Shown in pieces: positions 1 through 40,821 of a stretch of 40,821 nt of DNA (the stretch's first letter is position 1; every line of letters starts with the position of its first letter). Location of the stretch: positions 1 to 40,821 of the IMG/VR virus record IMGVR_UViG_3300009285_003650; one strand, written 5' to 3'. The translations under genes and the position numbers were made by a program. Origin of the DNA: a virus. The notes under the pieces are model-generated. The model was not told the origin of the DNA, searched no databases, and saw only the letters and a program-made list of their open reading frames with translations.

Positions 1-11
1 CTTGCGAAACC
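1..11. repeat. Terminal direct repeat, left copy
   Basis: CTTGCGAAACC is the first 11 bases of the window and recurs exactly as its last 11 bases (40811-40821). This suggests a circularly closed assembly or short redundant ends. The joined interval 40777-57, between the small terminase start and the end of the HTH gene at 58, would be a natural place for a packaging site. It holds a small inverted repeat, CCAATA (31-36) with TATTGG (52-57). A chance 11-base match is possible but unlikely at exact termini. Confidence 0.7.
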
Positions 12-57
12 CTCGGCCAAAAACCCAAGGCCAATAGATTCCTTGAGGGGGTATTGG

Positions 58-594
58 TCATTTCCCCCTACCTTTTGAAATTGTGCTTGATGGCTGGGCA
101 GCTTGTCCCTTAACGACCCCCGCACTACGGACAGCGCGATAGTGCCGCATGGTATGCTCGGGCCACTGGTAGGCGCTGCGGCGCAGATCAAGGTCCCGTG
201 TCCACTGGCCAGCGATCTTGCCGAGCGTGAATGGAGACACGCCGATGGCCCGCGCGGCTTCTCTCATCGACCTGCCCTCAACGATGCAGGAGCCGATTGC
301 ATAGGCTAGGCCGATTACAGCGAGCTGCGGATGGGTGCTGGCGATGATTTTCTCCATGATGCAGTGCAGGCGCAAAGCCCAAGCTCGCGCATCCCACCCG
401 CCGATTTCTTTGAGGTGCCAGCGTTCGACGGCGGCCAGGAGCGCGGGGTCGAGATGGTATGGAGCAATGGCTTCGATGAGCCTATCGGTGGGGGTGTCGA
501 TCAGGGCGGCAATATCGGGATAGACAGATGGCTCTGCATGATCGAGGTCGGTGTGGGGCTTGTGATCATCGGATCGCTTGCAGGATGTCCTCAT
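58..594 (-). CDS. HTH DNA-binding protein, possible small-terminase-like or regulatory
   Basis: This 178-residue protein has a predicted helix-turn-helix in its second half (around residues 108-130, SMREAARAIGVSPFTLGK). The same pattern occurs in the 88-residue protein at 39962-40228 (SMRASARALGCSVQAISE), and both are followed by a TDL-type motif, so the two look like divergent paralogs. If the ends are joined, this gene lies directly upstream of the small terminase on the same strand and would be among the first late-operon genes. ATG 594 overlaps the stop of the 44-codon gene upstream (ATGA), which supports this start. A role in packaging-site recognition or late transcription is inference. 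Confidence 0.7.
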   Translation of the reverse strand: MRTSCKRSDDHKPHTDLDHAEPSVYPDIAALIDTPTDRLIEAIAPYHLDPALLAAVERWHLKEIGGWDARAWALRLHCIMEKIIASTHPQLAVIGLAYAIGSCIVEGRSMREAARAIGVSPFTLGKIAGQWTRDLDLRRSAYQWPEHTMRHYRAVRSAGVVKGQAAQPSSTISKGRGK

Positions 595-725
595 GCTGGT
601 TTGCCGCGCGGCCTCCCGCCCAGCTTTCCGTTTTCGCGCACGGCTTTGATTTTCTTGCGTGATCGAGACCTGCCGCCCTTTAGTCCTCCGAGCCTCCCTG
701 CTTGCGCTTTGGTCAATGGCCGCAT
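591..725 (-). CDS. Small basic protein, 44 aa
   Basis: A 44-codon frame reads MRPLTKAQAGRLGGLKGG and continues with Arg, Lys and Gly to the end. It has about a dozen basic residues, no acidic cluster and two GGR-type motifs. Its TGA overlaps the ATG of the HTH gene at 594. Short, strongly basic KGG/GGRPR-type proteins occur in phages and may bind nucleic acid. No good Shine-Dalgarno precedes the ATG. A promoter-like pair on this strand (TTGCTA at 762-757, TACATA at 739-734, 17 nt apart) would place the transcript start almost at the ATG, so leaderless initiation is possible. Confidence 0.5.
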   Translation of the reverse strand: MRPLTKAQAGRLGGLKGGRSRSRKKIKAVRENGKLGGRPRGKPA

Positions 726-860
726 GGCTGGAATATGTACCAATACGCGAAACCTATAGCAAGATAAAATCCCTATGCTCAGGAAACCCGCATAAACATT
801 GGCGTTTTTGACTTAAATAGTTGTTGCATCTCGGTATGCTTTAGGTTATCGTCCAAATCA
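726..860. promoter_or_regulatory. Divergent promoter region between late and early arms
   Basis: This AT-richer interval separates the leftward late genes from the rightward early region. On the + strand TTGCAT (824-829) and TATCGT (847-852) are 17 nt apart, and the first RNA helix of the downstream pseudoknot begins 8 nt after the -10. A second -35-like TTGACT lies at 808-813. On the - strand TTGCTA (762-757) and TACATA (739-734) are 17 nt apart. TATGC (774-778), GCATA (790-794) and TATGC (835-839) could be operator half-sites. All are read by eye. Confidence 0.45.
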
Positions 861-951
861 TGCGGGAGAGCATCATGCAAAAAACCTTCAGGAGCCCGGC
901 TGGTATTATCAAGCCGCATTGCTCTCCCGTGATGCAGGCTGGCTGGGCTCC
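861..951 (+). ncRNA. Pseudoknot RNA element IV, 5' end of the early transcript
   Basis: Two long helices interleave. CGGGAGAGCA (863-872) pairs with TGCTCTCCCG (920-929), and GGAGCCCGGC (891-900) pairs with GCTGGGCTCC (942-951) with one G-U. The order A-B-A'-B' is that of an H-type pseudoknot with an A-rich 18-nt linker between A and B. It begins about 8 nt after a putative -10, as in the three leader cassettes at 5608, 9112 and 35170. Unlike those, no start codon follows at 17-19 nt; a long structured region follows instead. It may be a leader or the 5' domain of a larger RNA. Confidence 0.5.
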
Positions 952-958
952 GTTAATT

Positions 959-1470
959 GTTGCGGGCGGCCTCACAACGAGGGGGAGGCGTGCGCCTTCA
1001 GATGCCCAACCAGCCGGCAAGACGGAACAGCGAGCGGCGATAGAGGCTTTGACAGCCGCGCCGATTCGCCGTAGCGTTTTCCAGCCCGCCCGCAACTCCG
1101 ACCTCGCAGCCCCGGGGCGCTTCTCCAAGCGGCCTCACCTCACAACAATGTCCCCGGGGCTGCATGATTTCAAATCTTCGCCCGTGCCTGTTCCGGCCGG
1201 ATCATGTGAGGAAACGGATCGCGCTAACGGTTCGTGGAACAAACCGCATGATGAAGCGTGTGAGGGAACAACCTTAAACTTCCCAAAGGCCGTAAAGTCG
1301 GCAGGGAACTCACGCGGCGGGCGAATCAACTTGGCTGGCGGCGGCGTGGAAGCTGGACACGCGAACGACCTGGAGTCGGCTCACTGCGCAGATAAACTCC
1401 AGGCTACGTTGGGGGTAAACGAGCCGGTACTCAGACGCCCGCGCTGGAGTAGCGCCCAGCCCGCCAGCCG
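959..1470 (+). ncRNA. Large structured region, candidate noncoding RNA
   Basis: There is no convincing gene here, but long inverted repeats are dense. These are 959-969 with 1086-1096 (11 bp), 1106-1117 with 1152-1163 (12 bp, GCAGCCCCGGGG, capped by hairpin 1118-1122/1127-1131), 1035-1040 with 1066-1071 enclosing GGCT/AGCC, 1280-1284 with 1304-1308 enclosing GCCG/CGGC, 1333-1341 with 1461-1469 (9 bp), 1369-1376 with 1396-1403 (8 bp), and hairpin 1441-1445/1451-1455. Interleaved pairs (1377-1382 with 1421-1426; 1138-1144 with 1205-1211) imply further pseudoknots. Large ornate RNAs such as GOLLD and ROOL are known from phages, but I do not recognise either here. A + frame is open through the region (860-1567), but its protein has no recognisable character until a final membrane segment. 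Confidence 0.4.
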
Positions 1471-1567
1471 TTCCTTTGACACCCATGAGCGCGTGCTGGC
1501 CGGGTTCGCTGCCGGCTACGGCGTGCTGATCGTGGCGGTGATCCTGTGGATCGTGGTGACGCAATGA
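1409..1567 (+). CDS. Possible small membrane protein, 52 aa
   Basis: A TTG-initiated frame gives a charged N-terminal part followed by a strongly hydrophobic C-terminal helix (GVLIVAVILWIVV, last ~20 residues). It ends 12 nt before the next gene. The frame is open further upstream, so the true start is uncertain; GTG 1493 would leave 24 residues of mostly membrane segment. No strong Shine-Dalgarno supports either start, and the first half overlaps stems of the structured region. Only the hydrophobic segment argues for coding. Confidence 0.3.
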   Translation: MGVNEPVLRRPRWSSAQPASRSFDTHERVLAGFAAGYGVLIVAVILWIVVTQ

Positions 1568-1579
1568 AAGGTAACAACC

Positions 1580-2422
1580 ATGTGTAATCCAGCGAGTTTC
1601 GTACTGACCAAAGACGCGGCGTTCTGGTCCAAGACCAGCGATGAACACGAGCGGATCATCGAGAAGTTCAAGCTCCACGCCGACGGAGTGCGCGGCACGA
1701 ACATCGTGCGCGTCGAGATCAATCCACCGGACGGCGACATGAGCAAACCGCTCTCCAAGTGGATTTACCACCTCGACCAGGAAGAAAAGCCGGACTGGTA
1801 TGACCCGGTTGAAAGCGAGAAGCGGGCGCGCATTGCGCTTGAGGAATGGGCAAAAGCAAGGCTCATTCGCACGGGCGAATCCCGATTGGTTAGGGATGCC
1901 CGCGTGTTCGCACTGCCCGGCAGCAGCGTCGAGGCGCTGGGAAACAGCAGCGTCGTGGCGTGGGAAAACAGCAGCGTCATGGCGTGGGGAAACAGCAGCG
2001 TCATGGCGTGGGGAAACAGCAGCGTCGTGGCGTGGGAAAACAGCAGCGTCGTGGCGCTGGAAAACAGCAGCGTCGTGGCGTGGGGAAACAGCAGCGTCGA
2101 GGCGCGGGGAAACAGCAGCGTCGTGGCGCTGGAAAACAGCAGCGTCGTGGCGCGGGAAAACAGCAGCGTCGAGGCGCGGGGAAACAGCAGCGTCGAGGCG
2201 CTGGAAAACAGCAGCGTCGTGGCGCGGGAAAACAGCAGCGTCGTGGCGCGGGGAAACAGCAGCGTCACAAAGATATTCGGTGGCGTGGTGCGATTCTTCA
2301 CGATGTTCTCTTGCACGATCTCCGGTAGATTCTCCGTGGCTATAGATATGACCCGTGATGCAGCCGTATGCCACGTAGGCACCGATGAGGAGCGTGTTGT
2401 TACCTCGCTGGACAAGCCATGA
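1580..2422 (+). CDS. Beta-helix repeat protein with conserved N-terminal domain
   Basis: This 280-residue protein starts MCNPASFVLTKDAAFWSK. Its N-terminal domain of about 110 residues resembles a family seen in phages and metagenomes that typically precedes short-period repeats. Residues 113-232 are about 15 tandem 8-residue repeats of pattern xNSSVxAx, where the variable positions are V/M/E and W/L/R. Such regular polar/hydrophobic repeats are expected to form a right-handed beta-helix or solenoid. A 48-residue tail follows. AAAGGTAAC lies before the ATG, and the stop overlaps the next ATG. It opens the early gene chain. Function is unknown; a DNA-mimic, decoy or scaffold role would be guesswork. 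Confidence 0.8.
   Translation: MCNPASFVLTKDAAFWSKTSDEHERIIEKFKLHADGVRGTNIVRVEINPPDGDMSKPLSKWIYHLDQEEKPDWYDPVESEKRARIALEEWAKARLIRTGESRLVRDARVFALPGSSVEALGNSSVVAWENSSVMAWGNSSVMAWGNSSVVAWENSSVVALENSSVVAWGNSSVEARGNSSVVALENSSVVARENSSVEARGNSSVEALENSSVVARENSSVVARGNSSVTKIFGGVVRFFTMFSCTISGRFSVAIDMTRDAAVCHVGTDEERVVTSLDKP
1916..2275 (+). repeat. 24-bp tandem repeat array inside the coding region
   Basis: About 15 head-to-tail copies of a 24-bp unit built around AACAGCAGCGTC followed by G(T/A)GGCG(C/T)(T/G)GG. Variation sits in the codons for two surface positions while the NSSV codons are nearly invariant. Because the period is a multiple of three and the unit lacks stops, several frames on both strands are open across it; these are not genes. 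Copy number should vary easily by slippage or unequal recombination. Confidence 0.95.
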
Positions 2423-2631
2423 ACAAGCCAGGCCAAATCGAGACGCACGGCATCAGGGTGGGGGACCGGGTGGAGGTGTTCTACCCACACGGATTTACGC
2501 GTGAGGGATGGGCTACAGTCCACCAAATCATCCGTCGGGACACGCTATGGGGAATCAGATACGTCGAATGCCGCGTGGTGTTCGACGGCGAGAAAGAGGC
2601 CGTGATTAGGACAGTGAGGGAGAGACCATGA
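2419..2631 (+). CDS. Small protein of unknown function, 70 aa
   Basis: The 70-residue protein has a motif GIRVGDRVEVFYPHGFTREG in its first third, followed by alternating hydrophobic strands, consistent with a small SH3-like or KOW-like barrel. No catalytic residues are evident. It overlaps the preceding gene by ATGA and the following gene by ATGA, so it is probably co-translated within the early chain. I do not recognise a specific family. Confidence 0.7.
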   Translation: MNKPGQIETHGIRVGDRVEVFYPHGFTREGWATVHQIIRRDTLWGIRYVECRVVFDGEKEAVIRTVRERP

Positions 2632-2999
2632 TGAATATACAACAAGCCATCTTGTCTTCGCGTCCCTCGGATTCACTGATCCGTAAATCCCCGGCCTACC
2701 GATCCCTAGAAGCCAAGTGGTCGCTGGCAGAAGTACGGCTCTCTGCCCTTCGCGCTGAGAATGCAGAATTGGCTGAACGTGTCGGTGAGATCACCAAACG
2801 GATTTGCAATGTGCAGGTCCAATACCCACCCGGACCGTACCGACGTTTTCGGGTGTGCATCGAGATCGACCGGGAAATAATCGAAAGTGGATTCCTCCAC
2901 GGCAACGACGCGACGGTGATTGAACATATGGGGCAGCACTTGGGTAGGATGGCAGCCTATGAAATTCGTCGGGCCAACTTCCAGAGGTGGGAAACATGA
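2628..2999 (+). CDS. Hypothetical early protein with short coiled coil, 123 aa
   Basis: The 123-residue protein has a heptad-like Leu/Ala/Glu stretch at about residues 25-60 (SLEAKWSLAEVRLSALRAEN), suggesting a short coiled coil and oligomerisation, followed by a mixed alpha/beta part. ATG 2628 overlaps the previous stop, and its own stop overlaps the exonuclease ATG at 2996. No family was recognised. Its place directly before the exonuclease and annealing protein may indicate a role in recombination or replication, but only by neighbourhood. Confidence 0.65.
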   Translation: MMNIQQAILSSRPSDSLIRKSPAYRSLEAKWSLAEVRLSALRAENAELAERVGEITKRICNVQVQYPPGPYRRFRVCIEIDREIIESGFLHGNDATVIEHMGQHLGRMAAYEIRRANFQRWET

Positions 3000-3769
3000 A
3001 ACTGAGCGAGTGCGTCTTGTGGGATTGTGAAACCTTAGCCTTGCCCCCTGACAAGGTGCTGGAAATCGTCGGGCCGTTCGATCCCGATTCCGTGAAGTGC
3101 GGCAACCTGAAAGACCCGGCCAAGATCGCCGCCAAGATCGAGGAGTGCCGGGCCATCTATCTTTCCGATGCCGTCGAAGCCGCGGCGAAGTCAGCTACGA
3201 CCGGTAAACTTTGCATCTTCGGATACCTGACCGAGATCAACGGAAAGGAAGTCATAGTCCAGCGGAGTCTGCTCGACTGCATGGCCGTCGCATTGATCGA
3301 CCCGGAGGCCGCGTTGATCGACGCGGCGTGGCTGGACATGACCGGGGACCTGGCCGACCGGCCTTGGATCGGGTACAACACCACCCGGTTCGACATTCCG
3401 TTTCTGATCAGGCGCTCATGGATACTGGACGTTCCCGTGCCGCCGATTCTCACCGACAAGGGATACCCGATTGACCAGTTCCAAGATTTGAGAAAAGTTT
3501 GGCAACTCGGGGACAATCAGGAAACCCACGGCGGCCTTGAAGGACTTTGCCGGGCATTTGGACTTCCAGGCAAGACCGGCAAGGGTAGCGAGTTTGCAGC
3601 ATTGTGGGAAGCCGACAAGAAGGCGGCTCTGGCCTACCACGAAGGCGACCTGCGGGCGATGTGGCCGCTTGTCCAGCGGATGCTGCCGTTGCCGGTGAAC
3701 AAGATGGGCAAACAAATTCGGCTGCACGAAAAACCGGAAACCAAACCCGACCCGACCGTAAACTTTTGA
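2996..3769 (+). CDS. DEDDy-type 3'-5' exonuclease (PolB-exonuclease-like)
   Basis: The 257-residue protein carries the ordered motifs of a DnaQ-fold exonuclease: D10-x-E12 (LWDCETL), GYNTTRFD with D133, and Y214-HEG-D218 (YxxxD), the DEDDy signature. This resembles the stand-alone exonuclease related to the proofreading domain of family B DNA polymerases. It would remove 3' nucleotides from single strands using two metal ions. ATG 2996, with GAGGTGGGAA upstream, overlaps the previous stop and is preferred over GTG 2987. The next gene, a single-strand annealing protein, makes an exonuclease/annealing recombination pair plausible. Confidence 0.85.
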   Translation: MKLSECVLWDCETLALPPDKVLEIVGPFDPDSVKCGNLKDPAKIAAKIEECRAIYLSDAVEAAAKSATTGKLCIFGYLTEINGKEVIVQRSLLDCMAVALIDPEAALIDAAWLDMTGDLADRPWIGYNTTRFDIPFLIRRSWILDVPVPPILTDKGYPIDQFQDLRKVWQLGDNQETHGGLEGLCRAFGLPGKTGKGSEFAALWEADKKAALAYHEGDLRAMWPLVQRMLPLPVNKMGKQIRLHEKPETKPDPTVNF

Positions 3770-3780
3770 AAGGGGACCCC

Positions 3781-4824
3781 ATGACCGAGCCAACCAAGAC
3801 CGCGATTCAGCCAGTGACCGAAACCAAAAAGGAGTTGGTGCCGGCTGACACCAGCCACCAGGACGCCAAGGCCGCCCGCGTGGACCAAGTGGCCCAACTA
3901 CTGGCCCCAGCCTACGCCGCCGCGTCCACGCTCAAACTCACCGAGGCCGAGGACAAAGCTCTCGGCGAACGGTTCGATGACCGCGATGTTGAACTCCGGT
4001 CCCACGATGGGCTTTTGTACGTACCGCACATCCTCATCAGCGACCGGCTCAACAAGGTGATCGGGAGGGGCCAATGGTCCCTAGTTCGGCGGTCTGAGAA
4101 GTTTGATGCTCAGGCGGGGCAGCTCTACGCCGAGTGCATCCTCATCATCCGTGGCTGCTACGTTGGTGAGTCAATCGGCGCGATGCAGTACCACGCGAAC
4201 AACCCGAAGATGAACTACGGAGACGCGCTGGAGGGAGCGCAGTCTGAGGCCCTTCGCCGAATCGCCGCGAAACGACTGGGCATCGGCGACCAGGTTTGGC
4301 GGCCCGCCTACTGCCGGGCGTGGGTTGAGAAATACGCCGAGCAGTTCACTGCGCCCGACGGGAAAACCAAGTGGCGCCGCAAGTCCTTCAAGCCAGCCCC
4401 GTCCCCAGCGCCCGACCAGCCCGGGCCCGATGATACCGGCGAACAGCCCGCACCACCGGATCCCACCATCGAACCGATTGCGCCACCCACCGAGCCGACC
4501 GATGGCGCCATGCCCATCCTGCCACTGCCAGCCGGGCTCAAGGAAATTTGGCCGTCCACCGAGTTCACCGATTCCACCACGATCGAGCAGTTGACCGTGG
4601 TTTCCATCATCGACCGGATCAAGTCGCCGAAATCCGGCAAGCTCGGCCCCTGGAAGATCGCGCTGAAACGAGAGGACGGGACCCAGTTCACGGCGGACAC
4701 ATTCTCCGGGTCGATGACTGCTCTCTGCCAGCGATTCGGCGCCGGGGGCGAGCCGCGGGAGGTGGCCATCAACACCGTTGTCTCTGGGAAATGGACGAAC
4801 CGCCAGATTTGCGGAATACGGTAG
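3781..4824 (+). CDS. Mgm101/Rad52-type single-strand annealing protein
   Basis: This 347-residue protein has an N-terminal half (about residues 55-185) that matches the Mgm101 family of Rad52-like annealing proteins. Landmarks are an RSHDGLLYVPH segment, GRGQWSLVRRSE, and YGDALEGAQSEALRRIAAKR followed by IGDQVW. It would coat single-stranded DNA and anneal complementary strands for recombination-dependent replication. A Pro-rich linker (roughly 200-250) leads to a separate C-terminal domain of about 95 residues, predicted mostly beta and possibly OB-like, which I do not recognise. ATG 3781 has AAAGGGGAC upstream. An in-frame upstream extension from 3604 overlaps the exonuclease and is rejected. 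Confidence 0.85.
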   Translation: MTEPTKTAIQPVTETKKELVPADTSHQDAKAARVDQVAQLLAPAYAAASTLKLTEAEDKALGERFDDRDVELRSHDGLLYVPHILISDRLNKVIGRGQWSLVRRSEKFDAQAGQLYAECILIIRGCYVGESIGAMQYHANNPKMNYGDALEGAQSEALRRIAAKRLGIGDQVWRPAYCRAWVEKYAEQFTAPDGKTKWRRKSFKPAPSPAPDQPGPDDTGEQPAPPDPTIEPIAPPTEPTDGAMPILPLPAGLKEIWPSTEFTDSTTIEQLTVVSIIDRIKSPKSGKLGPWKIALKREDGTQFTADTFSGSMTALCQRFGAGGEPREVAINTVVSGKWTNRQICGIR

Positions 4825-4845
4825 TTGACAAATACCAATCAAACT

Positions 4846-4924
4846 GAGCGACCAGCGCCAACCGCTGACGCTCGCAAACACTAACGACGCCCGCTGGCGC
4901 TGGTTCGCTCCAGTGCCGGGTTGG
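4846..4924 (+). ncRNA. Strong stem-loop, possible pseudoknot leader (weak element V)
   Basis: GAGCGACCAGCGCCA (4846-4860) pairs with TGGCGCTGGTTCGCTC (4895-4910) as 15 bp with one bulged T. CCAACC (4858-4863) can also pair with GGTTGG (4919-4924), which would give the interleaved order seen in the other leader elements at the cost of three pairs of the first stem. The 3' end lies 21 nt before ATG 4946. A -35-like TTGACA is at 4825-4830 but no -10 is well placed for it; TTGCGG (4809-4814) and TACCAA (4833-4838) would fit the spacing. The interval 4825-4945 has no gene. Confidence 0.4.
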
Positions 4925-4945
4925 GCTTCGGATGAAAGGAAACAT

Positions 4946-5137
4946 ATGAAATGTCCTATATGTAATAACAAAGCCGAACCAGACTCGCTGCTATGCAAGA
5001 AATGCGACAATGACCGACTAGCGGCAGCCTCTTATGCTCGAATAGCCGCTGGCACGGGATTGACATACACCAACGCCCAAGCATACTCCGAGGAAAATTG
5101 GATAGCGGCAAACACTAAGCCCAACAAGGGAATATGA
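4946..5137 (+). CDS. Small zinc-ribbon protein, 63 aa
   Basis: The 63-residue protein starts MKCPICNNKAEPDSLLCKKC, giving two CxxC pairs (C3/C6 and C17/C20) that can bind one zinc. The rest is a short helical tail. ATG 4946 is chosen because AAAGGA lies 7 nt upstream. It follows a 121-nt gap with a large inverted repeat. Role unknown; a nucleic-acid or protein adaptor is typical of such ribbons. The frame stays open after its TGA as far as 5269 (see findings). Confidence 0.7.
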   Translation: MKCPICNNKAEPDSLLCKKCDNDRLAAASYARIAAGTGLTYTNAQAYSEENWIAANTKPNKGI

Positions 5138-5206
5138 CGCACTGTAGGCACCTACGGCACCGAAGGGCTTGGCGAACCGATCAACGGAGACGTATCAGGC
5201 TGGTTG

Positions 5207-5269
5207 GTGGTTAGATCCATCCGTGACGTGCAGCGCCGGTTCTCGGTGCTGATGAGGAGATACGCGTGA
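5207..5269 (+). CDS. Possible microprotein, 20 aa, coupled to the downstream nuclease
   Basis: A frame ending RSIRDVQRRFSVLMRRYA stops at a TGA that overlaps the GTG start of the nuclease gene (GTGA). The sequence is amphipathic and reads like real coding. GTG 5207 or TTG 5204 are the only plausible starts. The same frame is open back to the stop of the zinc-ribbon gene at 5137. It may be a short coupling cistron or a relic. Confidence 0.25.
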   Translation: MVRSIRDVQRRFSVLMRRYA

Positions 5270-5595
5270 AGTATAATCCAATCGTGGTGCTCTCCTATTG
5301 GGAAAGTTGCGGACTGCCAAGGCCAGAGATCGAATTCCGTTTTCACGATGCCCGCCGGTTTCTTTTCGATTTCGCATGGCCTGGATTCAAGGTGGCACTC
5401 GAAGTGCAAGGGGGATTATTCGGTCGGGTGCTGGGCGCCCACGCTCGCGGAGCGGCAATCCGCAAGGACCACGAGAAGCGGAACCTGGCGGCGTCCGAGG
5501 GATGGGTAATTCTCTACGTGCTACCCGAGGAAGTGGCGATGCAATCGACCGCTGATTTGATCCGTAAAACGCTTGACGCCGGCGGCCCTTCCTGA
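5266..5595 (+). CDS. Small PD-(D/E)XK-like endonuclease, 109 aa
   Basis: The 109-residue protein contains RFLFDFAWPGFKVALEVQGG, a typical nuclease-fold core with an Asp in one strand and E-x-Q in the next. It is followed by a conserved basic region (RKDHEKRNLAASEGW) and a strand ending in VLPEEV. This layout matches small phage nucleases related to VSR/DUF559-type or Holliday-junction-resolvase-like enzymes, acting on branched or damaged DNA. GTG 5266 is preceded by GAGGAG at good spacing. It lies downstream of the recombination genes, where a resolvase would fit. Specific substrate not determinable. Confidence 0.7.
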   Translation: MKYNPIVVLSYWESCGLPRPEIEFRFHDARRFLFDFAWPGFKVALEVQGGLFGRVLGAHARGAAIRKDHEKRNLAASEGWVILYVLPEEVAMQSTADLIRKTLDAGGPS

Positions 5596-5601
5596 TACAA
5601 A
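5573..5601 (+). promoter_or_regulatory. Promoter of leader cassette I
   Basis: TTGACG (5573-5578) is followed after 17 nt by TACAAA (5596-5601), with a TG two bases before it (extended -10, TGATACAAA). It overlaps the end of the nuclease gene. The predicted transcript start at about 5608 coincides with the first helix of the downstream pseudoknot, the same geometry as at 9074 and 35135. Confidence 0.55.
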
Positions 5602-5607
5602 GGTCAA

Positions 5608-5718
5608 CGTGAAAAGCACCTGTGACAATGAACACGCCAAAGCAATCTGACACTCTCCGTCTGTGCCTTCGGGCAAGGATTCCGTCACGGGTCTCCTTCA
5701 CGACAGCCGGGGAGTGTC
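5608..5718 (+). ncRNA. Pseudoknot leader RNA, element I
   Basis: Helix A is CGTGAA (5608-5613) with TTCACG (5697-5702). Helix B is GACACTCTCCG (5649-5659) with CGGGGAGTGTC (5708-5718), 11 bp with one G-U. Between B and A' sit a UUCG tetraloop hairpin (TGCC 5664-5667 with GGCA 5672-5675) and CCG/CGG (5682-5684/5688-5690), the latter inside AAGGA/TCCTT. The order A-B-hairpins-A'-B' forms a pseudoknot. B' ends 19 nt before ATG 5738. TTTTT follows at 5720-5724, so helix B alone could also act as a terminator. A regulatory or attenuator role is inferred from position. Confidence 0.6.
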
Positions 5719-5737
5719 CTTTTTCGCCGGGGGAACA

Positions 5738-6508
5738 ATGAGCGCACTCGTACAAAAACTCAGCAATGACGAATGGGCCGAACTGAAGGACATCGAGCGG
5801 GAAATCGAAATCGAACAACGTGCTTTCGTTCGGTGTGGTTTGTTGCTTTCCCGGGTCCGAGACAAAAAGCTGTACCGCGAGAAATATCGGACCTTCGCGG
5901 AGTATTGTGAGAAACGATGGGGATGGGGTAAGTCCTACGCCTACAAGATGATCGGTGGTTCAGAGGCCGTCAAAACTCTGCCGGCTAAAATGTCCACAAT
6001 TGTGGACAATCCACATGCGGCTGCTGCGGTCGCTGATGTACCAGAGGCAGACCGTGCTGACGTTGTGCGGGCCGCGGCTGCCAAGGGTCCAGTGACGGCC
6101 AAGAGCATCGAAGCGGCAGCCAAGGAACAGGGGCAAGACGCGCCACCCCGCGACAGATACGGCCATGAGATCCCGGCGCCGATCATAGCCGAGTGGAACC
6201 GGGCGAAAGAATTCAACGCCAACCTCACCCAGCTTTCGAGGATCCGGTGCGCCGTCGAAAAAGCCATCGAATCCGAAGATGCGCTATTCTCCGAGATCAC
6301 CAACACCACTACCGGCCATCTGGCGAATGCCTATTCAACTCTATGCCGGGTCATCCCGCATACCGTCTGCCCGCGATGTCAGGGCCGGCAACCTGAGAAG
6401 CGATGTGGCAAAAAGGGCTTCTGCCACGGCAGAGGTTTCATCAGCGAATTCCAGTTCGGAGTCCTGGACAAGAAGACGAAAGAACTGTGGTCCAGTAACG
6501 GTAAGTAA
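5738..6508 (+). CDS. Early protein with DUF3102-like N-terminus and zinc-binding C-terminus
   Basis: The 256-residue protein contains YRTFAEYCEKRWGWGKSYAY at about residues 50-70. This matches a recurring phage and plasmid helical DNA-binding region that resembles an HTH, with an Ala-rich helix after it. The C-terminus has CPRCQG, CGKKGFCHGRGF, a DnaJ-like zinc-finger pattern. ATG 5738 has GGGGGAA 5-10 nt upstream; an upstream ATG at 5663 lies inside the structured leader and is rejected. It is the first gene of a transcript with its own promoter and pseudoknot leader. A role in replication or transcription control is likely but unproven. Confidence 0.75.
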   Translation: MSALVQKLSNDEWAELKDIEREIEIEQRAFVRCGLLLSRVRDKKLYREKYRTFAEYCEKRWGWGKSYAYKMIGGSEAVKTLPAKMSTIVDNPHAAAAVADVPEADRADVVRAAAAKGPVTAKSIEAAAKEQGQDAPPRDRYGHEIPAPIIAEWNRAKEFNANLTQLSRIRCAVEKAIESEDALFSEITNTTTGHLANAYSTLCRVIPHTVCPRCQGRQPEKRCGKKGFCHGRGFISEFQFGVLDKKTKELWSSNGK

Positions 6509-6511
6509 CCT

Positions 6512-8245
6512 ATGCAATCACTTCGACCTTACCAGCAGTCTCAATGTGACGAGGCTTGCGACCTACTCAAGCAGCATCGGTCATGCTTGATCGTAATGGC
6601 AACCGGGCTAGGGAAAACTCGGGTAGCAAGTGAGTTGATCGAACGCTACAAACCACAGCGCACGCTCTTTGTTGTCGGGCAGCGCGACCTGGTGTTGCAG
6701 GGCGCCCGTCAAATCGGCAGCGTGACGGGGATCGACTGCGACATCGAAATGGCCGAGATGCGGGCCGCAACTGGATTCTGGAATCGCTCGGGTGTTGTGG
6801 TGTCCACGTTCCAAACACTGGTCAGCGGCAACGAATCCCAGCGAATGCAGCGACTCTCGCCTAAAGATTTTGGTTTGATGATCGTTGATGAAGCACACGA
6901 GGCAACAGCAGTTACGCGGCAGCACACGATCCGCTATTTCCTCGACGGCAATCCCGACATGCGGCTGGTCGGATTGACGGCGACACCCGAACGCACGGAT
7001 GAAAAGGCACTGGGCCAAGTTTTCGAGTCGGCTACAACACCATACGAACTCGCGGAAGCGATCCGCGACGGCTGGCTGGTCAACGTCGAACAACGGATCG
7101 TAAACGTGCACAACCTAGATTTCAGCCACATCGACATCACCGCCGGAGACCTGAACGGGCTGCAACTGGCTACGGAGATGGAGCGCGAGTCCGTGGTGAT
7201 GGAGATCGTTCAGCCCACGCTTGAGGCCATGTATGACCTGCCCGTGCAATCCCTTACCAGCGAGCCGATCGAGCGATGGGCGGAAATTATCAACGCCACC
7301 GGCCGCGCGCCGCGGCGGACAATCGTATTCGCCGTCCGCGTTCATCATGCCGAATTACTCTGCGAGATTTTCAACCGTGTTCTGGCCGGCAGGGCTGGCT
7401 GGGTGAGCGGCAGCATGGCCCGGGAAAAGAGACGGCAGACGATGGAAGCGTTCGCCGATGGGCGGCTCTCCGTGCTCTGCAACGTGAACGTGTGCGGCCA
7501 GGGGTATGACAACCCGGCCGTCAGCCTGATTGCAATGGCCCGGCCAACCAAGTCACTGCTCCGCTATCAGCAGATGCTTGGCCGCGGCACGCGGACGCTG
7601 CCCGGTGTTCTGGACGCGCACGCCGAGGGGGTCAACGGCAGCGCGGAGCGGTTGAGCGCGATTGCGGCGAGCGACAAGGACCGTATCGTTGTCCTAGACT
7701 TCGTAGGAAATTCTGGCCGCCACGTGATCGTAAATTCCATTGACGTGCTGGGCGGTAAGTACGGTGACGAGGTTGTGGCCCGCGCCAAGAAACGTGCTGA
7801 AGAAGAAGGGCGGGCAATCGGCACTGAACTCCTGGAAGAGGAAGAGGCTCGCCAGAAGCAAATCGACGAAGCCAAGTTGCGCGAGGCGGCCCGCAAAGCC
7901 AAGCTGGTCGGCAAAGTCACCTACACCGTGCGCGTGCAGAATCCGTTCGACGTGCTCGGGTTGCAGCCTGTCCGCGAGCGCGGCTGGGAGACGGGCAAAC
8001 CGTTGACGCCGGGCATGATAAAGGTTCTCAAGCAGATGACGGTAGATTACACCACCTTGAGCTATGGCCAGGCATTGCAACTGGTCAGAGAGCAGATAAG
8101 ACGGTGGAAGCTGAAGCTCGCTTCACCCAGGCAGGTTCAGGTCTTGCGCCGGTTTTACACCGATCTGGACTGGGCGAACCTTGGATTCAAGCAGGCCAGT
8201 AGCATGATCGACGCGATAGCCAAGAACGGATGGAGGAAACCATGA
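6512..8245 (+). CDS. Superfamily II DNA/RNA helicase (DEAH-type)
   Basis: The 577-residue protein has the full set of SF2 helicase motifs: Walker A ATGLGKT (30-36), DEAH (126-129), TATPER (156-161), and in domain 2 a motif V/VI region with NVNVCGQGYDNP and QMLGRGTRT (about 350-360). The closest pattern is the phage/bacterial Ssl2/RecQ-like family related to UvsW. It would unwind or remodel branched DNA using ATP in replication and recombination. A charged, coiled-coil-like stretch precedes a C-terminal domain of about 100 residues. It starts 3 nt after the previous stop, and its own stop overlaps the next ATG. Confidence 0.9.
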   Translation: MQSLRPYQQSQCDEACDLLKQHRSCLIVMATGLGKTRVASELIERYKPQRTLFVVGQRDLVLQGARQIGSVTGIDCDIEMAEMRAATGFWNRSGVVVSTFQTLVSGNESQRMQRLSPKDFGLMIVDEAHEATAVTRQHTIRYFLDGNPDMRLVGLTATPERTDEKALGQVFESATTPYELAEAIRDGWLVNVEQRIVNVHNLDFSHIDITAGDLNGLQLATEMERESVVMEIVQPTLEAMYDLPVQSLTSEPIERWAEIINATGRAPRRTIVFAVRVHHAELLCEIFNRVLAGRAGWVSGSMAREKRRQTMEAFADGRLSVLCNVNVCGQGYDNPAVSLIAMARPTKSLLRYQQMLGRGTRTLPGVLDAHAEGVNGSAERLSAIAASDKDRIVVLDFVGNSGRHVIVNSIDVLGGKYGDEVVARAKKRAEEEGRAIGTELLEEEEARQKQIDEAKLREAARKAKLVGKVTYTVRVQNPFDVLGLQPVRERGWETGKPLTPGMIKVLKQMTVDYTTLSYGQALQLVREQIRRWKLKLASPRQVQVLRRFYTDLDWANLGFKQASSMIDAIAKNGWRKP

Positions 8246-8418
8246 CTGAGGATTTCGACGACAAATCATCCTGGGTAGAGGAGGCCGAGCGGGAGATGCG
8301 GGAACTCACAGAAGGCCCCTGCCCGTATTGCGGAGACCCGAAACCGGAGGGCCTATTCATTCACGATCTTTGCCTGATGGAATACGAAACGAACCAGCAC
8401 GCCACGGGGTTGAATTGA
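8242..8418 (+). CDS. Small zinc-binding protein, 58 aa
   Basis: The 58-residue acidic protein contains CPYCGDPKPEGLFIHDLC, a possible three-cysteine or CxxC...H...C metal site. ATG 8242 is preceded by GGAGGAAACC and overlaps the helicase stop. The upstream ATG at 8230 lies before the Shine-Dalgarno and is not used. Function unknown. Confidence 0.65.
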   Translation: MTEDFDDKSSWVEEAEREMRELTEGPCPYCGDPKPEGLFIHDLCLMEYETNQHATGLN

Positions 8419-8699
8419 ATCGCACCCGACTGAAACCGATTGGCCGAAGGGGGAGACGCAACCTGCCGGCGGACCGAGCCTGGCGCGAAGCGGTGATAGC
8501 CAGGGCCCGGGGCCGGTGCCAGTTGTGCGGGACGATTGACATGCGATTGCAGGCCCACCACATTCGGGGTCGCCAATCGAGGCCCGACCTGCGCCACGAT
8601 CCGAAAAATGGGATCGCGTTGTGTGCGGACTGTCACCTGCTCGCCCATCACCGACCGAAAGAGTTCACCCGAAGGGTTAAGGAAAAAAGAAACGAATGA
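8415..8699 (+). CDS. HNH endonuclease, 94 aa
   Basis: From a TTG start that overlaps the previous TGA (TTGA), this reads as a 94-residue protein beginning (M)NRTRLKPIGRRGRRNLPADR, the usual opening of small phage HNH nucleases. CQLCG, QAHHIRGR, DPKNGIALCADCH and a terminal H supply the zinc cysteines and the H-N-H catalytic residues. It would cut double-stranded DNA; in phages such enzymes may assist packaging or recombination. It is far from the terminase here, so recombination or an accessory nuclease role fits better. TTG fits because the family start aligns there. Confidence 0.85.
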   Translation: MNRTRLKPIGRRGRRNLPADRAWREAVIARARGRCQLCGTIDMRLQAHHIRGRQSRPDLRHDPKNGIALCADCHLLAHHRPKEFTRRVKEKRNE

Positions 8700-9100
8700 A
8701 AATGAACGCCCTAGATAAAGCTCAGAACTCCGAAGCGGATGGAGTGGTCGAGTCGGCTGCACAGTGCGGTTTGGTGTTTGAGGCGGTGGACGCCACCAGC
8801 GATGAACAATACTGGACGCTGGGAATCTGGATGACGCTCGAAGCCGCGCTCGCCGAGCTTGAAGGCTGCCAAGAGCCAAGCGATTTCGGATGCTATGACC
8901 ACGATGACTATGACGAAGTGTGTGTGGTGGAAATTAGAGAGAGAAAAATCGGCTGGTCTGGCGTCGGAAAGAAACTCGCAACGCTGACATGGCGCAGAAA
9001 ATACGACGAGGCCTCCGATGAATTTAGGTGGTATCGTGACGAAACCGCCAACCCGTCCGATGCCCGAAAGTTGTTGACGACGAAAGGACCGGTACGGTAG
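8696..9100 (+). CDS. Hypothetical acidic protein, 134 aa
   Basis: The 134-residue protein has an acidic middle (CYDHDDYDEVCVVEIRERKI) and a strand-rich core with WMTLEAALAELEGC, reminiscent of small alpha/beta proteins that follow nuclease genes. ATG 8696 overlaps the HNH stop; an alternative ATG lies two codons later at 8702. The last codons overlap the -10 element (TAGAGT 9098-9103) of the next promoter. No family recognised. Confidence 0.65.
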   Translation: MKMNALDKAQNSEADGVVESAAQCGLVFEAVDATSDEQYWTLGIWMTLEAALAELEGCQEPSDFGCYDHDDYDEVCVVEIRERKIGWSGVGKKLATLTWRRKYDEASDEFRWYRDETANPSDARKLLTTKGPVR

Positions 9101-9103
9101 AGT
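9074..9103 (+). promoter_or_regulatory. Promoter of leader cassette II
   Basis: TTGACG (9074-9079) and TAGAGT (9098-9103) are 18 nt apart. The -10 contains the stop codon of the upstream gene. Predicted transcription begins near 9110, right at the first pseudoknot helix (9112). The sequence flanking the -10 (CCGGTACGGTAG) resembles that of the promoter at 35135 (GGTCCGGTAG). Confidence 0.6.
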
Positions 9104-9111
9104 GCACAACA

Positions 9112-9202
9112 TGCTAAGGTTACATTCAATCCCCCGGTCACACGCGGTCGAAAGACCATTGGACCGCCTCTGGCGTTCCGACCTTAGCAGGCGTGTGACC
9201 GG
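9112..9202 (+). ncRNA. Pseudoknot leader RNA, element II
   Basis: Helix A is TGCTAAGGT (9112-9120) with ACCTTAGCA (9181-9189), 9 bp perfect. Helix B is CCGGTCACACGC (9134-9145) with GCGTGTGACCGG (9191-9202), 12 bp perfect. Between B and A' are hairpin C, GGTC-GAAA-GACC (9146-9157, a GNRA tetraloop), and hairpin D, GGACCGCC (9161-9168) with GGCGTTCC (9172-9179), which has one mismatch. A and B interleave, so the RNA is a compact pseudoknot with two nested hairpins. It starts at the predicted transcript start and ends 17 nt before ATG 9220, just ahead of GGAGGAGG. This is the best formed of the family. Confidence 0.75.
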
Positions 9203-9219
9203 CACTTTCGGAGGAGGCA

Positions 9220-10290
9220 ATGGCGGGACGAAACGCAATCTCGGTCGTGAGTAATTCTGGATTGACTCTTGGACGATTGTTTTCCGTGCTTCCGTGTGGA
9301 CTGAAGATCGAAGGCCATCCGAGTTTTGAACAATGGTCGGTTGCCGGATTGCAGCTTGGCCGTTGCCAAAAATCCGTCCTATGGTGGCTCGGCGATTGGA
9401 TAAACTACGGAGAACACGAATACGGCGAGAAGTACGCACAGGCGTTGAGCGAGACGGAGTTTGAATATCAGACGGTCCAGAATGCCGCGTGGGTTTGCCG
9501 ACAAGTAACAATCTCCCTACGTAGGGAGAACCTCTACTTCGGCCACCATGCTCTTGTCGCCAGCCTGCCACCATCCGAGCAGAAGCGATGGCTGGAAAAG
9601 GCCGAGGCCGAAGGCTGGACAGTCAAGCAACTACGGCAGGCGCAGATTGATGAACCGCGCAAGGCTCTTGCTGCCGCCTTTCAGAAAATCAAACCCTCCG
9701 ACAGATGGATAGTACATCAGGCGGATATGTCCGAATGGAAAACGGAACAGCGGTTCGACTGGATCATTACCGATCCGCCGTATCCTCGTGAATATCTGCC
9801 GCTCTATGAAACACTGGCATTGCGTTCCCGTGATTGGTTGAAGGATGGCGGCCTTCTTGTGGCGATGTGTGGCGAGTCATATCTCCATGAGATTTTTTCA
9901 CTGATGGCAAAGCATCTTCGGTACTATTGGACGGCGGCTTATATGCTCCCCGGGCAACCGACACCAATGCGCCAAGTCAATGTGAACTGCTCATGGAAAC
10001 CATTGCTGATGTTCTGCAAAGGCGAATACACCGGCAAGATTTTCGGAGACGTTTTCCGCAGTGAAGCCGATGACAAGGATTTCCATGAGTGGGGACAGTC
10101 TGTAAGCGGCATGTATGACATCGTTTCCAAGTTGGTCCTACCCGGTCAGTCGATTCTTGATCCATTCTGCGGAGCGGGCACAACGGGCATTGCCGCTATC
10201 AAGCACGACTGTCTTTTTGTTGGCGTCGAAATTGATACGGATTGTGCGAAGATCGCAAGGAGACGCATCCATGACTGCTGCAAGGCGTGA
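9220..10290 (+). CDS. DNA methyltransferase, beta-class motif order
   Basis: The 356-residue protein has the catalytic motif IV DPPY at 185-188 and the S-adenosylmethionine-binding motif I DPFCGAGTTG at 314-323. This motif order (IV before I, with the target-recognition region between) defines beta-class N4-cytosine or N6-adenine methyltransferases. The N-terminal 140 residues form a separate helical domain with HHALVASLPPSEQKRWLEKA, also seen in ParB-like phage proteins. No cognate restriction enzyme is adjacent, so it is probably an orphan that masks phage DNA or marks it for regulation. GGAGGAGG precedes the ATG. It has its own promoter and pseudoknot leader. The modified base and site are unknown. 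Confidence 0.88.
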   Translation: MAGRNAISVVSNSGLTLGRLFSVLPCGLKIEGHPSFEQWSVAGLQLGRCQKSVLWWLGDWINYGEHEYGEKYAQALSETEFEYQTVQNAAWVCRQVTISLRRENLYFGHHALVASLPPSEQKRWLEKAEAEGWTVKQLRQAQIDEPRKALAAAFQKIKPSDRWIVHQADMSEWKTEQRFDWIITDPPYPREYLPLYETLALRSRDWLKDGGLLVAMCGESYLHEIFSLMAKHLRYYWTAAYMLPGQPTPMRQVNVNCSWKPLLMFCKGEYTGKIFGDVFRSEADDKDFHEWGQSVSGMYDIVSKLVLPGQSILDPFCGAGTTGIAAIKHDCLFVGVEIDTDCAKIARRRIHDCCKA

Positions 10291-10630
10291 CGGGCATTCT
10301 ACCGAATTTGGCCTGTGGGTCAGAGAACAACCGGCCCTTGCCAGTGAACTCGGTTTTATCGCAACCAACCTCGATTTCATCTGGCACAACTACCGAACGG
10401 GCCAGTGGATGTTGATGGAAGAAAAACGGTGCATGAAGCAGATCCCACCCTGGCAGGCGCGCCTTTATCAAATGGTTGATGTGTGCTGCAAGGTGGCTGG
10501 CACAAATTACTGCGGTTTTCACCGTCTGGTATTCGAGCATCATTCGCCTACCGATGGTCAAATGTGGCTTGACGGCAAACTACTCACCGAAAGCGAACTC
10601 GTAGAGTTTCTTAGGACTTTCCGAAGATGA
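10271..10630 (+). CDS. Conserved phage protein of unknown function, 119 aa
   Basis: The 119-residue protein contains ELGFIATNLDFIWHNYRTGQ and WMLMEEKRCM, followed by a strand with GFHRLVFEHHSPTDG and a C-terminal helix. I recognise this as a recurring small family in tailed phages, with a possible nuclease-like E-x-K (MEEKR), but no assigned role. ATG 10271, with AAGGAG upstream, overlaps the methyltransferase end by 20 nt. The long frame from 10115 would overlap the methyltransferase deeply and is rejected. Confidence 0.7.
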   Translation: MTAARRDGHSTEFGLWVREQPALASELGFIATNLDFIWHNYRTGQWMLMEEKRCMKQIPPWQARLYQMVDVCCKVAGTNYCGFHRLVFEHHSPTDGQMWLDGKLLTESELVEFLRTFRR

Positions 10631-10643
10631 CTGGTCAACACCT

Positions 10644-11186
10644 ATGAGCCACAAATTCACTGATGGCGACAAGTGGGAAGACGACTGGTTTGCCGAATTG
10701 TCGCAACTGCACAAGCTGATTTTCCTCTACCTCTGCGACCGTTGCGATTGTGCGGGATTCTGGAAGATCAGCCTGCGGCATCTGCAATACCACGTCGGCG
10801 CCGGTCCCGAGGATTGGAAGGCTTTCATTGCGTCCGCTGGTGAAAAACGGATTCAGTTCATCAACGACGAATTGATCTGGCTGGTGAAGTACATCCCATT
10901 CCAGCAGTGCCGAGGATTCACCCCGGAAAACAACGTGGTCAAAGGGATTGCCCGGCGCGTAGAGCACCACCGCCCACCGCTGGAACTCCTGCCGCGGCAT
11001 TATCGACTGGTCCTGGAAGGAATGATAAGCGAAAACCACAATTTACCCAAAGCCCCTACCAAGACCCTTGAAGCCCCTACCAAGACCCTTGAAGGTGTAA
11101 AGGATAAGGATAAGGATACAGTGAAAGTAAAGGCTCAGGCTCAGGCAATAGGTGTAGCGGTGCGGAAAATTTCCGGGAGAAAATGA
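10644..11186 (+). CDS. Replication-initiator-like protein
   Basis: The 180-residue protein starts MSHKFTDGDKWEDDWFAELS. It has an N-terminal winged-helix-like region of about 120 residues of the kind found in phage replication initiators and DnaD/O-type proteins, then a low-complexity linker with a duplicated seven-residue unit (APTKTLE twice) and a run of D/K. The primase gene follows with an ATGA overlap, which fits a replication module. The repeats in its 3' third could be an in-gene origin as in lambda O. Assignment rests on context and general character. Confidence 0.6.
   Translation: MSHKFTDGDKWEDDWFAELSQLHKLIFLYLCDRCDCAGFWKISLRHLQYHVGAGPEDWKAFIASAGEKRIQFINDELIWLVKYIPFQQCRGFTPENNVVKGIARRVEHHRPPLELLPRHYRLVLEGMISENHNLPKAPTKTLEAPTKTLEGVKDKDKDTVKVKAQAQAIGVAVRKISGRK
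11052..11117 (+). repeat. Tandem repeats in the initiator gene, candidate replication origin
   Basis: Two exact head-to-tail copies of a 21-bp unit (11052-11072 and 11073-11093, beginning GCCCCTACCAAGACCC) are followed by three copies of AAGGAT (11100-11117) and a short GGCTCA repeat near 11132. Direct repeats inside an initiator gene are the arrangement of the lambda origin. An origin role here is inference. Confidence 0.45.
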
Positions 11187-12121
11187 ATACCGTTTCCACC
11201 GATGCTGTGCGTAATCGAGTTGACCTGGTAGAGCTGGTCGGCAAGATCGTGCCGCTGAAAAAGCGCGGGGCAGAGTTTTGGGGTTGCTGCCCGTTCCATC
11301 AAGAGAAGTCGCCCAGCTTCCATATCCAACCGGCAAAGCAGTTGTGGAAATGCTTCGGATGCGGTGCCGGCGGTGACGTGTTCAACTTCGTGATGCAGCT
11401 TGAGAAATGCGATTTCAAGGCGGCCCTGGCCAAGCTGGCGGCCGGGGTGAACCTGTCAGTGCCAGCGCCCGCGGTTCGGTATAAGCCAGTGCCGACCGTG
11501 ACAATCAACGCCGCGGCGATCTGGCGGGGATGGAGAGAGCGCACGCTCGGAATGCACGTTCAGGTACTGGCGGTCAAACTGGGTGTGTCGGTGGCTTCGC
11601 TGGACCTACTGGGCTGCTGCCGGGCAAACGAATACCAGGCTTACGCATTCCCGATGCGCCGGGCTGGCGGGAAGATCGTAGGGCTCAGGCTGAGAAACCT
11701 GGCCGGAGATCAGTGGGCCGTCAAAGGAAGCCACGCCGGTTTGGCGATCCCGGATCTTGCGGACTTCCTGACGATCGACCCGCTGTACGTTTGTGAGGGA
11801 TTCTCCGACGTGGCCGCAATGTTAACGCTTCGCCTGCCGGCCATCGGTCGGCCCTCGTGTTTGGGATGCGAGGATATGGTTGCCGACTTCGTGAAGCTGA
11901 ACAAGGTGCGCCGGGTAGTGGTAGTGGCTGACAGTGACCCGCCGGGTCAGCGTGGCGCCGATAAACTACAGCAGGCGCTGCCGGTGCTCTCAACGATATT
12001 CACGCCCTGCCGAAAAGACATCCGTGACTTTCTTCTCGCCGGCGGCACGGCGAAGATGATCGAGAACGCGGTGCGCGATTTGTTATTTACAATGCCAAAC
12101 CGCTGTTCGAGAAAGGATTGA
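11183..12121 (+). CDS. DNA primase (CHC2 zinc finger plus Toprim)
   Basis: The 312-residue protein has a CHC2 zinc finger near its start (CCPFH...CFGCG; C36, H39, C57, C60), with EKSPSFHIQP and GGDVFNFV as in DnaG. A shortened central region is followed by a Toprim-type segment with LYVCEGFSDV (catalytic Glu) and VVVADSDPPG (DxD). It would make RNA primers for replication. At 312 residues it is shorter than bacterial DnaG and lacks a recognisable C-terminal helicase-binding domain. ATG 11183 overlaps the initiator stop. Confidence 0.88.
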   Translation: MNTVSTDAVRNRVDLVELVGKIVPLKKRGAEFWGCCPFHQEKSPSFHIQPAKQLWKCFGCGAGGDVFNFVMQLEKCDFKAALAKLAAGVNLSVPAPAVRYKPVPTVTINAAAIWRGWRERTLGMHVQVLAVKLGVSVASLDLLGCCRANEYQAYAFPMRRAGGKIVGLRLRNLAGDQWAVKGSHAGLAIPDLADFLTIDPLYVCEGFSDVAAMLTLRLPAIGRPSCLGCEDMVADFVKLNKVRRVVVVADSDPPGQRGADKLQQALPVLSTIFTPCRKDIRDFLLAGGTAKMIENAVRDLLFTMPNRCSRKD

Positions 12122-12125
12122 ATCC

Positions 12126-12386
12126 ATGAAGAAGCAATCGAAGCCGGAAGAGAACACCATCTACACCTGGCGCGCACAGGAGATTCCGTTGCGTGATGCG
12201 CTCGCCGGCCTATTGGACGAGTTTCGCGCTCAGCAGGCAATGGCCGATCACTTGGCTGATGTGGCGATGGACAGTGACGAGAGGATCGCCTGCCGGGTCA
12301 GTGCGACCATCTGGAAGCGAGCCGCTAACCTGCTGGCATCCGAGCTGGACAAGGAGCGACTGGAGAGGGAAAAGAGGAAACCATGA
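12126..12386 (+). CDS. Hypothetical helical protein, 86 aa
   Basis: The 86-residue protein is mostly helical with many Asp, Glu and Arg (residues 25-86), so it is soluble and possibly a dimer. AAGGA lies before ATG 12126. Its stop overlaps the next start by ATGA. No family recognised; position directly after primase is the only clue. Confidence 0.6.
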   Translation: MKKQSKPEENTIYTWRAQEIPLRDALAGLLDEFRAQQAMADHLADVAMDSDERIACRVSATIWKRAANLLASELDKERLEREKRKP

Positions 12387-12511
12387 CCACCCCCACCGAC
12401 ACCGACAGGATTCTAGAGGCAATAGACAATCTCGTTGCGGTTGCCATTATCATCATCGGTCTGCAAATCGGGACCATTCTGATAATCGTGACAGTTGTGG
12501 GAATGCGATGA
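12383..12511 (+). CDS. Small membrane protein, 42 aa
   Basis: A 42-codon gene fitted exactly between two ATGA overlaps. Its product has a short polar N-terminus (MTTPTDTDRILEAIDN) and one long hydrophobic helix (LVAVAIIIIGLQIGTILIIV), ending GMR. The overlap at both ends supports coding. A single-pass inner-membrane peptide in the early region could be a superinfection or host-takeover factor, but nothing in it is diagnostic. Confidence 0.65.
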   Translation: MTTPTDTDRILEAIDNLVAVAIIIIGLQIGTILIIVTVVGMR

Positions 12512-12729
12512 CCCCCTGCACGTCCTCGCTGGTCCGCAAGCACTGGGCCGAGCCGGTCAACTGCCGGCGTTGCGACCTCGCGCCGGTGCTGGTGAAGATC
12601 GCTGGGCTGGCCGGCGGCACCTTCATTGTCCGCTCGCTGCGCTGGGAATGCTGGCACTGCGGGCGCCGCGGCCCGAAGGCAGGGACCCACCAGGAGGCCG
12701 CCCAACGATGGAACGAGAGGCAGAAATGA
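12508..12729 (+). CDS. Lar-like restriction-alleviation zinc protein, 73 aa
   Basis: The 73-residue protein has an N-terminal CRRC pair and a C-terminal CWHCGRRGPKAGTHQEAAQR then WNER. This CxxCG-x-x-GP-T-x-x-EA-x-x-WN-R pattern is characteristic of the Lar family and related phage zinc ribbons. Lar of the Rac prophage reduces type I restriction. Here that function is inferred from the motif only. ATG 12508 overlaps the membrane-protein stop, and its stop overlaps the next gene. Together with the phage methyltransferase it suggests defence against host restriction. Confidence 0.7.
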   Translation: MTPCTSSLVRKHWAEPVNCRRCDLAPVLVKIAGLAGGTFIVRSLRWECWHCGRRGPKAGTHQEAAQRWNERQK

Positions 12730-13331
12730 GGCCCATGCTTACAGCGGCAGAAATCGAGATCGCCGTGGCAAACCATTTCGGCTACCGCCAGAACATCATC
12801 GTACCAAACGTGAGTTGGGGATTGTTCAATAATATGGAAGTTGACCTCTTAGTTCTTCGTCCCAGTGGTTATTGCATGGAAGTCGAGATCAAGACGACGG
12901 CGAGTGATATTCGGGCCGATTTGAAGAAGCGACACCAGCACAAATCGAAGTTGCTGCGCCAAACATGGTTCGCGGTGCCATTTCAGTTGAGCCGCCATCC
13001 CGATATTCCCACCTACGCTGGTGTTCTCTCGGTCGCTGAAGATGACGAAGGGAATCCGCGACACGTTAGTACGGTGCGAGCCTGTGCCGTCAACCGAGAA
13101 GCCCGCAAACTGACGCCAACCGAGATAGAGAAGGTTGGTCGTTTGGCCGCGATGCGGATATGGACCCTGAAACAAACGCTGGCCTTTTGGCGTCACCAGA
13201 ACATCCGGCTACCGGACGTGGAACACCAACGAGACAAGGCGATGGAAGATTATGAGCGTGCCATGCACCGAGTGGCGCAGTGGCAAGCCGGCTGGGAGAT
13301 AAGCAGAACCAACACGGAGAATGCACCATGA
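12726..13331 (+). CDS. MmcB-like PD-(D/E)XK protein
   Basis: The 201-residue protein contains NNMEVDLLVLRPSGYCMEVE followed by IKTTASDI. The E-x-D strand followed by EVEIK is the PD-(D/E)XK nuclease core, and the layout matches the MmcB/DUF874-type DNA repair family. The central ADLKKRHQHKS is basic and may contact DNA. The C-terminal third is helical. ATG 12726 overlaps the Lar-like stop; the longer frame from 12495 is rejected. Nuclease activity is plausible since the core acidic and lysine residues are present. Confidence 0.7.
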   Translation: MRPMLTAAEIEIAVANHFGYRQNIIVPNVSWGLFNNMEVDLLVLRPSGYCMEVEIKTTASDIRADLKKRHQHKSKLLRQTWFAVPFQLSRHPDIPTYAGVLSVAEDDEGNPRHVSTVRACAVNREARKLTPTEIEKVGRLAAMRIWTLKQTLAFWRHQNIRLPDVEHQRDKAMEDYERAMHRVAQWQAGWEISRTNTENAP

Positions 13332-13567
13332 AGAAAACCAAGACCTCGAAGCGGTTACGCGCAGCGCATGGCTCGCCGTATGTCTGGATCGTAGAAATCA
13401 TCCATACCGTGTTCGAGCATAAAAGCTGGCGACCTACGGTGGGCTGCGGTCTGGATAAACGAGACGCCCGCAAGGAACTCGCTGACTGGAAGCGTCGAAA
13501 TCCATGCGACCGTTTCCGACTCACACGCTATACGGCGAACAGGCGTCTAGCGGAAAGGAAACCATGA
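13328..13567 (+). CDS. Hypothetical basic protein, 79 aa
   Basis: A 79-residue basic protein (MKKTKTSKRLRAAHG...) with a central strand-rich part (YVWIVEIIH) and a helical DARKELADWKRRNP, followed by FRLTRYTANRRLAERKP. The combination reads like a small alpha/beta fold, possibly nucleic-acid-binding. ATGA overlaps at both ends place it in the coupled chain. No known family. Confidence 0.65.
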   Translation: MKKTKTSKRLRAAHGSPYVWIVEIIHTVFEHKSWRPTVGCGLDKRDARKELADWKRRNPCDRFRLTRYTANRRLAERKP

Positions 13568-13911
13568 CCGAGAAATCAGTGCGTGGACCGGCTCGCCGGT
13601 ACGTATCCTTCCGTACGACATCCACTGACCCGCGAGACTGTTGCTACTCCGAACGCCAGCGGTCAGCCTCGGCTGGCCGAAACAACCAAGGAGGACAGAC
13701 CGTGAAGAAGACCGATAGCAAAACCAAAGCACGGGTCAGCCGTAGGGCTGCACCGCATTGTTCGGCACTCGCAAACGCTCTCGCCCGCATCGCCGACGAC
13801 CTCGTTGCGGTCGGACTCGGACCAGTGAACCTCGGTGCGCTGGCGAAACACATGCTCAAGTTGAAGCCGAACGCAGAGGTCAGCCGCGAGCGTCCGACGC
13901 GAGTTGGCTGA
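13564..13911 (+). CDS. Hypothetical protein with a strong internal start, 115 or 69 aa
   Basis: From ATG 13564 (ATGA overlap with the previous stop) the frame gives 115 residues. An internal GTG at 13702 is preceded by AAGGAGG at ideal spacing and gives 69 residues starting (M)KKTDSKTKARVSRR, basic with a helical core (ALANALARIADDLVAVG). The first 46 residues are rich in Ser, Arg and Cys and look poorly conserved. The shorter form may be the real product, or both may be made. No family recognised. Confidence 0.55.
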   Translation: MTEKSVRGPARRYVSFRTTSTDPRDCCYSERQRSASAGRNNQGGQTVKKTDSKTKARVSRRAAPHCSALANALARIADDLVAVGLGPVNLGALAKHMLKLKPNAEVSRERPTRVG

Positions 13912-13954
13912 ACCGAATTGTTAGCCGCTCGAATAACTGAAAGGGGAAATAGCT

Positions 13955-14179
13955 ATGAAAATCACGCTGAAATGGGACGGAGATAGCGGAGACCACAAAC
14001 GCGCCTTCGTCGTCGCGGACGAAAACGACGGATGGAAAGACCTACGCATCGAAGTCGTCACCGACGACTGCGACGGTAAGCACGCCAAGAAAATGATGGA
14101 TGAAGTCATCAAGCGATGCAATGCGGCTAACGCTGCGCTTGAGCTACCGCGCTCGGCGGCGCAAACAAAAGGAAACTGA
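13955..14179 (+). CDS. Hypothetical protein, 74 aa
   Basis: The 74-residue protein begins with a strand (MKITLKWDGDSGDHKRAFVV) and continues with IEVVTDDCDGKHAKKMMDEV, giving a compact alpha/beta character. AAAGGGGAA lies before the ATG. It follows a 43-nt gap with no visible promoter and is probably part of the same operon. Function unknown. Confidence 0.6.
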   Translation: MKITLKWDGDSGDHKRAFVVADENDGWKDLRIEVVTDDCDGKHAKKMMDEVIKRCNAANAALELPRSAAQTKGN

Positions 14180-14181
14180 AT

Positions 14182-14406
14182 ATGGCAACACGAAAGACAT
14201 CCAAATCGAAACCGGGCCAGCGCGCGCGGTTAGCTCCGAGCGGTGGTTCGACCCGCGCCGCTGAGAGAGTCGCGCTCGACCAGGCCATCATCCGCACGGT
14301 CGAAACCATCGCCGGGCACGAACGAGCGATCGGCGATCTGAGGCGCAAACTGGAACATCAAATCTTTGAGCGAAACTATGGCGCGTTGGCCAAAAGCAAA
14401 GGTTGA
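14182..14406 (+). CDS. Hypothetical basic protein, 74 aa
   Basis: The N-terminal 35 residues are disordered and basic (Lys, Arg, Ser, Gly). The remainder is a helix with alternating charges (ALDQAIIRTVETIAGHERAI), likely coiled coil. AAAGGAAAC precedes ATG 14182, two nt after the previous stop. Possibly a small DNA-binding or structural protein; nothing specific can be said. Confidence 0.55.
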   Translation: MATRKTSKSKPGQRARLAPSGGSTRAAERVALDQAIIRTVETIAGHERAIGDLRRKLEHQIFERNYGALAKSKG

Positions 14407-14569
14407 TGCCGTGGTTGACCAGATGTTTGCGGCCAGTGCGACGGTCTACATCGGCGCCGGCAACGAGCACCAAATGAAACCTTGGCGCGCAACCGAAGAA
14501 CGGACGCAAGCCGCTTGGAGGGCCATCGCCAAGTGGCATCTCGATCATGTTGGGTCGAACAGTAAGTGA
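14378..14569 (+). CDS. Hypothetical protein, 63 aa, last gene of the early arm
   Basis: A 63-residue mainly helical protein with Trp-rich segments (AAWRAIAKWHLDHVG). ATG 14378 is preferred, as the alternative 14366 gives four extra residues without better initiation. It overlaps the preceding gene by 29 nt. It ends 16 nt before the stop of the convergent propeller gene, so the two arms meet here. Confidence 0.5.
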   Translation: MARWPKAKVDAVVDQMFAASATVYIGAGNEHQMKPWRATEERTQAAWRAIAKWHLDHVGSNSK

Positions 14570-14570
14570 A

Positions 14571-14587
14571 CGAAGTGGCTTCGCTTT
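14571..14587. terminator. Weak bidirectional terminator at the arm junction
   Basis: CGAAG (14571-14575), loop TGG, CTTCG (14579-14583), followed by CTTT on the + strand. The stem is only 5 bp and the T-run short. It lies between the convergent ends of the early and late arms, where termination is expected. Confidence 0.3.
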
Positions 14588-16655
14588 ACGGGGCCAATTC
14601 TACTAGGAACCCCCCGCCGGACTGGCCCATGCTCAGCGGTCCGGCGCCGAAATTGATCCCGCTGGCGAACGCTCCCGTCACCAGAACGTCGTCCGCCTGG
14701 TTTGCGGCTACCGCGTTGGCTGATTCGCCTGTCGCCTGAGTCCCCCGCGCACGTTTGGACCACACATGAGCGCCCGTAGGGCTGAACTTGGCCACGAACA
14801 CATCGAAGCTGCCGTCCCCGGTCAGCCAGCCGCCTCCGAAGTCGATCGCGGTCATGGCCGAGCCGGTGAACAGGATGTTGCCGGCGGCATCGGTGGCCAC
14901 GGCGGAAGCCTTCTCTGACATCGACTCACCGAACCGCTTCGACCATAGATGCGCGCCGCTGGAGGAGTATTTCGCCAGGAACATGTCTCCATTGCCGGCA
15001 TCGCCCAAAGGCACGCCGCCAAAATCGACCAGCCCCCGGTAATTGCCTGCCAAGGCCACGTTGCCGCTGCCGTCAATCGCCACACCGTAGCCGTAGTCGC
15101 TGGAGATTCCACCGAACCGCTTCGACCACTGATAATCGCCGTTCGCGGAGAACTTCGTCACGAACACATCGGCGCTGCCCGCGCTCGTAAGCGCTCCGCC
15201 ACCCATCGCCGCCGTGTAGCTGAAGTACCCGGTCACCGCCACATCCCCGTTGCTGCCGGTGGCAATCGCATAGCCGCGGTCTTGGCCGGTGCCGCCCATC
15301 CGCTTCGACCACAGGTGGGCGCCCGTTGCGCTGAACCTGGCCGCGAAAACGTCGTACTGGCCCGCGCTGCTCAGCGGCCCGCCGCCAAAATCGACCGCCG
15401 TGCCGAAGAATCCGAAGGACCCCGTGATCGCCAGGTTATCGCTGCCGTCGCTGGAGATGGCGTAACCCATGTCGGCACCCGTACCACCGAACCGCTTTGA
15501 CCAGATATGATCGCCCGATGGGGAGAGCTTCACCAGGAAGATGTCCGAACTGCCGGCGCTGGCGAGCGCGCCCCCGCCGAAATCCACCGCGTTGAGAAAC
15601 TCGCCCACCACGTACACGTTCCCGCCGCTGTCCACGGCGACACCATGCCCAATATCGCTGCCGAGACTGCCGAACCGCTTCGACCACTGATGCGTGCCAT
15701 TGGCCGCGTACTTGGCCACAAACACATCCATCGCCCCGGCGCTGTTCAGGGCCGCACCGCCGAAGCTGCACGTGCCGGTGAATGAGCCGATGAAAACCAC
15801 ATTCCCGCTACCGTCCGCCGCGACGCCGTAACCCTGAGCGGTATCGGGCACGCCCAAGCCGCCGAAGGCCCGACCCCAAACCTGCGATCCGGGGGATGGG
15901 ATCGACCCCGCGCTTGCTCCCTGACTCAGGCCGAACGTCTGCCCGGCGATAATGATTGTGCCCGAACGCGACGCGGTACTGGTATTCTCGGCAACGGTGT
16001 AGTTAACCGCCCCGCTCCCGGTGCCACTCCCACCGCTGGTGATTGCCGCCCACGCCGGCGCGCCGGCGGCTGCCCATGAGCAGCCGCTACCGGCCGTCAC
16101 GCTGACCGCCCCGCCGCCGGCCGCGGGGCCGTGAGTGGCAGAGGTCGGAGCGATACCGTAAACACACGGCACGCCGGACTGCAGGACCGGCACGGAAACA
16201 CCGGCAATGCTCAGCACGGTCGAACGCGCGACGGTCGTGGTATTCGCCGCGACGGAATACGAGACCGAGCCATCACCGCTGCCGTTGCCGCCCGCGGTGA
16301 TCGCGACCCACCCCGCGCTGCTCTGGCTCGACCAAGCGGTGTTCGACGGCGCGCCCACGACGAGAGCGGACGCGCCACCGCTCGGCGAGAACGACTGACT
16401 GATCGTGGCCGCTCCAGCGATTCCGGCGGCCAGCAGCAACACCGCGACCTTGGTCACAACTGCCTTGATGTCAAAGTTACCGGCTCGGATGTACTCCTCA
16501 AGCCTGCCGAACGCCTGCACGGCGTCCAGGCCCGAACCGGTGAACCCTTCACCGCTGGCCATCGGCTCGCCGTTGCCGCCCTTGAACCGCCAGCGGAATC
16601 GACCCTTCTGCGCGCCGGATTTGCCGGCGTAGATTTCCAGCTTGCCGCGTCTCAC
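14586..16655 (-). CDS. Membrane-anchored 7-bladed beta-propeller protein (YegP-BACON-SBBP)
   Basis: The 689-residue protein has four parts. Residues 1-60 match the YegP/DUF1508 fold (KLEIYAG, RWRFKGGNGEPMASGEGF). A hydrophobic segment follows (VAVLLLAAGIAGAA, about 68-82) and resembles a signal or anchor. Then come two BACON-like modules with SW/GW-A-ITSGG motifs. The remainder is seven repeats of about 60 residues with WSKRFGG, D/GYGVA-D-GNV and DFGG-L-SAG-DVFVAK, an SBBP-type propeller with seven blades. GTG 16655 has AAGGAGGG upstream and overlaps the previous stop. A second GTG lies just before the hydrophobic segment. It is likely displayed or secreted; adhesion to glycans is inference. 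Confidence 0.8.
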   Translation of the reverse strand: MRRGKLEIYAGKSGAQKGRFRWRFKGGNGEPMASGEGFTGSGLDAVQAFGRLEEYIRAGNFDIKAVVTKVAVLLLAAGIAGAATISQSFSPSGGASALVVGAPSNTAWSSQSSAGWVAITAGGNGSGDGSVSYSVAANTTTVARSTVLSIAGVSVPVLQSGVPCVYGIAPTSATHGPAAGGGAVSVTAGSGCSWAAAGAPAWAAITSGGSGTGSGAVNYTVAENTSTASRSGTIIIAGQTFGLSQGASAGSIPSPGSQVWGRAFGGLGVPDTAQGYGVAADGSGNVVFIGSFTGTCSFGGAALNSAGAMDVFVAKYAANGTHQWSKRFGSLGSDIGHGVAVDSGGNVYVVGEFLNAVDFGGGALASAGSSDIFLVKLSPSGDHIWSKRFGGTGADMGYAISSDGSDNLAITGSFGFFGTAVDFGGGPLSSAGQYDVFAARFSATGAHLWSKRMGGTGQDRGYAIATGSNGDVAVTGYFSYTAAMGGGALTSAGSADVFVTKFSANGDYQWSKRFGGISSDYGYGVAIDGSGNVALAGNYRGLVDFGGVPLGDAGNGDMFLAKYSSSGAHLWSKRFGESMSEKASAVATDAAGNILFTGSAMTAIDFGGGWLTGDGSFDVFVAKFSPTGAHVWSKRARGTQATGESANAVAANQADDVLVTGAFASGINFGAGPLSMGQSGGGFLVELAP

Positions 16656-17368
16656 GGCACCCTCCTTCCAAGGCCGATAGTCAGCCCGGCCTCGATCAAG
16701 AGGTGATCTTGGATTTTGCCGTCGCCCGGTGCCGCCTCAGCGCCGAACGCGAATTGGAACTGGCTCTGGCTCAGGTCAACCGGTAGATGGCCCAAAACCG
16801 GGATCCGGTGGAACCAATCGTCGATGTCCCTGGCGCGCAAGACCTGCGTGCAGACCGAGACCCCGACACAATGGCGGACTTTCAACTCTCCAAGATCGGT
16901 AATAACGGGGATGTAAGCGGGACCGAGGTTGATCCGCACCCAAGGATTCGTCCGGCTGCCGAGGTCGATCCACGTCAGCGTATACTGGATCGGCACGCAC
17001 TGGCCAGAATCACCGTCCAGAATCCAGGCGTAAGCACCAAAGACCTCGGTGTGACCCACGATCTCGTCCAGCCACTCGATGGGGTTGCTGGGGTTCTCGA
17101 CTTCCAACGCCAATGCCCCCTGAATGCGTACCGGGCCGAACTGCAACTCGGCCTGAGCCGGCAGTGTCATCAGCAAGGCTGCCAGCACGGGGGCCACCGC
17201 CTTGGCGATACCCGCCCGCAGCGTCGTCACCCCGAGCGCCGCTAGCACGCCGTCCACGGCTACGCTGTGCGGCCACCAGCCCGCCTGAATGCCAATCCCG
17301 TAGATGGCCGCAACGGCAGCCACGAGATACGCCTTCTTGCCCCTGAGCCATTCGATCGGTGTCTTCAT
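16652..17368 (-). CDS. Holin-like membrane protein fused to an exported domain
   Basis: The 238-residue protein starts MKTPIEWLRGKKAYLVAAVA with a transmembrane helix (12-32), a second hydrophobic stretch (58-74), and LPAQA at about 70-74, which looks like a signal peptidase I site. The mature part (about 165 residues) is beta-rich, contains paired cysteines and ends GLTIGLGRRVP, an outer-membrane-like or porin-like character. The N-terminal module resembles small phage holin-like proteins. AAGGAG lies before ATG. It may be a fusion of a holin-type gene with an exported protein gene. Confidence 0.55.
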   Translation of the reverse strand: MKTPIEWLRGKKAYLVAAVAAIYGIGIQAGWWPHSVAVDGVLAALGVTTLRAGIAKAVAPVLAALLMTLPAQAELQFGPVRIQGALALEVENPSNPIEWLDEIVGHTEVFGAYAWILDGDSGQCVPIQYTLTWIDLGSRTNPWVRINLGPAYIPVITDLGELKVRHCVGVSVCTQVLRARDIDDWFHRIPVLGHLPVDLSQSQFQFAFGAEAAPGDGKIQDHLLIEAGLTIGLGRRVP

Positions 17369-17386
17369 CTGCTCTACTCCTTGCGC

Positions 17387-17719
17387 CTATTGGCGCGGTT
17401 GAAACGGTCGAATCGGCCATAACGTGCAACTCGTTGCGGTGCATTCAGTTATAGCTACAGTGTCCAATCCAACGCAATCCAGGCAGAACGCCTTCACTCG
17501 CTGGCGGGCGCTGGCCTTCTTCCCTATGCCGAAGCATCGCGCGAAAAGGCTTGCCCGGCTTGGTGATTCTTCGATTACCTGCTCCAACACCCGCCTTTGC
17601 TTCGGATCATCCATCGTACCAAGAGCCTTGGAAAGCATCCGGAGCGATTCTACGGCGTTTGGCTTGACGGATCGTGCAGCCAAAAGACGGGCTTTCAACG
17701 TTCCTGCTTCCATCGTCAT
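17387..17719 (-). CDS. Cysteine-containing phage protein (CLDC/CTLWP family), 110 aa
   Basis: The last 35 residues, VKAFCLDCVGLDTVAITECT followed by ATSCTLWPIRPF, match a recurring phage zinc-binding tail in which CxDC, C and CxLWP are conserved. The N-terminal part is helical and basic. It overlaps the upstream gene by ATGA. The family is common in phage late regions but its function is not known to me. Confidence 0.7.
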   Translation of the reverse strand: MTMEAGTLKARLLAARSVKPNAVESLRMLSKALGTMDDPKQRRVLEQVIEESPSRASLFARCFGIGKKASARQRVKAFCLDCVGLDTVAITECTATSCTLWPIRPFQPRQ

Positions 17720-18552
17720 GATTGACCTTCTTCCTTTTCCTTCCCGTTGGTTTCCCGCAGGGCCTCAACCTTGGCTCTGACGGCCTTCTGGAGCCGGGGG
17801 CTTATCATGGTCTGGACTTCCCGCAGGGTAGCCTTGTCGATCTTGCCGAGTCCAGCCTTTTCGACGCTCTTGATGACCATATCCAGCGTTCTCTCGTTGT
17901 CCCTGGCTTGCTTGGCCTTGTTCGTCCACAGCTTGATGGCGACTGTGAGAGCCGCCACCAACCCACCCAGCGCAACCAAAAGCCCCTTGACCGTAGGCCA
18001 GACCCACTCCGGCATCCGGTACGTCTCAGTCACCCCCTGGCCCATCAGCACCCAATCCCTCGTATCCTGCACCAGCCCGGCGGTTTGCTCGATCATCGGC
18101 GGCAGCGATTCAGTGACAACTACCATGTTGGAGATTGCCGGGGCCATCGTCTCGATCTGCCGTTGCGCGGACGTGCTGACATCGCGCACCGCGAGAGCAG
18201 CCTGGTCGGCGTGACGGTAGAGCGTGCAACCGGAAATCAGAATGGCGAGGGCTGTAGCACTGACCGCTGCGAGGCCACCGGTCGGTGGGGTCAACGCTGC
18301 AAACGTGGGGGGTGCCCACGCGGAGAAGCGCGTTGAGATACGGAGTGCAGTCGTGCCCCTGGCCCTCGCCAAATTGTCATGGGCTGGCGGCCAGCAGGGC
18401 ACACATTTCTGGCAGTGCCAGTGGTTTGGTCGGTACGGGATTCCCATTTCCTTCGCGTACTCCGGCCGCCACACGGTCGGATAACAGCGGTGTTCCCGGT
18501 GTGCCCAGGAGCAGAAGCACCACTTCCAGACCAGACGATAAACCTGATTCAC
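17716..18552 (-). CDS. Lipobox and transmembrane protein, candidate unimolecular spanin
   Basis: The 278-residue protein has a Cys/Trp/His-rich N-terminal module (HWHCQKCVPC, residues 44-53). A hydrophobic stretch follows, ending in a lipobox (LISGC, Cys109), then about 75 residues of helical periplasmic-type sequence, a transmembrane helix (about 187-207), and a charged C-terminal tail of about 70 residues. Outer-membrane lipidation plus an inner-membrane helix is the plan of u-spanins such as T1 gp11, but the N-terminal extension and long cytoplasmic tail are atypical. GTG 18552, with GAGGAAATT upstream, overlaps the preceding stop (GTGA). A later start nearer the lipobox is possible. Confidence 0.5.
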   Translation of the reverse strand: MNQVYRLVWKWCFCSWAHREHRCYPTVWRPEYAKEMGIPYRPNHWHCQKCVPCWPPAHDNLARARGTTALRISTRFSAWAPPTFAALTPPTGGLAAVSATALAILISGCTLYRHADQAALAVRDVSTSAQRQIETMAPAISNMVVVTESLPPMIEQTAGLVQDTRDWVLMGQGVTETYRMPEWVWPTVKGLLVALGGLVAALTVAIKLWTNKAKQARDNERTLDMVIKSVEKAGLGKIDKATLREVQTMISPRLQKAVRAKVEALRETNGKEKEEGQS

Positions 18553-18644
18553 GGCAATTTCCTCGTCATTGCCCACAGAATGTAGGCCGCACCGATGATG
18601 GCTGTGACGACCAACGCGACGAATACCATATTGCCGATGTTCAT
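18549..18644 (-). CDS. Small membrane protein, 31 aa
   Basis: A 31-codon gene encoding one hydrophobic helix (MVFVALVVTAIIGAAYILWA) and a basic end (MTRKLP). GGGGGAAC lies before the ATG. It overlaps the upstream stop by ATGA and the downstream start by GTGA, so it is embedded in a coupled chain. With the 44-residue gene next to it, it is a holin or antiholin candidate by size, topology and position only. Confidence 0.65.
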   Translation of the reverse strand: MNIGNMVFVALVVTAIIGAAYILWAMTRKLP

Positions 18645-18775
18645 TGGAGTTCCCCCAGCCAGCCGGTGATCTCCGGCCAGTACCGAAGGGCCAGTTCGCA
18701 CAGGGCAACCACGAACACAACAAGAATGAGCCCCAGGGCCGTCATTGCCTCTGGTGTTACGGTCTTCGCGTGCAT
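18641..18775 (-). CDS. Small membrane protein, 44 aa
   Basis: A 44-codon gene with an N-terminal polar segment (MHAKTVTPEAM), one hydrophobic helix (TALGLILVVFVVALCELALR) and a C-terminal polar tail (YWPEITGWLGELQ). Its stop overlaps the next ATG. Single-helix proteins of this size in a late cassette next to a lipobox protein are typical of holin/antiholin pairs. No sequence family was recognised. Confidence 0.65.
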   Translation of the reverse strand: MHAKTVTPEAMTALGLILVVFVVALCELALRYWPEITGWLGELQ

Positions 18776-18790
18776 GGTCTCGAATCCTGT

Positions 18791-18967
18791 CTACCCGGAC
18801 AGCCCGCGACTCTCAAGGCTCGGTCCAACATGGCCGGGGCCGATCTCCGGTTTGGTCTTGATGTGCAGCGCGTGCTCGATCACTTCGAGCCGGTCCTCGA
18901 TGCGCCGATGCTCTGTCGCGTGCGCGTCGGGCCTCTTGCTGCGCCTGAATGGATTCACCCGGATCAT
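18791..18967 (-). CDS. Small basic protein, 58 aa
   Basis: A 58-codon gene whose ATG overlaps the stop of the 112-residue gene. The product is basic and His-rich (MIRVNPFRRSKRPDAHATEH) with a central helix (RIEDRLEVIEHALHI). It ends 15 nt before the next small membrane gene. Unrecognised; included because of the tight ATGA coupling on its 5' side. Confidence 0.5.
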   Translation of the reverse strand: MIRVNPFRRSKRPDAHATEHRRIEDRLEVIEHALHIKTKPEIGPGHVGPSLESRGLSG

Positions 18968-19302
18968 TTGTACTCTGGTTTGTCTGGCGGCCAGTCTCCG
19001 CCGTTAATGTCCACTCCGACCTTGGCCGCAACGATCTTCACGCCGCGCAAACATCGTTCTACGTCAGTCCGCATGTCGTTCCTGAACCGGTAGAGGTTTC
19101 CCGGGGTATTCTCGCCGGTGATTTCGTCTCGACCTCCAAACTCACTGCGGAGCCAGCCCTTGATGTAGGCGACATCTTTTACGAGGTGTTCAATGCGCAC
19201 AACCAGTTTGACCGAGGTAAGATGCCGGTCAATGACGAACGCTAGAACGATGACCAGTATCCCACCGGATTGTATCACGGTCACAAGAAGTTCGGTGTTC
19301 AT
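18964..19302 (-). CDS. Membrane protein with coiled coil, 112 aa, possible holin-type
   Basis: The 112-residue protein has an N-terminal transmembrane helix (about residues 5-25, LLVTVIQSGGILVIVLAFVI), then a basic/hydrophobic helix and a soluble tail. This resembles holin-like or spanin-like inner-membrane proteins of phage lysis cassettes. ATG 19302 overlaps the stop of the 23-residue gene upstream, and its own stop overlaps the next ATG. Function by analogy only. Confidence 0.65.
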   Translation of the reverse strand: MNTELLVTVIQSGGILVIVLAFVIDRHLTSVKLVVRIEHLVKDVAYIKGWLRSEFGGRDEITGENTPGNLYRFRNDMRTDVERCLRGVKIVAAKVGVDINGGDWPPDKPEYK

Positions 19303-19370
19303 GTTTTGCGCGCCTCCTGCGCCGCCAGCTTGGCGATCCGCTCGACGTCGTGCTCGGTGAGTTCTCTCAT
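19299..19370 (-). CDS. Microprotein, 23 aa, between fibre and lysis genes
   Basis: MRELTEHDVERIAKLAAQEA and three more residues form a single amphipathic helix. The ATG overlaps the fibre stop (ATGA) and the stop overlaps the next ATG. It may serve mainly to pass ribosomes from the fibre gene to the membrane-protein chain, or be a small functional peptide. The double overlap is the only evidence for coding. Confidence 0.45.
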   Translation of the reverse strand: MRELTEHDVERIAKLAAQEARKT

Positions 19371-21412
19371 GGCCGCTCCTCGATGTCGATGTAGAATCGG
19401 TCGGCGGTTACGGTGCTGGTGACGGTGTTTTCGCAGTAGAGCCAAAAGGTGACCGGATTCATCGCTGGAGTGAATGCTGCTCCCCCGTTGAGTTGGATAA
19501 AGTCACCACCAGTGAGGTAGGAGAATTTGTTGCCGAGCCGCAGATACACCGCCCCGTTAGTGTAAACCGTAGGGACGAACTGTTTGCCTGTTAAGCCAGT
19601 GCCGGCGAATTGCAACAGTCCGGAGAAGTTTAGACGGCAGGGCCGCTGAACGGTGTAGCTATAGCTGCCAGTATTCCACGTAGCAGCATTTCCATCTCGC
19701 ACGGTGTCGAGGGCCAGGAGGCGGTAATCTCCACCAACCAGCGCCTGGGCGACCGAGGAGCCCACACGAAGCGAATAGATGGTAGCGTTGGTCAGCCCCT
19801 CACCGCCGCCGCTGAAGGTGCCGCTGAGGGTGACGCCCGATGAGCCGTTGGTGATGCCCGAACCGGACTGCTCAGCGGCGTTGATGGTGATGTCAGCGCG
19901 CGTACCATTCTGTGTGACGTTGATCGAGGAGATGTAGGTGCCGGCGATGAAGTTGAGATTGGTCGTCGCGCTGACCTTCTCGGTGCCGTTGCTGAACACG
20001 TTGACGGCACCGCCGCCGCCCGTGGCGTCGTCTTTGGCGTAGAGCCGGCCATTTGTCTTGTCGATAGCGATGATCTGGCCGTCGCTCGCGGTGGCGTAGT
20101 TGGTAGGCACCCTGTCCGGCAGAATGAAGCCTAACGGATTGAACGCCATGTTGGTGTAGAACTGGGTTGAATGCTCGATGGTGTTGACTCCTGTACCGAG
20201 TTGTATGGCGTCGATCACGCCGCTAATAGCCCCATTGGTGGTGCATTGAGCTTGAAACCCACCAGCGAAACCCGCTTCAGTCCAGGATTGTGCACCCACG
20301 GCACCGCCTTGCGTGCTTTTGGACAAATAGCCAACCGCCCCTCCGAGGTCAGTGGAACTCGTGTAACCAACTGCTCCGCCTTGATTGGCGTAAGAATCTG
20401 TCCCGACAGCCCCTCCCTCGGAAGAATACGCTCCATAACCTATCGCTCCACCATCCATCGTCCATGCTGCGCGCCCCATCGCTGCGCCGTAGCGGGAGGT
20501 GACGACGTTTCCCACTGCGGCCCCGAGGATGGTCTCCGCGCCCACTCCTGCCGAGAATCCGCCCGGCGTAAGGATGGCATTAGTGACTGTCAATGATAGC
20601 GGCCCCGCAAGCGAGATGGTCCCGAAGTTGGTGACAGACTGTCCGCCTGCATCGCTGCCTGCCGCGAAAGTCATCGAGGCAGTCGGGATGGTGTGTAACG
20701 CGCCGGAATCGTATGCGCTAGTGAGTGTCACACCAGCGCCCGAGACGGTCCAGGTGCCGGCGGGGGAGTTGTAGAAGGTGTGGCTGCCGCCACCGCTGGC
20801 CGTCGAGGCGATGGTGGCCGAGCCGAGATTGCCCACCGCAACCGACGTAGTGCCGCCGTTGATCGTGATGTTCGCGCCAGGCGTCAGCGTGTACCCGCCG
20901 CTGGTGAGAAACTCGTTGGCGTCGTGCGTCACGATGTCGCCGTAGCCGGTGATCGTGCCTACTGCTGCCGCCGCGAGATTGCTGGCGAGGTTGGCGACAC
21001 TCTCTGCCGTAGCGGCAAGATTCGAGGCGGTTGTGGCATTGGCTGATGCCGTCGCTGCCAGGTTGGATCCGGTGATCGCGTGCGCCTCGGCCTGGGCCGC
21101 AAGATTGCTGGCGGTGTTCGCGTTGGCCTGAGCGGTTGCCGTCGCCCCGGCCAGCGTGTTGCTGGTCGAGGTGACAAGGTTCGTTGTGGCCAGGCCGTTG
21201 GTGCTGCTGCCGCTGGTTGGCCAGGTGCTGCGCGTCTCCCCGCCCAGCGTGATGCTTCCGCCACTGGTTACGGTAAGCGCGTTACTGATGTTCGCCGTCC
21301 TCGACGACATGTTACTGGTCACGTTCACGTTCCAGAACTGCTGCGTAACATTCGCCGCGCGGGCCGACCAGCCCGCCAGAAGCAGACCGATGATGACAAA
21401 AAGGTGTTTCAT
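19367..21412 (-). CDS. Exported trimeric tail-fibre/adhesin-like protein
   Basis: The 681-residue protein begins with a signal peptide (MKHLFVIIGLLLAGWSARA, cleavage after ARA). Residues about 75-155 are Ala/Asn/Ser-rich repeats of type TASNLAATA, predicted coiled coil. Around 290-370 there are repeats of GGAVGYxSxTxxGGAVG type, resembling the YadA-head left-handed beta-roll. The C-terminal half is beta-rich with GTYISSINVTQNGTR-type fibre motifs. It lies at the end of the tail genes, where receptor-binding fibres are found. The signal peptide is unusual for a virion fibre. Trimeric structure is inferred from the repeat types. Confidence 0.75.
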   Translation of the reverse strand: MKHLFVIIGLLLAGWSARAANVTQQFWNVNVTSNMSSRTANISNALTVTSGGSITLGGETRSTWPTSGSSTNGLATTNLVTSTSNTLAGATATAQANANTASNLAAQAEAHAITGSNLAATASANATTASNLAATAESVANLASNLAAAAVGTITGYGDIVTHDANEFLTSGGYTLTPGANITINGGTTSVAVGNLGSATIASTASGGGSHTFYNSPAGTWTVSGAGVTLTSAYDSGALHTIPTASMTFAAGSDAGGQSVTNFGTISLAGPLSLTVTNAILTPGGFSAGVGAETILGAAVGNVVTSRYGAAMGRAAWTMDGGAIGYGAYSSEGGAVGTDSYANQGGAVGYTSSTDLGGAVGYLSKSTQGGAVGAQSWTEAGFAGGFQAQCTTNGAISGVIDAIQLGTGVNTIEHSTQFYTNMAFNPLGFILPDRVPTNYATASDGQIIAIDKTNGRLYAKDDATGGGGAVNVFSNGTEKVSATTNLNFIAGTYISSINVTQNGTRADITINAAEQSGSGITNGSSGVTLSGTFSGGGEGLTNATIYSLRVGSSVAQALVGGDYRLLALDTVRDGNAATWNTGSYSYTVQRPCRLNFSGLLQFAGTGLTGKQFVPTVYTNGAVYLRLGNKFSYLTGGDFIQLNGGAAFTPAMNPVTFWLYCENTVTSTVTADRFYIDIEERP

Positions 21413-21416
21413 GTTA

Positions 21417-22133
21417 TCAACTCGTTTTCACCACGAAATATCCCACCACGGAATTTCCCGACACCGGCCCGCCCGCCTGGATGGTGAATGTGCCGGTGCC
21501 GGCGGTCACCCCGAGCGTGCTTTGCGCGGCCCCCACCCAAAACGGGATGACATGGCCCGCCGCGGTCATGCCGACAAACGCAACGGCAATCGAATCTGTC
21601 CCATTCAAGATCGTCGCCGTGCCACTGTTGCTGGAAATCCCGCTCGGCGCCGTAGCCTCGGTGCCGATCACCCCCTCTTGTACCAGGTTCACCAACATCG
21701 GGAAGTCCGGCAGCTTGACCGTTACTGATCCGTCGGTAAGGCTCCACACCACCGGATACAATCCGACCGCGGTGGCGTGCGTCGGCGCGATTGCGAACGA
21801 ATACCGCTTGTTGGCCGGCGAGTGCCATGCGGTATCGTTGGTATCGAATCCGCTCCAGGCCGCCGTGAAATCGCCGCTATCTTCAAACTGAGCCGCAGTC
21901 TTGAGTCCGAAGGTTGATCCGGTAAAGCTGGGCCAGTCGGGATGCGCCGCAGTCGGCGCCGACAGGTCGGAAGCCAGCGTGAAATCAATGGTCTTGACCG
22001 ACTGGAGTCGAAGCGTATGGTAACAGTTCCGCACCAGAGTCAGGTTTCCTTGCACCCGGTTGCCTTGGCCCGGAATGAAAAAATATCCCCAGGGGTCGAG
22101 GTGGTATAGGTAGTGGACAATGCCGTGGGACAT
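21417..22133 (-). CDS. Distal tail or fibre-associated protein, 238 aa
   Basis: A 238-residue beta-rich protein starting MSHGIVHYLYHLDPWGYFFI. The C-terminal part (SGTATILNGTDSIAVAFVGM followed by HVIPFW) resembles the short beta-sandwich repeat ends of phage fibre proteins. GGAG precedes ATG 22133; an upstream ATG at 22175 overlaps the previous gene and lacks a ribosome site. It sits between two exported proteins yet has no signal peptide itself. Confidence 0.6.
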   Translation of the reverse strand: MSHGIVHYLYHLDPWGYFFIPGQGNRVQGNLTLVRNCYHTLRLQSVKTIDFTLASDLSAPTAAHPDWPSFTGSTFGLKTAAQFEDSGDFTAAWSGFDTNDTAWHSPANKRYSFAIAPTHATAVGLYPVVWSLTDGSVTVKLPDFPMLVNLVQEGVIGTEATAPSGISSNSGTATILNGTDSIAVAFVGMTAAGHVIPFWVGAAQSTLGVTAGTGTFTIQAGGPVSGNSVVGYFVVKTS

Positions 22134-22141
22134 GGTAGCTC

Positions 22142-22552
22142 CTAGTTCGGGATGGCCAGCACGCGCACGACACAATTCGAGCCGGTGGCCTTCCAGAACA
22201 TGTTGGTGCCGGACAATCGAAACTTGGCGTGCTCGCCAGCGTTGATCCTGACGAAATAGTTGCTGGCAATTCCGCCCGCCTCAACGTAGCGGTCCGTGTT
22301 TGTCATCGTGTTGTAGAGCACGATGAACCCTGGCGTTGTAACGGCACCGAACGAAAATTGCGTATCGTTGGTGCCAACATCGGCAATCAAGTCCTGGGCG
22401 TAGGTGCCCGTGACAGTGCCGCGCTGGGTCAGGTTGATTTGATACGTTGACCCGTTTTTGGTGTAAGTAAGCGCGTCGCTGGTGTCCAGTTCGTTGGCGG
22501 CCCAAGCGGCGACGGCGATGAGCAGCAACGCTAAGACTTCGATTCGTTTCAT
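22142..22552 (-). CDS. Exported beta-rich protein in tail module, 136 aa
   Basis: The 136-residue protein has a clear Sec signal peptide (MKRIEVLALLLIAVAAWA, cleavage near AWA-A). The mature part is beta-rich and Asn/Thr-rich (GIASNYFVRINAGEHAKFRL), consistent with a small beta-sandwich. It overlaps the upstream gene by ATGA. Function unknown; its family was not recognised. Confidence 0.65.
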   Translation of the reverse strand: MKRIEVLALLLIAVAAWAANELDTSDALTYTKNGSTYQINLTQRGTVTGTYAQDLIADVGTNDTQFSFGAVTTPGFIVLYNTMTNTDRYVEAGGIASNYFVRINAGEHAKFRLSGTNMFWKATGSNCVVRVLAIPN

Positions 22553-23001
22553 TGTTCTTTACTCCATTTCCCTATCGGGCATTGTGTGGTTGCCAGCCAG
22601 AATTTTAGGCGAGTACACCGGCACGCCCGGCATTTTCCCAATCCAAGCCGGGCTTTCCCGTCCCATTCCGGGCACGCGCCGCAGATCGCGCGGCGCTGGT
22701 CGATTGTCGATTCGCGCGCCACGGGCCAGCCCGCCGCGGACCAAGCTCCCAACTCCTTGACCGCCGTGGCTGCCGCGGTCCAGAAGGATGGCTCCGGTGG
22801 CTGCGGTCTGGACGGGGCGCTCCATGACGTGCGGACAACTTCCGCGGCCAGCTTGCGCCATGGGCCATCTCCCTCGGTGCAGAGAATCGCACATATCCCG
22901 AAGCTCGGCCGGCCGTTGTAGAGCCCCTTGCCGCAGATGCCGCCGGTCTGGCTTTTGGGGTGGGCTTGCCAGTATCCGCACTTGATTGATGGTATTTCCA
23001 T
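22549..23001 (-). CDS. Cysteine-rich protein, possible zinc ribbon, 150 aa
   Basis: The 150-residue protein has nine Cys. The C-terminal part CGACPEWDGKARLGLGKCRA then CRCTRLKFWLATTQCPIGKW matches a phage zinc-ribbon-like tail in which CxxC, C-x-x-C-x-C and CPxGKW are conserved. The N-terminal part is Gly/Cys-rich. It overlaps its downstream neighbour and starts 4 nt after the previous stop. Its placement between tail genes suggests a tail-associated or assembly role, unproven. Confidence 0.6.
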   Translation of the reverse strand: MEIPSIKCGYWQAHPKSQTGGICGKGLYNGRPSFGICAILCTEGDGPWRKLAAEVVRTSWSAPSRPQPPEPSFWTAAATAVKELGAWSAAGWPVARESTIDQRRAICGACPEWDGKARLGLGKCRACRCTRLKFWLATTQCPIGKWSKEQ

Positions 23002-23004
23002 CGT

Positions 23005-23427
23005 TCAACCCACGCTGACTGTGGCTTGTGAGCACGTCCCGCCCGTGCGCGTATACGATCCGACCGGGCTCGTGCCCACCGCCTTGGTCCCTTGCCAAAT
23101 CGTGATCTCCGCTTCTCCCATGCACCAGACCCGCAACTCCCATTCGCAGGTGGCATCGTTCAGGGTCAGATCGGCGGTGATTGGGGTGGCCCCACAACTC
23201 ACGAATCCAGTCCAAACGCAACCGGTCCCGTACACGCTGATCGGTCCCGCCGGCGGATCGTTGCAGGGCGGATCGCAGGAACTGTAATCGCAAACGGGGA
23301 CATCGACCGCGTAGTAAAGCTCCAGATCGCCGCACACCGCATCGCATGGGTCGCAGCAACAGGCTTCCGCCATAGCAATCTGGTCGCTCTCGAATAGGAT
23401 CGCGCCATTGTAGAAGTATATCGGCAT
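23005..23427 (-). CDS. Very cysteine-rich tail-module protein, 140 aa
   Basis: The 140-residue protein contains 13 cysteines, including CCCDPCDAVCGDL and CDYSSCDPPC, followed by a beta-rich C-terminal half (WELRVWCMGEAEITIWQGTK). It could bind metal or be cross-linked by disulfides outside the cell. No signal peptide is seen. It lies among distal tail genes. I do not recognise the family. Confidence 0.6.
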   Translation of the reverse strand: MPIYFYNGAILFESDQIAMAEACCCDPCDAVCGDLELYYAVDVPVCDYSSCDPPCNDPPAGPISVYGTGCVWTGFVSCGATPITADLTLNDATCEWELRVWCMGEAEITIWQGTKAVGTSPVGSYTRTGGTCSQATVSVG

Positions 23428-23438
23428 GGTTCATTCGA

Positions 23439-24317
23439 TTATGGTGGCACGCATTCAGTGCCGGTGTGAATCGTCGTCCAGCCGGCGTCCTCGGGTTCCG
23501 ATTCCAGCACCCTCACCTTTTGATACTTCTCCTGCACGGTCAGGCCCGCGACCTGAATCTTGGTTGAGAGTGTGACCAGATCGGTGACCGGTATTTCCTG
23601 AGCCGCCGAGTAGAGCGCAATCGCGCCCGCGCCGGTGAAATAGGCCATCCCCGGTGAGTTCGCCGAGGGCTGCGCGTATTCGACGTTGGTGAATCGCGGG
23701 ATGTTCGGCGTGAGTCCGGTGGCGATCGTGACGCCAGAGAGATTCTTGATGGTGTAGGTGAAGGTGCAACTGGCCGAATACGATCCCGCCACGCCACCAT
23801 CCTTGGTGACAGTGACCGGGAAGGCGTCGGGCATGACAATATCCCCGCCCGCCCACCTGTAAGTCACGCCCGTCAGGCCACCGGCGGCCCTAGCTATGCT
23901 GGCCAAGGGAACGTAGAGGGCGTCGGTCGGCCAGGCCGCGCCGGTGTCGAAAGACCAGGTGTCGGCCCCGGTGCGCTCCAGCCATACATAATCACCATTC
24001 GCGGCAATGGTGATCTCCGAGGAGGTGGATACGGTCGTCCACCGACCGCTTGGGGTGTAGACCAATATCCCGCCGGTCACCTTGACCTTGAATGTTGAGG
24101 CGTTGGAAATGTAGCAGTAGAATGGCGGCATGTCCGAGGCCAACGACGATAACCGGCGGTCACTACTGACCTCCATCGTTGTGCCGACCGGCCCCGTGAT
24201 TACTCGGACCGTGCCGCTGGATTGAGGAGTAATAGCCCGCAGCCAAGCCTCGACCGTCCTGTACCACTCCGGCGGCGCTTGCCCATCGCTCTTAATCATT
24301 GGCAATCGGTAACTCAT
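23439..24317 (-). CDS. Distal tail protein, 292 aa
   Basis: A 292-residue protein starting MSYRLPMIKSDGQAPPEWYR. It is mainly beta-strand with a Gly/Ser/Thr-rich centre (TIAANGDYVWLERTGADTWS), as in beta-sandwich baseplate or tail-tip proteins. It overlaps the upstream gene by ATGA. The position after tape measure and the 229-residue gene supports a tail-tip role. Confidence 0.6.
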   Translation of the reverse strand: MSYRLPMIKSDGQAPPEWYRTVEAWLRAITPQSSGTVRVITGPVGTTMEVSSDRRLSSLASDMPPFYCYISNASTFKVKVTGGILVYTPSGRWTTVSTSSEITIAANGDYVWLERTGADTWSFDTGAAWPTDALYVPLASIARAAGGLTGVTYRWAGGDIVMPDAFPVTVTKDGGVAGSYSASCTFTYTIKNLSGVTIATGLTPNIPRFTNVEYAQPSANSPGMAYFTGAGAIALYSAAQEIPVTDLVTLSTKIQVAGLTVQEKYQKVRVLESEPEDAGWTTIHTGTECVPP

Positions 24318-25003
24318 GGTCCGTACAATTCCGCTGGCCAGTTATCCGCACCGATCCATTGCTCGGTTCGCTCCCAGTACCCACCGTCTTTCCTGGCCCG
24401 ATCAACCGATTTGATCCATTCGTAACCAGTGGGCGCTCCGGAAAATGGTGTGCTGGTACTGCGAGTGCCGATGTTACTGCCCACCGTCAGCATGAGGTAA
24501 TTGCACCGCATCCGCGTCGCTATCGGTGCCATAACTAGATACCCGGTTCCAAAACTTCTGATGATGGAAAGCGCATCGGCCCGACCGGCGCTGCTGACAT
24601 CAACTGCCGTGCCGTCGTATAAGCTGGACTGACCATCAACCGCCGCCATTACATGCGCCCAGTCGGTTGAGTTGAGCGTGTAACTACCTCCCGTGTAACG
24701 CGGGTGGAGCTGGATCACCTTGGAAATCTGCTGCCAGTCTACCTCGTAGATGTAGTTAGAGTTCCGGTTGTCGGTAATGATGACCAGCCTAGCCAGCCCC
24801 CCCGTGGTGGGCTCGACAAAACAATCCATCACAATGCCGCTGGAATAGGAGGAGCCAACGTCCACTTCGCCGGCGTAGCACAACGCAATCGGCCCTTCCT
24901 TGACATGGGTGAATATCCGGCCCTGATAGTGACGCCGCGCGGCCCCGTTCTGTGGCGGGGTCGTCAGCGTAGATTCCCAAGTGCCTTTGTAAATTGCGCT
25001 CAT
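24314..25003 (-). CDS. Distal tail protein, 229 aa
   Basis: A 229-residue beta-rich protein (MSAIYKGTWESTLTTPPQNG...). It begins within the last four bases of the tape-measure gene (ATGA). In siphophages the first gene after the tape measure usually encodes the distal tail (Dit-type) protein, and this one has a similar size and beta content. No diagnostic motif was found, so the call is by position. Confidence 0.55.
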   Translation of the reverse strand: MSAIYKGTWESTLTTPPQNGAARRHYQGRIFTHVKEGPIALCYAGEVDVGSSYSSGIVMDCFVEPTTGGLARLVIITDNRNSNYIYEVDWQQISKVIQLHPRYTGGSYTLNSTDWAHVMAAVDGQSSLYDGTAVDVSSAGRADALSIIRSFGTGYLVMAPIATRMRCNYLMLTVGSNIGTRSTSTPFSGAPTGYEWIKSVDRARKDGGYWERTEQWIGADNWPAELYGP

Positions 25004-26880
25004 CGTGGCACCGGCTGGGGTTCGGTGTTAAGCGGCTTGAGCCCCTGTTGCAGTAGTCTGACCATCAATGAGGTGTTGTCCGCAGTCCGGCGGGCGTTAT
25101 CGGCAATCGCAGATGCGGCGCCCATCGCCTGGAATCCCGCGCCCCGCCCAGACTCACCCATCGCGCGATAGGCGGGACCACCACCGGACTCGCCCATCGC
25201 GCGATAATCCTCTCCGGATCCAGGTTGCCCCATCTTCCGATAGTTCGGCCCCTTCCCTTCTTCGCCCATCTCTCTGTATGTTTTCGCAAACCGAGCGCCG
25301 AACCTGCCTTCGATCTCACCAATACGTCCACCGATGGCCCTCAACGCATCGCTGTAGACTTCGCCACTGATGCCACCCTCCCCGCGCCGCCTTAAGGCGT
25401 CGATCTCGTTCTGTAATTCTGCCGCCTTGCCGCGAAGCCTGGCATTGGCAAGTTCATTGTCGGTTCTGTCAATTTCCTTTAGCACCGCAGTCCGCTCTAT
25501 TTCCAGGGCGAGAATCTTTTCGGCCGGTGTCAGTCCGGCCAGATAGCCCGCGCGTTGCAGTTCAGCCACGCGCGCGTTGGCCTCGTCGATCCTATCAAGT
25601 TCAGCGAAAAACGCCCTGGCCTTGTCGCGCTCCATATCCTCTTCGGTTTTTCGGAGGGTTTCTGCGGCTCTCTCTTGCTCGGCTGCTTGGCGCTTGCGAA
25701 GCTCGGCCAGCTTCAATTCGATCTCCAACTTCTCCTTGGTCTGTGCGGCTTCTGTTTCTATAACCGGAGGCTTGGTCCAGGTGTTCGGCAATTCTGTGAG
25801 CGCGACCTGGCCAGGCGATTCGGATACTACCGGCGCGGGCATGGACTCCAGCAACCGCTTCTTTTCTTCCAGGTAGGCAATCTCCTCATCAGCCGACATT
25901 GCCACCAGCTTGATGCGCTCACGCAATTCGTCGTTTTGTTTTTCGAGCGCAGCAGCGGCCTTGCTTTCGGCTTCGGTGGGACCAGTCGGTGGCGTGAATG
26001 ACGGCAGCGGCTTTACCGGAGGGATAACACCAAAGTCCTTCTCCCAATCTTCACGAAATTTAGCCTCTTGAGCCTCAATCGCGTCTAATGTCGCGCCATA
26101 GCCCTGTGAAATGGTTGAAAAAAATGTCTGCCATCGCTTGATCGCAACATCAGCGCCGAAAGCCGCCTTTTGGACAAACGTCCCGACGAAATTCAACCCC
26201 AACATACCACCCACTTGCATTGTTTTCCACAGCCTTAACAAATTATCCTCGACGCGCTCCAGGGATTGTATGGTCTCGGAGTCCGCCCTCGGGATGTTCA
26301 GCAGTTTCTCAATCTCTTCCCGATTCATCCTCAACAGCGGCAGCAGGACTGAGGCGCCGCGGCCCAGCAAATCGAATACCGCCCCGAGGTCGCCCGTCCG
26401 TTTCAGCCCATCCGCAACGGCCATCAACTGCTCAGCGGGGGCCATTTTGAAAAATGCTTCCGCGTTGATCCCCAATCGCTGAATGGCTTTGGCGGCTGTG
26501 TTTCCGGAAAGGGCCACGGTTTCACCGCTTTCGCCCATGATCCGGAGTTGATCTCCAGCGCCCTTCAGCGACATTTGTGCGGCCTGGCTATTCCTTTGCA
26601 GGCGCACGACGAACAGGGCAAGCCGGTCAGCAGTTGTCCCAGTGGCCTCGGCTGCGAACCCAAACCGCTGAATCTCGTCGGTAGACAATCCGGTGCGCTG
26701 GGATAAATTGTAGATCGTGCTGGCCGTGCTGAGAAGTTGCTTGCCGAGATAGGCGATGCCCGCCACGCTGAACGCGCTGGCCAATCCCGGCGCGAACGAC
26801 GCCACCGCCGAACGCGCCCGCGTCAGCCCGTACTCGAACGCGCTGCTATCCAGCGCCAGCCTGGCTCTGATCTCCGCCAT
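25000..26880 (-). CDS. Tail tape measure protein, 626 aa
   Basis: The 626-residue protein starts MAEIRARLALDSSAFEYGLT, the typical opening of short tape measures, followed by hydrophobic helices (SFAPGLASAFSVAGIAYLGK) and a long alpha-helical, coiled-coil-rich body (about 300-530). Near the C-terminus (about 548-606) there are five tandem 12-residue repeats of type YRxMGexGxGxx. By the usual rule of about 1.5 angstrom per residue the tail would be roughly 90-100 nm. It overlaps the tail chaperone T frame by 35 nt; AAGGAAAT precedes its ATG. Confidence 0.88.
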   Translation of the reverse strand: MAEIRARLALDSSAFEYGLTRARSAVASFAPGLASAFSVAGIAYLGKQLLSTASTIYNLSQRTGLSTDEIQRFGFAAEATGTTADRLALFVVRLQRNSQAAQMSLKGAGDQLRIMGESGETVALSGNTAAKAIQRLGINAEAFFKMAPAEQLMAVADGLKRTGDLGAVFDLLGRGASVLLPLLRMNREEIEKLLNIPRADSETIQSLERVEDNLLRLWKTMQVGGMLGLNFVGTFVQKAAFGADVAIKRWQTFFSTISQGYGATLDAIEAQEAKFREDWEKDFGVIPPVKPLPSFTPPTGPTEAESKAAAALEKQNDELRERIKLVAMSADEEIAYLEEKKRLLESMPAPVVSESPGQVALTELPNTWTKPPVIETEAAQTKEKLEIELKLAELRKRQAAEQERAAETLRKTEEDMERDKARAFFAELDRIDEANARVAELQRAGYLAGLTPAEKILALEIERTAVLKEIDRTDNELANARLRGKAAELQNEIDALRRRGEGGISGEVYSDALRAIGGRIGEIEGRFGARFAKTYREMGEEGKGPNYRKMGQPGSGEDYRAMGESGGGPAYRAMGESGRGAGFQAMGAASAIADNARRTADNTSLMVRLLQQGLKPLNTEPQPVPR

Positions 26881-27079
26881 CGGTTATTTCCTTGCTCAAG
26901 TCATCGAACATCGCCAACAAGCTCTCATCGGTCGCCACAGTAACGATGCCCTTTTGCACCAGGGCGCAGTGCTGAAATTGCAGCCCGGCCGCCAGCGGCA
27001 GTTCCCACAAGATGAACTCCAACGTCCAGCCAGTCAGGCCCGCTATAGCGCCGACGTAGCTCGCCAGCCGCGCCGGCAT
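26846..27079 (-). CDS. Tail assembly chaperone T-like extension (made by -1 frameshift)
   Basis: This 77-codon frame begins 3 nt after the stop of the preceding 139-codon gene and overlaps the tape-measure start. It is in the -1 frame relative to that gene, and a heptamer CCCAAAC sits immediately before the upstream stop. This is the lambda G/GT arrangement, where a fraction of ribosomes shift -1 and make a G-T fusion (here 218 residues). The protein (MPARLASYVGAIAGLTGWTL) is hydrophobic and helical, as T domains often are. Independent initiation at ATG 27079 lacks a good ribosome site. Confidence 0.75.
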   Translation of the reverse strand: MPARLASYVGAIAGLTGWTLEFILWELPLAAGLQFQHCALVQKGIVTVATDESLLAMFDDLSKEITDGGDQSQAGAG

Positions 27080-27081
27080 AA

Positions 27082-27501
27082 TCAGTTTGGGAGTGTTGGT
27101 TCATTGGATTCGACGGTGTAGTTGTCCTGTTTGCGCGCTTCCTCCCGGATCGCCTCGACCTGCTCGCACGCGCCCCATAACTGCGGCGTGCTGAATCGGT
27201 CCATGAACGATCGCAAGCCGGCCATGAGAAGGTCCGCATCCCAACACGCGCGCTCCGTTTCTTTTCGGTCCGCTGAATGCAACCAAAGGAACGCGGCAAT
27301 CAAGTAGGTGCCGGCTAACATCTGCCTTTCCTTCTCTTCCGTTTCGGCCAGTAGCCCGGCCAACTTACGCTTGAGCACCAGCCGCACCTGTTCGAGCTGC
27401 GCCTCGGTACCCGCGGTATAAGGCCGCAGGGTCAGACCCAATACGATTTTCTGCGGCGCCAGGATCGCATTGGCCGCATCGAGTTCGGCCTGCGCGCTCA
27501 T
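27082..27501 (-). CDS. Tail assembly chaperone G-like, 139 aa
   Basis: The 139-residue mostly helical protein (MSAQAELDAANAILAPQKIV) lies directly upstream of the tape measure, the conserved place of the tail assembly chaperone. Its last codons are CCA AAC TGA, which form a slippery X-XXY-YYZ heptamer just before the stop. ATG 27501 overlaps the previous stop. It would bind the tape measure protein and guide tube polymerisation around it. Confidence 0.8.
   Translation of the reverse strand: MSAQAELDAANAILAPQKIVLGLTLRPYTAGTEAQLEQVRLVLKRKLAGLLAETEEKERQMLAGTYLIAAFLWLHSADRKETERACWDADLLMAGLRSFMDRFSTPQLWGACEQVEAIREEARKQDNYTVESNEPTLPN
27085..27091 (-). promoter_or_regulatory. -1 ribosomal frameshift site CCCAAAC
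   Basis: On the - strand the codons read ctC CCA AAC TGA. CCCAAAC fits X XXY YYZ and lies exactly at the zero-frame stop. Slipping -1 gives CCC AAA CTG ATT ATG, which is in frame with the 77-codon T gene. Analogous to GGGAAAG in lambda G/T. AAC is less slippery than AAG/AAA in E. coli, so efficiency is uncertain. Confidence 0.75.
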
Positions 27502-27950
27502 TGCACACCCTGAAGGTTGTTAGGCGACTTTGGCTTGGTGAAAATATGGAGCTTGCCGTCGCGCTGGACAATGTGATGCAACGGCAACTCACTGGTCGGC
27601 CCCGACCTGGTGACTTCGCAGAGCCGTTCCCAGTTGTGCCACATCGTTTTCATCAGCGCCAAGACCGCCCCCATGTGCTGATCAGGTATGGCCTCGCCGG
27701 CGTGGCGAGCCTCGAACCCGGGATCACCGAACGCCGAGTGGATCCGGCTGGCCATCTCACTCTGCTTGAAAAAGAACCAGCATATCGGCTTGCCGCCTTC
27801 GACGCTCTCCCACCGAGCCGATGGCCGGTCTCCGGTCAGAAACGGCTCGCACTCACTGAGCGCATACAGCAACGCCGCCTCTTTGGTGTTGCGTGTGGCG
27901 ACACATCCCGCGCTCACTAAATCAGTCGCCCCGGTAGTTGGAATCTGCAT
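27498..27950 (-). CDS. Hypothetical protein between tail tube and chaperone, 150 aa
   Basis: The 150-residue protein (MQIPTTGATDLVSAGCVATR...) has a central amphipathic helix and a C-terminal His/Lys-rich part (LPLHHIVQRDGKLHIFTKPK). Upstream and downstream genes are tail genes. No known family; it could be a second tail assembly factor. Its stop overlaps the chaperone ATG. Confidence 0.55.
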   Translation of the reverse strand: MQIPTTGATDLVSAGCVATRNTKEAALLYALSECEPFLTGDRPSARWESVEGGKPICWFFFKQSEMASRIHSAFGDPGFEARHAGEAIPDQHMGAVLALMKTMWHNWERLCEVTRSGPTSELPLHHIVQRDGKLHIFTKPKSPNNLQGVQ

Positions 27951-27974
27951 CTTGGAATCTCCTAAACTGGTTGG

Positions 27975-28325
27975 TTAGGTGATGCCTTCGACGCCCGCCG
28001 CTTTGAAGCTGCCGCGCGTGAAGCCCACGTTGGTCTGCTTGCGCCCATACGTGTACACGTAAAGGCCGCCGGTTCCCGGCACCGCATTGCTCAGGGTGAT
28101 CGAACTCCCGAGCGCAGTTACGATGTCAGCGCCCTTGTACAGGTATTCGCCGCTCGCTTCGCGCTTGCCGAACGAATGGAGCGCAAAGGCGACGTAATCG
28201 CCGTCCTCATCTTGAGCGTAGGTGACCTCGCCAGAGGTGTCTCCGTCCAGCGATTGCATGATCACCGCGGTGATGCTGTCGCAACCAAAAACCAGCGTTG
28301 TCACGCCCTTGATAGTAGCTGCCAT
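27975..28325 (-). CDS. Major tail tube protein, 116 aa
   Basis: The 116-residue beta-rich protein starts MAATIKGVTTLVFGCDSITA and has GTGGLYVYTYGRKQTNVGFT. Its size, beta content and position, just after the tail terminator and two genes before the chaperones, fit a tail tube of the short gpV-N class. GGACAATCTC precedes the ATG. The call is by position and fold type, as no signature residues exist for the family. Confidence 0.6.
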   Translation of the reverse strand: MAATIKGVTTLVFGCDSITAVIMQSLDGDTSGEVTYAQDEDGDYVAFALHSFGKREASGEYLYKGADIVTALGSSITLSNAVPGTGGLYVYTYGRKQTNVGFTRGSFKAAGVEGIT

Positions 28326-28377
28326 GAGATTGTCCTTTGTTTGTTCCTGTCGTTTATGCCTCGAATGTCAACTGCGC

Positions 28378-28812
28378 CTATATTTCCCCGCACCAGCACT
28401 TGAACCGGAATACGTTGTCCCAATGCCGCTCTTCTACGCTGCCCGAAGTGGGCTGCATGTACCTAACCGCCCAGGTCTTGAGGGTGGCGGTGGTAAGCCT
28501 GGTAGCCAAGTCGTCCCAGAACAGAATCGCCACCAGTTTGTCCCACTCCGCCGACACGTTCGCAGTTGAGGTATCATCGGCCTGGACCCGGATAATGGCC
28601 TCAACGTCCAACTCCCACGCCCCAGAACCGATCTCCTCAACCACCCGGCTAGCCTGGAAGATGATGGCCGGCAGCGTGACGGGGCTCGTCTTGTCCTCTT
28701 GCGAGGTGGCGATATGATAGGCGCTCAGATCAATGGAATGCACCGCGACGTTGTTGGCCCAGGCAACGAGTGCGGCCTCAAGCGCGCCTTCGAGATCATG
28801 GGGGGTACTCAT
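28378..28812 (-). CDS. Tail terminator-like protein, 144 aa
   Basis: A 144-residue alpha/beta protein (MSTPHDLEGALEAALVAWAN) with size and position between the tail completion and tail tube genes that fit the gpU/tail-terminator group. ATG 28812 overlaps the preceding stop (ATGA), so the much longer upstream frame (to 29214) is a shadow of the neighbouring gene. It probably caps the tube at the head end. Confidence 0.6.
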   Translation of the reverse strand: MSTPHDLEGALEAALVAWANNVAVHSIDLSAYHIATSQEDKTSPVTLPAIIFQASRVVEEIGSGAWELDVEAIIRVQADDTSTANVSAEWDKLVAILFWDDLATRLTTATLKTWAVRYMQPTSGSVEERHWDNVFRFKCWCGEI

Positions 28813-29420
28813 GCGCGATTGAACTCCCGGGCCCGCTGGTCGAGTTTCTTCCTGGCATACTCCATCATGTCGCCAGTCACGAATCGAATTGCCTCCTGTA
28901 ATCCCTCTCCGCCGTATCGCTTCAGAGCCGAGGCGCTGGTAACACTCTTGCTCGTAGAAAAATTCACGATCTCGGCGAAGCTGAGGATGGCCTGTCGGGC
29001 CATCGTGCCAGTCCCCTTGCCGCGCCTTCCGCCCAATCCGGGGATTCGGACCGATCCGCGGATGCCGCTCTGCTGTTGAATCCTCTTGCCCGCCTGCGCC
29101 CATCCGCGGCGAATGAACCCGGCCACGGACACACGCTGACGGATTAACCTGGAAAATGCCGCGTCCCTTCTTGCCTTGGTTGGATGCTTTATGCCCCGCT
29201 GGGTGTAGACCCAATTCGTAAAAGCGTAGATGTTTCTGATCTTTCCTATGGATGATGGAATATCCGCCTTCGGTGTGAACTGCGCGGAACGGAACGCCAG
29301 GTTGATCGCCGCTCGGTTCACGACTTCAGGAACATCCTTGCGTGTCGCCCGCCGATATATTTCCAGCGCCGACTGGAAATTACGCACGCTAGCCGGATCG
29401 AGTTCGAGGCTGGCTTTCAC
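28809..29420 (-). CDS. Head-tail joining / tail completion protein (gp10/gpZ-like)
   Basis: A 203-residue basic, mainly helical protein with VVNRAAINLAFRSAQFTPK and repeated Arg/Lys patches. The general character and position match HK97 gp10-type or lambda gpZ-type tail completion proteins, which act at the head-tail junction. It overlaps both neighbours by ATGA. No motif is diagnostic. Confidence 0.6.
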   Translation of the reverse strand: MKASLELDPASVRNFQSALEIYRRATRKDVPEVVNRAAINLAFRSAQFTPKADIPSSIGKIRNIYAFTNWVYTQRGIKHPTKARRDAAFSRLIRQRVSVAGFIRRGWAQAGKRIQQQSGIRGSVRIPGLGGRRGKGTGTMARQAILSFAEIVNFSTSKSVTSASALKRYGGEGLQEAIRFVTGDMMEYARKKLDQRAREFNRA

Positions 29421-29728
29421 TTTTCCTTGCCCGTCAGAAACACCGTTCGCACCGGATCCTCAACGCTGCTCTGCGCGTGCTCGACCCGGTAGGTGGTGCT
29501 GCCAATCGTGATCTTCCCTCCGTTAGAGATCGTCACGTCGGCAGAGAGGTATTCCAGACCCCCCAGGTAGTCCTGTTGGAAGCCGCCGATCTGGGCCATC
29601 AACATGTCATCGGTGGTCCGCATTACGCCCCGGAATGTGCCGGTGACTCCCGTGACGGTGAAGTCCACACCGAACTCTGACCGGGCTTCTTTGAACCCGT
29701 CCACCACCATGTTTGAGAAGTCGCCCAT
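29417..29728 (-). CDS. Head-tail connector, 103 aa
   Basis: The 103-residue beta-rich protein (MGDFSNMVVDGFKEARSEFG) has the size and order of lambda gpFII-like head-tail connectors or stopper proteins. Its ATG lies only 8 nt beyond a GC-rich hairpin (29737-29771), so its initiation region is partly in structure. Function by position. Confidence 0.55.
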   Translation of the reverse strand: MGDFSNMVVDGFKEARSEFGVDFTVTGVTGTFRGVMRTTDDMLMAQIGGFQQDYLGGLEYLSADVTISNGGKITIGSTTYRVEHAQSSVEDPVRTVFLTGKEK

Positions 29729-29736
29729 AACACAAA

Positions 29737-29771
29737 GGCCCGCCCGCCGTTTCAGCCGCAGCGGGCGGGCC
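29737..29771 (-). terminator. GC-rich hairpin between head and tail genes, attenuator-like
   Basis: GGCCCGCCCGC (29737-29747) and GCGGGCGGGCC (29761-29771) form a perfect 11-bp stem with a 13-nt loop. On the transcribed - strand it is followed by TTTGTGTT and then the ATG of the connector. It could partly terminate the late transcript or hide the ribosome site of the connector gene, setting head versus tail protein ratios. Confidence 0.6.
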
Positions 29772-29791
29772 GTGGACTATCGCCGATTCGT

Positions 29792-30484
29792 TTACTGCGC
29801 CAGCCCGAGATTGGTCAGGATGACCCGGTTCGTAGTCGTGTTCAGCCGGATCGCATCCGCCTGAGCCGCGGTGCTGTAGCCGTACACGGTGCTGAGTGTG
29901 TTGCTCTCAAGCACCTGCGGAGTTGTGGTGGCAAAGCCCCAGGCGGTGTTGACTACCTGCGTCTGGATGACCTGGGCCGTGGTGTCGGCAAAACCAAACA
30001 CGGCATTAACGTCGTTGGTCGTCAACACGTTGATGGTGCCGGTGTTGGCCGTTGCGTTCGTCACGATGTCTGCGGAAGCCACGAATGCCCAGACCGTCTG
30101 CGTGCCGCCGCCGGCCACCAATGCCTCGAAGCTCGTCAAGGCGACCGTATCCAGCGAGATCGTCGCCGAATTGACAACCGCCTGGCGAACTGGGGTTACG
30201 GCAACCTGCGTCTCCGCCGCTTTCACCGCCTGGCTCAGCGCGACTTGGGTCGCTGCGGCCTTGGCAACGGTGGTCCCCGTAACCGAGGCCGATGCTGTTA
30301 CCGTCGGCGCCGCCGATAGCGTTTGCCTCACGACGGGCGTTGCTCCGAAGAAACCAACCTTGTCGGTCGATTTACTGCCAAGCCACAGGCCAGCCCCGGT
30401 CTCCTTGACGTTACTCGCTGCATAGACCACGGCGAGCGTGGCGACAAAACCAATGGCGGTAAGAATGAGTAGTTTCGTTTTCAT
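29792..30484 (-). CDS. Exported Ala/Thr/Val-rich repeat-like protein, 230 aa
   Basis: The 230-residue protein has a Sec signal peptide (MKTKLLILTAIGFVATLAVV, cleavage near VYA-A). The mature part is Thr/Val/Ala-rich with degenerate repeats (TQVVNTAWGFATTTPQV-like), suggesting an extended beta or fibre structure. It lies in the head module after the coat gene and overlaps the 119-residue exported gene. Function unknown. An exported protein here is unexpected. Confidence 0.65.
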   Translation of the reverse strand: MKTKLLILTAIGFVATLAVVYAASNVKETGAGLWLGSKSTDKVGFFGATPVVRQTLSAAPTVTASASVTGTTVAKAAATQVALSQAVKAAETQVAVTPVRQAVVNSATISLDTVALTSFEALVAGGGTQTVWAFVASADIVTNATANTGTINVLTTNDVNAVFGFADTTAQVIQTQVVNTAWGFATTTPQVLESNTLSTVYGYSTAAQADAIRLNTTTNRVILTNLGLAQ

Positions 30485-30840
30485 CGTAGGTTGGTGATTG
30501 TTACCGTGTTTGTCACGGCAGTTGTGTTTGCTCCGAAAGAACTGATTGACAAGCCGACGAACGGAACGACCGTCACAAAGTTAGTCGTAGTAGTGCCGCT
30601 GGTGTATTCGTTGGACAAGATCACCGCCCCGTCGCCGTCCAGGATGATGATATTGTTCGTCTTGGCAGTGCCGCTTACCGCGATCGAGGCCCGGTACATC
30701 AGACCGCGAGCCTCCATTGTCACTGCAACGGCACTCGTGGCGTTGGTGCGGCCCACGAAGTCCTTGCTGGACCTGCCCATTTCCGCGAAGGCCGATCCCG
30801 CCAACATCAGCGCCGCCGCAGCCATCAGGAGTTTCTTCAC
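30481..30840 (-). CDS. Exported protein in head module, 119 aa
   Basis: From GTG 30840 (overlapping the previous stop as GTGA, with GAGGGTGGG upstream) the 119-residue protein begins (M)KKLLMAAAALMLAGSAFAEM, a typical signal peptide with cleavage after AFA. The mature part is small-residue-rich and beta (NNIIILDGDGAVILSNEYTS). The longer frame from 30912 would bury the signal peptide and is rejected. Unknown role; possibly a surface or periplasmic decoy, or a protein that coats released virions. Confidence 0.65.
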   Translation of the reverse strand: MKKLLMAAAALMLAGSAFAEMGRSSKDFVGRTNATSAVAVTMEARGLMYRASIAVSGTAKTNNIIILDGDGAVILSNEYTSGTTTTNFVTVVPFVGLSISSFGANTTAVTNTVTITNLR

Positions 30841-31064
30841 TTGCCCACCCTCGCGGCCTTGGCCGGTTTGAGTTCGCCGCCGCGGAACTTGTAGTGTCTC
30901 TCCGGTCCCCACGGGCCATAGAAGGCAATCTCTAGAATGCCTTCTTGGCCCGCGGACCGAATCTGAGAGAACGCCGCTTTGGCCGCCACCGCATCTTCTG
31001 AGAGATGCAGGGTCACGAGCTTCCCGTCCGCCCGCTTCCCCAGTACGTACCTTGGCTTGAGCAT
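30837..31064 (-). CDS. Small basic protein after coat gene, 75 aa
   Basis: A 75-residue basic protein (MLKPRYVLGKRADGKLVTLH) with a motif YGPWGPERHYKFRGG. ATG 31064 has GAAGGGAA upstream; the 31097 start overlaps the coat gene. Directly after the coat protein, a decoration or head-completion role is possible. The beta-hairpin-like YGPWG segment is the only distinctive feature. Confidence 0.6.
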   Translation of the reverse strand: MLKPRYVLGKRADGKLVTLHLSEDAVAAKAAFSQIRSAGQEGILEIAFYGPWGPERHYKFRGGELKPAKAARVGK

Positions 31065-31080
31065 GTTGAATTCCCTTCGC

Positions 31081-31968
31081 TTACGCGCTGACCACACGGC
31101 AGATGTTGGCCGTGACTGCCTTGCTGGCGCCGTAGAGGCAGTCCATCGCCAGCCAGGTGTATTTCAATTCCGGCTCGTACCACATGCGGAACTGGAACGG
31201 CACCCCGGCCACGGTGATGTTCTCCACCAGACCGCTCCAGTTGGTCGGATCGGGCAGTCGCCGGGCCGCGAACGCGATGCCCTGCCTGCCGCAGCCGAAC
31301 CCGATCAGATTCTCCGAGTTACTGGGCAGGAACGTAAACTCCATGAGATCGAATCCCATGCCGCGGGTGATTACGCCGTCACGGATGACACCGTTGGTGC
31401 CGTAGGCGTAGGCCGCCTTGAACGACGTGTCTTTCCGCAAGGCGTTCATCACGTCGCTGTTGCCGATGAACACGCGGGGCTCATCGGGCACGTAGGCTTT
31501 ATTCAAGACCGTCTGAACATCGCTCAGCCAGTCGGAATCGAAACTGGCCGCAGCCACAGTGACCTTCTGCGAAAAGTTCGCGTTCAAGATGAGCGCGAAT
31601 AGATAGTCGTAGATGTCTTTGGCCGCCGCATTGGCCAAGGGCTCGTAGACCATCGTTTGCAGGTTCACGGCGGCTTTGGCGATCTGCGCGTCGGTGAACG
31701 CGATGGGCACGCCCTTCTCCTGGTTCAGCGTGACGGTGATGGCCGTGGTGGTGGTGTTCTGCAACACCGCCGTATATCCGGCCGAGGTGTCCTGCGAGGT
31801 GTACGCCGTAACAACGCGGGTGACTACAGCCTCGCCTTTTTCCCGGATGTCGTTGGACAAATCCAGGGTGAAATACTGCAACCCTGCCAGCTTCGGAAGC
31901 AGGGTCTTGGCCGTTTCCTGAGCGATTTGAGTCGGGTTCAGGCCGCCGAGTACGTTGGCTAGTGCCAT
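31081..31968 (-). CDS. Major capsid protein (HK97-fold, P22-like)
   Basis: The 295-residue protein starts MALANVLGGLNPTQIAQETA and contains NQEKGVPIAFTDAQIAKAAV, then VFIGNSDVMNALRKDTSFKA in the middle, and a beta-rich C-terminal portion ending CLYGASKAVTANICRVV. Gene order (protease, scaffold, coat) and the protein itself fit an HK97-fold coat protein resembling P22-type coats. It overlaps nothing and is the largest protein in the head block after portal and protease. P22 similarity is by impression of the N-terminus, not alignment. Confidence 0.8.
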   Translation of the reverse strand: MALANVLGGLNPTQIAQETAKTLLPKLAGLQYFTLDLSNDIREKGEAVVTRVVTAYTSQDTSAGYTAVLQNTTTTAITVTLNQEKGVPIAFTDAQIAKAAVNLQTMVYEPLANAAAKDIYDYLFALILNANFSQKVTVAAASFDSDWLSDVQTVLNKAYVPDEPRVFIGNSDVMNALRKDTSFKAAYAYGTNGVIRDGVITRGMGFDLMEFTFLPSNSENLIGFGCGRQGIAFAARRLPDPTNWSGLVENITVAGVPFQFRMWYEPELKYTWLAMDCLYGASKAVTANICRVVSA

Positions 31969-31995
31969 ATCGAAATTCCTTTGTGTGGTGTTGGT

Positions 31996-32472
31996 TTACG
32001 CGCGCGCCTGAAGCCCTTTCGGCGTCAGGGCGTCGCGGTGTTGGTCGTAGAACGCCGCGGCAGCCCCGGGGCCGTTCGCGCGCTCGATACGCCGATATTC
32101 CGCCCACAGTTCGTCCGTGGTCGGCTGGGCGTCCTTGTTTGTCGAAATCTTATCGACGGGCGGCGCGCCGACGTTCGCCAGATTTTCGCCCGCCACCTGT
32201 GCGGCGCTTCTGGCGTCCTTCTCCAGGGCCGCCACGCGGATCAAAGCCAGGTCTCTGGCTTCCGCTGCCTCCGTGCCGATCTTGACCGCCGCGGCCAAAT
32301 CGTTCTGGAGTTTGATCGTGGCTTCGCTGGCAGCAGCGAGGCTGGCTGTCAAATCCCCGATCTTGGTTTCGTTCTCCTTGATTGTCGCGTTGGCCTGCGA
32401 AAGATCACCCTCCAGCTTGTGGAGTTGATCCGTGGTTTCTACTAGTTGTCCGCTGACAGTCTTTGCGCTCAT
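31996..32472 (-). CDS. Scaffold protein, coiled-coil, 158 aa
   Basis: The 158-residue protein (MSAKTVSGQLVETTDQLHKL) has a long heptad-type helix over residues 10-100 (LEGDLSQANATIKENETKIG), typical of capsid scaffolds. The C-terminal part is Pro/Ala-rich then helical (WAEYRRIERANG). It sits between the S49 protease and the coat gene, as in lambda-type heads. ATG 32472 is preferred; ATG 32478 would add two residues and is equally possible. GGGG lies just upstream. Confidence 0.75.
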   Translation of the reverse strand: MSAKTVSGQLVETTDQLHKLEGDLSQANATIKENETKIGDLTASLAAASEATIKLQNDLAAAVKIGTEAAEARDLALIRVAALEKDARSAAQVAGENLANVGAPPVDKISTNKDAQPTTDELWAEYRRIERANGPGAAAAFYDQHRDALTPKGLQARA

Positions 32473-32492
32473 CGTCATATACCCCACGAATG

Positions 32493-33308
32493 TCAACCAA
32501 TCGCCTCTGTGCAATTCATCATTGCGGTGTCGAAAGTGCACACTTGTTCGATCAATCCTGCCGCTTTCGCGCTTGCGGCCATGAATGTCTGGCCGCGCAT
32601 GGAATCAGCGCCTACCGTGCGCTTGGTGTTCACCGCCCTGGTGAACATCCCGAAAATCTCATCCACTCGCTGCTGTAGGTGGTCCCGCTGCTCCTGAGTG
32701 AGCGCGGTTCCGGGTATCCCCATGCCTTTGTAGGTTCCGCCGGTGTTCTTGATGACCTCCACCCGCAGCCCCGCCGCGGCGTAGGCCGCCGTCGAATCCA
32801 TCCACGGCATGTAAACGCCGATGCTGCCCACCTCCGCCGAAGGACTGGCAATGATCTCGCGCGCGGCAGATGCTAACCAGTACGCCCCGCTGTCCATCTG
32901 GCCGTCGGTGAATGCGTAAATACGTTTGATTTCATCGCAAGCGGCAATCTCAGCGGCCAACTCAGGAATCCCCGACACGGCGCCGCCGGGGCTGTCGATG
33001 TCCAGCAGGATGGTCTTGCATTCGGGGTCAGGCATCAGGGCGGCCAGTCCGTCCCTGATGTCCTCAACCGAAACGGCCCCGCAGGATTTTTCCAGCTTGG
33101 ACAACCCACTACCGATGACCCCTTTGATCGGCAGCACTCCCACCCCATTTTCGACGCGGACCTGCTCCGGCTCGGGGAACATGTCCGTCAGGTCGAGCAC
33201 TACCCCGCTCAGTTTGGATTGCACTAGCGCGATGATGCTGGCGTGCGCGGCTGGTGTGATAAGCCAGGGTTGGGCCGTGACGGCCTCGATGATGTGCTGT
33301 AATCTCAT
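32493..33308 (-). CDS. Prohead protease, S49 family
   Basis: The 271-residue protein has the S49 (SppA/ClpP-like) core: IDSPGGAVSG, the nucleophile Ser in DGQMDSGAYWLAS, and the general-base Lys in KNTGGTYKGMG. It resembles the lambda C-type head maturation protease, which cuts scaffold and itself. It overlaps the portal gene by ATGA. In lambda the scaffold is encoded within the C frame, whereas here it is a separate gene just downstream. Confidence 0.9.
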   Translation of the reverse strand: MRLQHIIEAVTAQPWLITPAAHASIIALVQSKLSGVVLDLTDMFPEPEQVRVENGVGVLPIKGVIGSGLSKLEKSCGAVSVEDIRDGLAALMPDPECKTILLDIDSPGGAVSGIPELAAEIAACDEIKRIYAFTDGQMDSGAYWLASAAREIIASPSAEVGSIGVYMPWMDSTAAYAAAGLRVEVIKNTGGTYKGMGIPGTALTQEQRDHLQQRVDEIFGMFTRAVNTKRTVGADSMRGQTFMAASAKAAGLIEQVCTFDTAMMNCTEAIG

Positions 33309-34828
33309 TCGTCCTTTTCCGTGGCCGGTTCAGGTTCGGGCGCCGGAGCGGCCAGCGTTTGCGGGTTGGGACTGCGCTGGCTGAGAAGTTCCAGCGCCAT
33401 TTTCAGGTCGATATTGTGGGCTGCGGCGAGTTTCTTGGCCCGCGTCAACAAGTCGTTAACTTCCTTCTCGGTCTGGTCCCTAATCTCGATCCAATCGTCG
33501 CCGGCCTCGCTGGCGTCCTGTTCCAGCGTCCGCACCCCGAACTTGAGGTCTTCCCGGTTCTCTTTATTGACCTTGGCAATGTCAGCGGTGAGGTGGGCCG
33601 GCCCTTTCCAGATGTGACGCCACCAATCGTTCGGGATGGGTGGGAGGTCGCCGCGCTTCGCCCCTTTGGCTACCACCCAGTTACGGACGCGGGTACAGAA
33701 TCGGTCCGCGAGCAATCCCTGAAGAATCAGAAACCGATATTGCGCTCGGATCAGGGCGGCCCTAAGTGTGGCGCCGCCCTCTTTGTGGAGATTCTTCCAG
33801 TTCGCCGGCAATCCCAAGCACTGCAGAACGTCCGATTCCAGGTAGTCAATCAGGCTCATGGCCTGCTGGCTGGGCCGGTTGGTGTTGTGGAAATCGTACC
33901 GCTCGCCCGGCTTGACGCTGGGAAGGTGCCCGCCAATCATCTGTTCGAGAGTGTAATCCGTCCTGGAATTATCAGCAGCCGCGTCTTCGTCCCATGCTGT
34001 TTGTCCCTTCGTCCCATGAATTGTGGTGCGCCAACCGATCAACGACGAGTCCCACTTTGCCTGACTTTTGGAATAGGATAGCCAATCCTCGATGTCCCGC
34101 AGGTGGTTCATCACAGGACCGAAAGCGCTGATGCCACGATGTCCCGTAGCCCGATCGGGTTCGTAGACGTGGACAAACGCCGGCGCGTCGATCCAAGTCA
34201 CAACGTCTGAGTCTGTGCCAGTCACAACCCGGTACTTACTGGGCCTCCCCAGCCTGTCGAGCCGCACCCCGTCCACAAGGTCTGTGTCGTCGGCGGACGG
34301 GGTTGCGGTGCCGAGCGGGCCTCCATGATTTCCTATCTGGTGGCCCTCAATGAACTGGAGCTTGGGGAATCCGGTGTCAGTCTCCGTCAAGATCACGCCG
34401 TGGTCCCCGTCGATCAAGACGCAAGCCAGAGACAAAAACTGCAAATCCCTGAAGCTGAACCGGCCAGTAACATCGCAGACCTTACACCACTGCTCGAAAT
34501 ACGCATCAGCCGACTCGGCCCAGGTGTTGTTTGTGCTCAAGCTCTTGGGCCTGAGCCCTAGCGGGCCGAGGCTGAACATCTGGCAATCACGTACGACGCC
34601 GCGTACAAAACCCACGTTGGCAGCCAGACGACGCGCATGGCTGAGAAGTGCCGTCCGGATGTACGGATATTGGGTCTTGTCGGCGTCTTGTGCCCTGACG
34701 GGCTGGTAAGAGCGATTGCGGCTGATGTTGGCGCCCTCGAAAAATTGATTCCATGCTGCGGGCCGTAGCGACCGATTCCCCAGGATCGCCAGGGCGGTGC
34801 GAGCGCGTAATGTATCAAGGGCTGGCAT
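33305..34828 (-). CDS. Portal protein, lambda gpB family
   Basis: The 507-residue protein has typical portal_2 features: ARRLAANVGFVRGVVRDCQM near residue 70, LACVLIDGDHGVILTET, FIEGHQIGNH and SYSKSQAKWDSSLIGW. The last 40 residues are Pro/Ala/Glu-rich. The dodecameric portal forms the DNA channel at one vertex. It follows the gpW-like gene and precedes the protease, the lambda order. Confidence 0.9.
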   Translation of the reverse strand: MPALDTLRARTALAILGNRSLRPAAWNQFFEGANISRNRSYQPVRAQDADKTQYPYIRTALLSHARRLAANVGFVRGVVRDCQMFSLGPLGLRPKSLSTNNTWAESADAYFEQWCKVCDVTGRFSFRDLQFLSLACVLIDGDHGVILTETDTGFPKLQFIEGHQIGNHGGPLGTATPSADDTDLVDGVRLDRLGRPSKYRVVTGTDSDVVTWIDAPAFVHVYEPDRATGHRGISAFGPVMNHLRDIEDWLSYSKSQAKWDSSLIGWRTTIHGTKGQTAWDEDAAADNSRTDYTLEQMIGGHLPSVKPGERYDFHNTNRPSQQAMSLIDYLESDVLQCLGLPANWKNLHKEGGATLRAALIRAQYRFLILQGLLADRFCTRVRNWVVAKGAKRGDLPPIPNDWWRHIWKGPAHLTADIAKVNKENREDLKFGVRTLEQDASEAGDDWIEIRDQTEKEVNDLLTRAKKLAAAHNIDLKMALELLSQRSPNPQTLAAPAPEPEPATEKDE

Positions 34829-34830
34829 GG

Positions 34831-35103
34831 CTATTTTTGCTGGTAGGTGCCGAAATCAGCGAACGTGTGCTCGGTGGAGTGGCCCCAGGCGGTAGGGTTG
34901 AGAACCTGAAGGGCGTTCAACGCCTCGCCGTAATCGGCTTGAATTTCATCCCTGGAGCGGATACGGCGCTGGTAGGCTTTGCCGCCGGTGCTGACGGAAA
35001 TGAAACGATCTCCGCGGACCAATCCGAGTTGTTCGGCCTTGATCTCGTTGAAAAGTTGCAACCACTCCGCCTCGGTGCGACCGAGATAGATGTTGCGTGC
35101 CAT
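34831..35103 (-). CDS. gpW-like head-tail connector, 90 aa
   Basis: The 90-residue protein starts MARNIYLGRTEAEWLQLFNE and has a helix-hairpin-helix character. It lies immediately before the portal gene, as gpW does in lambda. ATG 35103 is chosen over far-upstream starts because the frame beyond it lies antisense to the leader of the + strand cassette. The upstream ribosome site is weak. It is the first late gene after the antisense insertion. Confidence 0.65.
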   Translation of the reverse strand: MARNIYLGRTEAEWLQLFNEIKAEQLGLVRGDRFISVSTGGKAYQRRIRSRDEIQADYGEALNALQVLNPTAWGHSTEHTFADFGTYQQK

Positions 35104-35134
35104 GTCGTATACGTCTGGAATGTCAACTTGGGTG

Positions 35135-35163
35135 TTGACAAACTGGGGGGGGTCCGGTAGGGT
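35135..35163 (+). promoter_or_regulatory. Promoter of antisense leader cassette III
   Basis: Consensus TTGACA (35135-35140) and TAGGGT (35158-35163) are separated by 17 nt. The predicted transcript start (~35170) is the first base of the downstream pseudoknot helix. It fires rightward inside the otherwise leftward late arm and drives the gene at 35279. Confidence 0.6.
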
Positions 35164-35169
35164 GGTCAG

Positions 35170-35260
35170 CGTGACGCCGAAACAGAACTCAACTTGCCCA
35201 GCACGCGCGCCGGGTGTCCCGGCACTCCTCATCTGTAGAGGCGTCACGGCGTAGTGCTGG
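35170..35260 (+). ncRNA. Pseudoknot leader RNA, element III
   Basis: Helix A is CGTGACGCC (35170-35178) with GGCGTCACG (35240-35248), 9 bp perfect. Helix B is CCAGCAC (35198-35204) with GTGCTGG (35254-35260), 7 bp. A hairpin GCCGGG-TGT-CCCGGC (35209-35223) lies between B and A', and a weak CTC/GAG hairpin (35228-35240) may follow. The interleaving repeats the plan of the elements at 5608 and 9112. B' ends 18 nt before GTG 35279. GGTCC/GGACC (35262-35266/35272-35276) can also cover the AGGAGGA ribosome site. Confidence 0.7.
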
Positions 35261-35278
35261 CGGTCCCAGGAGGACCAA

Positions 35279-35920
35279 GTGAAGACAGTCCACACGTCGG
35301 TGGCCATCAAGCCGCCGCAATTCCGAACCGCCGTATTCCACGTCAAGGGCATCGCGCCCCTGGTCATTCACCGCTTTTCGGCGAAAACCAAAGAGCAGAT
35401 GAAACAGAAGATGGAAACCGGCAAAGCAGCAAGCAGCAAGAAGAACCGGGAAGCCCGGTCAACTGACGACCTCTACAACGAGGCTCGGTATATCAGCCGC
35501 GAAGGCTGGGACGGATTCCACGCGGCCAGCATCCGAAACGCGATGATCTCGGCGTGCCGGCTGGTAGGGTTCAAGATGACGCTGGCCAAGCTGTCGGTGT
35601 TCGTTGAAGCCGACGGCGTGGACAAGTTGGAGCCGCAAATCCCGCTCATCAGGATCATCGGGAAACCGATCAAGCAGGAAGACATGGCCCGTGTCGAAAC
35701 CGGGCAACCGTATGTCACGGTGCGGGCAGCCTACCACGATTGGGCCGCTGACATCACGATCCGTTGGGATGCTGACCAGTTCACCGTGGAAGACGTGAGT
35801 AACCTGCTATCCCGGGTAGGATTGCAAGTGGGCATCGGGGAAGGGCGGCCCGACAGCAAGAATAGTGCGGGCATGGGCTGGGGATTGTTCGAGATCGCCA
35901 GCAGCAAGGAAACGAAATGA
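35279..35920 (+). CDS. Conserved phage protein, possible RAMP-like fold, 213 aa
   Basis: GTG 35279 is preceded by AGGAGGA. The 213-residue protein has an N-terminal strand FHVKGIAPLVIHRF, a middle AASIRNAMISACRLVGFKM, and near the C-terminus GIGEGRPDSKNSAGMGWG. I recognise it as a recurring phage family without assigned function. The order (first strand with PL, an arginine/asparagine helix, a Gly-rich loop before the last strand) is reminiscent of RAMP/Cas7-type RNA-binding domains. That comparison is inference by eye. It is transcribed opposite to the flanking late genes from its own promoter and pseudoknot leader, like a moron. Confidence 0.7.
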   Translation: MKTVHTSVAIKPPQFRTAVFHVKGIAPLVIHRFSAKTKEQMKQKMETGKAASSKKNREARSTDDLYNEARYISREGWDGFHAASIRNAMISACRLVGFKMTLAKLSVFVEADGVDKLEPQIPLIRIIGKPIKQEDMARVETGQPYVTVRAAYHDWAADITIRWDADQFTVEDVSNLLSRVGLQVGIGEGRPDSKNSAGMGWGLFEIASSKETK

Positions 35921-36393
35921 AGAAACGGAAACTGCGGAGACTCACCGGCTCGGACGCGGCGGTCGTTGCCGAACTGAAACGACTCGCCGCCGAAACCGGC
36001 GGCGTGCTTCGGCCAGAACAAATCGTGCAGGCTGCGGAACCGGAGGATTCCCCCTTGCATTCCAAGTTCACTTGGGACGATTCCGAGGCGGCGCAGTCCT
36101 TTCGGATCGAGCAAGCGCGGCGGCTGCTCCGGGTCACGATCCACTACATCGTGAGCGGTCGAAAGACATGGCGCGACCGGGTGTTCGTGAGCCTGAGCAC
36201 CGACCGCGACTATGAAGCGGACACCGCCGGGTATCGCGTCATGGTCAACGTGCTGTCGCGGGCGGATCTGCGGCAGCAGTTGCTTGAGGATGCAATTTCT
36301 GAAATGCGCGTGTTTCAGGAGAAATATGGCCGGCTCAAGGAACTGGCGGAGGTGTTCGCGGCCATGAAGCGAATACGGAAAGGGAAGAAGTAG
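35917..36393 (+). CDS. Conserved phage protein paired with the 35279 gene, 158 aa
   Basis: The 158-residue protein has a conserved N-terminal segment LRPEQIVQAAEPEDSPLHSK followed by FTWDDSEAA, then a beta-rich middle and a helical C-terminus (LLEDAISEMRVFQEKYGRLK). It recurs in phages next to proteins like that at 35279, so the two may work together. It overlaps the previous gene by ATGA. No activity is assignable. It is the last gene of the antisense cassette. Confidence 0.7.
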   Translation: MKKRKLRRLTGSDAAVVAELKRLAAETGGVLRPEQIVQAAEPEDSPLHSKFTWDDSEAAQSFRIEQARRLLRVTIHYIVSGRKTWRDRVFVSLSTDRDYEADTAGYRVMVNVLSRADLRQQLLEDAISEMRVFQEKYGRLKELAEVFAAMKRIRKGKK

Positions 36394-36655
36394 GGCAAGG
36401 CAGGCGCAGCTAGGCGCGGAGTGGTACAGACTGGCTTGCCTGGGGCCGGTCAGGCTGGTCCGGGTCAGTAAGGGAATGGCAGGCGTGGCGGGGGGCGGCG
36501 AGGAGCGACTAGGCCGGGCCCGGCCCGGCCGGGTGCGGCAACTCAGGGCCGGCCAGCAGTGGCAAGGCACGGAAGTGAAGGGCAGGCACGGCGGGGCGTG
36601 TGCAAGGCAAGGCAATGCAGGGCAAGGCGAGGCAGGCGTGGACCAGCTAGACGCC
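36394..36655. repeat. GC-rich pentamer-periodic repeat region
   Basis: There is no gene here. The sequence is dominated by degenerate 5-bp units of AGGCA/GGGCA/CGGCC type, clearest at about 36515-36540 and 36600-36645. The 5-bp period excludes a coding origin. It lies between the end of the antisense cassette (36393) and the end of the leftward 74-residue gene (36660). It could be a slippage-derived spacer, a barrier between convergent transcripts, or a bent-DNA segment. Confidence 0.7.
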
Positions 36656-36659
36656 ATGC

Positions 36660-36884
36660 TCAGGGCGTCAACGGCGCCAAGTGACACCAATACGTAATCA
36701 GCAAAAGAAACAAGATCACGGCGCAAGCGGTTGAGTTCGACTTGATCTTCTTTTGCAGCGCCAACATTTGGCCGCGGTATTCATCGTCAGTCATTCTAAC
36801 CTCCGATGTCTCCAATTCGCCCGCGTTTGCAACCGTCATCGTACTTCCCAACCACGTGACGGGCGGCTTTTGAAACTGTGTCAT
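36660..36884 (-). CDS. Tail-anchored small membrane protein, 74 aa
   Basis: The 74-residue protein has a soluble N-terminal half with a helix (DDEYRGQMLALQKKIKSN) and one C-terminal membrane helix (TACAVILFLLLITYW). AAGGAG precedes ATG 36884, which overlaps the glycosyltransferase stop. Function unknown; small single-helix phage membrane proteins may act in superinfection control or lysis. Confidence 0.6.
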   Translation of the reverse strand: MTQFQKPPVTWLGSTMTVANAGELETSEVRMTDDEYRGQMLALQKKIKSNSTACAVILFLLLITYWCHLAPLTP

Positions 36885-37678
36885 GTTTCTCCTTTTTGTG
36901 GAATGAGTTTCCTCGGGTCAGAACTGAACACGTGATTGCCACAGTGGCCCAGCATGGCAACCGTGTCGGCGTACAACTTGTACCCCGCTCCCCTGGCCAA
37001 TTCACAAAACCAGGTGTCTTCACCGCGGTACGGGCTGCCGCCACAGGGCCAGAACTCATAGAAAAACTCATCTTCTGCCCCCGGGTTTTTGCCTTCCAGC
37101 ACTGACTTCCTCTCCGGGTACTTGGCCATCATAGCCAGGATCACCTCCCGCTTGACCATCAGAAACCCGCCCGGCAGCGTGTCCACTTCGACGGCCCACG
37201 GCAGCACGTCGGCGAACGGTTTGGGGCTCGTGGTAAGTCGCTGCCCAGCGGTGCTCAAATCGTCAAATCGACCATCCTTCGCTGCCTTCACGATTTCATC
37301 CCAAAAGATGAACCGCCGCGCATACACTCCGCCAAGGATGTCCATGTTCGCCGCCATCATCCTCACGGGCTCATCGGGTTTGGCAATTACATCCCCGTCC
37401 CACCACAGGCAGTGACTCATTCCTGACGCCATGAACTCGGAATTGAGTATGCACCTGGCCAATGGCACCAGGCTGTTGTTGCGATGGGTCCGGTGCCGAC
37501 AGTTGATCCCGCACTCGCCGAATATGCGCAGGGTTTTCGCAATCGCGTTGTCCGTCAGAGGATCGGCAGAGTTGTATAGCGGGGTGGCAATGAACAGCGA
37601 CCATTTCTTGGACTTCATGCCCGCCACGTCAATCGAGAAATTCCCGTCAGCCTGAATCTTGAAAAATGGGTCCATCAT
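36881..37678 (-). CDS. Glycosyltransferase-like protein (GT-A fold, DxD), 265 aa
   Basis: The 265-residue protein has SLFIATPLYN at the start of the fold, a metal-binding DGD in CLWWDGDVIAKP, LPGGFLMVKREVI, and a late GEDTWFCELARGAGYKLYAD. These are the usual landmarks of GT-2-like phage glycosyltransferases, where the late ED-WFC is the catalytic-base region. ATG 37678 overlaps the methyltransferase stop (ATGA). The acceptor is unknown; host surface glycans, virion proteins or hypermodified DNA bases are all possible. Confidence 0.75.
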   Translation of the reverse strand: MMDPFFKIQADGNFSIDVAGMKSKKWSLFIATPLYNSADPLTDNAIAKTLRIFGECGINCRHRTHRNNSLVPLARCILNSEFMASGMSHCLWWDGDVIAKPDEPVRMMAANMDILGGVYARRFIFWDEIVKAAKDGRFDDLSTAGQRLTTSPKPFADVLPWAVEVDTLPGGFLMVKREVILAMMAKYPERKSVLEGKNPGAEDEFFYEFWPCGGSPYRGEDTWFCELARGAGYKLYADTVAMLGHCGNHVFSSDPRKLIPQKGET

Positions 37679-38238
37679 GGTTTCACCAATCTCCAGCACG
37701 AGCCCGTGTTCGTCAGCGGCACGCGCATCTGGTCCACGAAGGCATACACCGCGTTGGCCACGCCCGACAGATAGAAGTCGTGCCCGGCCATTACGCCGCC
37801 CGTTTTCAGCGTTGGCCACCAGGCCGACAGGTCGGCCCGCACGTCTACCTCGTCGTGCGAGCCGTCAATGAACACGAAGTCCACCGAACCGGCATCGAAT
37901 ACGCGCGCGGCCAGCACCGAGGGGACCGCCAGGACGTGTACCGTGGACAGGACCGGCAAAAGGTTTCGACAAAATTCATGCAAGACCGTTCCGTGATCCA
38001 GAATAACCTTGTCTTGCTGGTGCACAGCCTCCTTGCTGCCGCGGAAGGTGTCCACGGCGTACAGCACCAAATCCTTGCCGCTGTTCGCGGCCTCTACCGC
38101 CAGGTGGGCCATGCTCTGTCCTTTCCATGAGCCCACCTCTACCAGGACGCCCCCCGCCGGCGCCTCGCGTACTGCCCGCTCGTATACGGCCTCGAAATCA
38201 AACCACCCAGGAACGCTGCGCCAGAAATGAAAGATCAC
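37675..38238 (-). CDS. Class I SAM-dependent methyltransferase
   Basis: The 187-residue protein carries the Rossmann-type SAM motif VLVEVGSWKGQS and, later, VDFVFIDGSHDEVDVRADLS followed by WWPTLKTGGVMAGHDF, the pattern of small-molecule or glycan O-methyltransferases (methyltransferase_24 type). Adjacent to a glycosyltransferase, it may methylate the transferred sugar. It overlaps large terminase by ATGA. Confidence 0.8.
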   Translation of the reverse strand: MIFHFWRSVPGWFDFEAVYERAVREAPAGGVLVEVGSWKGQSMAHLAVEAANSGKDLVLYAVDTFRGSKEAVHQQDKVILDHGTVLHEFCRNLLPVLSTVHVLAVPSVLAARVFDAGSVDFVFIDGSHDEVDVRADLSAWWPTLKTGGVMAGHDFYLSGVANAVYAFVDQMRVPLTNTGSCWRLVKP

Positions 38239-39971
38239 TTGGGAATCTCCTTTTTCTCTTCGCTCGCCACCAAACCTAGAATCACTGCGGCAACCAAACT
38301 CATGCGCTCACAATCCAGCCAGTGATTCTGCCGACCGATCTTGCGCCATACCCGTTTGCCATTCTTTTGGTCAATCTCCGGCTTCTCAGCCGCGAGGTGT
38401 TGCTGGTACTCATCCGACACGTCCGCCAGCAATCCCCAGGCCGGCCCGCTGCCGTTGATGAATAGCGCCAACATGTCGGCAATGGAATCAGTGCTGAACA
38501 AAAATAATGGCAACGTGGTTGCCCCCTGCGCCGTCGTGCCCATCGCCGGGTCAGCCCGCGTCACCGACCACAACCGCCGTACCTGCGAGCCGTCCGGCTC
38601 GTGATGCACGAAATGATCCTGTGGCGTGCCCTTGATCGGATGCCACCCCCACCGCTGACATTGCTGGTACACCTCGCTGGTGCGAAAACCTGAGTCCACC
38701 CCGACATCGTTGTCCTTGATGGCCAGCCGTTGCTGGACGGCCCGCAGGTCATCAAAGGTGAACACGCGGCCATAGTCGATCTGCTGGCTGATTCCGCCCA
38801 GCCCCCACGCGCGCGCCGTCCAGTAGATCACATCTGCCTGCACGTCCGCGGTCAAGAATATGCGCTTGGCGAACGGCCACACGTCGCCCGCTCGGAACTC
38901 CGTTTTACGTTGTGCAATCTGCGCGTAATCGGCAACATTGATCCGATCTTCCCACGGCTCGCCCAGCGTCTCGCAAATGAAAATCTTGAGCGGTTCCAGG
39001 TTGCCCATCTTCTTGAGTTCGTTCGCCCGTAGCCATTCCTTCACCAGATCGGCCCAGCGAATCCACGGCGGCAACAGCGCGTTCCAATGATAGCTCACAA
39101 CGCCCGGTTCTGGCGTCGGATTCTGCGCTTGCCAGTGGCCGGCTTCGACGATATGACGGCGTACAGTTGGCGAATCGAATTGATGCGCCTTGCAACCCTC
39201 ACACTCAATCCACACGCTATCGCCAACAGACGCGCCGACTGCCATTCCATCAACATATTTCAACTCCTTCCAAGTCAATCTCATTTCCGCCCCGCATCCC
39301 ATGCACGGCCAGACCCATTCGCACCGAGTCCCAGCCATGTACCGCTGGTCAAACTCATCGCCTTTCAGCATCGGCGTGCTGAATAACATCCGCTTCGCGC
39401 GCTCGTAGCTGCGCTGCCGCTTTTCGACCTTCTGCAAATGTCCCTCCGGCCACTGCCGGACCTCATCGGCGAACACCCGCGCATACGGATTCTGCTCCAA
39501 CGCCGTGCTGCTCTGTGCACCCGCAATATCCAGAGTCATCGTTTTGAGCCGGATCTTCCAGGTGGTCTTGTCCAACCGATTGTTCAGCAGCATCGGCGCC
39601 GCATCAGGACAGCGTTCCAGCGTGGGCGTGATACGCTCCTGGCTCGCGTCCTTTGCCAGTTCATCATTGCCCGTGATCCACAGCATGGTTGACGGATCGA
39701 ACGCGCACGCCCACGCCAGCGCAATCAACGCCGGCGCCGTCTTTCCGCATTGGCTCCCAGCCATCAGGACGATCTCCACAATTTCCTCGATCTGGTAGTC
39801 ATCAAGAATCTGCCGGGCCCAAGGCGTCCTGGCCAGTTCCCACCTATCCCCAGGCCGCCTCGTCCGGTCGCACCCGTACCGCCCATCGGCCAGCTTCCAG
39901 ATCGGCTCCAGATTCGGCACCTGCCACCCCAACCGCATCGCCTCCTTGTGTTCAGCGAGGACTACAGGCAT
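38235..39971 (-). CDS. terL: Terminase large subunit, lambda gpA-like
   Basis: The 578-residue protein has Walker A GSQCGKT (72-78) following IVLMA, a Walker B-like RVFADEVRQWPEG, and a C-terminal nuclease domain with FLTADVQADVIYWTARAWGL and DVGVDSGFRTSEV. This is the GpA family, which cuts concatemers at cos or pac and translocates DNA into the prohead. It overlaps the HTH gene by 10 nt upstream and the methyltransferase by 4 nt downstream. Confidence 0.93.
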   Translation of the reverse strand: MPVVLAEHKEAMRLGWQVPNLEPIWKLADGRYGCDRTRRPGDRWELARTPWARQILDDYQIEEIVEIVLMAGSQCGKTAPALIALAWACAFDPSTMLWITGNDELAKDASQERITPTLERCPDAAPMLLNNRLDKTTWKIRLKTMTLDIAGAQSSTALEQNPYARVFADEVRQWPEGHLQKVEKRQRSYERAKRMLFSTPMLKGDEFDQRYMAGTRCEWVWPCMGCGAEMRLTWKELKYVDGMAVGASVGDSVWIECEGCKAHQFDSPTVRRHIVEAGHWQAQNPTPEPGVVSYHWNALLPPWIRWADLVKEWLRANELKKMGNLEPLKIFICETLGEPWEDRINVADYAQIAQRKTEFRAGDVWPFAKRIFLTADVQADVIYWTARAWGLGGISQQIDYGRVFTFDDLRAVQQRLAIKDNDVGVDSGFRTSEVYQQCQRWGWHPIKGTPQDHFVHHEPDGSQVRRLWSVTRADPAMGTTAQGATTLPLFLFSTDSIADMLALFINGSGPAWGLLADVSDEYQQHLAAEKPEIDQKNGKRVWRKIGRQNHWLDCERMSLVAAVILGLVASEEKKEIPK

Positions 39972-40228
39972 GGTTTAATCCTTTGCAGCCGTTGACGCCA
40001 TCTACCTCTGTTGAAGTAGGAAGCCTCCAGGTCGGTGCGTATTAGTTTGGCAGCCTCGCTAATGGCCTGTACGCTGCAACCAAGCGCTCGTGCTGATGCC
40101 CTCATAGAAATCTTGGAATCGGTCAAAACAAAACACGCCGCAGCGAATGTAATGTCCATTCTCCCTCCGCGACACGCCAGAATATCCAAGACACTGGCAA
40201 GCGCTTCTCTTTTCTTCTCTGTTATCAT
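39962..40228 (-). CDS. Small HTH protein paralogous to the 58-594 gene, 88 aa
   Basis: The 88-residue protein contains SMRASARALGCSVQAISEAA followed by RTDLEA, which parallels SMREAARAIGVSPFTLGK and TDLDL in the product of 58-594. ATG 40228 overlaps the stop of the small terminase (ATGA). It sits between the small and large terminase genes. Likely a DNA-binding protein, perhaps an accessory packaging or regulatory factor. Confidence 0.65.
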   Translation of the reverse strand: MITEKKREALASVLDILACRGGRMDITFAAACFVLTDSKISMRASARALGCSVQAISEAAKLIRTDLEASYFNRGRWRQRLQRIKPCL

Positions 40229-40776
40229 CCCCCCCCATTCAATTTCGCCAGCACACCAGCCGCCCACTTCCTCAGCCAGTCCGACATCGCCGACGATGCC
40301 TCGGGGAACGCCCCCTTGAACGAATGCCCCACCGACGCTATCACCCGCGACTCGGCAGCCCGAACCTCAATCAGCGAGGCGGCGCAATCGGCCTTGCTGT
40401 GATACAACCCCTTGTCCCGATCAAAAAGGAAATCATCCCTCCGTATCCCCTTTTTTATCTTCGTGATCTCGGCTTCTAACTTTTGATCCCTAAGACTGGC
40501 CCGCTCGATCTTCTTTTGGTCTCTCGCCCGTATCCACGCCTCGACTTCGTTGAGTGAAAATAAACCGTTTGGTTTCTGCGGACAGCCCGCTTTGACCCAA
40601 GCTGATACGCTTCCGCCGTTCACCCCGTAGTGTTTGGCTATCGCGTTGCGGCTATGCAAATATATTCGAGATGGGGAGGGCAATTTGCGTTGGACCTTCG
40701 ATCTTGTCAGATCTCCTGATGTTCTCCGAGTTGCCAGCCTCCGCCTTTCGCCTTTTGCTATAGCAGGTGTAAGCAT
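40225..40776 (-). CDS. terS: Terminase small subunit, Nu1-like HTH
   Basis: The 183-residue protein has a winged-helix-like HTH of Nu1 type (IAKHYGVNGGSVSAWVKAGC then PNGLFSLNEVEAWI), a charged helical middle (KIERASLRDQKLEAEI) and a C-terminal helix region. Together with a GpA-type large subunit it forms a lambda-like terminase that recognises the packaging site. AAGGGGGG lies before ATG 40776. No clear promoter lies in the 45 nt to the window end; the transcript probably comes across the junction from the genes at 725-58. Confidence 0.8.
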   Translation of the reverse strand: MLTPAIAKGERRRLATRRTSGDLTRSKVQRKLPSPSRIYLHSRNAIAKHYGVNGGSVSAWVKAGCPQKPNGLFSLNEVEAWIRARDQKKIERASLRDQKLEAEITKIKKGIRRDDFLFDRDKGLYHSKADCAASLIEVRAAESRVIASVGHSFKGAFPEASSAMSDWLRKWAAGVLAKLNGGG

Positions 40777-40810
40777 GAAATCACACCCCCCTTACTAGAG
40801 AGCGTCTGCA

Positions 40811-40821
40811 CTTGCGAAACC
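40811..40821. repeat. Terminal direct repeat, right copy
   Basis: The last 11 bases, CTTGCGAAACC, repeat positions 1-11 exactly. See the left copy. Confidence 0.7.

Follow-up and report, generated by a model that had tools for sequence, protein, structure and literature searches.

The leader of a DNA methyltransferase operon in the window (the whole 40.8-kb virus record analysed here) is occupied, from a sigma70-type promoter to the methyltransferase gene, by two interleaved helices, A and B. We found about 20 leaders on 18 other virus or bacterial contigs that likewise carry an A-B-A'-B' pseudoknot between a promoter and a first gene, and we consider this pseudoknot leader to be very probably a real conserved RNA element. 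The occurrence of the same knot, built from different letters, in unrelated phages suggests an undescribed RNA switch that depends on shape and not on sequence.

The pseudoknot leader of the window

All parts of the leader lie on the forward strand. The promoter, TTGACG-18-TAGAGT (9074..9103), was assigned from sequence with a consensus score of 9/12 (IMG/VR contigs name no host); its TTGACG box (9074-9079) is separated by an 18-nt spacer from the TAGAGT box (9098-9103), and transcription is predicted to start at about 9110-9111. Helix A pairs TGCTAAGGT (9112..9120, reaching 9121 if a U-G pair is counted) with ACCTTAGCA (9181..9189, beginning at 9180 with the same pair), which gives 9 perfect base pairs, or 10 with the U-G pair. 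Helix B pairs CCGGTCACACGC (9134..9145) with GCGTGTGACCGG (9191..9202) in 12 perfect base pairs, and no U-tract follows its 3' arm in the window copy. Within the A/B span lie a GGTC-GAAA-GACC hairpin with a GAAA loop (9146..9157) and a second hairpin, about GGACCGCC-TCT-GGCGTTCC (about 9161..9179). The arm order A-B-A'-B' makes this a true H-type pseudoknot. B' ends 17 nt upstream of the methyltransferase ATG at 9220, which is preceded by the ribosome-binding site GGAGGAGG (9210..9217). An open frame of 47 codons (9111-9254) spans the leader, its ATG standing 7 nt after the −10 box and one base before helix A. An earlier note, made from the letters of this DNA, had described the promoter, helices, hairpins and ribosome-binding site, all of which were present to within one base; its perfect, interleaved helices of 9 and 12 bp were read directly from the sequence, and a repeat search also recovered their arms.

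Of 100 random 41-kb sequences matched to the window in dinucleotide content, 7 contained at least one interleaved perfect pair totalling 21 bp or more within 160 nt, so that, taken genome-wide and by itself, the window helix pair is only mildly unusual. The score of the 119-nt leader was reached by none of 10,000 dinucleotide shuffles. This shuffle test, together with the excess of significant methyltransferase relatives described below, led us to reject simple chance. The nested part of the leader folds at z = −3.4. The state containing the B hairpin has −41.1 kcal/mol and the state containing the A hairpin −29.7. Without helix A, the nested B fold is stable by itself, and we estimate that the stacking of helix A (roughly −19 kcal/mol), added to the B state, should outweigh the usual pseudoknot penalty.

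Direct comparison of the locus DNA with phage records returned no similarity. At gathering and at relaxed thresholds, Rfam returned nothing relevant: in the window no family reached its gathering score, and matches near the leader were at chance level.

Pseudoknot leaders in related loci

Downstream of the leader are the methyltransferase gene (9220..10290, +; N6_N4_Mtase, with DPPY followed by DPFCGAGTTG in motif order) and a co-oriented gene with no Pfam match (10271..10630, +) that also follows the methyltransferase in many relatives. A search with the latter yielded 29 related viral loci, most with a methyltransferase just upstream, and scans with methyltransferase alignments added further viral and bacterial loci. 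Each leader was scored against its own shuffles with a pseudoknot scorer that admits ungapped helices; a first scorer that allowed bulged helices was discarded because random sequence scored too well.

Among 78 unique methyltransferase loci, 14 had p < 0.01 (0.8 expected), and in a stricter start-picking run the same held, at p ≤ 0.01, for 15 of 67, a few of which are hairpin-driven and are not members. The leader is absent from most methyltransferase relatives. Four loci that pass the shuffle test (L006, L116, L198 and L153) were not counted, since either no promoter-headed A-B-A'-B' arrangement was seen or the score was driven by a single hairpin; four members (L103, L104, L166 and L232) were accepted partly by eye.

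In many loci the long interleaved complementary segments stand directly behind a TATAAT-like box and upstream of the methyltransferase, and the promoters, TTGACA/G-16 to 18-TATAAT-like, occupy the same place as that of the window. The A-B-A'-B' order holds in every member, A begins just after the promoter, and B' usually ends 10-33 nt before the first gene. The window leader shares the features of the class, with pairing beyond shuffle expectation, a promoter just 5' of A and a gene just 3' of B'. Helices range from 6 to 20 bp, as in L005 (A 20 bp, B 19 bp), L004 (A 10 bp, or 17 with a bulge, B 17 bp), L054 (12 and 17 bp), L071 (9 and 20 bp), L088 (13 and 17 bp) and L045 (7 and 20 bp), and almost every copy has a stronger B than A. 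A third complementary pair, C, runs between the same segments in L054 and L031 and is nested in B in L104 and L232.

The arms have no recognisable sequence in common across leaders, weak similarity being confined to the window and L004. L027, whose methyltransferase is of a second type, with a ParB-like N-terminus, also has a pseudoknot leader; its protein is 65% identical to that of L232, and the two leaders have unrelated arms in the same topology. The earlier note had named loss of A/A' and B/B' pairing in homologues as the finding that would count against it. We found instead that the arms of homologous leaders are entirely different and yet pair with the interleaving unchanged, and its proposal of a promoter followed by a 5'-terminal pseudoknot leader is strongly supported by relatives whose leaders share this architecture.

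Structured RNA classes are normally found through conserved sequence and covariation. These leaders keep their topology while their letters are fully replaced, and sequence-seeded RNA searches would therefore miss the class, which may be common in phages.

RNA-level pairing and the form of helix B

Single internal non-Watson-Crick pairs in the helices of the class were G-U in 15 cases and of another kind in 3, a comparison that is tilted towards G-U by a helix finder that admits G-U and no other mismatches, and whose p-value is not to be taken literally. That the exceptions are mostly G-U points to probable selection on the RNA.

At least four T residues directly follow B' in 15 of 22 leaders (1.0 expected), and when members were chosen by shuffle score alone a U-tract followed B' in 11 of 18. 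A clear U-tract is missing from the window copy and from L031, L234, L027, L054 and L004; in an intrinsic-terminator test of window helix B, the hairpin was present and the U-tract was not (CACTTTCGG). Because a U-tract directly follows B' in most leaders, helix B of most relatives looks like an intrinsic terminator, the loop of which would hold A', paired with the start of the transcript.

Leaders of other operons

Most leaders stand before methyltransferase operons, whose enzymes fall into at least three types, and some before replication operons, a breadth that is biased because the route to most members was a methyltransferase search. We scanned the contigs of ten member phages piecewise for extra copies. 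Several phages carry two or three leaders, with different letters each time. G003 has a copy before a replication-initiator/DnaB operon (L157 4720-4825), and G009 has two further copies, each followed by a U-tract, a ribosome-binding site and an ATG; a cluster of small genes and a replication protein lies behind the first, a 122-residue gene behind the second. The second copy in G005 precedes a methyltransferase, assigned to the MT-A70 type from sequence motifs and not from a search, and a nuclease-like gene. In a single phage, that of L241, two different methyltransferase operons each have a pseudoknot leader (4149-4254, −, and 7881-7952, +), with unrelated arms. Since other genes also follow the leader, we rejected an operator specific to methyltransferases.

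A promoter matching at least 9 of 12 consensus positions next to a shuffle-significant pseudoknot marks almost only operon-head copies, and the same rule applied to 240 kb (HK022, lambda, three other phages and two short regions) marked none.

Comparison with known RNA elements

The earlier note had recognised no named riboswitch or ribozyme in the leader, and the comparison with Rfam and the lack of conserved bases across leaders bear this out. HDV-like ribozymes and H-type riboswitches also have interleaved helices, but the window leader lacks both a conserved core and a helix between A' and B', and it has no Rfam match. The absence of any conserved sequence among leaders disfavours a ligand-binding RNA, which the note had listed among its options. 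The STAXI motif (Weinberg 2010) is likewise a pseudoknot RNA near phage and plasmid genes for DNA handling and antirestriction; it differs in having tandem repeats, frequent UUCG loops and a consensus (PMC2864571), whereas the window has no Rfam match. P4 CI, P1 c4 and Gifsy-1 IsrK resemble the class in that segments of a phage leader are complementary to later segments and are linked to termination or to the gene that follows; P4 CI RNA and IsrK are instructive examples of self-pairing leaders with early termination. They are, however, processed trans-acting RNAs, whereas the helices of the class interleave and lie close together at the extreme 5' end, and the C4 antisense RNA consensus in Rfam gave no match. 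The leader is not one of the recognised riboswitches or ribozymes, nor put, STAXI or C4 RNA, and it may represent a separate class.

Attenuators with intrinsic terminators and promoter-proximal phage terminators, such as those of the lambda tR' type, share with the class the order of promoter, short leader, terminator hairpin and gene. Attenuators of this kind differ from the class, in which the terminator's loop is joined by pairing to the start of the transcript and the early hairpin shares no bases with the terminator.

A possible attenuator mechanism and its alternatives

From the promoter, topology, RNA-level pairing, position, recurrence and U-tracts of the relatives we infer a folding order, a competition or threading step and a regulatory outcome, and we tentatively favour, as quite possible, the reading that the window leader is a copy of an unnamed class of cis-acting, topology-dependent, attenuator-type leaders at the heads of phage operons. 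The 5' arm of A would emerge first from RNA polymerase and pair with A' before B' is made, trapping B in the loop of A. Once made, B' would pair with B, and B:B' with its U-tract would form the intrinsic terminator hairpin that stands before the gene in most relatives. The ease with which B:B' forms around a closed A:A', whether threaded through it or after melting it, would set the share of polymerases that reach the operon, and might set ribosome passage to the operon likewise. Since the window copy has no U-tract, its effect would lie in pausing, weak termination or ribosome access. A and B share no bases, and the hypothetical competition between them would therefore be one of topology, not that of a classical attenuator; the greater strength of B nevertheless parallels attenuators in which a weak hairpin comes early and a strong one late. 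By a simple estimate from their lengths, the connecting segments should be long enough in nearly all members for A and B to coexist as a pseudoknot. That the class is defined by topology alone, as a knot-gated intrinsic terminator in which the kinetic barrier to threading B through closed A is the switch and any interleaved-pairing sequences suffice, seems to us rather unlikely. With these leaders, control of a terminator by a pseudoknot that folds during transcription becomes open to experiment, and phage operons for DNA modification and replication would gain a regulatory layer made of RNA.

Control of the antisense type is an unlikely alternative. Here the 5' half (A and B), or the terminated leader, would serve as a small RNA and base-pair in trans with the A' and B' arms of its own leader. 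Selection would then act on complementarity only, leaving the sequence free to diverge and giving specificity to immunity or autoregulation, and the absent sequence conservation, the U-tracts and the phage context would all be accounted for; some leaders (L054 and L031) even have the third complementary pair in the same order. There is a precedent in P4, whose CI RNA base-pairs with seqA and seqC and brings about termination (PMC4825925). Arms in parallel order would nevertheless make a poor contiguous antisense duplex, the 0-2 nt between B and A' in L005, L014 and L054 leave little space for a separate small RNA, and several unrelated copies per phage and the lack of a C4 match also speak against it. 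Somewhat less probable still is translational control, by which the pseudoknot near the ribosome-binding site would be a target of the encoded protein or would gate 30S binding directly. Classical pseudoknot-based operators are those of T4 gene 32 and of ribosomal-protein mRNAs, B' ends close to the start codon in the relatives as it does in the window, and L104 has a purine-rich, SD-like stretch within B'. The diversity of the proteins that follow (three methyltransferase types and replication proteins) and the lack of conserved bases make specific protein binding unlikely, however, and the U-tracts would be left unexplained.

A translated leader is improbable as a general explanation. Here a 5'-terminal AUG just before A would open a short frame through the pseudoknot (9111-9254 in the window), and ribosomes would melt the knot. 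An ATG does stand at or just before the first base of A in the window, L005, L014/L032, L175 and L104, and the frames exceed those in pairing-preserving shuffles (p about 0.02-0.04 for the window, L005, L014, L032 and L175; p = 0.10 for L104) in a pattern that was noticed after the fact; E. coli has 5'-terminal AUGs upstream of SD-led genes (PMC4965119). About half of the leaders, however, have no such frame, and we rejected a conserved leader peptide as a general explanation, because the peptides are dissimilar and a 1-nt indel shifts the frame between the near-identical leaders of L014 and L032. Equally improbable is that the structured 5' end remains attached to RNA polymerase, as in put-like antitermination, which the earlier note had suggested, or blocks RNases as a 5'-end stabiliser. 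The position fits, right behind early-type promoters and at several operons, and HK022 put is likewise a cis-acting RNA that heads phage operons, has two sites per genome, putL and putR, of which putL immediately follows its promoter, and suppresses termination in cis with no help from a phage protein. The architecture does not fit: put is built of two adjacent stem-loops spanning about 70 nt, its sites resemble each other in sequence (PMC9378689), and it makes specific contacts and has no pseudoknot, whereas the class has A-B-A'-B' topology with free bases and usually ends in a terminator-like U-tract. The promoter and pseudoknot scan found no such element in HK022, and a literature search returned no article joining HK022 put with pseudoknots.

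Additional observations

Elsewhere in the window, a second candidate for an interleaved pseudoknot (862..951, +; 862-872/919-929 with 891-904/938-951) had a score reached by none of 4000 shuffles. It lies near the start of a rightward gene cluster, with a weaker promoter and inside a doubtful ORF (860-1567), and an ATG 2 nt before it resembles the placement of the ATG at 9111. A high degree of structure extends over 700-1310 (z = −4.4), and at 1925-2270, within ORF 1580-2422, tandem repeats of about 27 bp encode repeated (G/E)NSSV-type units.

Among the relatives, L014 (4700-4842) and L032 (4660-4800) have near-identical pseudoknot leaders and methyltransferases whose ParB-like N-terminal parts are of different types, a pattern that suggests possible module exchange. 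In L062 (2125-2160), B' and the T-run are also able to pair with a AAAAGCCCCG stretch just downstream to give an alternative hairpin. The early methyltransferase coding region of L045 (880-971, −) contains palindromic TGACACATATGTGTCA-type repeats that are possibly operator-like, and a stretch of the phage contig L064 (1892-1953, −) scores 34.7 bits against the type II hammerhead ribozyme model, close to its gathering score of 37.
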